Below, one piece after another: positions 1 through 64,000 of a stretch of DNA of 64,000 nucleotides. The DNA is taken from positions 26,158,942 through 26,222,941 of the forward strand of contig QCXZ01000001.1 of NCBI GenBank assembly GCA_025024175.1, written 5' to 3'. The notes beneath the pieces were generated by a model that had not been told where the DNA came from, did not search any database, and was given only the letters and a program-made list of their open reading frames with translations. The DNA is from Rhyzopertha dominica. Taxonomy: Eukaryota > Arthropoda > Insecta > Coleoptera > Bostrichidae. Each line of letters begins with the position of its first letter. The first letter of the stretch is position 1. A program made the translations under genes and the position numbers.

Positions 1-560
1 GACACTTCGCATGCAGAGAGCACTGCGAATCCTCTCCCTCTCATTTGGCCCGGAAAAAATACACATTTTCGGGACACAATCAAAATTACCCTTCGAGCGG
101 AGCCGGCTCCCGGGCAATTTTAAAAATGGGTTTTTTCTTAATTACAAAAAAGTCTAATTATAAGAAACACGGCGAGGACGTTAATTGATTTGGAAACGGG
201 AAAAGAATGCCGCGCCTGAAATTATTATTTGACAGGGGCACTCTGGGTAATACATTATTTTCATGGCACGNACGTGAGATTCCTCGTTTCGTTTAGTTCG
301 CAAATTGGACTAAGCGGCTGCCGCGCTTAACATGGCGAATGGATATACACCGCACCTNACGGGAAATGAAAAGTCATAAACGTCAAATCTGACTGGAATC
401 GCGGTAATGTGTTTGAATAAGCGGCATACGGAGTTCCGTAAATGCCGTAAAATTGCTGATTGACGACATGTCCAAACGAAACCTTTTTCACTCAGATTGT
501 TTTGACTTTCAATAACTTCAGTCAACGTTCGAAGACGGAAGGTATAATATCAAATGTCGC
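1..560. other. GC-rich island, no recognisable gene
   Basis: This stretch is richer in GC than the DNA to its right and contains several short unique blocks, including a GC-rich segment near 95-120 and another near 310-360. Short open frames exist on both strands but none resembles a known protein. It may be regulatory or conserved non-coding DNA of a neighbouring developmental gene; that is inference from composition only. Confidence 0.3.
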
Positions 561-734
561 AATGACGCCTCAAATGTGTTTTACATTTTATTTACTTTTT
601 TGTTGTAAATACAGCTGCTGTTCAACCAAATTGCTCTTAGGTATTTCTTTTGTGGATCTCACCTATTAAACCTTTCAATTGTCTAAAGTAATATCTACGT
701 TCTTAACATTACTGAAGATCAGGCATATTTTCTC

Positions 735-1090
735 CCACTTTCCATGCAGGTGACCTCAATTTAACCGCATAGCGGCTAATATAGCAGGACATTAATACAG
801 ATCAGGAAAAGTTTCGGTCCTAGAATGCTGCCCTGAGGTACTCCACAAGTATTTCCAACTAGTTGACTAAATGTCCTTTCAATCTGGTTTCTGTGCGATA
901 AGTACTTTTAATAGGCAAGTTTGCTTTTCCTGGAATTCTACCTCTTTCTGGTTTGTGCAGAAACATGGCACCGTGCACCGTCCACTGTGTCAACCGCTTT
1001 TTAGGTGTATGAAAATAGAGAGGGAGTTTTGTTTCAAAGCTTTTCTAGGACTTTTGAGGTTGCTAGTAAAATGAGTATACGACTATAATT
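735..1090 (-). pseudogene. LINE (non-LTR retrotransposon) reverse transcriptase relic
   Basis: Read on the minus strand, 768-893 encodes a segment with GVPQGSILGP (around 816-845), the hallmark B block of LINE reverse transcriptases, followed by KLFLICINVLLY where active elements have LLFLIYINDL. Upstream in the minus direction, around 976-1003, is KAVDTVDG, which corresponds to the A-block motif KAFDTVDH and keeps both aspartates. Stops and frame changes separate and flank the two blocks, and no YADD block, endonuclease, poly(A) tail or target-site duplication could be found. The motif style fits the Jockey/CR1/RTE range of LINEs; the exact clade cannot be decided by eye. This is an old, 5'- and 3'-truncated copy. 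Confidence 0.7.
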
Positions 1091-2244
1091 TGAAATATCT
1101 ATAGTTCTTTGCTTGTGCGTTGATACAATTATAGGTGTCTTCATCTGCTTTTGAAAAATGGACTTGAATTGAAAAGATCTTCCAAGGGTATTCCTAAATA
1201 AGGGCAGCAGGTTTTTAGTACTTTTTTGTTTTTTTTTACTTCGGCTTCATCCTGAGTGCAAGATTTAGCGAACTCTGTGGGGTAGTACCTTTTCTCTAAC
1301 TATCTGTGGATTTAGTTGCATTCCTGCAAAACTCCGAGAGAGTGTAGTTCCTATAGTTGCAAAGGTCGTGTTCATTCGTAAATTTCTTCCTAGTTTTCAA
1401 ACAAAGTTTGACCTGTTGTCAATTGTGTACCAGTATTTAGTTCTTATAGAGTTTGAGCATAGAACAGAGTGGTTCTATGTTTTGATATTTTAAACGATTA
1501 TCAATGGTGTTTAAAAATTAGTTAGTACTCTATTATCACCAATATATACATACCTTCACTATAACTTGCTTTGAATTATACCCTTTGTGCAGACTGATAT
1601 TAACTGCTTATCTAAATGTATGTAGGACAAAAACGCGTATATTATGCTGTAATATGCACAGGTACGGCGTAAGCACTAAAACAGTACTCTTATCAAAATT
1701 TAACGATACAAACCGACACAATCTAAACAACCACTTCGAGTACCTTTGATTGTGGACTACCATCTGCAAATGACTCCCATAACACATTTTGCCGTCCCTT
1801 TCATGTAACGATGTACATTGCCTAAAGCGCTATCAGGGCGCACGCTAAGCAAACTGCACTACAAAGGGTTGGGTGCCAACTAAGCCGCAAGGTTGCTAAC
1901 AGCTTGAAGTTATAACCCAACGCCTTGTCTAATTAGTAAATAATTCACTGGTAAGCCACCTCGGCAATTAATAACGCGCTTAGCACTAAGACGTTCCCAA
2001 ACAGGGGTGGGCTATAATGGGGGGTGAACACAATATTGCTCCACCCTTGGTTGTTCACTGGAGCGTTTGGTTATACCTGTTCCAAGCACGCAGGTAAATA
2101 TAATGACTTAAAAAAATCCATACTAAGGCAGAATAGGCGTCAGAGACATAAGAAATGGGAATACATGAAACAAATGGGTACAAGCCGAACTATGGCTTAA
2201 ATACTTCCTAATTATGTGGTAAATGATAATTGTACATAAAGTGG
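1091..2244. other. AT-rich non-coding interval
   Basis: I see no gene or recognisable mobile element here. The part from about 1740 to 2060 is somewhat more GC-rich, with runs of unique sequence and homeodomain-type TAATTA cores around 1930-1975, and could be a regulatory element; this is not demonstrable from one sequence. Confidence 0.3.
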
Positions 2245-3400
2245 TAACATCTAGGTTTCCGGCAATATCTTTTTCAAACGAATTTTACTTTTTCGCGAAT
2301 ATCTTGGAAATTATAAGTCTAATCTAAAAAAAATGATATGGAGTAATTTTAATTGTTATTTAATTTGGAACAAAGAAGGTCTATAGATTTTACTCCCCGA
2401 GCCTTGTTTAAGGAGTTATGGACAAAAAGAGACCTCTACGTGCGTTATAGTAACTGTGCACTATGCCGTGCAATATCTACTACTTTTAGTTGCATTTAAT
2501 ATCTGCAATCACGACTAAATATTTTACTGATCATTTAAAATAATTATGCAATAAACCGTTTACCCTTTTATTTTATTAATATTTGTGAGGTGAAAATATG
2601 AATGGCTGAAGCCTAATGAATGGCATACTGCTGAGAGAGGGAATGATTTCATGACTACTACCAAATTAAGAAACTTGAGGTACCATCTGGTTTATTGTCA
2701 ACTTACGTCTACTAGTTTACTTCTTTTTCTGCCTAGAGAAAGGTTAAAATTGAAATCGTCGACAGGTGCTTCAGTGTCGGTGGTATTTTCTTCATCTGTT
2801 ACTTTATCAATTTCCGCAAGAGAAAATTTGCCATATCAATATCCATATACTCGTCTACGTTATCTTCGAAGTAAATTTCTATATCTATATTATGTATTAC
2901 TTCTTTGACAATTATTGCAAATTGAAGAATAATAAAGCCCACTTTAGGACAACTGCAATTTTCAAGCAGCCTTTCGCATATTTATAACAGTTGTTAGTTG
3001 TTGTTGTCGTTAATTGTATTATAGGTACCAGTAATAAACCATAGGATGTTTGCGCCCATCCTCAATCTAGTGGTGCCAATGAATTCCCAGGCCAGCTTTG
3101 TAATTGATGGAAAAACTCTAAAAGAGTGTTCTCCTGCAGCTTGAACTTGAAAAGTGTTAAATTTTTATTTAATAATGTTTTAATTATTACACATCCAACA
3201 GGGTAGCACAGTTTTTGTAACAGCGCGAACGGAGAGGTTACGTTCATTGTTTATGAATGGATAAATAAGATATGAGAAGTAAAAGATAGATATCTTTATG
3301 TTCCAAATTTAATAACAATTTAAATTGCTTTCAACCTTTTTTGCGATTAGACTTATAGTTTTCTAGTTTCTGAGATATTGGCAAGAAACTGAAACTAAAA
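2245..3400. mobile_element. Divergent inverted-repeat element (long-TIR MITE-like)
   Basis: The left arm (about 2245-2475) and right arm (about 3190-3400) are inverted copies of one another. Shared blocks include ATAAGTCTAATC (left near 2315-2326; its complement near 3345-3356) and AATTTGGAAC (left near 2360-2370; its complement near 3300-3310). Weaker similarity continues inward to the ACCTCT block near 2430 and its complement near 3235. The roughly 715-bp centre has short frames with no known domain. Ends and target-site duplication could not be fixed. It may be one old non-autonomous DNA transposon with long terminal inverted repeats, or two copies of a shorter repeat inserted in opposite directions. 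Confidence 0.5.
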
Positions 3401-5223
3401 TAAAACAAATAAAATAAAAGCCCTTTCCAATTATTATATTATTATTCACGTACATGTTTCTTGGTAGCTAGTTATTGTAAAAACTGTCTTGTTTAGTTCA
3501 TATCTACAGTCCTGAATTTTACAGTGTAGCATGTCTCCTAAAACCCTAAAAAAGGGAACAACACTTTAAACGATGAACTGCAACCAACCCAAATTTTATC
3601 ATCGATTATGTTGATATTTCTATCCTTTTTTCACTAAGCTCATGTAGGCAATGTAGATCTCTATACTTACCGTCCGAACAATAACCTACGTTGTAGTTCT
3701 AAAGCCACCGCTAGATGATCTGTTGGTGATGACTCCCTAAAGTGCGGTGTAAAACGTATCCATATCAAAAGTAGAGAAGCTATAAGAATTGATGTAATAA
3801 AAGTTAAAGAGTTGGATTATAAAGAAAGGCAGAAGAACAACTTGTTGCCGAAGTTCACATAATCTTATAAGATCTTCGTCGAACAAAGTTGGCGAAAATA
3901 GCTAGTGCTGAATTGTGAAAACAACATTCGCTGATGAACCAATTGCAATGAATTAGATCAGGATAAACAACTTTTGTTATGTTGTTATTAATTACTATCT
4001 TAAAACCTGAAGTTCTTTATCATTATTGATCTTATTGATCATTCCGTGAAAGTAATAACTTTAGTTACGGATATTTGGCTCTGTTTTCCACACTTCTGGG
4101 TACAATGATTTCTCAAGCTAATATCATCCGAAATGCAAGTGCCCTTCCGACTGCAAATCACACCCCGCCGTTTTGTGGAGCTTAATATTTATGCGCACAA
4201 GTGCATGAGGATGGGACCACGCGGCGCTGGCACACGTCACGGTCTCTTCAGTCCATTAGGGGCACGCTCCTCAACAAAAGAACAGCGCCCTAGGCCTCTG
4301 GTGTCGGGTTACCGATAACATCACCCCCACAGAATATTAGCTGCCAGAATTACGAAAGCCAATAACGATAATTATATTAGTATTGAACGGTAATCTGCCG
4401 CAGACAATTCTCACGGTTGGAAGTCGGATGAAGTAAAGGAGGGTTCACACGAGTCCGAAAACAAGTGCAGTCCAATGCAGTAAAACTATTATAAGTGATC
4501 GCGATTATTTAAACCTAAATCCTTAAAGATGAATGAAGCCCTGGAAGATCAGTAGGTGAACTGGCTTCAAAAATTGTTATGCATACAATAGGATGTTCAA
4601 AGTCAGCGTAAGATTGATTCTTCGAAGCATTACACGCCAATATAAATATATGGCATCGATTGTTGTCAGCATTTTTTGAGGCCGGTGGTGATAGTCAGGC
4701 ATATATTATAAAAGGATTGTAAATGGAACTCATGAACTCATCCTTTGTGGCCCTAAATCAAAATAGCATAACAAGGACAAGTAGATAGTGATCCGGTCAT
4801 CAACTGGTGTGCTGATGACGTAAAGTTGCATCATAAAAATGTTCGCAGTTCATTCCGGGTCGTGATTCCTCGCAATCGTATCACTCACTGCTATGGTTAG
4901 TACCTTCAGAGCTGAGTTCATAGTCGAAAACATAACTGTTTGTGTTCATACAGCGACAGCTGTTTAGAAGCCTAAGCAAGAGACCATTAAAAGACATTTT
5001 AGAATAAAAGAAAGATGGAAGACAAGGGAAGGTGGCAGCAGACGTTCTTAAATACCATAACGAAGCTAGCATTGCCATGTCTGCTTTACGACGTGCGGCT
5101 GTCAAGAAATTTACTAAACTGTACTTGCCTCCTATAGATTTGTGCGAAAGCTGTACAATAAGTAACAGAAATTTGTTTTCCATTTTCTGTTCTTGATATA
5201 AGGCCTTAAAGATGAGCATAGGG
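3401..5223. other. AT-rich non-coding interval with one GC-rich island
   Basis: No gene is supported. A GC-rich island lies at about 4130-4340 and includes the GC block near 4215-4300; its 61-codon open frame has no recognisable domain. The minus-strand open frame at 4881-5219 (112 codons) has no recognisable domain and its start overlaps the edge of the mariner relic to the right, so I do not treat it as a gene. Confidence 0.3.
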
Positions 5224-5650
5224 CTGGACGTCCATATAATTTTGACGGCAATATTTTAAATGCATTTAGTGGAAAACCCACGTCAACCAGCAAATGATTT
5301 AGCAGGAATACATCACAACCAGCTATTTGCCGTCAACTGGAGAAATTTGAGAAGTCTGTAAGTTATGAGTACGGGTACACCACAATCTCAGTAAACAGAA
5401 TAAAAAAGATGGCAATCGCCATAAGTCTACTGGTAAAAATATAGCCTTTTCAGACAGAATTATAACAGGCGTTGAAAAATGAGTTACTTGTGACAATATC
5501 GTTCGTAAAGGACAGTAGCTTGATAAGGATCAACCACTCATACCAGATCTGAAGCAAACATCCATGGAAAAAAGATTTTATTGTGTGTATCGATTGATCA
5601 TCGAGGGATAATTTATCACGAGTTTTTGAATTCGAACTGAATTATTTTCA
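5224..5650 (+). pseudogene. Mariner-like transposase relic
   Basis: Translations in changing frames match the central part of mariner (DD34D) transposases. 5224-5330 carries GRPYNFD and VENPRQPANDLAG, the linker and second helix-turn-helix; 5300-5360 carries ICRQLEKFEK. 5456-5530 carries DRIITGVEK, a stop, then VTCDNIVRKGQ, another stop, and LDKDQP, which corresponds to the block RIITGDEKW...DNxxRKRQWLDKDQP around the first catalytic aspartate. That aspartate codon is GTT (Val) at 5471-5473, and the following tryptophan position is TGA. Similarity fades after about 5650; no terminal inverted repeats were identified. It is inactive on several independent grounds. Confidence 0.7.
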
Positions 5651-6640
5651 TTCAGTAACATTCAATTTATTATAATTTAACATTAGTTAACTAATAATTA
5701 CTCAAGTGGTGTCCATATGTATGTTTAATACATATTTTACCGTCCAGCAACATATTGACATTTACCGCAAAAGCAGGTGGGCCTTCGAGTGCGTTAATCA
5801 AGAAAGTTAGACAATGTCAGTCTAATACACCAACATCATACATGCAAAACAAAACATTACGTAGAATAAAATCAAATTAGAACAATTAAATAAAAGCTTA
5901 AAGATGATGATGTATAGATCTGCATAGGTATAAAGAAATAGTAAAAACATAACATAACAATTAAAAAGGAACATAACATAAATATAAATAAAACTGTTGG
6001 GTACCTAAATTTTTAAATGCCAGCGTGACTCAAAAAAGATTTTGGTCACGATTTTTTAATAAAATGCTAGTGTATTCCAAAGTATCTTATATATTGCAAC
6101 TTGGAAACGTTATAAAAACCTATTCTCGCGTAATTAAAAAGACTATTAAGTAGCTGTTCTATTTATGGTTATGTATTTATCTAGGATAAACTTGTTTTCT
6201 CTATTGAAAGAAGCTATTGGACGACGTTGAAAATTTATAACATTCTAAAGCTCATAACCTAAACGTACTCATTATGTTTTTCTTTCAATAGGCTTTAAAA
6301 CGAGATTATAGTTTATGGCTCGAAATAATGTTAGCCATTTGTAAATATACCGTATCAAGCTGTACTGAAGTGATAAAGTAATTGATATAGAATGACGCGA
6401 TTATTATTTTCAATAAAATAGGCTTGCAAATTGCACTTGCAAAGAGAATTACGAGATATTGTTGAAAAACATTTGTATGAAATGTGCTTATATTTAGGTA
6501 ACGTATTTAGGAGTATAGTGCCTTGAAGTTCCAGTTGTACTTATACTTGGCTTTATCCAAAATAATTTGNAATAATTGAATAAATACAGGTTCGTGATTA
6601 TAAAGAGTTTCAGCGTATCCCCGAAAGATGTACTTCCCTT
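5651..6640. other. AT-rich non-coding interval
   Basis: Very AT-rich DNA with no convincing open frame, repeat or motif. It may contain the unrecognisable 3' remainder of the mariner relic that ends near 5650. Confidence 0.3.
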
Positions 6641-6659
6641 TCTTACGACCTAAACAATA

Positions 6660-6890
6660 AAGAATCGTCCTTTTATGTTACCCACTCGAGATTTTAGGAA
6701 ATCTGCAGCACGTTCCGTAATCAAGTTTGATCACTTCCTTCACGGCAATAACCGCGAAGATGGCCTCCCTTTCCCAGATATTGCCCTTCGCCGAAACCAT
6801 AAACGCGGCGAAATGCTTTCACCATCCGGACGACCCAGCTTCATCAAGGCTGCGCGCAAACGTCAATTACATTTTCGAAATGTAGGTTGA
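6660..6890. other. GC-rich island, possible regulatory DNA
   Basis: A compact block of mixed, non-repetitive sequence with clearly higher GC than its flanks. A 71-codon open frame (6675-6890, +) runs through it but has no known domain or motif. Conserved non-coding sequence around a developmental gene is a reasonable inference, not a demonstration. Confidence 0.3.
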
Positions 6891-7329
6891 GGCATAAGTG
6901 AAAAAGCGCAGGATGGAACGTGCAGCATATGAATAAGGGCTCGTTGCTTGCCACTTGATACTGTAACGGAGGCAGTTGCGAGACAGGGTGGTATTGTATA
7001 ACATGGGGGTGCTAATAAAATTAAGGCAGTAAATGGCCCTATACACCAGCATCACACCACATGCTGCCGGATCCGCATGGAACATCGCGGATAAAATGTA
7101 TCGTCTTCGTGATCAATGCCATCTGTGGTGGTTAGATTATAAATCAGTAAATTCATTTAGTGCTAATTTACTTACTAATTGCAATGATGCAACTAAATAA
7201 ACTGCAATAAATGTAAAGTGTAGAAAGTTACTAAAGTTGCGAAAAATTAAAAACTGCTACGGAATAGAGTGCACTATTTACAGTGGACTAGGTAATTACT
7301 AGTGATGTAAACTAGGGATCCTAGAGCTT

Positions 7330-8954
7330 TAAACGAGGACATATTTATATGTGCCATATAAAACGCAACAATATTTTTGTTTTATCACGTGTTTTACCAA
7401 ACGGCGAAGAAAAACCTCGAGAACGTTGTCGTCAGTTGAAAAGATTTGGAGTCAAATTTAACGTGAAGGTTTAGCTATCATTCATGGCTTATTTAAATTC
7501 AGTCAATATTTGCTGGGCAGATCCTTTACCTTAGTATGCGACAATAAGCCGCTGTTGGCTATTTTTCACCCGAATAAAGGTATACTGCAATTCTCTGCAA
7601 ACCGTTTGAGAAGATTAGCGCTAATATTGTCAAATTACCAGTATAAAGTAAAGTTTATTAAGTCAGAAAATAACGTGGCATATTAGCTGTCAAGATTGCC
7701 CGAAGAAATTTCTGCAGATCATTGTCATGATTCAAATAATTTTGATTACGTTAATTACTTTAATGATAATGACTATTTTCAAACAGACTTTGAAACAATT
7801 CAAAGCATACAAAATTCGACGCGATTCTTTCAAAAGTTGTCAATTTTGTCAATAAAGGTTGGCCAAAATATGTAAAAACGGATTCCAAATTGAAAGATTA
7901 TTACCCCATCAGAAACCAGTTAACCATAGAACAAGGTGTTTTGATGTGGAATCACAGAATATGCATACCATTTCAATTGCGAGCAAATATTTTAACACAG
8001 CTACATGCTGCATTAATGCTGCATGAATTGCACGTGGTTACTTCTTTTGGTCAGGTATTAATCAAGATATCGAAAATGTATCAATTTTGCGAAAATTGTT
8101 CTACTGTGAAACAGTCACCACCAAGGGTGGGTCTCACTCCCTGGAAATGGCCTGAAGAACTATTTTCAAGGCTTCATATAGATTATATGGACCCGTTTTT
8201 AAACAAGTACTTCCTAATTGTATTGGATGCACACTCAAAGTGGTTAGGTTAGTATTTCCAACCAACAACATTACATCCAATTTCACGATTACTGCCTTAC
8301 ACAGCGTGATTGCAGTGTTAGTGTCAGACAATGCGCCAAATTTGGTAAGTCAAGAATTTAAAAAATTTCTAAATTCATTTCACATAAAACATGTCACTTC
8401 TGCGCCTTATAACCCTCAGTCTAACGGAGCTGTTAAAACTATTAAAAATGCTTTAAAAAGGGTACTATCGCAAGGTAAAAATATTAATTTAAATAAAGTG
8501 TTACAGACATTCTTGTTTGATTACAGAACGTCCATTCATAGCACTACGGGAGTTTCTCCATCTCTTTTTATGTTCAATAGAAATATTCGTAACAAATTTA
8601 GCTTGATGGGACCACATAGCAGTATTCAAGAAATAGATACAAAATTTTGGCGGAAGAGAAAGAAGTTTTAGAGTAGGGCAGAAAGTAAAAGTGAAGGACT
8701 ATAGAAGTATAAATGTAAAATGGATTAGTGCTATAGTGAGGAAGATCATTGGAAAATGTACGTACTTAGTACAAGTTCCAGGATTAGATTGCTTGTGGAA
8801 GCGCCACACTAATCAAATTATAAATAATTTGCAAATTTCAACAGCTCCTGTAGGCGTTCCCACAAGTAATGAAAGTCAAGTGTCTGATGAGGTAAACAGT
8901 AGTAACCGACCTAAAAGGATGGTTAAGCCTCCTGAGCGACTTATATATCATTAA
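7330..8954 (+). pseudogene. Ty3/gypsy retrotransposon pol relic: RNase H and integrase
   Basis: This is the 3' half of a gypsy-type pol gene, in the order RNase H, zinc-binding, integrase core, C-terminal domain. RNase H covers about 7379-7712: VLPNGEEKP, then DNKPLLAIFHPNKG and VKFIKSENNVAY, an in-frame TAG at 7684-7686, then LSRLPEE. The integrase zinc finger lies at 7970-8110 with HELH and CENC. The core keeps its first acid in LHIDYMDP (near 8175) and its second in VSDNAPN (near 8325). In NGAVKTIKNALK the usual catalytic Glu is Lys (AAA at 8435-8437). The C-terminal domain at 8691-8954 shows VKDYR, KWISAIV and WKRHTNQI. Frames change near 7440, 8240 and 8670. Gag, protease and reverse transcriptase are absent, so the copy is 5'-truncated or deleted. 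It resembles arthropod K02A2.6-like gypsy elements. Confidence 0.88.
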
Positions 8955-9011
8955 TATTTTTTGTGTGTATGATTCTGTTAATGGAACTAACCATAAAATT
9001 TTATAATATTT

Positions 9012-9025
9012 ATGAGGGGGAAGAA
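9012..9025 (+). other. Polypurine tract of the gypsy element
   Basis: A purine run with a G5 core (GAGGGGGAAGAA, 9014-9025) lies directly before the TGT that opens the 3' LTR. This is the expected place and composition for the plus-strand primer of a Ty3/gypsy element. Confidence 0.6.
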
Positions 9026-9209
9026 TGTACCATACGCGGAATTAATACCATATTCAAAAAGAGTGTTTTTTATATATAGTTTTTGTGCAGTTTACGGCAG
9101 TTAGGTCGACACGAATTTGGATAGTGGAATAAACGTGTTGTTAAGAGCTCGGTGCTTATTATTGAAGAGTGCCTGTGCTTCCCGATTTGCATAATAAGAA
9201 TATATTACA
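9026..9209 (+). repeat. 3' LTR of the gypsy relic
   Basis: About 184 bp that begins TGTACC right after the polypurine tract and ends ATTACA, giving the canonical TG...CA ends. An AATAAA at 9129-9134 could serve as the polyadenylation signal. No second copy of this LTR was seen upstream, so the 5' LTR and most of the internal region are missing from the window. The right boundary is a judgement from the CA end, because there is no partner LTR to align. Confidence 0.55.
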
Positions 9210-10440
9210 ATTTTAAAACAAAATTTAATTTATATTCAACCTAAACTTATTATCTTATTATTAGCATAACCTTCATAAAGTAATAATTCTAAATCCTTGG
9301 AAAAAATTAAGTTTTTTCTCAAATATGCCGTTTACAAAAATTTACAGTTTTGTCGCAATTGAACTTTTGGATGCCAAACCAGCCCAACTAGATACCAAAT
9401 ATGTCCTCGTATATAATAATAATATGACTGCTGCACTATTAGAACTCTTATACATAGAGTAGAAAATCATATTAAAAAGGATGAGGATTAGTATTCTCCC
9501 AAGCTTATAACTATAAAAAAAGACAAACTATACCATACCGTACTGTACATCGCACGAAAAATCAAGTAATATCGGTAGAGGATGCAACATACACCAACTT
9601 AATGCAGAAATAATTTCTAGACATAAACTGCATTTCGTCTACGTGCTGGTATTGATAAATAATTAAGCTTGACTGTTAGGATAACAGACTCCCGTTTCCA
9701 CAGTAATACATCTTGACTCTTCGGATGTGTCAAAATTTAAATCGTATAAAAGCTATATTTTAAAAATAAAGCATGTTAGCCGCTAGTGAGAAAATCAACA
9801 AATTTTAATATTGAGCTATCCTAAAATACCTGTACCTAAATGAGTTCTGAGGTCAGGAGGTTTGTGCCGATATGGTTAATACGGTTTACAATGCCTGCCC
9901 TTCTTACACCACTGTAAAGTTTTGAGTTGAAAAAAAAATTTAATTCAAGGTGACCAGAGGCCAGCATTTCTTCGTCAACGCCTCAAAGCATCGATGTATT
10001 CCATGACATGATACTCGCATTGTCAAATCGACGAAATTGAATTAAAATATATATTTGAAACACAGAGCATTTTATATGAACGAAATAGATTCCAAAATGT
10101 TGAACGCTGAGACAAAAAAATACAGTCAGTAGAATGGAAGCACTCTGGGTCTTCAAGACCAAAAAAATTTCGGGTCCAATAATCGGTTTAAAAGCTTTTG
10201 CTTGACTTCTCCGAGATGGCCTAGGTATCAACTACATTGATCATCTGCAGAAGGGGATAACAATGACAGGAAAATACATTACGCCAAGAATTAAGGCACC
10301 ACCAAAAATTATCCATAACTTTGATGTTAATTGATGTACAAACTACTTGATTGATATATATGATTATTTTTGTATGATATTGGTTGAATGTTCCACAAAG
10401 TGAGTTCAATGATTATTTTTCACATAAATAAGTTATGAAT
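9210..10440. other. AT-rich non-coding interval
   Basis: No gene or known mobile element is recognisable. Open frames on the minus strand (9983-10231 and 10221-10409) are short, AT-rich in codon use and without domains. Confidence 0.3.
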
Positions 10441-10443
10441 GTA

Positions 10444-10497
10444 TACCGGGTGTAACAATTATAAGATTTTTTCCATAAATTTTGTAACACCCTGTAG
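10444..10497. repeat. Tiny inverted-repeat fragment (TACCGGGTGT...ACACCCTGTA)
   Basis: A 54-bp segment starts TACCGGGTGTAACA and ends TGTAACACCCTGTA. The ends are imperfect inverted repeats and both carry the TA expected at Tc1/mariner-type insertion sites. It may be a miniature or internally deleted element, or the 5' terminal repeat of the mariner relic that follows. Confidence 0.35.
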
Positions 10498-10739
10498 AGT
10501 TTGACAGTGGTAACAAAAATTTGTAATTTAGATCAAATTGTAGCATTACCACTTATTAACAATCTCTTTTTTTTTTCATTCACTTATTATCTCTATTGTT
10601 TTGGAAGAAAATAGCCCTAGTAATTTGGACACGAATTAACATTTTTAGATATTTTTTTATGGTGTTAATTCCTTGGAGTAGTGTATTATTCGCAATTGTT
10701 GAGAAAATTATTGCTCTAAAATGTTTGGAAAAAGTGTGG

Positions 10740-11990
10740 AATGGTCAGCAAGTGGTACATTGCAATATTCCAGATTCCATTATCCAGATTCACCTGACTT
10801 TGCTCCACTTAACTACCGTATACAGGGTCCGCCACTTAAAACTCCCCAGGCTCGTATTTTCTTTATTTTTTTAGGTACAACCTTAAGTTATATGTCAAAT
10901 TGTAGGTCTTTTTAAACTCTTTAAAAATAGAATATTGGGTGTCAAAAATTTTTTTTTTGTAAATTATATTTACCGAATAAAGTTAATTTTTGTAAGTATT
11001 TTTTAACCTTACCCCGTATAATAAATATTGCTTTATAGTTGGATGCCGCCTTTTATTTTCTTCAATTTGTGTCTTTACCATGTATGCGTAATTTTTGCTC
11101 CTTCTTAGTGAAAAACAAGAAAAACTAGTCGCCGCCATTTTTGTTAACAGGGTTGTTCAGAATTTTTTAAGTGTTACTTTAGTAGCTTATTACGGTACAA
11201 ATTATGCCTACATACCCATCGCTGCATACAAAACCCCAAAATTTGGAGTAACTTTTTAATAAATAAAGTACAAAGTTCGTTCTACAGAGAGAGAGGCTGG
11301 AAAACGAAACCCTACGATGAGGCTAGTTTGGTTTTCTGCATCACGCACTAGCCTCATCGCAGGGTTTTGTTTCCTAGCCTCTCTCTCTGTAGAACGAACT
11401 TTGTACTTTATTTATTTAAAACTTACTCCAAATTTTGGGGTTTTGTGGGCAGCGATGGGTATGTAGGCATAATTTGTACCGCAATATGATACTAAAGTAA
11501 CACCTAAAAAATTCTGAACCATCCTATTAACAAAAATGGCGGCTACTAGTTTTTCTTGTTTTTCACTAAGAAGGAGTAAAAATTACGCATACATGGTACA
11601 GACACAAATTGAAGAAAATAAAAGGCGGCATCCAACTATAAAGCAATATTTAAAAAAAGGGTTAAGGTTAAAAAATATTTACAAAAATTAACTTTATTTG
11701 CAAAATATGGTAATTAACAAAAATTTTTGGACACCCAATATTCTATTTTTAAAGAGTTTAAAAAGACCTACAATTTGACATAAAACTTAAGGTTGTACCT
11801 AAAAAAAATAAAGAAAATACGAGCCTGGGGAGTTTTAGGTGGCGGACCCTGTATTTCCTGAACTCAAAAATAGTCTGAAAATGCGGTTTTCTTCCAACGA
11901 AGAAATTAGGGAAGATGTAGAAGGCTGGATAAGATATAGGTAAGAAGAACAGAAGACAGTACAGGACCACTGTTTAATGTGCATTCAATT
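10740..11990 (+). pseudogene. Mariner-like transposase relic, split by a palindromic insertion
   Basis: Two pieces that belong together lie on either side of the palindrome at 10823-11851. Left of it, 10740-10820 encodes WSASG...YPDSPDFAPLNYR, which matches the block around the third catalytic aspartate of mariner transposases (YSPDLAPSDYHLF). Right of it, about 11855-11945 encodes FPELKNSLKMRF and SSNEEIREDVEGWI, the segment that normally follows directly. The join shows that the palindrome inserted at a TA inside the gene. There is also a frame change at the join beyond the 2-bp target duplication, and a stop soon after. The N-terminal half was not recognised. Confidence 0.65.
10823..11851. 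mobile_element. 1,029-bp near-perfect palindromic (foldback) MITE with TA duplication
   Basis: The sequence folds around position 11337. Arms of about 505 bp (10823-11327 and 11347-11851) are near-perfect inverted copies, separated by a 19-nt spacer. The ends are CAGGGTCCGCCACTT and its complement, flanked by TA on both sides (10821-10822 and 11852-11853), the target duplication of Tc1/mariner-type transposition. Differences between arms are scattered substitutions and small indels. It has no transposase: open frames such as 10721-10915 (+) and 11758-11970 (-) are the same arm read twice. It sits inside a mariner pseudogene, so it arrived later than that element. Confidence 0.85.
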
Positions 11991-12989
11991 AAGTGGGGTT
12001 TATGTTGGTAATAAATAGTTTAAGCCTTTCTATGTACTTATATGAACCTCATTTGAGGAATTTGGAAGGAGAAAACATTACCATTTAATTTATGGTATTT
12101 AAAAAAAATAAAAATGTGAATATTTGCAAAATGTTGCAATTTTTTAACATGATATCAACAACAAATTCACGAGGACAAACTTTACCTTTCGCTTTGCATT
12201 AGGCTGGATACACACAGCAACCCTAAATTTTTTCAACAACGTAGCCTTTAGAACGGACAACAAAAAATGTTTCAGTAAGCTTTCGTATCTGCTGTTTGTT
12301 TTATTCATGCTCCCTTTCCCTCTCGCAAATCGCCCTATTTGATTGTTTTGAAACCCGCTGGGAGCTAACAATTCTCTCCGGTGTCACATGTGTAATAATA
12401 ATAAAGACACAGAGGGCCTAGTACGCGTAGTGCGATAAAGATAAAAGGCGCCAGCTACACTGACATTGAAGGAAGTATGTGATGTGTAATACTTCCTCCA
12501 ACTTTAACGGAATTATCGTGAACCGACAAACTTACGTAATTCAAACGGAAGTTCATATGAAGCTGAATGACACGGAATAAAGGGTTTAATGACACCGTTG
12601 CTTGGAAATTAAATCGCATAATTTCTTTGAATTATGTGAAAAAAGCAGATTTTGATGTGTTTCAACATTACCACTTTAAAGTAAAATTTTGAACATTTTA
12701 GAAATATGTACAGCTACAAAGTATACTGTAATATATGGCATGAATTTGAATAATAATGGTGATATTTGTAACAGATATTATAAGCACTCGATTGCAGGAT
12801 GATGTATTAAGTGCTAGACATTTATTATAATAGATATAATGTAATATTTCTAAAACATATAATTTAGAGTAATAAAACTTAGATGAACTAAATAACTAGC
12901 AGAAGAGAGCCTACAACTAAATTAAAATAATGACACAAGACTAATTGCCGACCTAAAAAATTTTCCCTGTTACAGTTACAATACACATA
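11991..12989. other. Non-coding interval
   Basis: No gene is supported. Between about 12150 and 12560 the sequence is less AT-rich and contains GATAAAGATAAAAGG near 12434, a GATA-factor-like cluster, and the block near 12290-12390. Possible regulatory DNA. Confidence 0.3.
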
Positions 12990-13348
12990 TAGGGCAATAT
13001 AAATGATTCATGCAACGCGGGCGGCGTTGATTTCTGAATTCTTTGTGCCGTCTTTTTCTAACTGCTGCCTAGCTACAATATGCACAACGATAGTTCTGAA
13101 GGTTGCAGATCACTGCCGCCCCAAATGTGACCTTTCTGGAACCTTCAATTATCCCACAAAACACTACAGAATTTATTGAAAATACACACTTTCGCGTGTT
13201 TACTTATATTAAAATATATCAAATAATTCAAAATTCGACAGATGACAAGTATACGCCATTGTGTTCACTTTCCTGAGAGGCGGCAAATTGATAAAATCCA
13301 TAATTTGCATAAGCGCCCTGCATGCATGAATCATTTATAGAAACCCTG
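12990..13348 (-). mobile_element. MITE, family 1, copy A
   Basis: A 359-bp non-coding element with terminal inverted repeats: left TAGGGCAATATAAATGATTC, right the complement of CAGGGTTTCTATAAATGATT. TA lies outside both ends (12988-12989 and 13349-13350). Its internal blocks, such as AACGCGGGCGGCGTTGATTT near 13014 and the ACCTTCAATTATCCCACAAAA block near 13140, recur in reverse complement in the copy at 14053-14401. Orientation is given relative to that copy. The left end is degraded. Confidence 0.75.
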
Positions 13349-14052
13349 TATAATATAATATAAAGCACCAAAATTTAACCCTTTAGTGCAGCCAACCACT
13401 GGAGAAGAGAAACTTAAGATAAACACAAATAAAACACATTTCCTAAAATGTAAACCAGTGATGATTATAACTTCTATCAGCGCTACTTATGCCAATCTTG
13501 AGTTTCCAGCATTTTTAGATTAATGAACTGTAAAGTTTGTGCATTCAAAACCCTATGTTCTGTAGTATGCATTAATCGAATCTATTATTTATTTGTTTTT
13601 GTACATAGAGATTGGGAAAAACATGACATTGGTCCTAGTTTACAACTTGCATCCCAGTTATTAGATTAAACAGTGTGAGAAAATTGAATTAATATTAAAC
13701 AATAAGTATTCATTTCTGGGTAAAGATATTATTAAAGCAAGCACGTACTGGGCCACCACGGACCCACACGGGCCGAGAGCCCTCTTGCCAAAACTAAAAT
13801 AATCCAGTCATATTAACTTGTGTATTATTAAACCAATCAAATGATAACTTGAGAAGGCAGCGATTTTATTTTTGGAGGGTGGTGAAAATAAAACTCAGTT
13901 TCCGGGACTGAAACCCTATCCATTTGGCCACCATTTCGAAAATAAGAGCGATTACTAATTACTATTTCATGTAAGATTAATAATAAACACTTGATAGAAA
14001 TATCTTTGACAAGGTTCTTTAATTTTCACTTTTGCAAAAAATATCCTTTATA
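13349..14052. other. Non-coding interval between two MITE copies
   Basis: About 700 bp of AT-rich DNA without a gene. A GC-richer patch at 13740-13790 stands out but has no known identity. Confidence 0.3.
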
Positions 14053-14401
14053 CAGGGTTTCTATAAATGATTCATGCATCCGGAGCGCTTATGGAAATTA
14101 TCGATTAAATCAGTTTCAGGAACACACGACGTACACTTGTTATCTGTCGATGATTGCATTTTTTGATATGAGAAAACGCGTGTGAGTGTGTATTTTCAAG
14201 ATATTCTGTAGTGTTTTGTGGGATAATCAACTTTAAGGTTGCAGAAAGCTCACATTACGGAGCTGCCGGGTGACACTTGATCTGCAACCTTCAGAACTAT
14301 CGCCATACTTATTGTAGCTTGGCAGCAGTTACAAAAAGGTGGCACAAAGAATTCAGAAATCAACGCCACTCGCGTTGCATGAATCATTTATAGAAACCCT
14401 G
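14053..14401 (+). mobile_element. MITE, family 1, copy B
   Basis: A 349-bp element with clean terminal inverted repeats (CAGGGTTTCTATAAATGATT and its complement) flanked by TA at 14051-14052 and 14402-14403. It is a second copy of the element at 12990-13348 in the opposite orientation, about 700 bp away. TA duplication and CAGGG ends fit a non-autonomous Tc1/mariner-type MITE. No coding capacity. Confidence 0.8.
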
Positions 14402-14907
14402 TATTTCTTGTAGAGCGCTCGGACTTTTTCAATTATCATTTATTCTGAGGATTTTACACTGAACTCTTGTGCATGTTTAAACAGTGACAGTATTTTTTTT
14501 GTATACTAACAGATAGCTGAGTTCATAAAAAATTATGCTACATTACCCGAATGTTGCTCTTTTTTATTGTACAGGGAATTAATTTCTTTCGATAATTACC
14601 GGTATCTTAAGAATTTAATATGATTAGAAAAATTTTTATACTTGTTAAAGATAAAAAAAACTGTCATTTTTGGAATAACATCTGTAGATGCATTACACGA
14701 ACTGGCAGGAAGATTTTAATCTTACAAGCTTAGAAATGCAGGATTGCTAAGACAAGGGCATGCATTTTTCGACATTTGGAAGGTACAACTTGTTTATTTA
14801 TAACTAAGTGTAGTTTAATAATAATGCTATCAAAACGTTATAATTATAAACACAAAAATGTAAGTCCACCTATAATGTGAAAAAGTTGGCGTAACTAAAA
14901 CCATCTC
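14402..14907. other. AT-rich non-coding interval
   Basis: I see no gene, repeat or recognisable motif here. Confidence 0.3.
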
Positions 14908-15011
14908 TAAGATAATATGTTGTCGGATAGATCGCTGTCTCTTGAAAACACTGACAAAAAGTTAATAGTCTGACGTTTCGATTACACAAAATCCGACAAA
15001 ATATTATCTTA
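14908..15011. repeat. 104-bp foldback repeat
   Basis: The ends TAAGATAATATGTTGTCGGAT (14908-14928) and its near-complement (14991-15011) form an inverted repeat of about 21 bp with one mismatch. Related sequence, including the adjoining block 15012-15035 (ATTATGGACGCTGAAAGC), recurs in inverted form at 35207-35276. A dispersed MITE or SINE-like family is likely; no class could be assigned. Confidence 0.5.
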
Positions 15012-17195
15012 TATTATGGACGCTGAAAGCATTCACCCTCGTAGAACCATCTCTGTTTTGCTGCAAAATTTTATTTAAATCCACCTCGCCGTTTTTAAGA
15101 TAATAATGCAAAATAAACCGATATTAGCACCCTGTATGTTGCCAATTAACCCGCTTTTGAAATTTCTTGCCCCTTGTCCCAATGGCATTGCTAGCGAGAC
15201 GCTCTTTGCGCCGCTTTTTTCCTAATATACACATAATGGTAATTTACCTACCAAAAGAAGTAAATTAAATGGTTCATGCCCGTAATCTGCAATATTCAAA
15301 ATTCAATCGTATCCTTTCATGATTTGATCAATAGTTCCATAACATTTCATAATTCGTTCCTCTTGCCGCTTCAGCTTTGTTACCTTTTGTCGCAGAAAAT
15401 TCTTTTTTTAATCCCCGTTGTCCCACGTCATACACGCAGGTAGTTGGTAACCTTAGCCCTGTACGTGAAGTGAAGCAACATTTGAATAATGCATATTGCT
15501 TCATTCGTCTCCTTTGAACTCACGTGTCACCAATTAACATACAAAATACATTACACTAAAGCTACTGATATGATTATTATAACATGTACGAGCATGACAC
15601 TTGACGGCTCTTTATTTGCACTCTGTAAAACCCTAAAAATGATTATAGGTAAAATGTGTTCGGATGTGTTCGGTTTTCCTTCCTTTAACGGCTTTTAGCT
15701 TATTTGTTACTGAGTAACTAAACGTAAGTTTGAGTCCACAATATTACAAAAATAAAATCAGTGCCTATCCAAAATGTTCAGCCAGTCTTTTTTTCGGCCA
15801 ATTTGATTTGGATAAAAAATATTGTTTTTGATCTTCTAGATCGGTTAACTGGCGGCCAATGACAATTACGGGGCTAGTATGCAAAATATGTTCTAAAATA
15901 ACAAACAACGGGCCAAAACATCTCCAAAATTATAGTAATTTTATTTAATAACGATATTATGAAAAAAGAGCTGATAACATTTGCTAAACTGTACATATTG
16001 CTGAAGGAAAACTTTGGAGATATTTAGGAAAATTAAAAACTTTTGATCTTCATGATGCAGTCAAAGTAACAGATGAAAAAGCACCTACAATTAATTATAA
16101 CTCTGTTATTTTAAATGATGCTATTTTATTTCATTATATTTAGGAGGTATACACGGATTTTATGTTCAATTTCTACTTTTTTACAGATACTAATTGCTCT
16201 TATTAATTAAAAATTTATTCGGCACGACGTTATTCTACATTGAAGGGTATACGATTTTTTAAATTTTCACCTCTCACACGAGGGCCCTTATCGACCTCCA
16301 ATACCTGGGCCGCCTGTATTAAGGTAAAATATAACAATAATGATGATTGAGATGAATATGTAAAAAAGGTAAAAATATAATTATTGTTATTCATAATATA
16401 ATAATATGTAATGAAATGTTGCCAATATGTATGCATAAAACTAATTAACGGTTAAACATACAACTAAACACAGAGGAATAATGAACGAAGACTATATTGA
16501 TAGGTATCAACAAAGAAGGCTACAAAATATAAACAGAAAAAGAAAAACAAAAGTCGGAAAACTGTATATAAAATAAAAACATACTACAAACACAACCAGA
16601 TAATTTTTTACTAGGCTTAAGGCTAAAACAACAACAAACTACATACACCACTCACACAATTTACTAAAAGACTAATACTAGAAATAAGCTCCTAAGATAA
16701 ACATGAATAACTGCCTGAACGACAAAACCGACATTGAACGACGATGCAGTATTTGCAATAACATTATTTAAAAACCATAACCAAAGTGACATGAATATGT
16801 AGCTTCAGAAACTGACCACAACGTAACGACCTGACTGACATTTGACAAACAACAGACAGTGACACACTACAAAGCTGAGTATGCAGACACTTGCACAATT
16901 AAGATTTTATTATTTCACGGTAACCGAATCATAAAAAAGAGTAAAACCTCACACTATAAGTATACAAAAATAGAAACAAATATTCGATATTTTTAGTTTC
17001 AAACTAATATCAGGGTTATATAAAGAAAGTAAGTTGCCTAAAATAATCATAAAAACATTAATTTTAGTTTTGTTTACAAAACGTGGCTACATGTAAGAAA
17101 CAAGTACATATACAGTCAATGAACAATAGTTTCTTGAAACTAGCAATCAAAAAAACGTTTTAATATATATCCGTACTACAACCAACCAATCTGTA
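15012..17195. other. AT-rich non-coding interval
   Basis: No gene or recognised element. The DNA contains many short unrelated open frames. The stretch 15160-15450 is a little richer in GC. Confidence 0.3.
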
Positions 17196-17480
17196 CATAT
17201 CGACCGAGTCTTCGTCTAAACCGTGCTAACGCATTATTAACAGCGATATTGAAGTCCCGTCCGGAATTCCAATTTGACTCGGAAATCCGTACGTAGGAGA
17301 CGCCTTAATGACCGTTTTTGATTTATGGCCGCAATAGCCATTCTTCACTGAACTTTATTAAACGGATTTATAAAGGCCCCGCACCGGATTTAATTAATGG
17401 CCTGCATCTAGCCGGATGGTCCACGGACGCGCTGTTTGGTGGATGCGCCGGTGCAAGCGCTGTGTAAGCACTTGACACCA
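17196..17480. other. GC-rich island with homeodomain-like motifs
   Basis: A sharply bounded block of mixed sequence in AT-rich surroundings. It holds TTTAATTAATGG (near 17388), TTTTTGATTTATGGCC (near 17310) and AAACGGATTTATAAA (near 17358), cores that can bind Hox/homeodomain factors in general. No open frame of note crosses it. It looks like an enhancer-type conserved non-coding element, inferred from composition and motifs only. Confidence 0.4.
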
Positions 17481-19076
17481 TCAGGTCATTGGGCAGATAT
17501 TCTGGCGATTCAAAGTTGATAAGCTTTGAAAATATGATAGCATCTAAATATCAGAACCGAATTGCTTTTAAAGAAAAAACTCCTTCCAAAATCCTGGTTT
17601 TCGGATGCAAATACATAATCTACCGGCTATTACAAAAACAATTTGCATTAAAAAAATGGGTATATTATCTTAATGCCACGATATATACCTTTGCATTCAA
17701 TAATAAAAGTTGTTCCATTTCCCAAAAACGGAATATTAACCTTTCAAGTGCAACAAGAAATAATAAATGAACCTAAGCTGTGAAGAAGTTATTCACTTCA
17801 GAAGGAAGATGTTATATAAAGTTACATATTTAATTATTATTATTATATAAAATTCATACGTGCACTCGACCATTTATTTTAAAGTATCATATTGTGGATA
17901 TATGTCCTCACATACTGTGCGAGGGTAATGTATTTGCTGTTTCGACATTTTAGACCTGTTTTTTATGGCTATAATAATTTAGCAATATGAGGGACATTCA
18001 ACTGGTTTTTCGCTCAAGAAACGCATCATGTAACTACCATAATAGCATTGATATTACAAATTAATAATATGAGGTTTAGTGAATTAACGGACCTTTTGCT
18101 TCTAGATTCCTTAAAATTTTCGTACTCTTACAGTGGACCAAATGGAGCAAATAATGCAATCAGATGAAATCTAACATACGGACACTTTAAATTTTAAATC
18201 AAACAAACGGACCAGTTCCATGGTTTCTTCGATTTCCCAATCTTCCAGTTTTAGATTTTTATGGTGAATTAACATCATACCAAGCCTTTGGTATATATGC
18301 AAAATCAGTTTTATTCCATGCTGTCTGTATTAGACTTAAAGTACACTGATGAGCCATAACAATAGCTAACATAACTGCCTGCAACAATTTTCCGGCAGAC
18401 ATCATAGTATAGACATGCATTTTAATTAAAAACAAAGTTTAATGCTAAAGATATGAAAGAATGGACGATCATATAGAAGCCGTTGAAGAAGCTTTCATGG
18501 GAATTGATAAGCATTCTATTAGAAAANCTTTACTCTAGTTTCGAAACGCTGCAATGCAGGCATTGATAATAATAGTAGTCTTTTTGAACACTATTATTTG
18601 TAATTAATTATTATGTGCCTGTACTTTGTTACAGTAATAAAATTCCATCAACTCATCAGGAGCTTTGGAAATGTCTTATTTTGCAGAACTTAAGGCTCCT
18701 CAGTCCGTAAAATTTTATCATGCATGTAGAGGTTCCCTCTGCCATTATAACTGGCAATACAGTGTGCCCAGCTCAAGAGCCGTACTATCTAAGAAAAAAA
18801 GTGACATCTGGAAGAAGTTGCCGTACCAACCGTTTGATAGCATTACCCGTCAGACGTATTTATTAGATTTGCGGCTCCTTCGTTCTGCCATTATTTAGTA
18901 AAAACCGAATAAGAAAAACTGATTCACTTTTTTGAAATTGTTTTTGAAAATATTCAAATGAGCTTTTACTTCAAGCAAATTTCCATACTTGTTTCCGTTC
19001 GCTAGTAAAAAATGTAGACATTTTCTTGAATAAAATGCATGTCGGTTCTTGCCCGCTAGCAAAAAGTACCGTGAGG
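17481..19076. other. AT-rich non-coding interval
   Basis: No gene is supported. The open frames at 17489-17770 and 18665-18898 show no domain, and their composition is that of the flanking DNA. Confidence 0.3.
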
Positions 19077-19228
19077 GCCTGCTGTCAAATTGAAGTATGC
19101 AGTTGCATGCCAATTTGTCAGGCTACAGGTCGCTTCCTTTAGGAAGTAGTACCCGTTAAGGCAGCTAGGTGGCTTTGTCATCATGTCAGTGTAATGCTGA
19201 CACATGGCATTGCCATCCTAAATTCTTA
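19077..19228 (+). repeat. Dispersed repeat family 2, copy 1
   Basis: About 150 bp that recur, in the same orientation and with scattered differences, at 33401-33557. Shared blocks include GCCTGCTGTCA, TTGTCAGGCTACAGGTC, TTTCCTTTAGGAAGTAGT and ATCATGTCAGTGTAATGCTG. The unit contains a small hairpin, TGTCAG...CTGACA, at 19186-19204. It is not protein-coding and has no A/B box that I can identify, so SINE or MITE status is open. Confidence 0.6.
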
Positions 19229-20482
19229 TTTTTTTGAATAGTTTACAGGGCTGTATTTTTCTTGTATTTACAAATAAAGAAAATCTACCCGATGATAATT
19301 TAGGCTTGGTCTCTATCTTATCCTGTCTGTATTTAGGAATCTAATCTAGTAACACCGTATCGCAAGTTATAGTGGCATAAAATTTAGCGGACTGACGACC
19401 ATTAAGACCAAAATATTTTATTTTCCATGGCTAATTACATAAAACTCAAAATAATACAAAAAAAAACAGCATACCTCTTACATTATTTAAACAATCGTAC
19501 TGTTTTGCATATTTGGGAGTTTAAATAATGACAGCTCATTGCAAACTTGAATGAAATTATCTGAAAAATGCTGTATCCATAATTTTCTGCAAACTTTGTG
19601 TATAAGTTTTTTAATGTAAAATTAAAATATCTATCTAGTTAGGCAAGCACTTTTAAAAAAATCTAAAAGATGCATTTAATTAGGCTTACAAAACTGCAAA
19701 TATTTCTTCATTGAAACGTCATCTTCGCTAGTTTCAGAACTCTCCATGCTAAACATCGGAAAACATCCAGAAACACTGCTTAGAAAAAAATACAATTGGA
19801 ACTGAAAGAGATTTCTACATCTGAATTCATGACAGGCATGCAATTATAATATTTTACATCTGATATTAATAAAGTGTGCACTTCATTTAGTCCTGATTTT
19901 GTGCATTTAATTGTCAATATGATTTCGTGCAGATTTTATGCATGACACATTAAGAGCAATATTTAACACAAAAAAGAACCGATACCGACTTTTATTTATG
20001 TCAATTTTGTTAATGATAGTTAAAACAAAATGTAAGCTTGGACAAAAATACATAGAACTGACACAAATTTAGTTTAGTGTTTCTGAAATAGAAAAATATC
20101 TCCCCCAAGGTTGTATGGTCTTATTTTTATTTTTATGCCAAGCTTTGTGTAACCTAATAAGTTTATATGATTAAAAAAAGCTGTGCAAACTTTACATTCC
20201 GAATAAAGCTAGTGATATATTTGANTCTGATGCATCAGAACATATTAANTAAAAAACTCAGTCGTCTTTAAGCTTATTAACGGACGGTTTTGATTCTTCT
20301 TTACTCAATAATTCTTCATTTATTAGTACACGTCCTAAAGGTCAGTGTTACCTTTCGATCATACGAGTACGACGTTTGCACATCNGCAAAAACACAAATA
20401 AATAGCGTTGGATGATCTGCCCACATAAATTATTGGTAAATAAACTAATAATAATCTAACCAAGAACTGTCATACTGTAATA
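19229..20482. other. AT-rich non-coding interval
   Basis: Nothing recognisable as a gene. Several ambiguous bases (N) occur near 20225-20385, just left of the foldback element. Confidence 0.3.
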
Positions 20483-20491
20483 GATGGTATA
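20483..20491 (+). repeat. Target-site duplication, left copy (GATGGTATA)
   Basis: The 9-mer GATGGTATA lies immediately outside the left terminal inverted repeat and is repeated exactly, in the same orientation, immediately outside the right one (29266-29274). Confidence 0.85.
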
Positions 20492-20650
20492 ACCCGTGTG
20501 AAAACAGCGGCCAGTTCCAGCAGCCAATTTTTACGGAAACACCCGAATACTATAGAGCTAACAAACTTTGTAGATGGCCGTTCATTCATATAGGTAATTA
20601 GCTTCTACCTAGTCACCAGGAAATAGCACATTCTAAAACAAATTTTTATA
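20492..20650 (+). repeat. Left terminal inverted repeat of the foldback element (159 bp)
   Basis: Unique sequence between the target duplication and the first 142-bp unit. Its reverse complement is found at 29107-29265 with the same length and, read by eye, the same sequence. Confidence 0.88.
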
Positions 20651-23600
20651 ACAGCGCCCGTACAACGATACATTGCGAACCATCCCAAGGGGTAAAAACC
20701 GCCCTCTCGAGCACTAAAAAATTCATATCTCGGTTGGCCCCCATAGTAACTCTTTGATATTTGCACACGATGTTACCCATACCGCCAGCCAAACAGCGCC
20801 CGTACAACGATTCATTGCAAACCATCCCAAGGGGTAGAAACCGCCCTTTAGAACACTAAAATATTCATATCTCGGTTAGCCCCCATAGTAACCCTTTTAT
20901 ATTCGCACATAATCTTGCTTATACCGATAGGCAAACAGCGCCCGTACAACGATTCATTGCAAACCATCCCAAGGGGTAGAAACCGCCCTCTCGAACACTA
21001 AAAAAATCATATCTCGGTTAGCCCCCATAGTAACTCTTTGATATTTGCACACGATGTTGCCCATACCACCAGGTAAACAGCGCCCGTACAACGATTCATT
21101 GCAAACCATCCCAAGGGGTAGAAACCGCCCTCTCGAACACTAAAAAAATCATATCTCGGTTAGCCCCCATAGTAACTCTTTGATATTTGCACACGATGTT
21201 ACCCATAACGCCAGCCAAACAGCGCCCGTACAACGATTCATTGCAAACCATCCCAAGGGGTAGAAACCGCCCTCTCGAACACTAAATAAATCATATCTCG
21301 GTTAGCCCCCATAGTAACTCTTTGATATTTGCACACGATGTTGCCCATACCACCAGGCAAACAGCGCCCGTACAACGATTCATTGCAAACCATCCCAAGG
21401 GGTAGAAACCGCCCTCTCGAACACTAAAAAAACCATATCTCGGTTAGCCCCCATATTAACTCTTTGATATTTGCACACGATGTTACCCATACCGCCAGCC
21501 AAACAGCGCCCGTACAACGATTCATTGCAAACCATCCCAAGGGGTAGAAACCGCCCTCTCGAACACTAAAAAATTCATATCTCGGTTAGCCCCCATAGTA
21601 ACTCTTTGATATTTGCACACGATGTTACCCATACCGCCAGCCAAACAGCGCCCGTACAACGATTCATTGCAAACCATCCCAAGGGGTAGAAACCGCCCTC
21701 TCGAACACTAAAAAAATCATATCTCGGTTAGCCCCCATAGTAACTCTTTGATATTTGCACACGATGTTACCCATACCGCCAGCCAAACAGCGCCCGTACA
21801 ACGATTCATTGCAAACCATCCCAAGGGGTAGAAACCGCCCTCTCGAACACTAAAAAGATCATATCTCGGTTAGCCCCCATAGTAACTCTTTGATATTTGC
21901 ACACGATGTTACCCATACCGCCAGCCAAACAGCGCCCGTACAACGATTCATTGCAAACCATCCCAAGGGGTAGAAACCGCCCTCTCGAACACTAAATAAA
22001 TCATATCTCGGTTAGACCCCATAGTAACTCTTTGATATTTGCACACGATGTTGCCCATACCACCAGGCAAACAGCGCCCGTACAACGATTCATTGCAAAC
22101 CATCCCAAGGGGTAGAAACCGCCCTCTCGAACACTAAAAAAATCATATCTCGGTTAGCCCCCATAGTAACTCTTTGATATTTGCACACGATGTTACCCAT
22201 AACGCCAGCCAAACAGCGCCCGTACAACGATTCATTGCAAACCATCCCAAGGGGTAGAAACCGCCCTCTCGAACACTAAATAAATCATATCTCGGTTAGC
22301 CCCCATAGTAACTCTTTGATATTTGCACACGATGTTGCCCATACCACCAGGCAAACAGCGCCCGTACAACGATTCATTGCAAACCATCCCAAGGGGTAGA
22401 AACCGCCCTCTCGAACACTAAAAAAACCATATCTCGGTTAGCCCCCATATTAACTCTTTGATATTTGCACACGATGTTACCCATACCGCCAGCCAAACAG
22501 CGCCCGTACAACGATTCATTGCAAACCATCCCAAGGGGTAGAAACCGCCCTCTCGAACACTAAAAAATTCATATCTCGGTTAGTCCCCATAGTAACTCTT
22601 TGATATTTGCACACGATGTTACCCATACCGCCAGCCAAACAGCGCCCGTACAACGATTCATTGCAAACCATCCCAAGGGGTAGAAACCGCCCTCTCGAAC
22701 ACTAAAAAAATCATATCTCGGTTAGCCCCCATAGTAACTCTTTGATATTTGCACACGATGTTACCCATACCGCCAGCCAAACAGCGCCCGTACAACGATT
22801 CGTTGCAAACCATCCCAAGGGGTAGAAACCGCCCTCTCGAACACTAAAAAGATCATATCTCGGTTAGCCCCCATAGTAACTCTTTGATATTTGCACACGA
22901 TGTTACCCATACCGCCAGCCAAACAGCGCCCGTACAACGATTCATTGCAAACCATCCCAAGGGGTAGAAACCGCCCTCTCGAACACTAAAAAAATCATAT
23001 CTCGGTTAGACCCCATAGTAACTCTTTGATATTTGCACACGATGTTACCCATACCGCCAGCCAAACAGCGCCCGGACAACGATTCATTGTAACCCATCCC
23101 AAGGGGTAGAAACCGCCCTCTCGAACACTAAAAAATTCATATCTCGGTTAGCCCCCATAGTAACTCTTTGATATTTGCACACGATGTTACCCATACCGCC
23201 AGCCAAACAGCGCCCGTACAACGATTCATTGCAAACCATCCCAAGGGGTAGAAACCGCCCTCTCGAACACTAAAAAAATCATATCTCGGTTAGCCCCCAT
23301 AGTAACTCTTTGATATTTGCACACGATGTTACATATACCGCCAGCCAAACAGCGCCCGTACAACGATTCATTGCAAACCATCCCAAGGGGTAGAAACCGC
23401 CCTCTCGAACACTAAAAAATTCATATCTCGGTTAGCCCCCATAGTAACTCTTTGATATTTGCACACGATGTTACCCATACCGCCAGCCAAACAGCGCCCG
23501 TACAACGATTCATTGCAAACCATCCCAAGGGGTAGAAACCGCCCTCTCGAACACTAAAAAATTCATATCTCGGTTAGCCCCCATAGTAACTCNTTGATAT

Positions 23601-25326
23601 TTGCACACGATGTTNCCCATACCGCCAGCCAAACAGCGCCCGTACAACGATTCATTGCAAACCATCCCAAGGGGTAGAAACCGCCCTCTCGAACAATAAA
23701 AAATTCATATCTCGGTTAGCCCCCATAGTAACTCTTTGATATTTGCACACGATGTTGCCCATACCACCAGGCAAACAGCGCCCGTACAACGATTCATTGC
23801 AAACCATCCCAAGGGGTAGAAACCGCCCTCTCGAACACTAAAAAATTCATATCTCGGTTAGCCCCCATAGTAACTCTTTGATATTTGCACACGATGTTAC
23901 CCATACCGCCAGCCAAACAGCGCCCGTACAACGATTCATTGCAAACCATCCCAAGGGGTAGAAACCGCCCTCTCGAACACTAAAAAAATCATATCTCGGT
24001 TAGCCCCCATAGTAACTCTTTGATATTTGCACACGATGTTGCCCATACCACCAGGCAAACAGCGCCCGTACAACGATTCATTGCAAACCATCCCAAGGGG
24101 TAGAAACCGCCCTCTCGAACACTAAAAAAATCGTATCTCGGTTAGCCCCCATAGTAACTCTTTGATATTTGCACACGATGTTACCCATACCGCCAGCCAA
24201 ACAGCGCCCGGACAACGATTCATTGNAACCCATCCCAAGGGGTAGAAACCGCCCTCTCGAACACTAAAAAATTCATATCTCGGTTAGCCCCCATAGTAAC
24301 TCTTTGATATTTGCACACGATGTTGCCCATACCACCAGGCAAACAGCGCCCGTACAACGATTCATTGCAAACCATCCCAAGGGGTAGAAACCGCCCTCTC
24401 GAACACTAAAAAATTCATATCTCGGTTAGCCCCCATAGTAACTCTTTGATATTTGCACACGATGTTACATATACCGCCAGCCAAACAGCGCCCGTACAAC
24501 GATTCATTGCAAACCATCCTAAGGGGTAGAAACCGCCCTCTCGAACACTAAAAAATTCATATCTCGGTTAGCCCCCATAGTAACTCTTTGATATTTGCAC
24601 ACGATGTTACCCATACCGCCAGCCAAACAGCGCCCGTACAACGATTCATTGCAAACCATCCCAAGGGGTAGACACCGCCCTCTCGAACACTAAAAAATTC
24701 ATATCTCGGTTAGCCCCCATAGTAACTCTTTGATATTTGCACACGATGTTGCCCATACCACCAGGCAAACAGCGCCCGTACAACGATTCATTGCAAACCA
24801 TCCCAAGGGGTAGAAACCGCCCTCTCGAACACTAAAAAATTCATATCTCGGTTAGCCCTTATAGTAACTCTTTGATATTTGCACACGATGTTACCCATAC
24901 CGCCAGCCAAACAGCGCCCGTACAACGATTCATTGCAAACCATCCCAGGGGGTAGAAACCGCCCTCTCGAACACTAAAAAAANCATATCTCGGTTAGCCC
25001 ACATAGTAACTCTTTGATATTCGCACACAATGTTGCTTATACCGANAGGCAAACAGCGCCCATACAACGATTCATTGCAAACCACACGANGGGGTAGAAA
25101 CCGCCCTCTCGAGCACTAAACAATTCATATCTCGGGTAGCCCCCATAGTGACTCGTTGATATTCGCACACAATGTTGTCCATACCGCCAGGCAAACAGCG
25201 CCCATACAAAGAGTCATTGCAAGCCATCCCAAGGGGTAGAAACCGCCCTCTCGAGCACTAAAAAATTCATATCTCGGTTAGCCCCCATAGTAACTCTCTG
25301 ATATTTGCACACGATGTTGCCCATAC
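20651..25326 (+). repeat. 142-bp tandem repeat, left arm, 33 units
   Basis: Units begin with ACAGCGCCCGTACAACGATT. The first starts at 20651 and the last at 25195, a distance of exactly 32 x 142 bp; the last unit is cut about 10 bp short. Subtypes differ at a few positions, for example TTACCCATACCGCCAGCC against TTGCCCATACCACCAGGC. Outer units (to about 20934) and those nearest the centre (25040-25326) are the most divergent; the middle is highly uniform. A 7-unit block is itself duplicated. The ambiguous bases are scattered mainly through the arrays. No tRNA, promoter or protein is recognisable in the unit. Confidence 0.93.
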
Positions 25327-28300
25327 GAGATACGAGATATGAATTTTTAATTGTGCGAGAGGGCGGTTTCTACCCCTTGGTGTGGTTTGCAATGAATCGT
25401 TGTACGGGCGCTGTTTGCCTGGTGGTATGGGCAACATCGTGTGCAAATATCATAGAGTTACTATGGGGGCTAACCGAGATATGATTTTTTTAGTGTTCGA
25501 GAGGGCGGTTTCTACCCCTTGGGATGGTTTGCAATGAATCGTTGTACGGGCGCTGTTTGGCTGGCGGTATGGGTAACATCGTGTGCAAATATCAAAGAGT
25601 TACTATGGGGGCTAACCGAGATATGATTTTATTAGTGTTCGAGAGAGCGGTTTCTACCCCTTGGGATGGTTTGCAATGAATCGTTGTACGGGCGCTGTTT
25701 GGCTGGCGGTATGGGTAACATCGTGTGCAAATATCAAAGAGTTACTATGGGGGCTAACCGAGATATGATTTTTTTAGTGTTCGAGAGGGCGGTTTCTACC
25801 CCTTGGGATGGTTTGCAATGAATTGTTGTACGGGCGCTGTTTGCCTGGTGGTATGGGCAACATCGTGTGCAAATATCAAAGAGTTACTATGGGGGCTAAC
25901 CGAGATATGAATTTTTTAGTTTTCGAGAGGGCGGTATCTACCCCTTGGGATGGTTTGCAATGAATCGTTGTACGGGCGCTGTTTGGCTGGCGGTATATGT
26001 AACATCGTGTGCAAATATCAAAGAGTTACTATGGGGGCTAACCGAGATATGAATATTTTAGTGTTCGAGAGGGCGGTTTCTACCCCTTGGGATGGTTTGC
26101 AATGAATCGTTGTACGGGCGCTGTTTGCCTGGNGGTATGGGCAACATCGTGTGCAAATATCAAAGAGTTACTATGGGGGCTAACCGAGATATGANTTTTT
26201 TAGTGTTCGAGAGGGCGGTTTCTACCCCTTGGGATGGGTTACAATGAATCGTTGTCCGGGCGCTGTTTGGCTGGCGGTATGGGTAACATCGTGTGCAAAT
26301 ATCAAATAGTTACTATGGGGGCTAACCGAGATATGATTTTTTTAGTGTTCGAGGGGGCGGTTTCTACCCCTTGGGATGGTTTGCAATGAATCGTTGTACG
26401 GGCGCTGTTTGGCTGGCGGTATGGGTAACATCGTGTGCAAATATCAAAGAGTTACTATGGGGGCTAACCGAGATATGATCTTTTTAGTGTTCGAGAGGGC
26501 GGTTTCTACCCCTTGGGATGGTTTGCAATGAATCGTTGTTCGGGCGCTGTTTGGCTGGCGGTATGGGTAACATCGTGTGCAAATATCAAAGAGTTACTAT
26601 GGGGGCTAACCGAGATATGATTTTTTTAGTGTTCGAGAGGGCGGTTTCTACCCCTTGGGATGGTTTGCAATGAATCGTTGTACGGGCGCTGTTTGGCTGG
26701 CGGTATGGGTAACATCGTGTGCAAATATCAAAGAGTTACTATGGGGGCTAACCGAGATATGAATTTTTTAGTGTTCGAGAGGGCGGTTTCTACCCCTTGG
26801 GATGGTTTGCAATGAATCGTTGTACGGGCGCTGTTTGGCTGGCGGTATATGTAACATCGTGTGCAAATATCAAAGAGTTACTATGGGGGCTAACCAAGAT
26901 ATGAATTTTTTAGTGTTCGAGAGGGCGGTTTCTACCCCTTGGGATTGTTTGCAATGAATCGTTGTACGGGCGCTGTTTGCCTGGGGGTATGGGCAACATC
27001 GTGCGCAAATACCAAAGAGTTACTATGGGGGCTAACCGAGATATGAATTTTTTAGTGTTCGAGAGGGCGGTTTCTACCCCTTGGGATGGGTTACAATGAA
27101 TCGTTGTCCGGGCGCTGTTTGGCTGGCGGTATGGGTAACATCGTGTGCAAATATCAAAGAGTTACTATGGGGNCTAACCNAGATATGATTTTTTTAGTGT
27201 TCGAGAGGGCGGTTTCTACCCCTTGGGATGGTTTGCAATGAATCGTTGTACGGGCGCTGTTTGGCTGGCGGTATGGGTAACATCGTATGCAAATATCAAA
27301 GAGTTACTATGGGGGCTAACCGAGATATGATCTTTTTAGTGTTCGAGAGGGCGGTTTCTACCCCTTGGGATGGTTTGCAATGAATCGTTGTACGGGCGCT
27401 GTTTGGCTGGCGGTATGGGTAACATCGTGTGCAAATATCAAAGAGTTACTATGGGGGCTAACCGAGATATGATTTTTTTAGTGTTCGAGAGGGCGGTTTC
27501 TACCCCTTGGGATGGTTTGCAATGAATCGTTGTACGGGCGCTGTTTGGCTGGCGGTATGGGTAACATCGTGTGCAAATATCAAAGAGTTACTATGGGGGC
27601 TAACCGAGATATGAATTTTTTAGTGTTCGAGAGGGCGGTTTCTACCCCTTGGGATGGGTTTACAATGAATCGTTGTCCGGGCGCTGTTTGGCTGGCGGTA
27701 TGGGTAACNTCGTGTGCAAATATCAAAGAGTTACTATGGGGTCTAACCGAGATATGATTTTTTTAGTGTTCGAGAGGGCGGTTTCTACCCCTTGGGATGG
27801 TTTGCAATGNATCGTTGTACGGGCGCTGTTTGGCTGGCGGTATGGGTAACATCGTGTGCAAATATCAAAGAGTTACTATGGGGGCTAACCGAGATATGAT
27901 CTTTTTAGTGTTCGAGAGGGCGGTTTCTACCCCTTGGGATGGTTTGCAATGAATCGTTGTACGGGCGCTGTTTGGCTGGCGGTATGGGTAACATCGTGTG
28001 CAAATATCAAAGAGTTACTATGGGGGCTAACCGAGATATGATCTTTTTAGTGTTCGAGAGGGCGGTTTCTACCCCTTGGGATGGTTTGCAATGAATCGTT
28101 GTACGGGCGCTGTTTGGCTGGCGGTATGGGTAACATCGTGTGCAAATATCAAAGAGTTACTGTGGGGGCTAACCGAGATATGAATTTTTTAGTGTTCGAG
28201 AGGGCGGTTTCTACCCCTTGGGATGGTTTGCAATGAATCGTTGTACGGGCGCTGTTTGGCTGGCGGTATGGGTAACATCGTGTGCAAATATCAAAGAGTT

Positions 28301-29106
28301 AATATGGGGGCTAACCGAGATATGATTTTTTAGTGTTCGAGAGGGCGGTTTCTACCCCTTGGGATGGTTTGCAATGAATCGTTGTACGGGCGCTGTTTGC
28401 CTGGTGGTATGGGCAACATCGTGTGCAAATATCAAAGAGTTACTATGGGGGCTAACCGAGATATGATTTTTTTAGTGTTCGAGAGGGCGGTTTCTACCCC
28501 TTGGGATGGTTTGCAATGAATCGTTGTACGGGCGCTGTTTGCCTGGCGTTATGGGCAACATCGTGTGCAAATATCAAAGAGTTACTATGGGGGCTAACCG
28601 AGATATGATTTTTTTAGTGTTCGAGAGGGCGGTTTCTACCCCTTGGGATGGTTTGCAATGAATCGTTGTACGGGCGCTGTTTGCCTATCGGTATAGGCAA
28701 GATCGTGTGCGAATATAAAAGGGTTACTATGGGGGCTAACCGAGATATGAATTTTTTAGTGTTCTAAAGGGCGGTTTCTACCCCTTGGGATGGTTTGCAA
28801 TGAATCGTTGTACGGGCGCTGTTTGCCTATCGGTATAAGCAAGATTATGTGCGAATATAAAAGGGTTACTATGGGGGCTAACCGAGATATGAATATTTTA
28901 GTGTTCTAAAGGGCGGTTTCTACCCCTTGGGATGGTTTGCAATGAATCGTTGTACGGGCGCTGTTTGGCTGGCGGTATGGGTAACATCGTGTGCAAATAT
29001 CAAAGAGTTACTATGGGGGCTAACCGAGATATGAATTTTTTAGTGCTCGAGAGGGCGGTTTTTACCCCTTGGGATGGTTCGCAATGTATCGTTGTACGGG
29101 CGCTGT
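25327..29106 (-). repeat. 142-bp tandem repeat, right arm, 27 units in reverse orientation
   Basis: The same unit read on the minus strand. Unit boundaries (the CTGT complementary to the unit start) fall at 25414 for the first and 29106 for the last, exactly 26 x 142 bp apart. The orientation switch at 25327-25345 (CGAGATACGAGATATGAAT) has a short duplicated CGAGATA. Outer-edge variants mirror those of the left arm: two units at about 28680-28880 carry the CCTATCGGTATA type found once near 20920. Long open frames inside (for instance 27512-27849) arise only because the unit lacks stops in some frames. Confidence 0.93.
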
Positions 29107-29265
29107 TATAAAAATTTGTTTTAGAATGTGCTATTTCCTGGTGACTAGGTAGAAGCTAATTACCTATATGAATGAACGGCCATCTACAAAGTTTGTTAGC
29201 TCTATAGTATTCGGGTGTTTCCGTAAAAATTGGCTGCTGGAACTGGCCGCTGTTTTCACACGGGT
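29107..29265 (-). repeat. Right terminal inverted repeat of the foldback element (159 bp)
   Basis: Reverse complement of 20492-20650, the same length and apparently identical. It is followed directly by GATGGTATA. Confidence 0.88.
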
Positions 29266-29274
29266 GATGGTATA
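29266..29274 (+). repeat. Target-site duplication, right copy (GATGGTATA)
   Basis: Exact direct repeat of 20483-20491, placed immediately outside the right terminal repeat. Together they define the insertion site of the foldback element. Confidence 0.85.
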
Positions 29275-29630
29275 CCAGGATACAACCTTGCAAGATTACG
29301 CCCACAGTTCACTTTCCATTTATTTTATAGCCCATTTAGCCTACTCTAAAGCTTTTTGACATACTAACCAAAGTGTGAATAAACGATACTGATCTTTTCC
29401 ATGAATTTGCTATTTGAGCTTCAAACATAATATATTAAACCAACCTTTGAATTTCTTTGAATAGGTGAACAACCCAGGTAAATCAATTCGTATTTACAAT
29501 CATAACGTGTATTATTCTGGATGCGAATCCAAATTCAGCCATCCCCATTAAAGCTGTAAATCTCGTACAAGATGGGGCAACAAAAAACTGAAATCAAAAA
29601 TACATTCGAGGGCAGAGTGACGGTGGGGCT
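29275..29630. other. Non-coding interval
   Basis: AT-rich DNA right of the foldback insertion. No gene or element recognised. Confidence 0.3.
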
Positions 29631-30110
29631 ATCATTCCTCAAAACGACTTATATGAGCAATCCACTTTAATAATTGAACATTTACTGCTTGCGGGAAAGG
29701 TTGAGAAAGATTGAGTGCGCCTCCCCCAAGCAAGTTTAGTTCATAATGGTATGTATAAATTTCGATGAGCTTCAGTCGGAAGAGGCGCATGCCGGGACGT
29801 AAAACAGATGACTGCAGAGCCATCGCCGTAATGGCGGCAGATTTCGCGCCGTGGTTATGTTTTAATAGAATTTACGATTATTGCCGTAAGAGGGTTGAGA
29901 GCGAGAGAGGGCGGCAGATTTTAGCAGAGTTTAAGTGGAAATTGCAATTCGCCCGAATGATTTTCTCGTCTCGCGGCGGCGGCGGCTCGGGCCTTTGTTA
30001 AAATGGCTCGCCGCCAAGGGGTGAGTTCACATTTTAATATTTTTAAAGTTGCGGCTTAGGAATAAGGAAGGAACGAGGATCCTTCCGTAAATTCTTGGGG
30101 CCATAAGCTC
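29631..30110. other. GC-rich island, possible regulatory DNA
   Basis: A marked GC-rich block with CGGCGG runs near 29975-29995 and a mix of unique motifs. The 78-codon open frame at 29765-30001 (+) ends in a Gly-rich tail produced by the CGG run and resembles no known protein. Enhancer or promoter-like DNA is possible; nothing in the sequence proves a transcription start. Confidence 0.35.
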
Positions 30111-31799
30111 GGGCATCTTTGCTAAATGAACAGCGCTGGGTGCAAACTAGATTTAACATTCTCAGTTAAAAGGTTACTGCAATATATAAGATAACACCCA
30201 TCACTAAAATATGTAATTAACTGATATCTTTGAAAGGATTAACACGTTATTATTTCTTTTAATCTGATTATCAATAACTTATCAAAATTTCAGGTATGTA
30301 ATAAAAGATTAATAGAAATGTGTTCAAATATGAATACGATAAGCTGAATTTACGGTAAGCAAAATATTTACAGACATACGTTTATGACGCTCTAGAATGG
30401 AATACTACAATTCATGCGAATAGCATAGGTACATCGATTATGGTCAATTAAATCTATTATAAAATCCTTATAAATCAATAGTTGCACTCGTATTCATATT
30501 TATATGTATAACTTTGGATGTCAAATATCACCCTAACAGACAACAATATATAACTTTTTTTAAGTCGCATTATGGTAATTTAAATGATAAAGTTTCTTAG
30601 TTTTTCAAGAAAAATCTCTTGGTAATTACAAGAAAAGCAATGAGCATTAACTGACCGAAATCCTTACTATACTCTGATCAGCGAACATATTTAGTGGTCA
30701 CGATCGGATCTCGTGCACATTACAAACGGTTTTTACACACTACAATAAAGAATGATTAATACGTGTAACTACGGAAACTCCACTATGACAAACCATTCGT
30801 TAGAGTTCCTTTTTTTGCGGGCGAATTGAAGTTCTACGGAGTGCCGATAGGTGGCGCCGCATGCTAAGAGTATGATTTATGAATAAGTTAAGCACAGTAT
30901 GACACATTTTCCTGTTTACTGGGTAAACGTTAGATTTTATCTTCATATGATGTAATAAATCTACAAATAGCATTAAGTTTATCGTCATAAGTATACAATT
31001 ACCGTATAATAAGAACACGTATCGTAGTATTAACAATTAAGAAGCTTATGTAATACCACACATTTATTTGTTTGTCTGTTCTAAGTGACCTTAAATCTTG
31101 TCATATCGAATGGTAAACAATCGATTTAGCTAAACTCAAACTAAAGTAAGTTCGCAACACTTAAAGGATGAATGCAACTTGTGAAAAATTGCACCTAATC
31201 CATTCAGTGTTGTTACTTATCAGAGCACATTAAAAGTCTCTATCTAGAGAGAACAATTTTTTAGCATGACAGANGGCAAATATCGTTATCCTTATTTGAT
31301 GGAGTTATGCGTAATAATAACCTAGGGCATGGGTGTATTTCTAAATAAATAATAACGTAACTAATGTACTGGCTAATTGCCGAACAGGCAGGGCCAATAT
31401 TTAAAAAATAATCAAAAAAACCTAATGGTCAAATTTTGACTACTAGAGGAAAATTACCGCCCTTATATAGTAAAATCAGCAGCTTGAAGACTTTGATCGG
31501 ATATATATACACTGCAAGAAGTAGAAAAAAGCTCTAAGTCGAAGACAGAAGGAGCTAAAGAATATAGAACGAATTTCGTTTTTTATACCTAACAACCAAG
31601 TTTAGTAGTTTATTATAGGGCATTTCAAGACAACATCGACAGAGATGTAAGACAAATTCAAACTCAAAAATACTACGAATACATTTCTAAAGTATAACTT
31701 TCAAATTTAATATAGAGAAAAATAAAATTATATGTCGTATTATAAACAAGACATTATAAGGATCTCTGCTGTAAAAAAAAATAGCAAAGCATACCGTAT
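30111..31799. other. AT-rich non-coding interval
   Basis: No gene, element or structured repeat recognised over about 1.7 kb. Confidence 0.3.
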
Positions 31800-32120
31800 T
31801 TCTGTCCCTGAAATTTCGAAGCGGTCCTTGTGCGAAGGCTTGCAATAAAACTCGGAAACGGTTAGTGATTCCGGAAATTAATATTCCCAGGAAAGCAGAG
31901 CCGAGTCCAATATCTGGGGAATCTTGGACATTCCGGAGTGTCCTGCCTTTGGCCGCAATCCTTAAACTCAGCGCCGGCGACTCGCTCAGTCAGAGCTCAG
32001 GAATGTGTTTGATATTTGGCCCACAACATCGTTTCCGCTTTATGAACTGCCCGATTTCTGAAACTGCCAACCATCGGACGACAATAAGAAATACCTCTGC
32101 GTCCGGAAGTTCGATAGAGA
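31800..32120. other. GC-rich island, possible regulatory DNA
   Basis: A GC-rich, non-repetitive block. Open frames on both strands (31865-32140 + and 31997-32251 -) overlap each other and carry no domain, as expected for GC-rich non-coding DNA. Confidence 0.3.
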
Positions 32121-32395
32121 AGATTGCAAGACGCATTTAAGTTGTAATATGTTTGCAGTTCAAAAAAGTTAGTAATGAAACAGGTATGGTTGAACAACTT
32201 CAAGAAAGCTCTAATTTGAATATGCGGCGTCAAAGAAGACAATGTGTACACTCATAATTGAACTGAAATTGTCTTTGAAGGTTTTACCTAAAAAACAAAA
32301 TAGTACCTACAAATTAATGAAAGCTGCAATCGAATTTGTTAAATGTTTAGACAAAATTATAAGTTTTAAATAGAATTTCTCGCCTGTAGATTAAG

Positions 32396-32536
32396 ATATA
32401 CGTATAATTTTATATCGAACTCGGGTCTCTGGAATGGCGTACACTGGAGCGCCATTCCAGAGGCCCGAGTTTGATCTCGGCCGAAGCTGAAATTTTTCAT
32501 ATAACGCCTGATTCACCACTAAAATTATACGTATAT
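32396..32536. mobile_element. 141-bp double-palindrome MITE
   Basis: Outer arms ATATACGTATAATTTTA (32396-32412) and 32520-32536 are perfect inverted repeats of 17 bp. Inside, 32418-32439 and 32450-32471 are a second 22-bp inverted pair with one mismatch and a 10-nt loop. The inner hairpin would be stable and GC-rich, unlike its surroundings. No target duplication could be fixed. Non-coding. Confidence 0.65.
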
Positions 32537-33400
32537 TATAAGTTTTATTTCCTTTAGCATATTAAAACAAGAAAAACTCGTCGCGCCATATTCTGTTAAT
32601 TATCTTTATAATTTTCAAATTTCTTTTACTTTTTAATAAATAATCAATTTAATAAAAGTAAAAATAACAACAAAAACAAATGAACAAATGAACATAAATA
32701 AAAATTCTTATACGAGTATGTGCTTAATTATTGATTAAAAAAATATTTTGAAATCTATTGAAAATATGAACAGATACCTGACAACGTCGATCAAGTAACA
32801 GAGTGATTTACGTTGCCACAGTTATGGTCCTATTCATATAACATTTCATATGTTTGTTGTTTAATAGCAAATTTAGTGCAACATTCACTTTTATTTCTAG
32901 CTATGATTTAATTTAGTAATTTTGAGAAAATTGATATGGCGATGGTTTATGGAGAATGTCCCTAATTTTCTCGACTAGCCAGTAGTATATATTACGCAAG
33001 GTTTATTTCAACGCGTTAGTAGAAAATCTCCAAAACTATGGTTATTTCGAAAAACCAAGAAGGAACAGAAATCGACCCATACAGAATGTTGATTATTGCC
33101 ATTTTGACTATAAATGAAAATCCGGACACCTCAACGGCGTCACTTAGTAGCGAAACAAATATGTTTTCAATATCTATTACAAGAATTCTCGGCGATAATG
33201 GCTACCATGACTATAAAATGACATTTATGCAAAAGCTCAGACGTGGTGATTATGAAAGGAGATTACACTTTATAGCACTTTGTCAGTACTGCAAGATTCT
33301 GTGGAGCTAGAAATGTACTTTTACCGAATGTGATTGGATTAATAGACACAATATGCATTATTGGAGTGACAGAAATTCTCACTAGACACGATACGAAAGT
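32537..33400. other. AT-rich non-coding interval
   Basis: No gene. The segment 32564-32600 resembles part of the arm of the palindrome at 10823-11851. An open frame of 90 codons (33038-33310, +) has no recognisable domain. Confidence 0.3.
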
Positions 33401-33557
33401 GCCTGCTGTCACCCTGCTGCTGATCTATGCAGGTGCATGCCAACTTGTCAGGCTACAGGTCATTTCCTTTAGGAAGTAGTTCCCGTAATGGCATTTAGGT
33501 GGCTTTGTTATCATGTCAGTGTAATGCTGACAGATGGCATTGTCATCTAAATTTCTA
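33401..33557 (+). repeat. Dispersed repeat family 2, copy 2
   Basis: Second copy of the repeat at 19077-19228, in the same orientation. It includes the hairpin TGTCAGTGTAATGCTGACA, which is perfect here at 33514-33532. Differences from copy 1 are scattered single bases. Confidence 0.6.
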
Positions 33558-33835
33558 CTTACATCATGCTGTGTGGTCTAAGATCAAGAAAGAGTTGTAG
33601 AGAAGTTTTTTGGAGTGGCAACAGTAAATTCAGGTTCAATGTACTAGTCTCAATGCAAGCAGCGAATCTTGCAGTTACACACTCACAATAGACAATCTAC
33701 TCCAAAGCACTGATTAACTACGACTCTGCAAAACCCCGAACACGGGAGGATAAAAATTTACAAACACCTCTCAGATAAACTGAAGCAACTCCTTAAATAG
33801 TATATAAAAGACCCTTACCATAATAATTTGGAAAA

Positions 33836-33853
33836 CCGAAATACGTATTTCGG
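33836..33853. repeat. 18-bp perfect palindrome
   Basis: CCGAAATACGTATTTCGG is its own reverse complement. It is followed by GCTGTCATCTTCAGC, wording often seen at the termini of Penelope-like or SINE elements in insects. It may be a terminal fragment of such an element; the assignment is weak. Confidence 0.3.
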
Positions 33854-35206
33854 TGGCTACGCTGTCATCTTCAGCAAAAGTAGGCGACATGTTGAAATAT
33901 TTGGTAAGATTTAAATGGAAAACATTCTCCTCGCCAAATTTTCAGTACCCAAATATTTATCTGATCCTGACACGACTTCAAATTTCGCCAAGTAATTTTT
34001 AAGTGTCTTAAGAAAGTGTATATAAATCGAGAACACTATACACTGAAAAATGTAGTTTGGTTCGTTATTGTTGCCACTAATGTCAGATTCCTCGCAAATT
34101 ATCATCATTAATCTCCATAGTAGTTACCGTAGTACTACCCACTATACATTTGAATAAGCCAAGTGCGTCAGTTACCTTCTTCGGAAGGCTGAAAATCAGG
34201 ACTAACGTCGCCTGCTCAACCCTATCTCAGCACGTACCGTACGAGCAAAGGTGACTGGATCAATCAACACACCCGCCGTGTAAACCGTATCGATCAAGTC
34301 GGCAAAAGAAAAACAAATCCAATGTACTTTGGCGCGAATGTAACAGTTCTGAGCGCTGTGTAAACTTTAATCCCGTTGGGTTAGCAAAGAAAATATTTTG
34401 CCAGAGGCCAATCTAAATTTGGCGGCTCAAGTGGAGAGCCTGATTGGTCGTATCGAGAGTTCGGAGGACAAGTGTTATCCTTACAGGATTGCTCGCCGTC
34501 TGTGCGCCTGTTATGTGGACTTTTCATCAGACATTTGTGTGGATAAAAATTTTTGCTTTATTTGATTTTGTACAAATACGCCTGAAAAATGGTTTAGGTG
34601 CGCGAGGACAAAAAGCCTCGACCGGAAGTTAAAAAAACATTTCGGTTCAGGAAATTTTGGAGAGCCGACAGACACTATTGACCACCTAGTCGAAAATGAA
34701 AAATATGAATAGTTACGGTACAAATTACTACACAGCTTTAATGCAATATGAACAGCAGTTTTTTTTATTGAGATTGAAATGCAGATTAATAGTTCTTACG
34801 CTACTATACCTTAATAACTGTAGAATAAATGCATAAACGTAGTGCAGCAAGATAACAGGCAAGTGCTAGAATTTACGTGTATATCACACATGATATTTAG
34901 TAACGGATTTACTTAACCAAATTACGAAGCACTTTTTAGGGTCCAAAGCTAATAGGTACTTTGGAAACTGCTGTCCGCATTTCAAGCGCTGCTTTGACCA
35001 ACGGACGTGTTTAACAACATTAAAAATGGTCCTTATTAACGACTCCATTTACAACATAGCATAGACATTCATATTATCAGTTATTTCTACTTATTTCATC
35101 AACGAATCTCGGATAAGAAACTGTTAGTCTAAAGGTACGATTGCTATATGTGCATTTCAATTGAAAAACTGTGAATTTCGGTTGACTTAAGTCCATAGTA
35201 TGAGGA
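33854..35206. other. Non-coding interval with a GC-richer part
   Basis: No gene is supported. The part from about 34190 to 34640 is higher in GC and non-repetitive, comparable with the other islands of this window. Open frames there are short and overlap on both strands. Confidence 0.3.
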
Positions 35207-35276
35207 TGAATGCTTTCAGCGTCCATAATATAAGATAATATAGGTGAACTATCCTACAAAATATTATCTTAAGTCC
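35207..35276 (-). repeat. Copy of the 14908-15035 repeat, inverted
   Basis: TGAATGCTTTCAGCGTCCAT and the following AATATAAGATAATAT are the reverse complement of 15001-15035. A second arm, ACAAAATATTATCTTA, closes an internal inverted repeat at 35231-35272. Confidence 0.5.
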
Positions 35277-35655
35277 ATAGTTTTACTTCCGTATTCTTAT
35301 CATGCTGCAATTTTTATATTTCAGCCAAATTTTTTGAGATCTTGTACAATCCGATAATTCTAATACGATATGATATCCATTAAACATTATTTGAAGCAAG
35401 TGGTTCCCACCCAACCCATATGTTCGGTTACGTTCGCTAGAAAGCCCTTCAATTTTATTCTGCATATTATGAAAGAAGGACTTTTTCGCACGTTTACTAC
35501 TAGCTTCCCTTTTACGGGGAGTTTCAATGAGAACTATTCCTTTAGGAGAAAATTCAATTAAAATTTGAATTCAGAATTTCAACATGCAACATTTGAAGTT
35601 CCTCTTGCTCCTGGCAGTTCTCATCCTGAATTCTTATGTAGGGAAGAGAAGTCGA

Positions 35656-36240
35656 CTAATACTTCTTCGTTTTGGAAAATGTATGCACAAGATCATTTTT
35701 TCCAAAAATTGCATTTTTATCAAAAGCTGTTTTACTTCGATTTTCAAAATGGCTTCCACTAACCTCCATACAAACGTTGAGTCGCGACTCAAATGCTTGC
35801 CTAACATATCTAAAGGTCTCTGGGGTCAAATGCTGGCACTCAACACACAATCCTTTGGTGTAATCCCCCCCCCCCCAAAGAAACAGTAGCGTTTCAAAAA
35901 TCTTCGACCTCCAGTGTTCCTAAAAAAATCTAGGTGTGTAAGATCTGTAGATCCTGCTGGGCTTCAATAGGTTCAATCCAATGTCCTGGAAAACAAGTAA
36001 TTGCATGATATGAGCAGCATAATGACAAAGTGCCCCATCCTGCTGAAAATGATATGGGCATAGATTAACGGGTCTATTGACATAAAGCTGACATTGAAAC
36101 TTTTCTCAAGGGTGAAAGGATATAATCGCTTAATATCCCAGCCCACAGATCAAGAACTATATGAGCCACCTGGGGTCGTTTTGCATTATCATGCGGAAGA
36201 ATAACAATACATCCCTATATCCCTAAAAGGGCAAGGCAAT
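35656..36240 (-). pseudogene. Mariner/Tc-like transposase relic
   Basis: Minus-strand reading, with frame changes, gives in order: DLWAGILSDYILSPL (36100-36180), the strand before the second aspartate; FQQDGALCHYAAHIMQLL (about 36000-36050), the FQQDGAxxHYA block with its catalytic aspartate kept; HWIEPIEAQQDLQIL-like sequence (about 35935-35985), a decayed RWIGRRGPIEWPARSPDLTPLDFFLWG block; and the C-terminus TPETFRYVRQAFESRLNVCM (within 35656-35850), ending near GSHFEN. A run of C at 35868-35877 accompanies one frame shift. The style is of the IS630/Tc1/mariner families whose proteins end in NGGHFEHLL. Terminal repeats were not found. Confidence 0.7.
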
Positions 36241-36655
36241 GTCGATAGCACATCAAATGGTGCAACGATATGGCCGAACTCATTTTTTTGCTTCTTGAGT
36301 AACAAGTCTTGAATTCCACAGAGCAGCAACTGGGATGGATGGAGTGAAGAACACGCAAGTAATTCCCAAAATCTGAGAAAGTTTTCTAATATGTTTCAAA
36401 TCCGTAGTTTCAATGTCCTGCATTCTAATCTTATGCATCATGCGCAAGTGTAGGTCAAATCTTTAGTGGATTCCGTTACTTTTAGAAATTTTTTGAGCTA
36501 TTCAATTACTTCTATGGCGAGCATGTGCAGCTCTCATTATCGTATATATTTTCATTGACACACGATTCTAATAAGTGTAATTTCTCAATTCAAGAACAGT
36601 GTGCAAATATGTTTATTACTTAAACAAACAAAAAACTAAAATGAGTTCCGCTGAC
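36241..36655. other. Non-coding interval, probably the decayed 5' part of the transposase relic
   Basis: No reliable protein similarity could be read, but composition continues that of the relic to the left, whose N-terminal half should lie here on the minus strand. Confidence 0.3.
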
Positions 36656-37220
36656 ATGTCGACGATAGTATATATTTACCTCAAGCCTTCTCCGCGATTC
36701 ACACAATACACAATCTCTTCCCGGAAAACCCTCCCGAGGTACATATTCAACCCGCTTACCGTGGAACGGTCGTAAGCGCCAAAAATCGCAGATCTCTACC
36801 CATCCCGCAGGACAAATAAAATTTATGGCTGATTTGACATTTCTTAGCGGACACTGGGCACGTATTACGAACCAGCAGCTCCAAAGGCCGCCGTATATAA
36901 CGCATGCCATCTCGTTCTGGCCCGTGGGCCGAGGTGGCCGGAAAATCCAGGCGATATGATTGCGCCGGCGAAGAAAAGTTTACCGCATCAGTAATCCGAA
37001 CATGTGCCGGATGCGAAACATTGAGATACGCGGATAAATAAAGCTCTTCGGGGAGAAGAGTGTTGCCGCCAGCGGAGTGTCTTGATTTATTAGAAATCTC
37101 GGTAGGAAAGGCCAAGGATGCACTCCAAACTTTATAGACTAACGCAGCAGGCTTAATATGAAAACTCACAGGTCTATGATCTTCAGGAGTTTCAAAAGAA
37201 CAAATAGAACGTAACATTGT
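36656..37220. other. GC-rich island, possible regulatory DNA
   Basis: One of the larger GC-rich blocks. Two long minus-strand open frames (36620-36910 and 36756-37217, up to 153 codons) cross it in different frames, but neither shows domain signatures. Short stop-poor stretches are expected in GC-rich DNA. A lineage-specific coding exon cannot be fully excluded. Confidence 0.3.
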
Positions 37221-38345
37221 GTAGATAGTATGAGCTTTTCTCGTCTATCGTCTACTCTTCCTTATTACGCTCGTTTAGGAGACTTATACTGATATCGAAG
37301 ATGTGAATTTGCGCTCGAAAATTTTGGCTACGAAAATTAAACAAAAGTAAATTTACCGGTTTCACATTTTTATAACATTTCTAAATAACAAGGAAGTTTC
37401 AGCTAACGGAATTACTTAAGAGTAAAATATATCGGCGCTTTATACACTCAAAATTACGAATATTTTAAAAGATGATAAGTATATTTGTTTAATTTCCGTA
37501 TTTGTCACACTAAAAACACAAGCTTTGTTTGATTTGGTAAGATAAATGCTAGAATATAGACTATTTCGGCTGTTATCGGAAGATGTTTCGCTGCTTAAGC
37601 TGTCAGCTCCCTCAGAAGTTTTTATTAAAGGCAATAATCGTAAAAGAACTCAGCAATAGGAATACTTACTATTTTAAAACCTTATAATGGGGTATACTGC
37701 AAAGACATAAATGAAAACTACTGAAAGACGTAGTTGAGAAACAAAATAGATGGCCAGAACGTTTCCAGAAATTATTAAATAAAGATATTAAGAATGGGGT
37801 TGTTAACTACCAAACACGGATGTTAAAAGCAGACCTAAAATTACAAGAGGAGTGTTCAGTACTTGAAGAAGAAAATAAAAGCAAAAACAAAAGATAATCA
37901 AAGAACAAGGCAGGAATGCCTAAAAGTGGTCTAAAGTAATACAGACTGTAAAATGTATAGTGTCGTAGCATTGCTGGAGGCAACATATGTACAAGGTTTT
38001 GACAGCTTAATAAGACTAAAGCCCAAAACATCTCTGAGAGGAATGACCAATGCGGTATTAAACCATACCTGTCAATAAACAACCACGTTTTTACAATCAA
38101 GTAAATTGTAGCAAAGTGGTCATAAGTACTTGCAAAGATGAGAAGATGAAATTGCAACTAATATATTTTAGAGCTGCATTGGAAAGTAAAGCATTAGTCC
38201 TTTAAAGTAAATTTCCGTTATGGTGATACGAATTCACTCATTTTATTGAATTTGCTACTATAATAACATGCTGATCATGAGTAGCAAACAGACACAACTC
38301 ATGTTTAGGCGCTAACAAAGAATCTTAAAAACGTATGACTTTATT
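37221..38345. other. AT-rich non-coding interval
   Basis: No gene or recognised element. Confidence 0.3.
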
Positions 38346-38364
38346 TACTATGCTATCTTTTTGA

Positions 38365-38637
38365 CTTTGTTTGTAGGAGGCTTTGCTGATGATTCTGATA
38401 ATGCATTATATAATTTGGGTCTTCTTGTTTCCTATTATTTTGATTCCGGTGAATGCAGACGAAGCAGAAGTAGTTGTTTGTCTGTCGAGTTTTGTAGGTG
38501 GGCTGGCGATCAAATTTTTAGTTTTGACTGCTATTTTAGTATTTCCTCGACTAAAAGGTTTTGGTACAGATTTAATAAAGCAGTGTTGTGGATATATACC
38601 GGTAACCGTACTGTACTACAGGACACCGTGCAATTAA
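38365..38637 (+). other. Open frame after an acceptor-like site, uncertain
   Basis: A pyrimidine-rich run ending TTTGTTTGTAG at 38376 resembles an intron acceptor. The frame that follows starts with ATG at 38383 and encodes 84 residues: a hydrophobic N-terminus (MLMILIMHYIIWVFLFPIIL) that would act as a signal peptide, then a second hydrophobic stretch with FVGGLAIKFLVLTAILVF. No family is recognised. A second frame through the same DNA is also open (38361-38657), which lowers the weight of the evidence. It may be chance. Confidence 0.15.
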
Positions 38638-39039
38638 CTATGCGTTGGCCTAGTTAACAGATAGATGGCGTGGGAATGTCTAATTGTTTGAGAGATCTGG
38701 TAGTAATAAAGCAATTTTGGTCAGAAGTCCGAGTTTTTCGAACCCATATACGTAACAGTATTATGTCGCACAGAAACGGTAGGTTTATACATAGATTAGC
38801 ATGTAGAAAGTGACGATGAAATTAATTTTAGATCATTTATATTTAAATGTACTCATATGAATGAAGATTATCACTATAACTCCAAAGTATTTTTTTTTCA
38901 AATGTGTTGTGAATCACTTCTCAACAAATAAACAAAACAACGTTAATACCTGAAGCTGTTTGATCTGCGGTTACATTTTCATTGTTCAGTATACTTCCAA
39001 GTTGGAAGCATCGCATATCTTGAACCCGTGTAAAGTCCT

Positions 39040-39370
39040 TGATGTAATCTCAACCCTTTAACCTCGGCCGGCGCGTATCTTTGACAAGAGCAAATCTTCG
39101 AGCGTCATCTTAAAGACTCCTTTATTACTTGGCGTTTTATCGATTACTATCAGTTTGCGGTGGCCGTGATTCGTCCTGTAACTCGAAATCAAGCTCCGCC
39201 CGCACCTCCTCGTTGCTATAGGAACCTTGCCCCGCATTTAGAGCGAGATAAAAAGGGGAACTGATAACATACTGGAAGCAGAGGGAGCGAAGCCGAATAG
39301 CGAATTGAGAACGGGATGGATGAATCTGATTACGAACTGGAGCGATAAAGATGGAATGGATTTAAGTCTG
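39040..39370. other. GC-rich island, possible regulatory DNA
   Basis: A GC-rich, non-repetitive block with TTTTATCGATTA near 39136 and GATAAAAAGG near 39248. No convincing coding frame on either strand. Probably non-coding functional DNA, judged by composition only. Confidence 0.35.
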
Positions 39371-41568
39371 TGTTGGTTTAGAAACGCTGTTCATTAAAAT
39401 GCTATTTATTGTTGGAGTGACGCAAAACTAATAATTTTGTCGTATTCTTATACTCATTATAAATATACACGGTAATACGGTGACTAAACCATGGCATTTT
39501 CTCCACCGTTAATTGTCAACGATTTTATACAAGAGGTAAATAAAATATTGGGTTAGGTTAACAATACGCCGTCCAACGTGAGGATAAGGATCATCCTTTG
39601 TGATTATTTTTCATGGAAGATTCATGTTAATCTTTTTTCTTAAAAAGAAATTATTTACCTCACCCGGTAAAAAGCTTGTTACACAACTAGTTACACCTAC
39701 ACAATAATTCCAAACCGACCATTATAATAATTACTATGTATGAAACAATTTTTATATTAGAGGACTGTTCCTCAGCTACATACTGCGCCAAATTATTCTA
39801 AAATGAACACGTGGAGTAAGATCGCTGACAAATTACTTCCTTTCTCAGACGATATATATTTCTCAAAAGCTAGCAACAAAAAAGTATAAACAACAACTGG
39901 GTTCATATGACATTTCATCTAAAAGATACTTTCATCCTCTACACTTTTGTGTTTAAGTAACTGATATCTGACAGTCCGTTCTCAAGACGTGTTGCTACCT
40001 GAAAAAATTTCTACACATCTTAATTGTTCTCAGTTTCAGTTTTCCTACATTCAAAGATAAGTAAAATAATTTTGTCCGCTCATAAATGCTAATGTAGCTG
40101 TAATTGACTATACCTTTTTAAAATAGTAATCTAAAATCGAGTTTAAAGCCAAATAGATATACCTAGGCAAAATAGGTTACTAAATGTTAATCTTACAACC
40201 TTCGTGATTCCGCAAAACTTTGACCTAATGTTTGATTTTAATAACATAATATATTATATAAAGATTAAAATTCGTTTGTGATCTCACTACTTATTCATGT
40301 ATGAGCAAGGAAACAAAGTCTAGTCTGATTGGGATTCGAATTCAGCCCCCCATTTGTGCATGCCAGGACATAAATAAACGCTGGTATGAGCAAAAATTTT
40401 TTTATCAAAAATTTGCCTATACAATCACACCAATCTAGTTATTATAAAGCTGAAATATAAGAAATGTTATATTCAGAAATTCTCCAACTACGTAAAGTAA
40501 AACATAGAAAGAAACTTGGTTGCCCACATATTTGTAGTCTAAGAACATCGCAAACCTATCTTATGTAAAAGTGTAGTTTACTTTATGTTTTATAATTTTT
40601 TATTACCATGCATTTCACAACAAGTCATTAATTTATACAAATCGGTATCGAATGTTTATATAGCTGTAGGATTAGGCATCTTCTGTACCGATTTTACCCA
40701 AATAAAAACGTTCTACTCATTTTTCATGGTCAATCAACCCAATATTAATAGCTTTGTAAGCACTAAGCGGTCTTCTAAACTTTATTTCCTCAATTAACGC
40801 GAACCTAACCTGATTATATAGAACATCCATCCAAAATACAGATGTGTGTGACTCACCAGAAGTTTATGTGAATTGATTAAAACTGATGCGCGAATCTACA
40901 TCTTTAAAACAACTTGAAAATTTACGTTGAGCCACTTTCTAACAGACTGCTAAATCTTGCATAGATTACTCTACATCGCGATCTGCACCAAAACAACTCA
41001 AGTTACCATTCTGAACGGGCGATAAAACGAGACTCTCTTAAAATTTCGTAAAAGTAGGTCACCTTGATGGCTTTCTTTACCAGAACGTGCGTGACTGGTG
41101 TATACTGAAGTTAGTAAACTCTTACATACTATATATAACGCGTAGCTTTGTCACTTCCCCTTGTGCATTTCAATTTTCAAATATCAAAAATCTATCAAAG
41201 CCAACTAAAGCTAATCAAAGTTCAATCTCCAACTAGCTTGTGGATCTTTCGAATTCGAACTTAGGATACCAGGCGAAGAATGAGCGATTGAATCTACTAA
41301 TTGTAATCGACCAGTGAGGAACGTTGATATAAAGCTGGGCAATATGTATTCGAAAGCTGCCATAAATACCTAGTACTTAACAGTATTCGCACTTAACCAC
41401 GCTTTCTATATCTATTCGCAATAAAACGAAAGAAAGAAGATTGAGTAATTTACTGTCTCACTGGAACAAAAATAAAGTACAATTTTAACAAAATTTAGCT
41501 TGAATACAACGTTTTGCAACAGGTTTTTTATAATAAACACCTCGACCACATTAAATCTTAATGTTAAT
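39371..41568. other. AT-rich non-coding interval
   Basis: About 2.2 kb with no gene, repeat pair or recognised element. Confidence 0.3.
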
Positions 41569-44251
41569 GTACTCTCGGTTGCAATATTCATGCAACAGCA
41601 TAAGGGGCAACCTCCTACACTCTAAATTTAGTATCTTTTTCCACCAAAGATGGGGCAAGCACAGTATCCCTATTGAGCAACAATTCCCAGTTTTTATGCA
41701 ACCCAGCATTACCACATTTGAATATCTGCAGAGTTCAATGACAGGTAAGATCTACAATCGGATCTACCTGTTTTTACTATTACACCCAATATAACCAGGC
41801 CAGCCCAACCGGTGCGGTATAGCTAGGAATATGAAATTAGAGTTCCAAATGGACAGATACAACGCTCATAGGTATAAAGGGTCGGCGTGAACGAAATTTA
41901 ATAGCAATTACCTTCATTTCTAAACTCTTTTTTTTGAGGCATGCCTATTTAGTAAACCGAAATATGTAAAAGGTTAAAGTTATTAAAACTTGAAACATTA
42001 CAGTTATTATTATATTATTGTTAAAATGTTTCACTTAAACCGCGGAATCGGTCCACTTAAGTCAATGAACCAGTTTTTCTTCTCAATTTTAAACTAAAGT
42101 CAACTTTGTTATTTGAAGCTACTTTTGTCATCGTAACAAACTTGATTTTAGCTAATATCAAATTTAAAAAAATAAGCTTTTAGATACTTATATAGAATTG
42201 TGGTAAGTCATTTATTTGGGTACTAAATTTCTCCACTTTTATAATTTTAGCACAGGTTTAATAATAATATATGAAAAGAGGACCGTGGTTGCAACTTGTC
42301 AATTTTTAAGGTTACTGAGAAGATGAGTTACAAATTACAATTAATGTGTGTATATACGTGTTCGTTGGGATATAACGACAGTAACCTATTGTGATGTCAC
42401 TAAACTCTGTTCTGCCTTGATGTATTCAATAAATTAATTTAAATATCCTAATTTGGTATATGTATACAGCGGCGATATTTTGTCGCATAAGTAGAATTAC
42501 TTCCATGTGGTTAAGCAGGGCAACTTATATCTATTTTAACAATCTATATATCCGATAATTAAATATTTAGAAAATTCAGATATTTTTAAAAACTTTTAAA
42601 GTACCGAATGCTTCAAAATACAACAAATATGGTAAACAAAATGTAATAAAGTAAAAAAACAAATACATTTTCTCTAACCGCGTGTAAAATAATAACGTAG
42701 AAAAACTTATACTACCACGAAAGTATTGCTTCGAATTGCATGTAGGTAATAGTATATGGCGTGGATGACTACATATAAAGCACATTATTTATAACAATTG
42801 CTGAGACTACAGTACTGTAATATTGTAAATATTTTAACTGGAAGGTTTAATATGCCGTTCAAATTATTAATGGATAGTATCAACGAATTTGCCATTATTA
42901 TCGGCGGGATAATTTTGTTTATGTCTAATAAGGATGTTTCTTGCATGTTTGCTAAGTAATTGTCCATATTTAACAGAATATTTATAGTTAGAAGGTAATA
43001 AGGTTTTTAGATCGTTATTACATTCTGTTTTATAAACAGGAGGGATAAGTGGAGCTAAATTGAGGTGTATAAAAAACGTTTTCTATGTAAAACTTGCTGT
43101 ATATGAATCTTAGTCAAAATTTGAAAATTCCGAAAACAAAAATTCCCATTTACATCGTCATAATTGTACTACAGATGTGCTTAAGAAACCAAACTGATGA
43201 CATTCCTAGACTAATAGAAATTTATTTTCTTGAAGAAAGCATGTGTTTTTGTTAATGTCATTTACTTGCAGTTTAAATTTATGTCTATAAAAATCCTATT
43301 AGGACTTTTTGATNTTTATACTTGTCAAAACGTTGTTAAGGTTACTCAGACCCTGTTATAACGCATATTTTAATGGTACCCGATTTAACAAAATGCAATT
43401 ACTTGCAGGAAAAATTCCTTTTAAATGTGGTAAATTTTCAATTATTTGGGCTTTCGTTTAAAGTAAATAAATTCATAAATAATCTTTAGAAAAACAGTTA
43501 CAATTTTTCAAATATTTTACAATACCACGGAAATCTGTAAGTGCTACGTGATATGCATTTTCTTGCAATTAATTGTAATTGGTAAACTCATCGCTCCTCT
43601 TTTTCAAATATTATTATTGCATGTATGCTGAGGTAGTGCAGGTTAGTATAATATACCTGAAATAAATTAATAAACGACTTACTATCATTCGATGTGTCTA
43701 AAAATTAATGGGCCTTAAGGTAAGGTAATGTTTGGTTTAGATTTTCATTACAAAGATTGATTTTAACTTAAAATAAAATAGAGAAGAAAAACCTGCCCAA
43801 TGACTTCAGTTGACAGATTCCACAGTGTTAAATGAATAGCAATAATATAACACTTCATAATGTTATTAACTTGCTCCATGTTTTACAAAAGAAAGTTGCT
43901 TATTGATATTAGATTTTGTTCACGCTAATGACGCGACGCCGACCCTTTATGCCTAAGAGCATTGTATCTGTCCATTTGGAACAATAATTCCATATTTCCA
44001 GCTACACCGCACCACCTAAGCTGGGCTGTTTATATTAAGTAGGTAGTCGTAAAAACAGGTAGATCCGAGGGTAGATCTTATTTGTCATTGAACTCTGCAG
44101 ATATTCAAATGTTGGGTTGCATAAAATCGGGAATTGTTGCTCAATAGGGATACTGTACTTACCCCATCGTTTGGTGGAAAAAGGTACTACATTTGGAGTG
44201 TAAAGGGTTGCTTGTTATGTTGTTGCATGAATATTGCAACTGATAGTACGT
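41569..44251. mobile_element. 2.7-kb divergent inverted-repeat structure
   Basis: 41569-41893 and 43918-44251 are inverted copies of about 330 bp with moderate divergence. Shared blocks include GTTGCAATATTCATGCAAC, ACAGTATCCCTATTGAGCAA, TCTGCAGAGTTCAATGACA and TAAAGGGTCGGCGT. Weaker similarity continues inward, through GTTTTTCTTCTC (left near 42072; complement near 43785) and TGAGTTACAAATTACAATTAAT-like sequence, to about 42340 on the left and 43560 on the right. Arms are thus about 700-770 bp around a core of roughly 1.2 kb without coding content. Either one old long-TIR transposon or an old inverted duplication. No target duplication was seen. It lies just upstream of the senseless exon, in its intron. 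Confidence 0.65.
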
Positions 44252-44485
44252 ACGGCACTAAAGAATTAGACTAACTGCATCAAATTAGTCAATACTATTA
44301 CTTGACGCACAATGGGAGAGGAAAGACGTACTCATATTCCCAACAGTCACAGACTCAAGTGTTTAAGATGAAGATACTCTACAACGTCAGTAAATACAGC
44401 GCTTAAATCCTATTAATTTCCTGACCAAGAAGGCGCTAATTTATCCTAATATACATACATATTTGCTGAAGAATATTACATCATC

Positions 44486-44503
44486 TTTTACATTTCGTTT
44501 CAG
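44486..44503 (+). other. Splice acceptor of the senseless terminal exon
   Basis: A pyrimidine-rich tract (CTTTTACATTTCGTTTCAG) ends in CAG at 44501-44503. Coding sequence then begins with GA, completing a glycine codon split G|GA, so the intron is phase 1. The linker TG|EKP is where it falls in the protein. Confidence 0.75.
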
Positions 44504-44697
44504 GAGAAAAACCCCACAAGTGCACCGTCTGCGGCAAAGCCTTCAGCCAGTCCTCCAACCTCATCACACACTCGCGCAAGCACACCGGGTTCAAGCCCTT
44601 CGCGTGCGACCTGTGCGGACGTGCCTTCCAGCGGAAAGTGGACCTTCGCCGCCACAAGGAGACCCAGCACACAGAGCTCAGGCCCATAGTGACATAG
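44504..44697 (+). CDS. sens: Senseless/Gfi1-type zinc-finger protein, terminal coding exon
   Basis: The exon encodes the last 63 residues of a C2H2 transcription factor. The first finger follows a split linker (G)EKPHKC: C-TVC, then [15 protein letters not shown]. The second follows [12 protein letters not shown], then [16 protein letters not shown]. All zinc-binding Cys and His are present. These two fingers, with SQSSNLITH and [10 protein letters not shown], are the hallmark of the Gfi1/Senseless family, nuclear DNA-binding factors that bind AAATCA-core sites and direct sensory-organ development in insects. The tail ELRPIVT precedes TAG at 44695-44697. Codon third positions are strongly GC-rich, unlike the AT-rich DNA around. 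Earlier fingers and the N-terminus must lie on upstream exons; none is recognisable in the window. The paralogue senseless-2 cannot be excluded. Confidence 0.9.
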
Positions 44698-44934
44698 TGC
44701 CAGAGTACCGGAAGCGTCGCCCATCGACTTCCGGTCTCCAACGATCTCGTGCCGTCGCAGAGTGACGCCGGCAAGGTGCCCGCGAAGCCCTTTCCATTCG
44801 CCCAAGGTGGTCCCCCAGAAACTCCAGCGACGCACCAANCGCTGTTCGGTACGACGCAAGCTGCCGAAGCCGACCAGCAGCAAAATTTGCCGGGCATGCG
44901 TTCGGTTTTCTCAAATATTTGCTGGACTTCGTAG
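44698..44934 (+). other. GC-rich open extension after the senseless stop
   Basis: After the TAG the same reading frame stays open for 78 more codons, to a TAG at 44932-44934. The stretch is GC-rich, with third positions moderately GC-biased but less so than the exon. It is either 3' UTR that is stop-poor because of its composition, or a stop-codon readthrough extension of the kind known in insects. Minus-strand frames over the same DNA are also open, which argues for a compositional effect. One ambiguous base lies at 44839. Confidence 0.3.
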
Positions 44935-47265
44935 ACGTGTGAGGAATGCAGTGAAAGTAAGGGAAAGGGTGCACAAATTATTCCTGTATTTAATTCAGTG
45001 AAGTGTCAAAAAGATCTCTAAACTCCAAGGCAAACTATCGATACTACATAAGAGGGGATGATAGTTACGCTTACTACTCAGCTGCGCTGCTGCTTTACTC
45101 AAGCACGGCTAGTATTAACCGTAACTTATAAGGTAAACTTCTCAAAGCTTCCAAAGTCTTTAGTGTATCATAGATATGGGTCACTAAAGAACCATAGCAG
45201 GTAGTCCAGATCAGTTTATGTACAAGCAATTCATTCCACTAGAACGTCCTTTCCGCTCTCCTTTCAATTAAAACTGAAGAGCCTATTATCAATTGCCTTT
45301 AGATTTTGGAAGTGTAAGACCTTTATCGTAAAGTTTCTCCTGATGGTTAAAAGTAGAATAAACACAAAACGTTCAAAAGAGTAACACGTTAGCAGACTAT
45401 CGGAAGCAAAATTACATATCAGTCCTTTTTTAATCAGTCTCAGACCATCGTTCCAAATCAAGCAAGGTAAAAGGGGTCAATTGATGAAAATGGAAATGTT
45501 TGCATTCTTTCTCTTATTAACACTCGTTTCTTTTACTGTGGGGTCACGAAGGTCAATATCACTGTACCAAAGGAGCAACCAAACCGTAAATTTATTTAGT
45601 TGTTACTGTTTCAGCTGTGATTCTTGCCAGTCATCATATTAAATATGGTGCTAAATTAGGTTAAATATTACTATTCTGAATTGTCTGAACAGGGATCTGT
45701 TTATCGAGGCTTATTTGTGTACCAAGCTTTAGCGAAGGCAAGAGTGAGATGATTATGAGAATTAGTTTGATATGAACATCTGGTGTGAAAATTTATTCCA
45801 CATATTGCACAAATCTAGCTCTGCTATCCTCACTCTTGCGTTTTGTCTTTTCTACTGAATGTTGAATTTTTAGGTAGGACATAGTTATTTGTGCAATTAT
45901 TTGTTAAAGACTATTTGTGCAATGCTGTTAGATACTCTCTGATTAGGTAAATTGATACGATATTCTGAAAACCACATTCCGAATTGACGAAAGATTTTTG
46001 AGGTAGATGCAGCAATTTGGGGAACAAACCTCAAACGAAACGTTTGTGTAATGTAGTGTCTATACTAAAAACATTCCAACATTTGAAAGTGCGCAACACG
46101 AAAATTTCAGTAAAGCCGATAGCACTCCAACTTTGTTTTTATGATTTTTTTACTGAATTAACACCATGAAACTATCGGTTTTATACCACTTGTATTGTTT
46201 ATTCTTAGAAGGGTTTATTACTGGCGAATATTTAAGTGAAGGAAATGATTTTACTAGTCCACTAGGTTTCGACCAACTAGCTTGCTTTACATAATATGGA
46301 TTAACCCATTCAAGGCAAATGCTTAAATAACTCCGGAAAATCACTTGTCAAGTACTGCAGAGACCTTAATTAAGATTTGCGAAACTGCTTCACTCGGTCG
46401 GTAAATAAACGGTTTCTTTAAAACGAACTAAAATAAAGTTATAATATCTGATCAATTCATTTGAATCCTACGACTAGCTACTAGTTCCGTTCTTGTTGGG
46501 ACTCCACAGGCAGGAATATTAAATGAATTGACCAAAGCAGACTACCACGGCGTACGATATTAGTGAAAGAGGGTCTTCAACGCCATATAAGCGGAAACGC
46601 TGCAAACTAGATGGACCACGATTGTAATAGCCCCTTGTAAGCAGTTTCCGCTTAGAAGCCGTTAAGAGCTTTTGCGCCCACATTCAAATTTAAACAGTAC
46701 AGTTGAAAACAATCTTCGTATTTGTATTTTTATAAGGAATTCGACGGACGACGATATGCCAATATTTAGTGCCCTTTCAGTTCACATCTTCAGCCAATGG
46801 TTGTAATACATCCAACTCCTTCTTTTCAAAAGTCTATTTCTCTTTTTTGCACCACTCTACCTCCCGGAAGCGTCTTTTTAAATATTACGCATATGTTGCG
46901 TTTCTCAACCGCTGCTCCAACATGGCTCTATTGTACAACATAATTTTAGGGCTTCAACAAGATTAATCCAAACTTATATACTTACAATTATTCTTTTGTC
47001 ATACTACCTGCCAGCCCTGTAGATGGAAGCGCCATGGCTTTAATATTTGAAAAGCAATTCCAGTTCGAGAGAAAGTCTACAAGTACAGAACGCCGAAGTC
47101 ATTATGTTCCTATTTATATGTTTGCACTCAAGGTTCAAAGAATGAAATTAGGAATCTTCTCCTACTAACGTCATCACAAATTGTGTGACTGCATTTGGTG
47201 CACGTTTTCCAATTAGTAGAAGGCTGTTTTAGCTTTCTTTCGCCTGTTATCGACAAGCAGAATCT
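44935..47265. other. Probable 3' UTR followed by non-coding DNA
   Basis: The first part may belong to the senseless 3' UTR. An AATAAA at 45357-45362 is a candidate polyadenylation signal, not proven. The rest holds no gene or recognised element; around 46500-46640 the DNA is somewhat more GC-rich. Confidence 0.35.
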
Positions 47266-47790
47266 TCCCAAACGGTGGATGCTCCAGACAACTGAGCGTA
47301 ATAGAGCCAAGCGGATACATCACGAGAGAGAACTCGCGCGTCGGCCATATCTTTATTTACAGCAGAGCGCGTACGCCCCCCGAATATCAAGCAGGCGTTC
47401 TTGATTGAGCAACTTGATTTTTAACCAGAGTTGCCCCAAGCTACGGATTGAAATCGTAAGATACTCGCTCGCTCGGATTTTAACTTCGACTCGTTCTTGG
47501 AAGCAGTATGGCATCGCGGCGCTGACGTCCTCATAATCTCCTGAAACCGCGCTGAATACGAATTAAATTATGGAACGGCCCGGATTGTCGCGCAGAAATT
47601 CTATATTCCCAGACCAACGGCTGTAAAGATCACGACATGCGAAAGCGGGTTTCGCATTTCAGCACTCATGTCTGCAGCCCCCCGAAGACTCGGTGAAACT
47701 CTGAACTGTCAGAATGTGTTTCGCAGACGTTGATTTCATCGCCGCTTCGGATTTTCCAAAGCTGATGAATTATCTCGTAAAAACAAAGTA
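47266..47790. other. GC-rich island, possible regulatory DNA
   Basis: A long block of mixed sequence about 2.6 kb downstream of the senseless exon, with no open frame showing a domain (69 codons at 47195-47404). Candidate downstream enhancer by position and composition only. Confidence 0.35.
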
Positions 47791-50495
47791 GAATTTTGGG
47801 TGTTAAAGTGATCGGTGTTTGTAAAAGCATTTTTCACTTCAACGTTTATTTTATATATTTTCAAGCATCTCCTGGACTTCATTTTATTTTTGCGTTTAGA
47901 ACTAAAACATTGTAAAAATCATGTAGGTAGGTAGGTCCGGTGAATTGCACAGATACGTAATAAAGAATTGGTAAACTTCCCTTAAAATGCAGTCGTTTTA
48001 ACTCTCTAACTATGTCTAATTTTCAAGCATATTTATTTTTTGTCACAAAATCTTCAACTCTGTTTACGCAATTTGAAACCAAAAATAGCAGTTTTGCGAC
48101 TTAGTTCAGGCACTCAACTACAGTGTTCTCGTATCAACGTTCTCTCTCACCGCTCAGACCGGTCGGACATTAGTTTGCGATACCCATAGCAGTTAGGGAC
48201 TAGGTGGACTGAAATAGAACATAATGCTGACGTTTCCCATTTTTCAGTGTTCAGAGCAGAGTTTCGTTTGCGAGCTAGATCCATCGTAATGTGTTGATAC
48301 TCATTTCCTTAAACAGCTCAGGATTTATAAATTTTCACATAATTATATTCATACAATTTATTCCGAAAATAAATTAGGAATTGGTACAACCAGTAAATGT
48401 AAAAGAGCGTAAGTACAGTGCACTCTTACTAATACGAACGCTGAATTGAACCATGCGCTTCGAAAAATAATATATTTTAGGTTTAATTTGATACCTCGCT
48501 TGTCGCGAAATAATTTCAAGTTTAATATCTAGAAAATCGTGGATTGCGATTACATCCAAAATTAGGCCTACTTTGATCAAAGCTGCCTATTTTTCAGATA
48601 CTTACCGACCGATCGTTTAAAAAAGTCCTTCACGATTTCGAAGATGACAAAATGCAAAATGCCGGAATTTCGTAGGCGCTAAATATGGAAAATTTAAGTT
48701 TAGCCTCCCGAGAACGAAACACAATATGGAATAGCAGTTTTGCGTTCGTTTACTTATTTATTTGACTATTCCTGTTTTTATTTAAAATATGCTACTACAT
48801 ATCTCATCTACCACAATACAGATAACTCACAAAAGACTAATCTTTACCGAGATGCAGCAAATATATACATCAAAACTGGAGAATGTTTTGTGCGTCTGCC
48901 TAACTATGTTTAAAGCCTTATTTCAATCAACGTTATCATTTGTTTTGTTTTGCATCGGTTCTCATTTTGGATTTAAGTAATAAGCTCCCAAGATGGTTCG
49001 TAAAAGCTTTCTACCTTTTTATCGTAGATGTTCTACAAATACATATGGCACCATTTTCTCTCCATTCTCCCCATTATGTACAGCCGTAGAGTAATTCAGG
49101 GTCACTCCAGTTTGACGTAAAAGTGGCACCTTTGTTGTCTCCGTAAAGAAAAATCCTCCTTGGTTTAATTTGGTGGAAATACTTAAACTTCTATTTGTTA
49201 GATGCTGCGTCACTGACTAACTACATCTGGAGTACATTTACAGTACATTTGCATCTCTTTTTTTTCATAACCATTTATTTTATTAAACTTTATATACACA
49301 TTTTTATGATGGTGGACCATCATCTACTGAAACAGTTAGTTTATTACTGCTAGAAGTTTGGGAGAAAAGCGAACATTAAATGTTTCAGTGAATATAGCAA
49401 ACCCATTATTTTAATGAATTCTACACTAAACGCTACAACTGTTAAAGAATAAAACTCTACCGCCAATATGTATGCTACTACTTCATCTTTGTATAGTCAA
49501 ATAAATCCGTGACTTTCCAAAATATTGACAAATCTACACAAAGAAATTACTGATCAGTACATTTGCATAGTTCATAAATTATATAGTAAAAGTAGCTATC
49601 CAGGAAAAAGTAAAAAACCCAAATTGTAAATTCTGTCTGTCTGGCGAAAAAAGCATTTAGTCCAAAACTAAATAATGTTAATCTTTATATACTGTAACAG
49701 CGAACAGAATAATATATTTCCTGAATAGTCGCAATCCTGGTTACTTAGTTTTGTTAATTTATCATTTAAATTATATCCTCACCACAATCCATCATCACAC
49801 GTCAAAAGTGTCTAAGTTTTGAAATTTATTGGTATCCTAACTTTTATATATTTATCTAGTTGCAAATATTCATCAAATTCGGTTCATTTTCAGATATTTG
49901 ACCACCAACAGTAAATTGAAATTGAAGGAACTAACTGTAATAAATCATTAACTTAACACCGTATTTTATGTAATTTTTTCCTAGCTCCCATGATATTAAT
50001 GGAAATGATCATCTAAATCTTAAACGAATAATATAGAATGCTTTTCCGAAAAATGTTTTCAAAAACTTTGTTAATATCAATTGCTGCATCTTTCAATTAA
50101 GCCCAAGTTTTGAGGATATTTTATAGACGTGGACAAATATGGTTTTAAAGACCATACGCTGTAACTCAACCAGTTGTCACGCATCTATCTCCAAAATCTT
50201 TGGAATTAAAGTATTTTATTTTAGACTGTACGCAGTACCAAAGCAAAACCAAATGATATTACTTAAACATTTGCCAATGTTGTTAGTCATTATTTATTTC
50301 AGATAAGCTAAATGTTGTAAATTCCACATGTAAATTTACTATAAGGAAGAATGTATAATTGTATAATGTAAATGTATCCCTAATACTGTAAATAGGCTTC
50401 GTGTATGTTTTACCACGATTTCTCTATCCATCACACCTAATTTAAATAAAATGTTACTACAAGCTACGGTCTGGTTTCATTAATCGAAATAGTCG
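47791..50495. other. AT-rich non-coding interval
   Basis: No gene. The parts around 48100-48290 and 48590-48740 are slightly less AT-rich. No repeat pair was found. Confidence 0.3.
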
Positions 50496-50850
50496 TCCCA
50501 GCGGAAAGTCCCTAATGAATAACAGTTCTGTCTTCCCGTCAAGTTTAAACCCTTCCCGGGAATCTTATTCGATTAGGCTCGCATCATTTCCTGTAACAAT
50601 TTTCCCGATTCCCGAGATCGACTCCGGGGTTGTCATAAAATTCGAAGTGGCGAAAACGAACGCTGCGGGAAGACGGTGTTCGAAACGTTTAAGTGAAATA
50701 ATGATGACAATTACGAGTCACGTGATCTATAATTATCACTCAACGGTCGCAACGTTATAGCTCTCCAGGGATTCACTCGGTCTGGCTTAACCCCCTAGGA
50801 GGGTCTGGCACGCAAAATGCCGTGCTTCCCGTGCTTACTTGCAACTTTCA
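50496..50850. other. GC-rich island, possible regulatory DNA
   Basis: A GC-rich non-repetitive block. The 81-codon open frame at 50515-50760 (+) has no known domain. Confidence 0.35.
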
Positions 50851-51536
50851 TTTAAATGTCGAACTACAGGTACAACAACAAACGAATGGGGTGATAGATC
50901 TCGGAAGTAGTCAGGTTAAGGCTATTAAGAAAATGAAGCATTTCTGTAATGTTTTTCTGACATTAACTGACAGAATAGAGAGAGTTTGTTAGGTCAACAT
51001 AACAAGTATACTAAGATCTCCTTCAAATTGATTAAAATGCAAGTATGTGCATACTAAACAATTTGTCTTATATTCTATTTTTTCAAAAGAAGTCTTGAAA
51101 GAAAGGGAAAATTTTGTATTAAAAAAGAGGGTAATGGAAAATAAGAAAAGAATAATTTACCTGAAAGCTGGACTTCATTAAAAAACTTCGTCAACTGATT
51201 AGAAATTTTGGAACGTCGCAGAGAAAAAAAAAACAAAACTAACGTCCCCTTAAGACCTACAAATTAGCAAAATTTTGTGCTAACTATTATATAGGAAGTA
51301 CCAATAGCTTCATCAAGACACTATAAAAAGTTTAAATATTTGAGGTACTGATATTTAGGTTAGTTTTGAGTTTAAATGGCTTTTTTACTTACGAGAGTAC
51401 CCATAAATACACAATAGATGTAATCATCAAATCCCAACTTTGTAGAGATCCGCTAGGTGCTATGCTACTGTTTAAAAGCTACTTATTTCTTATTAAACGG
51501 TAATTAACATATTATGAACAAAAAACAGATTGCATA
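50851..51536. other. AT-rich non-coding interval
   Basis: Nothing recognised; the 5' part of the Penelope-like relic that follows probably decays into this stretch. Confidence 0.3.
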
Positions 51537-52257
51537 ATGGGTTCAACCCTAAGTCCTATAGTGGCCAATTTGTTTATGGAAAACTTTGAAGAGGTAGCGA
51601 TTTACAGTTTTCCGTTTAAGCAACGACGTTGGTCGTACTTATACCTTGTGAAGCTCCACAGTATAGAAGAGTGAGGTAGGTTTTTAAAAACCAACCCTCA
51701 TAGACAGATATTTACATGCCATATCTCATTACCCTACCACTCAGTACACTCAGGACGTTGTGTTAGGACTTTTACAACAAGAAATATATCACCTTAGATC
51801 AGCACTAGTGAAAAATTGTTATAGCAGTAAGAATATTTTGTCAGTTTTTAATGAAAGTGCTCGTCCAAAATAAGTAAATTCTCAATCTAAACAAAGCAAA
51901 TTAAAGACATTTCGGAAAAATTGAAGAGGTTTCTTATAAAACATAATATTTTAGATAAAATTTTATGTTCTATTAAATGTAAGGTACAGTTAAAAACGAA
52001 GGTGTTCACAAACTTACTTGTTCTTGCGGTAAGTCTTACATAGGTCAGAAAAGTAGAAACACGTACGTGCTACTAGTCTGCAACAGATAAGTCGATAAAC
52101 CTTCTGTAGTTGAACACTCTTATTTAAGTAAACACATAACTGACTTCCATAAAACGTAAATATTAAATATAAATAGTAAATATTATTACAAACGTCTGCC
52201 AAAAGAAGCTATAGAAATTTCTGGAAATACTGGTAACTTTAGCATGGATATTTATTA
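51537..52257 (+). pseudogene. Penelope-like element relic: reverse transcriptase and GIY-YIG nuclease
   Basis: The element class is shown by the linkage of two domains. At 51537-51650 the frame reads MGSTLSPIVANLFMENFEE, matching the conserved GSPLSPxxANxFMExFE block of Penelope-like reverse transcriptases. At about 51680-51785 comes FLKTNPHRQIFT...YHSVHSGRCVRT, matching the FRKPTHTDRYL...KRG block. At 51990-52060 comes GVHKLTCSCGKSYIGQKSR, the start of the GIY-YIG endonuclease, whose Tyr-Ile-Gly triad is intact while the GIY end reads GVH. VVEHSYLSKHITDFHKT and KEAIEISGN follow to about 52257. Several stops and frame changes separate the blocks. The catalytic YVDD block of the polymerase could not be seen: that place reads YLYLV. 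Confidence 0.8.
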
Positions 52258-52922
52258 GTGGAAATTATCAGTTGGGTGATATTTAGAAGGTTATTTTGTA
52301 GTTTTCTTTTATTACCGAGTAGTTCGTGTGTAGTGTGTAGTAGATAGTTCATTTCTACTCGATTGGTTTAGATTTCATGTAGTTGGCACGTTGTTTTTAT
52401 GACGTCTAGCTGCCTTGGTTGTTTTGTTTACTATCAAAATTTTGTTTGAAATCGTATTAAACAATTTTGGAGGTTCTTTTCTTTGAAAAAGATTACAGGT
52501 GTAATTGAGGCGTCAGTTCAATAATTTTTTATCAGTGTTTGTTTATCAGTGTTTGATCATGGCGGCGTTTTTTCCTAAAGAAGAATTCATTAATCATAAT
52601 TCCATTTTGAGAACATGGATCAGTTTTAATAACATCTCTAATCAGGATATTCCAGGAACTAAAATTTCAGTAACTAAAATTTAATAGGGTGGCAAAGAAA
52701 CACCACTAAACAAGAAAGTTTGTTTTCGAAACGCCGTCTCCAATAACAATTAATATTTGTTTTTCTCGCAGATATTGGTTGTGTACAAAAGCACCGTTCA
52801 TTACAAATTCATTAACCATAAATTATTTGTACATTTATTTTTTGTCTCATTGACTTTAAACTTTTACGAATATTCTGCATTAGTAATTACACTAAGACTT
52901 TCACGGTCGAACTTAGATAATG
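52258..52922. other. Non-coding interval, probable 3' tail of the Penelope-like relic
   Basis: The first part probably holds the 3' non-coding part of the element. No gene is supported and no pseudo-LTR was identified. Confidence 0.3.
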
Positions 52923-53260
52923 TACAGGGTGTCCCATTTTCGTTGCAATTGTAGGGTACCTATCCTGGTAACTATTAATTCCAGAGCGTTGCGATTTCAA
53001 CATTACTGCATTACCTGTTGTGAGTTGAGCTGTACCATCGCCATTTTTGTATCGGCCACCTATTAGATTATGGACTATCCCTTGATAATGCCGGCAATAG
53101 TTACCAGCGAGTCGTGAAGAGATGTTCCTGTTGTAACAAATTGTTAACTTGATATGCACATTAACAAATGGCTTACCATACCAAATATTCATAGACAAAG
53201 GCAAAGTAAATAGATAGGCATCTCTAATGGTGGGGGTAAATTCATATAAAGCGCCTGCAG
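52923..53260. mobile_element. Transposon end with CAGGGTGTCCC terminus
   Basis: GTACAGGGTGTCCCATTTTC at 52921-52940 has the TA-CAGGG start typical of Tc1/mariner-type terminal repeats. The following 300 bp are unusually uniform unique sequence, including a 105-codon open frame on the minus strand (52887-53204) with no domain I recognise. No matching right end was found. A single terminus without its partner; extent uncertain. Confidence 0.35.
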
Positions 53261-53885
53261 TATCACTAGGCTAAACTACACAAGTATATGCAATGTCGAT
53301 AACATAGGAAATTGCTCTAAATGGTGCAGCAACAACATGCAAGTCAGTTTTTTTTAATTTCTTTCTAATTTGCACCTAGTTTGTTCCATTGCTACCTTCG
53401 AAGTTACTAGTCAGATGACTTCAAACGGCGAAGGCATAAACTACCTGCAAATTAATAATTACGTAAGAATAAATTTGCAATTAAATTATGATAGACAAAA
53501 CAAAAGCTGTCTGGTATTCACAAATAATCATAATGATCATAAATGTACAATTTATAAATATATCAATAAAACAGAAGATGGCAGGCTTCGTTTAAGTCGT
53601 TTTTCTCCAGGTAGTCGAAATAACTCATCAAAATGCTTGTGACAAACCAGATAGCGTAGATAAGATATCTTTTTATCCAAATTATTTTGTTGTTTTTAAT
53701 GCGTTTCAGTCATATTTGGTACATCTGAAACAAGTATGCCTTTTTTAAACAGACCTTCAGTGTAAATGAAAATATTTCCAAAGGGCCTTAATTATTATAT
53801 TATATGTATAACAGTACGTGATAAATACGGGAGATACCCACACAAGACCTTCTAAACGGAGCAGTTTGGTAGGTACACTACAATT
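53261..53885. other. Non-coding interval
   Basis: No gene or element recognised; the 90-codon frame at 53370-53642 shows no domain. Confidence 0.3.
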
Positions 53886-54150
53886 CAGTGGCGTAGTCAG
53901 AAAATTAACTTGGGGGGGGCAAAACTCCAAACACAAGAAAAATGTTAAGTACAAACATAAGAAAACACTAGAAGAGGTGTGACTTAAATTTTAATGTTTT
54001 ACTTGCTAAAATGTTTATTATACAACAAACCAATAGTTTGCAACAAATTTGTACCGTTAAATGTAAAAAGGTGTTATTCCATTATCAAAATAATTTAGTT
54101 TCTGGGGGACGAGCAATTGCCCCTCTGCCCCCCTTCGCTGATATCAACCA
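53886..54150. mobile_element. hAT-like MITE (CAGTGGCGTAG end)
   Basis: CAGTGGCGTAGTCAG followed by a G8 run and CAAAA (53886-53926) has the look of insect hAT transposon termini. About 190 bp on, GGGGGACGAGCAATTGCCCC then CTCTGCCCCCC (54104-54133) resembles the inner part of the opposite end, but the expected closing CTACGCCACTG is not there. The right end seems lost next to the mariner that begins near 54173. Non-coding. Confidence 0.35.
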
Positions 54151-54172
54151 GGTCCAAATTAGTATACTGATA

Positions 54173-55260
54173 CACAGGTGTACAATAAGTTTTGAGGGGT
54201 TTATATGAGATGGCGTAACTAGTAGTAAATCACATCGGACCATCTTGTTAGTTGTTACTACATTCACTTCACTTCTTCGTGCTCCAGCCATGTCAACTTT
54301 TGTGCCTCCAAACCAACATGTGCGGGAAGCGGTGCTTTTTTGTTTTAACTTGAAGAAAAGTGCAGCCGAAGGACATTGGTTGCTATGTGAAGCAGACGCG
54401 GAGTATGCTCCATCAATAAAAACATGTGAGTATTAGTTCCGGCGTTTTAAAAGTGGCGATTTCGACACCAGTGACAGAGAACGCGAAGGGAGGCTAGTAA
54501 AGTTTGAAGACGCTGAGTTGGAGGCATCATTGGACCACGATTCATGCCGAACTCAAGAGGAGCTGGTTGAAACCTTGGGAGTGACTCAACAAGCTATCAC
54601 GTGCATACAGCTGCTCCAACGGCAAAATCCGAAGGGCTTTTTGTACCGGGGACGAAAAGTGGATCCACTACGACAATCCAAAGCGCAGAAATCAGTCATC
54701 AATTTCAACGGCCAAACCGAATATTCATGGCAAGAAGTTAATGCTGTGCATCTAGTGGGATCAAGTCGGAGTGATCTACTATGAGCTACTCCAGCCCAAC
54801 GAAACCATCACTGCGCAACGTTACCAACAACAGTTCATGCAATTGAGCCGAGCATTGAAGCATAAACGCCTCCAATATGCTAAAAGACACGACAAAGTTA
54901 TTTTTCAGCATGACAACGCTAGGCCACATGTTGCTAAGTCGTCAAAGAAACTTTGAAGGCACTTAACTGGGATGTCCTACGCCCTACGGTACCCGCCGTA
55001 TTCGCCAGACATTGCTCCTTCGGAGTACCACTTATTCCGGTCAATGGCGCATGGCCTGTCCGAGCAGCACTTCTTACGAAACAGCCAAAAATTGGGTCGA
55101 TTCTTGGATCGTCTCTAAAGATGAAAAATTTTTTAAACGCGGTATCAGTATGCTGGCTGAAAGATGGTCAAAGGTAGTAGGGAGCGATGGGAGCTACACA
55201 AATTTATCTCAATAAAGCTCAAAAATTTAAAAAAAACTCAAAACTGTTGTATTTTGTAAT
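54173..55260 (+). mobile_element. Mariner element, decayed
   Basis: The body is the transposase pseudogene at 54290-55215. Left of it lies CACAGGTGTACAATAAGTTT preceded by TA; right of it CTCAAAACTGTTGTATTTTG. Aligned as inverted repeats the inner part GTTTTGAG is shared and the outer part is diverged, so the ends are approximate. The total length of about 1.1 kb is short of the usual 1.3 kb for mariner, in line with internal deletion. Confidence 0.65.
54290..55215 (+). pseudogene. Mariner (DD34D) transposase pseudogene
   Basis: The start MSTFVPPNQHVREAVLFCFN matches mariner N-termini. The first helix-turn-helix (KKSAAEGHWLL) is followed by a stop (TAG at 54434-54436), then FRRFKSGDFDT and FEDAELEASLD. 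All three catalytic blocks can be read, but in different frames: TGDEKWIHYDNPKRRN near 54645, VIYYELLQPNETITAQRYQ near 54765-54825 leading to FQHDNARPHVA near 54905, and YSPDIAPSEYHLFRSMAHGL near 54998-55055. The C-terminus is RGISMLAERWSKVVGSDGSY before TAA. A deletion removes the stretch between the second helix-turn-helix and the first aspartate. Inactive because of at least three frame changes plus stops. Confidence 0.85.
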
Positions 55261-56944
55261 ACATATTTCATCGCACTAGATTATAAAAAAAATAATTGAA
55301 ATGAGTATCTTAAGAATCAAACTTGAATTTACTGCTTAATAAATTAAAGCTAAGATCCTGTGAAAATAAAATATTCTATAGTCAAGAAGACTACACACAA
55401 GTTTACTTCCGACGCTAGAAATTTCATGACTTTAATAAAAATGTACTCGACAAACTCAGGGTAAGAAGACCCAAGAAATTATGTTTCCCAAAGCGAAAAT
55501 TTCTAGTACCATCGATTTCTTTCGTATCGTGAGATAACGTCCTGAAAAGGAGCAGCCTAAGGGATGCCTTTATCGAAAACTACGCAATAAAAATAATTTA
55601 TTTAAAAATCCAGTATCCGGTCGAACATTAAAGGTATCATTACGGTGGAATTGCAAGGAACATTTACAGGTCGNAACCTGAATTTTAAATAAACCCTGCA
55701 TCGAAACTGGAAAACAGGTAAGACCGGAAAGAAACAGTTCTTTGCAGTAAAGATGTTAACGGCTACATTTATTGGTCAATTAACGTTGGATACCAAACGA
55801 AAGAGGCAAAAGAGGGCTGGAAATAGATGACAAACCTACGGAAAAAAGCCGAGTATATCGGAATATTATGGTATATGGTGGCTGTTTGACAATTTACAAG
55901 CAATTTATAAAACTTGGTCATTAAAAAAGGTCGCTTGTATCATATGTCACTTCACCAAAATACTAGTACAACAAGCGCCCGTTAACACCACTGCTCAAAA
56001 CCGATCGCTGTTATTTAGAAATGATCAAACTTGCGCCCCATTTTTTTTATGAAAAAAGGCACTGTATCAGATTAAAAATAAAAATATTGCAATTTCGGAC
56101 TAGAATGTTTTCTTGAATACTCCATCTTAGATGGACGCCGATTGCTTGTTTTAAAGCTTACGTTCAGCAACAGGCATATCAATTCCATTTCCATTTCCAA
56201 GGATAACAGTCGTAATGAACAGAATTTGTGGTCCATGCTTTAATATGTTAAAAGTTTATCGAAGTATAAAATAGAATTTTGATAAATAATTTTTGAGATG
56301 AGAATTAATGTTTTTACGTTATAAATGCTTTTCAAAGTTGAAATTTAACTTGTAACCTAAAATTGTNTTAATCAAGGTGGACTGACAGCTTTAGAAACTA
56401 TTTTGCTGTACGTCGAACAGCAACCTGAGGTTCACGCTTTTTATATCCTTGAAGCGCTGTAGAGACATGGTAGAAAACTTAATTATTATACTTAGTAGCG
56501 CCATCTGACCAACACAGATGTTAGCATCTTGAAGTAAATTTCTACACATTTTAATCAATTCTTTTTAAAATTAACCTACTTCGCATTCCGCCAGGAAATG
56601 AAACTTGTCACTTGTCAGTGAGAATATACTACCTGTTTCAATTTGTGGTGGCTTCGTTTTTCGTTCCGATAAGTGTATACTTATCTTGCATTATTTTTGT
56701 TTAATTCTAAAATTGTATCGCTCTGTGACGCTTTATTGTTGCAATATTTTAAAAGTTAATAAAGTAACATGTTTCAAGTCATATTAAAAAACAATAGAAT
56801 ATTTATTTTGAAGAAACAAACTATTTCACATGAAATTTCAAAAGCAAAATCAAGTTGCTATAGATATTATTTTGTGATTACTGTTTCGCCAGCTGAACAA
56901 AGTCGCTCGCGAACATTTTATGATTGTTACGCTGATTACATTAG
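55261..56944. other. AT-rich non-coding interval
   Basis: No gene is supported. A fragment near 55850-55880 reading NIMVYGGC is faintly like the GSVMVWGCF strand of Tc1 transposases, too weak to annotate as an element. Confidence 0.3.
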
Positions 56945-57770
56945 TTGAATCTGGTTGTAAATCCCAAAACAGTGGTGGCTTTTGTTGCATTATTTCAAGA
57001 CGGAAAAAGTAAACGACATGTTGCCCAAAAGATATCAAGCACTGTACGCCGTAATTTTAGAGCTCACACCAGACGACCTCGAACAGGTCTCCAACATAAA
57101 ATTAACATCCATGATGATCGCTTTCAGAAATCGTCATTCACAGCTGATTAGAGTCAGATATATTCATCACGGACAGTTACAAGAAGACTTGGAAAAACAA
57201 ATCTTACTAGTCAGACCGTCAACAGGCCTAGAACTTTTCAGACATCATCATATTGCGTGACTTCAGTTTGCCAGAAATCACGAGTTTTCGAATAAGAATA
57301 AATGGAAGGGCTTTTGTTTACTGATGAGCTAAAGTTTAGCATACGATCTCCAGGAGGTCGTGTCAGAGTACGGCAAAGAACTCAGGGGCGTTCTTCAGAA
57401 TGCATTTTCAGTCTTAGAATAGGTTACCGAGGAGGCTCAGTTACGATGTGGGCAGAAATTTATCTGGGGGCACATAAAGAGTTGTAAATCGTTTCAACAA
57501 GCATTTCAACAACTGCCTGACATATCGATGAAATTCATTAAGACTTTGGCTCAGCGGTAAGTCCAGATGTCAATCCAATCGAACATGTTTGGGACATTCT
57601 TGGGCAAAGAATACGAAGTCCTTTAACCATATTTCACTTGAATCAAGCTCTTTTATAGAAATGGGAACTTATTCCCAAAGGGGACATGAATTTTAGAAAT
57701 TCTATAGAGAATTCAAGCAATAATTCGAGTACACTACGCAACAGCCACTACTAAAAATCATTGCTCTTTA
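56945..57770 (+). pseudogene. Tc1-like transposase pseudogene (DD34E)
   Basis: The helix-turn-helix region reads VVAFVALFQDGKSKRHVAQK (56978-57030), then THTRRPRTG and HDDRF (57065-57125). In a second frame RNRHSQLIRVRYIHHGQL follows. The first catalytic block is GLLFTDELKFSIRSPGGRVR (57308-57370), leading to GYRGGSVTMWAEI. The last is PDVNPIEHVWDILGQRI (57562-57615), which keeps the glutamate of DLNPIEHVWD. The block with the second aspartate was not found and has probably been deleted or scrambled between 57490 and 57540. Stops interrupt all frames. Terminal repeats not identified. Confidence 0.8.
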
Positions 57771-58139
57771 ATTGTACCTGCTGATAACCATAGCAAATCC
57801 TAAAACTTATGTTAAGTTTAAGCTTATATTTTTTTGCATTTTTTGTATATAACAGTTTCTCCCTAAATAAATATTCAGCTGTTTTAGATATGTTTTAAAA
57901 TCTGTTGTTTTGTTTGTATTCAAGATAATGTCATAATAAAACATCACAAACAGCTACGTTTTGAAGTTTAAACAAAAAATGCAAGTGCTCCGTATTCGTG
58001 CCGGTGAGTGCACCTGTATTTTATAAAACCAATAAGTAAACTATGTGGTGAAAAATCGTGAAAAGAAACAAAGGCTTCAATAAATATTGAAACAGTCCCC
58101 ATTTGGAAGTTTATTACTATATGATTGTGGTTAATCTGC
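57771..58139. other. AT-rich non-coding interval
   Basis: No gene; it may hold the 3' end of the Tc1-like element. Confidence 0.3.
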
Positions 58140-58560
58140 GAACGCAGGATTTTACATTGACGAATTGCATTGGATGGAATCAACGGAAGCGCCGGTCGCT
58201 TTCGGCAGATCGGTCCCCGAACACTGACCACCCTAATCATCTGGATTTCCAAATCGTATCAGCAGCCGGCGGCCGGCACACAGACGGGCAAAATTCAACG
58301 GCTGCTTTGTGCGCCCGCACTGCAGTCTCAGGAGAAATAAAATCAGCGAGTTGGCGAACGGTCAATCTGCTGCCCTGTTCAGTTTCTGACGTTGCACGTC
58401 AGAAAATGCCGGACCTCCCCACGTCCGCCGAAAATTACGCTAACAAGAAATTCCTAACCACCCGAGCTTCCCTTGAGCGTGGGGTTGAACATTTTTACGG
58501 GGCTGGAGCTTTAAAGCCCTCCACGTGTGTGATATTATTATGCTAGTTTCCAGCAAGAGC
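58140..58560. other. GC-rich island, possible regulatory DNA
   Basis: A strong GC-rich block containing a 147-codon open frame (58103-58546, +) without domain or compositional bias of a protein, a CACGTG E-box near 58531, and AAAATCAGC near 58338, close to the AAATCA core bound by Gfi1/Senseless proteins. The motifs are short enough to be chance. A regulatory element is more likely than a gene. Confidence 0.35.
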
Positions 58561-59339
58561 GAGTCTACATATTACGTGACGTTAAGAACACATCAAATGG
58601 TTACCATTTGCCGAGATATGATAGCTTAAATCGAAGACACAATAATGTATTAATCGAGTTGTACCTACATATTATACCAAAAAATAGTTTTGTTGAACAA
58701 TTCACACATTTCCATTGCAAAAATAAATACCTACCTACCTTTAATTAGATTCCATTGTGGTATTAATACCTATACCTTAATTGTTCTTGTATAAACTACA
58801 CTTCTCATACAACGTAGACAACTATTCCAAATAATATTTAGTTGGCGCACATCAACCAATAAGAATCCACAAGTTAATGTTGCTGTACATACCAGTATTA
58901 TAGTGATCTAAGCATTTGTTAAGTCGGTAAGCTATAAACGCAAATCCACAAACAAAACTAGCTGATTCGAGAACTTTTATTATACGAGGTCACTAATGAA
59001 ACATTTGCGAGGCGAAGGTTCAGAGACACCAAACGAAGTCATACCTGATGCACAAGTATACGCACATTATCAGACTCTCTCAATATGTTGATGCCCACTC
59101 CACCAAAAGTTGTAAGAATTAAAAAAAATGAATAAAGCTGCCATTCTGTTCCACACGGTAAAAGGAACGTGTCGCTAGCTTCTAGATGATCTGAAGCGCG
59201 AGTGATTCATTCGTCAAATCATCCCATATAACGTATAACGAAAAGGGTGTCTTCTTCGTAAAACACACCAAAGCAGTGTCTAAACCCTGAAGATAAAGCA
59301 AGGACGGTTGCTATACTCATAAGATTCGAGAAAGAGGCG
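58561..59339. other. Non-coding interval
   Basis: No clear gene; the N-terminal half of the mariner relic that follows may be present in unrecognisable form from about 58980. Confidence 0.3.
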
Positions 59340-59740
59340 ATATTACGTTAAGGTGGAATTTTGAAGGTCCTGGCCATCACGAATTGGCTCTTGATGGCCG
59401 TGGTGTATCTTTTAAGCCTTATTTTGAACAACTGGAAGTATATGAAGTTCTAGTGCAAATGTTCGAGGTTTGATTAATTAAAAGCGAACAATTCTGCAAC
59501 ATGCAACCACCACATATAGCGAGAACAACAGTTCAAAAGATCCTAGAACTTTGAGGAGTTGAACTTATATCACAATTGAATTATTACCTTTTTAGGTCGA
59601 TGGCACATTTATTACATGGTCGAAACTATACAGACATTGAGGATGTCAATAACGGAATGCAGAAACTTATAAACACCCGCAGTGTAATGCAAAATTTTTA
59701 CCATTTGCTTAATAAAATTGTGTAAAGATTGTATCATCTC
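59340..59740 (+). pseudogene. Mariner transposase relic, C-terminal half
   Basis: In changing frames 59350-59460 resembles the strand before the second aspartate (YFEQLEVYEVLVQ, like YCQQLxRLKxAI). 59490-59552 reads FCNMQPPHIARTTVQKILEL, the FxHDNAxPHxARxxxxxLxxL block, with the catalytic HDN changed to NMQ. 59585-59690 reads YYLFRSMAHLLHGRNYTDIE, the segment after the third aspartate, whose SPDLAP part is itself deleted. Inactive. Confidence 0.65.
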
Positions 59741-60169
59741 ATTGTCCTCCAGTGAGGTGACTCAAAATCCAAGTCACAGTCGTCCTAATTCCAAATTTTA
59801 AATAACTATTAGGTCAGGTATAGAAAACTGAAATGTTAAATCTAGAATGCTAGAATGTTCTAATAATTTCCGCGTAATATCGCTGAAAAAAAATTGAAGG
59901 TGAAGTGAGTAGTGTACCAAAATTATTTGAAAAATGTAAACTGTTGGTAAACGAACTAAACTTCACAACTTTAACCGTGGATGGCGTAGCATGTTCATTG
60001 TCCAGGTAAAATATTAAAAACTTATCATCGTGTGTGACAACTTGAGATAAAGCAACGAATTCTGTTCTGTGTCGACTGCCTCGTGGCTCGAGCGTTTGTG
60101 GCCTGGTGTCAGGTATTATTTATTGTAATTCTTTGAGTGTATGCTAATTGTATCACATTACAGCTCAGA
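59741..60169. other. Non-coding interval
   Basis: Nothing recognised between two mariner relics. Confidence 0.3.
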
Positions 60170-60330
60170 AAAAGTAAAGAAGCTGTCTGTAATCGTCATT
60201 AAGAAATATACAGCTTGTCCTCCAACTGTAGTCTGTTTTTCTACGATCAGTCGCCGGACCTAGCCACAACAACGTTTTGCTACAGTAGCAAGACGGATTA
60301 TGTTACATCTTATTTGAAGACCACTTCTAA
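60170..60330 (+). pseudogene. Short mariner-like fragment
   Basis: YDQSPDLATTTFCY at about 60242-60284 resembles YSPDLAPxDFFLF, the block with the third catalytic aspartate. Nothing else of the protein could be read reliably on either side, so this is a tentative call. Confidence 0.35.
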
Positions 60331-61139
60331 CTGAAACTGAATAATTAATTCAAAAGTTTCCATCTTTTATAAGAAAATATCAAAATACGTTGATTTGTAA
60401 ACAAGTTTGACCTTTTTTACTGCAATCGGTACTAATATACTCATGTGTATTGAACACCCAAGTTATTGTACCGATGTTTTACCTATTAAGAAGTGTTAAG
60501 AAAAAGCCTACCACTGGTCTACCTCTGGGCAATATGAGAATGTGACTTTAATGGAGGCAAATTCTAATTGCTGGCCAATAAAAGATATGGCCACGACTGA
60601 GAGAAGTTCTGAAGAATTTATGTAATATACTGCGAATTGCTTGCAATTTTCGTAATATAAAATGTAAAACATACTTATTTTAAAATGCTCAACAAAGGTA
60701 ACAAATATTCTTGCAAGTGAAGATGTATTTTTAGAGACAACCGCAACTTAAAACGGTAACCAAAAAAATACTACCACTACTACAATCTTTTACTTCTTAT
60801 CTTGGTTGTTCTAATAAGAAGAAGGTTGTAGCTGAGGATTCAAGTTCTGTGTTCTGCATACATCCTCCAAGTGACTGGAGAAAAATATATTGGTCTATTA
60901 TTTATTTCTCTAAACTGCATAAATTACTTACTTTCCTATTTTATACGATGTACTTTTTTATACATACATCGGGCTATAGAACTACCGCTTATTTAGATTG
61001 TTTCAGTTCAAATGTCATTCGCATTATGACAAAATTAGTTTTGTTTTGACACTTATAAAATGGGTTGATTTTCGCTTGAACAAAATTGAGAAATATTTTA
61101 TTTATTTAATATTGCCAAATTGTTGAGACTTAACTCAAA
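60331..61139. other. AT-rich non-coding interval
   Basis: No gene or recognised element; a 66-codon frame at 60849-61049 has no domain. Confidence 0.3.
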
Positions 61140-62040
61140 CTGTACGAAGTTTATAAAAAGAATTTTATAAAAAAAGGAGTGCCTTCAAGGCAGTATGTGA
61201 ATCAATTTGTGAAGTGAGCTCGTGAAACTGGATAGTTGTTGGGTAAAACAACTCGTTTTTGTGCTCCTACAGTGCAATCAACCAAAACCACTGCTGCTGT
61301 TGCTCAGAGTGTGAGTGAAAAACCATCAACACTAATTCGTCATCATTCTCAAGAATTGAACATTTCACGCATTTCCTTGAGAACAATTTTGCATACAGCC
61401 CTCAGTTTGTAACCGTACAAAATTCAGTTAGTGCAAGAACTGAAACCGAATGTTTGTCCCATGCGTTTTCGGTTCGCTCAATGGGCTGAAGACCGCTTGC
61501 TTGAAGATAAGCATTTTTACGAAAAATCATCCTCTCATATGAAGACCATTTCCACCTCTAAGGCTATGTCAATAAGTAAAATTATCGAATCTGAGGTTCA
61601 AAATATCCAGAAGCCATCAAACAAAAATTAATGCGGATTTTGATCCGGGGGCATACTAGACCATTTTTTCTTTGAAAATAAGCAAGAACACATCGTTTCA
61701 GTCAACAGCGAGCATTACCGCCCCATGATAACTGATTTCTGGCTGCCTAAAATAGACGACCATGCTCTCAATAAGCTTTGGTTGCAACAGGGCGGCGCTA
61801 TTTGCCACACAGCCAATGAAATGATCGATCTTTTGCGAACTATTTTTGAAAATCGCATATCAGCCTCGCAGTCGTTATTTGACTCCGTTTAATTATTATT
61901 TGTGGGGAGCCGTTAAAGATAAGGCTCTTAAGGGCAAAATGGATGCAGCCATCTGTCGTATAGATCATATCGGTGTGAGCGCCATCTAGTAAGTGGTACG
62001 CGAACTGTTGCGAAAGGCAGCCATATTGTAGAAGCCACAC
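61140..62040 (+). pseudogene. Mariner-like transposase relic with lost second aspartate
   Basis: The order of blocks follows Tc1/mariner-type proteins common in arthropods. 61180-61230 reads GVPSRQYVNQFVK; 61330-61400 reads SIRR-like RHHSQELNISRISLRTILHT; 61405-61500 reads PYKIQLVQELKPN and MRFRFAQWAEDRLLED. The strand with the first aspartate is disrupted. 61705-61770 reads EHYRPMITDFWLPKIDD; 61775-61860 reads LWLQQGGAICHTANEMIDLL, where the family has QQDGATCHTA. The aspartate codon is GGC at 61791-61793. 61880-61920 reads in another frame LxPYNYYLWGAVKDKA, the end of the DDE domain. Several stops. Terminal repeats not found. Confidence 0.75.
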
Positions 62041-63019
62041 TTCACGTAAACCAAAGTTTGTTTTGTGAACCCATAACTGTTTTAACTAATGATGATGTTG
62101 ATGTGGATAAGTACAAAACTGAAGTAACATTATGTGGTGGACCTGAGTTGACGGGAGGTTCAGAGATTTGTTGACTAACTTTATTAACCTCAAAGCTTGC
62201 CTTCATATATTAGCAGTTACCATTTATCAGAAATAAAGTGTTTTTTCAAACTTTAATGTTTCTAACGATTTATTCGTAATAGCCAAATTGACCGTCTTCT
62301 CGTGGAAGGATCTCTAGTTTTGTCAGGCTGGTTACGAATCACAGACGGCAAGCCATACAAATTTACGGAAAGCCATCCTTTCGGTACGTTACAAAACAAC
62401 CAACAACGCCACAAATTACCTTTTAACAAGATTGCAGTACCAAGAACAGCTCGTCAGCACGTAAACAGCTGTCAGATAATTTGTGAAATGCTCAAACTGC
62501 CATCAAACGATTTAAACAAAAGATTGCTTCTACAAAATGGCCGCCTTTTAAGAACGTGCTGACGTCACGTCAATACTGAGTATACAGCTCCATATAGTTA
62601 AATATGTGATAAAAAAGAATTAGGTTGATCGTATAGGCTACTGCAAGGCGAGCCGCTGAAGTCATTTGAACGAAGTTATGTTCCATGTTTAATAACAAAG
62701 TATACTCTTTCCAATAAAACAATAAATTTTGGAAAACATCTTCGCGTTTTTTTAGGACCAAATGAAATTTTTAATGGCCGTTTCAATACATGATCAACAT
62801 ACCTATGCACAAGTATGTAGCATCAAAACAAAACTAGAAACGCAAACTGAAACATATTATCATAAGCCGAAAGCAAAAGATGAAACTCAGTTGTTGTTAT
62901 CAACTTATTCGAAGTTGAAAATTTCTGATGCTAGCAAATCCGTAAAGATTTTCTTATGTACAAAAGTTCTATAATTTATAGCCTCGATGAGCTGTATCGC
63001 ATTTTAACTTTTTTACTTA
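62041..63019. other. Non-coding interval
   Basis: No gene is supported. Open frames at 62302-62562 and 62762-62974 (+) carry no recognisable domain. Confidence 0.3.
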
Positions 63020-63500
63020 ATGTTACCCAAACTCTCTACTGTTGCCTGAACGGTAACTAATCGCCGATCCGACCTCCAAAAATGTACCACATCCTCGCGT
63101 GTTTTGAGACAGTTGAACCTCCCGCCGCACTTTACAAAATTCTGCCCACTTACCCGCGTTCGTGTAGATAACCGACTCGCGTAAATCACAATCTGTGTCT
63201 TCGTTAATATTTGATATGTTACGTACACTGCGAACGATGATGTCAACGGAAGGTTCCCAGTTTGTATGAGCAAAACAGTTGGTCTGAAAACCGGTAATGA
63301 AGTTGCCTGTCAGTTGCCATCCAGTTTGCATATTCAAAAAGCCTACCAAATTCGATAAACCGAATCCTTCGAAGTTGAAAATTGGCTGCAAACTTTTGCA
63401 TGAATATTGATTTAGGTCCGTGGAGGTTTATTACGTGAAAGCGCAGTAAAAGGGGTCGTAGTTACAGGTGGAGTGAAGATATAACGAAGTATGTTACAAT
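63020..63500. other. GC-richer island, possible regulatory DNA
   Basis: A block of mixed sequence with two overlapping minus-strand open frames (63013-63273 and 63023-63391, up to 122 codons) in different frames, neither with a recognisable domain. Comparable with the other islands in the window. Confidence 0.3.
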
Positions 63501-64000
63501 GAGCGTACACACTAGCGAGCAGTACAGCCGGCTCCTCCGCCAAATGTATAGGACACAAAAAAAGTTTGATTTGACATTAATTTTTGTTTAGGATTAGCAC
63601 AAACAAAATATTTGAATTATCTCTTTTCCTGTTGGCTGTAGTTTCAAATTCACTTAGAATAAAATGAGTAGTTTTAATATACCGAAGCAACGTTTGCATG
63701 TTTTCAAGAAAAAATTGTCTTTGGTGCCATAAAATATTTCAACCAAACTGAATAGACTTTAATTTAAACGAACAAAACGGAAAGTTTTAAACGCAAGCAG
63801 ATTTGATTACCATGTTTATTATTTTTTTTACTATTGTCACTTTAAAAACGGACGAGTACCAGAATAAACTACATAATTTATTACAGACAAACACCTTCTA
63901 AAGAGACGTCACTAGAATTTCAAAATACTTGAACTCAAACAACGAAAAGCACAAATTAAGAATAACGGAGCTCCAAATCTATGTGAAATATCAATAAAGC
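63501..64000. other. AT-rich non-coding interval
   Basis: Nothing recognised up to the window end. Confidence 0.3.

Follow-up and report, generated by a model that had tools for sequence, protein, structure and literature searches.

Drosophila FB is a foldback element with 9-bp target duplications and arms built of tandem repeats; these repeats are tens of bp long, and a loop is present in some copies. Several further elements of this kind have been described, and what follows on them is taken from excerpts of the cited papers. Rehavkus, a Mutator element, makes 9-bp duplications, has terminal inverted repeats (TIRs) of 26-400 bp and carries a minisatellite before the 3' TIR (PMC6446971, Table 1 for the lengths). 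In Tribolium castaneum, Rehavkus-1_TC (9.5 kb) bears the 164-bp satellite TCsat23 in its inverted termini, in arrays mostly of 5 and 8 monomers and never over 9 (PMC10218199). Tetris/TIR-220 of Drosophila virilis is a non-autonomous foldback with 8-10-bp duplications, ~220-bp repeats in its TIRs, a middle domain and a transposase that is not known. It has three structurally complete copies, its repeats are also found in long satellite-like arrays, and in one copy, whose two alleles were compared, the left TIR held three repeats or four (PMC4079207). Tm1 of root-knot nematodes, a Mutator/Foldback element with a Phantom-type transposase, has mostly 9-bp duplications without a consensus and a ~14-bp motif repeated in its TIRs (PMC3169594). 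Muta1 of Aedes aegypti, classed as foldback type, shows 8-9-bp duplications, a 145-bp TIR and subterminal tandem repeats of 12 bp, and its 3.2-kb coding element is active in yeast (PMC5225508).

The element described here lies in a window, that is, the whole analysed stretch of 64,000 nucleotides, which corresponds to C1:26158942-26222941 of an assembly of 479,159,283 bp in 138 contigs. It is almost certainly a mobile foldback, and the full reading, with a probability of about 0.83, is that of a foldback DNA transposon that is non-autonomous and most likely belongs to the Mutator type (Rehavkus/FB branch). The closest known elements are the Rehavkus/Foldback-type Mutator elements and Tetris. 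The kind is already known, the unusual traits being the array length, the near-absent loop and the differing repeats among the sampled sister families. As in Rehavkus, the duplication is 9 bp long, the TIR, here 159 bp, falls within 26-400 bp and a satellite occupies the terminal region, in this case with arrays in both arms; unlike Rehavkus, the window copy contains neither gene nor loop. The arrays reach ~39 units per arm, on both sides, which sets them apart from those of Rehavkus-1_TC, an element likened to this one by description. The likeness to Tetris, a non-autonomous foldback with tandem repeats in the TIRs, is likewise one of description, whereas the present family counts 31 pairs, has a centre of 6 bp in the window copy and no located free arrays. 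Duplications of 9 bp without a consensus are shared with Tm1, albeit with a 142-bp unit in place of ~14 bp. Muta1 has the same 8-9-bp duplication class and tandem repeats near the TIR, but its repeats are far shorter and it is coding. FB, with its shorter repeats and occasional loop, is compared by description only. No description of the element's sequence was found in the literature excerpts, which are searchable by words and not by sequence (including PMC13359780, PMC12628747, PMC10445852 and PMC12051294). A literature search for a 142-bp satellite led to work on Tenebrio molitor, whose satellite is TMSATE1.

Architecture of the window element

The sequence GATGGTATA occurs exactly twice on the plus strand of the window and nowhere else on it, and the element lies between these two copies without an assembly gap (Table 1). 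Read from the tips inward, the arms differ at one of their first 498 bases; since this sole mismatch is at position 245, the 159-bp termini are identical. Both 142-bp arrays show 95% matches in opposite orientation (Tandem Repeats Finder) and are separated by 6 bp. The long inverted tandem-repeat arms thus stand behind a unique terminal domain, as is characteristic of foldbacks. The initial annotation had described a perfect 9-bp direct repeat, apparently identical 159-bp termini and 33 forward plus 27 reversed units, and all of these were recovered; the foldback architecture that it proposed also holds, with Rehavkus-1_TC, Tetris, Tm1 and FB as described relatives.

An exact 30-mer of the unit was found 45 times inside the element and 0 times in the remaining window, where the best BLAST matches of terminus and unit covered 11-30 bp (E >= 0.25). 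Of the 24 single-N positions of the window, 12 sit within the element, and its letters are therefore less certain at the level of individual units.

Table 1. Features of the window element and loci sharing its central junction
Feature	Position	Strand	Remark
Left target-site duplication GATGGTATA	20483..20491		plus-strand copy at 20483
Element between the duplications, 8,774 bp	20492..29265
Left terminal inverted repeat, 159 bp, tip ACCCGTGTGAAAACAGCGGCC	20492..20650	+	last base is the first base of the array
Left arm array, 142-bp unit, 32.9 copies	20650..25326	+	Tandem Repeats Finder
Diverged edge units, first two of the left arm	20650-20791, 20792-20933	+	near-identical partners in the right arm
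Palindrome centre GAGATA	25327..25332		within junction 25-mer CCCATACGAGATACGAGATATGAAT (25320-25344); junction at 8 other loci
Right arm array, inverted 142-bp unit, 26.6 copies	25333..29107	-	Tandem Repeats Finder
Right terminal inverted repeat, 159 bp	29107..29265	-	identical to left (arm comparison)
Right target-site duplication GATGGTATA	29266..29274		second plus-strand copy at 29266
Centre 25-mer	window
Centre 25-mer	C1:8022399		two occurrences
Centre 25-mer	C3:386354
Centre 25-mer	C3:12053527
Centre 25-mer	C41:5994120		two occurrences
Centre 25-mer	C41:15401086
Centre 25-mer	C64:33429110
Centre 25-mer	C64:34114868		single end
Centre 25-mer	C64:43243639

Copies, target-site duplications and the 142-bp unit across the genome

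A genome search with the terminus gave 82 candidates; the 40 that were scored each had 99-100% identity. Allowing a single mismatch, the tip 18-mer is present 74 times (37 forward, 37 reverse; reversed control 0/0), and these occurrences form 31 convergent pairs and 12 single ends. The pairs are 2,193-27,456 bp long, the longest being inflated by a misplaced contig. Perfect 9-bp duplications flank 25 of the 31 pairs (10/12 in one set and 15/19 in the other). In the pair C53:8225512 the duplication is perfect if tip base 2 is taken as a C>T change, and in C137:25540725 it matches at 8 of 9 positions. It is absent in four pairs (C136:7506789, C64:37741238, C64:50535934 and C108:40515); C136:7506789 also contains an additional terminus, the third, which is partial. 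On C41, the 9-mers adjoining the tips of two single ends (17817825 and 17843792) are reverse complements of each other, and one array ends in an N gap (L028:740-839), so that the two ends probably belong to one insertion split by scaffolding or inversion. The single ends C86:16030526 and C86:18371855 are members of a second family, described below. Together with those of C53 and C41, the perfect duplications amount to 27, all different and without a consensus.

At a fixed pair of ends, a perfect 9-mer is expected by chance in 1 of 4^9 cases. Because the terminus recurs as convergent pairs, 25 of 31 with a perfect duplication of their own, a chance origin of the element's structure is excluded. 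The view that it is a transposed unit had been coupled to a test, namely whether other insertions share its ends while having their own 9-bp duplications and varying unit numbers; this is indeed what the dispersed copies show. Runs of 98-100 Ns lie in or at the array at 10 of 28 loci, two of the 10 overlapping on one gap, and unit numbers are therefore unreliable in those 10 loci.

The unit 30-mer occurs 997 times in the genome (497/500 by strand; control 0). All of the first 100 matches listed were inside three C1 elements, and all 13 matches of a rarer unit variant were within six elements; unit arrays outside elements were not located among these 100 and 13 matches. Of the 997, 477 fall in 12 sampled pairs and 50 in L028, 527 in all, and the other 470 fit the length of the remaining 19 pairs (~142 kb), for which an arithmetic estimate at the density of the sampled pairs, with the C53 insert removed, predicts ~600 matches. 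Free arrays are thus not needed to account for the assembled unit copies; heterochromatin, missing or collapsed in the assembly, may hide some. The initial annotation had suggested that the element could be a source from which satellite arrays spread; in the sense of free arrays this is so far not supported, the unit copies located in both sets all lying between termini. Given ~30 sisters with near-identical ends and tip relatives with other repeats, the window element seems to be a carrier by which satellite-like arrays travel through the genome.

It has long been asked how satellites pass from one chromosome to another. In this genome the arrays of ~30 insertions, whose ends are near-identical, reach ~68 units in gap-free copies, and the sampled sister families bear related and unrelated repeats. 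One could thus follow, one insertion at a time, how a satellite-like repeat spreads, is homogenised and turns over.

Arm dynamics and sister families

The 159-bp termini were compared in 29 of the 74 ends: 21 equal that of the window and 8 differ at one position, which in one case is an N. Mean identity among these 29 ends drops inward, from 99.8% over positions 1-142 to 83% at ~1 kb, and five gap-free copies hold 33.0+26.6, 15.7+27.0, 38.9+28.6, 5.4+20.6 and 17.2+7.0 units per arm. The window element is recently mobile and young.

Its central junction 25-mer, with at most one mismatch, has 11 occurrences at 9 loci in both orientations (Table 1); other copies carry different centres. With one junction common to nine loci, whole palindromes probably transpose, and the simplest reading is probably that the whole finished palindrome transposed repeatedly. 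Long palindromes are regarded as fragile, and the common centre suggests that such palindromes survive transposition. In the gapped copies C1:8022399 and C3:53300240 the centre is present twice, perhaps owing to a second-haplotype contig scaffolded in, as at C53.

In the left arm of the window element, differences between units are minimal at lag 7 (2.67 bases, against 3.2-4.3 at lags 1-6 and 8-11), a minimum not seen in the right arm. Close to the tips, the left and right units are almost colinear; the arms also differ in a gap of 426 nt (3 units). Left and right units equidistant from the tip show 3.5 differences on average as opposed to 5.9 over all left-right pairs, which points to probable exchange between the arms; over the nine units nearest the tip the differences are 0-2, except in the third unit (12). 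In five elements the longest stretch shared exactly was 146-456 bp when the two arms of an element were compared and 87-441 bp when different elements were. The arms of an element thus show no clear excess of similarity over arms of other copies, and units are exchanged, or were recently inherited, across copies.

A mechanism consistent with these patterns would start with a transposase, supplied in trans, that recognises the tip; the tip region common to the sister families is the first ~75-90 bp. The enzyme would move the entire palindrome and insert it via 9-bp staggered cuts. Between jumps the arms would change through unequal exchange and conversion, whereby units or blocks would be gained and lost, one arm would be corrected against the other near the tips, and palindrome centres would be trimmed or formed anew. 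The repeat would thereby travel with the transposon and be multiplied as one of its components.

The tip ACCNGTGTGAAAACAGC has 183 exact occurrences in the genome (89/94; reversed control 0/0); among the first 100 listed, 67 are beyond the 18-mer set and yield at least 25 further convergent pairs. Family 2 (C86, L094/L096) shows 77-78% identity to family 1, that of the window, over the first 83-89 bp, and its unit spacing is 142 bp in both 461-bp ends sampled. Family 3 has 65-75 bp in common with family 2 at 81-86% and a 141-bp tandem repeat in 1.1 kb sampled from inside C64:35172583-35176840, with one orientation covered. Scored at the best rotation against 100 single-base shuffles, the units of families 1 and 2 and of families 2 and 3 are homologous in register (59%, z 7.7, and 65%, z 12.0), the similarity of families 1 and 3 by itself being insignificant (54%, z 1.0). 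In these three families the repeat therefore appears to have diverged along with the tips and not to have been newly captured. Family 5 is the 7.8-kb pair C3:24620159, sampled in two 450-bp stretches of this one pair, with a 156-bp repeat that runs forward in one stretch and is inverted in the second. Its comparison with the family 1 unit is borderline (69.5, against 60 shuffles with a mean of 51.7 and a maximum of 70.0), and the 156-bp repeat appears to have no clear relation to the 142-bp unit. Three further pairs of 7.6-7.8 kb exist, an additional tip type (L104) gave 16 matches, and short pairs of 0.53-0.57 kb also occur.

Tentatively, and with somewhat less than even odds, the ACCNGTGTGAAAACAGC tip lineage might command a group of foldbacks with satellite arms, in which every family would have a repeat of its own, the arm being a working part that is renewed or replaced; the samples behind this multi-family reading are small (two 461-bp ends, one 1.1-kb stretch and two 450-bp stretches). 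The insignificant similarity of the family 1 and 3 units and the borderline result for family 5 against family 1 speak against it. If true, the lineage would generate and disperse satellites, which is more than a transposon merely holding one.

Another possible origin of the array, compatible with the transposon reading, is that of a passenger: a short-TIR element would have captured a satellite once, and the palindrome would have come later. The one tip-related element with a 156-bp repeat speaks for such a capture, but the in-register homology of the units of families 1-2 and 2-3 (142, 142 and 141 bp) and the lack of a free array among the unit matches placed (100 listed of 997; 13/13 of the variant) make it rather doubtful.

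Transposase searches and superfamily assignment

Mutator transposase matches (PF10551 and PF20700) are abundant in the genome. For PF10551, 150 matches were scored of 376 candidates; the closest of them lay 35 kb away from the 176 known tips, so that the 20 kb around these tips held none. For PF20700, 114 of 479 candidates were scored; among the 136 matches listed none was between paired tips, and three were at most 40 kb from a known tip. The tips checked include the first 100 listed of the 183 ACCNGTGTGAAAACAGC tips and some others known from further searches. In 30 stretches of Mutator loci (3.2-3.3 kb), the 18-base tip was found within four mismatches in three only, each time with exactly four. 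According to the excerpted source, Rehavkus transposases bear a PHD finger and form an outgroup to other Mutator elements (PMC6446971), and could for this reason escape both profiles. Scans of viral contigs with an exact unit 26-mer and an exact tip 21-mer gave 0 matches each.

The longest pair, C53:8225512-8252967 (27.4 kb), was considered as a coding autonomous copy and rejected. It contains a 21.5-kb unique middle bounded by N gaps, with YqaJ and DDE_Tnp_4 frames and a sub-threshold DDE_3 piece. The right end of this middle is 96% identical to the flank on the left of the pair, and two of three upstream test pieces match it (97% and 89%), the third giving no match. In view of the N gaps at its edges and this similarity to the upstream flank, the middle is probably no coding core but a misplaced contig that represents this flank in its second haplotype and was scaffolded into the array.

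The 9-bp target duplication agrees with the 8-11 bp of the Mutator superfamily, and Merlin elements have target duplications of 8-9 bp. A foldback from a different superfamily whose duplications measure 8-9 bp (Merlin, or one related to P, e.g., Galileo) is an unlikely alternative to Mutator. It would draw on the rise of the foldback form in several superfamilies, as stated in excerpts of PMC3169594 and PMC4079207, and on the Mutator transposase not being found between known paired tips among the matches scored; against it, the duplications are exactly 9 bp in all 25 perfect pairs, and Rehavkus, with its 9-bp duplications and minisatellites, is the best fit (PMC6446971, excerpt). An ordinary satellite block rearranged as an inverted duplication, for which the satellite-like unit (142 bp, 95% matches) might speak, is hardly credible; unless the assembly were erroneous everywhere, the survey of the genome refutes it, given the precise termini, the 25/31 perfect duplications, the scattered copies with near-identical ends and the confinement of all located unit copies (100 listed of 997; 13/13 of the variant) to elements.

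The same window holds an exon at 44503-44697 that presumably encodes part of a senseless/Gfi-1-like protein with C2H2 zinc fingers, which makes an insect source likely. Its PDB matches include Gfi-1 (2kmk, E 2.9e-25), with ZNF568 and others ranking higher.

Unique middle of the family-1 pair on contig C53

Between the two tips of the 27.4-kb pair with near-identical family-1 ends (C53:8225512-8252967), the 21.5-kb unique stretch C53:8228470-8249975 (L025-L027) is probably a contig of the second haplotype that was mis-scaffolded into the repeat array. The stretch is flanked by N gaps and carries YqaJ and DDE_Tnp_4 frames, a combination reminiscent of ISL2EU elements.

Foldback ends on contig C86

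Two ends of family 2, the relatives with similar tips, lie 2.3 Mb apart in opposite orientation (C86:16030526, L094, and C86:18371855, L096). Since their outer flanks are very similar over the 60 bases compared, the flank itself is repeated or duplicated. At C86:17937602-17938062 (L095), the tips of a family-2-like end and a family-1-like end face each other, separated by no more than one base.

Other features of the window

Besides the satellite-armed foldback element, the window holds further repeats and coding sequence.

Additional features by window position
Feature	Position	Details
Overlapping frames	7794-8671	Second frame 8156-8671
Palindromic element, ~1.04 kb	10820-11854	Ends ATACAGGGT...ACCCTGTAT
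Overlapping inverted and direct repeats	12998-14404	Ends TATAAATGATTCATGCA / ATACAGGGTTTC
2.7-kb element	41569-44249	Inverted ends, complementarity 84-91%
C2H2 zinc-finger exon	44503-44697	Matches to zinc fingers

The 382-nt inner arms of the palindromic element are 91% alike and its outer parts 92-98%. The overlapping inverted and direct repeats are probably nested transposons belonging to another family. The second of the overlapping frames encodes a partial integrase of the retrotransposon type (PF00665, E 4.6e-6, under the curated cut-off). Gfi-1 was one of several zinc-finger proteins matched by the C2H2 exon, which looks similar to the end of senseless/Gfi-1.
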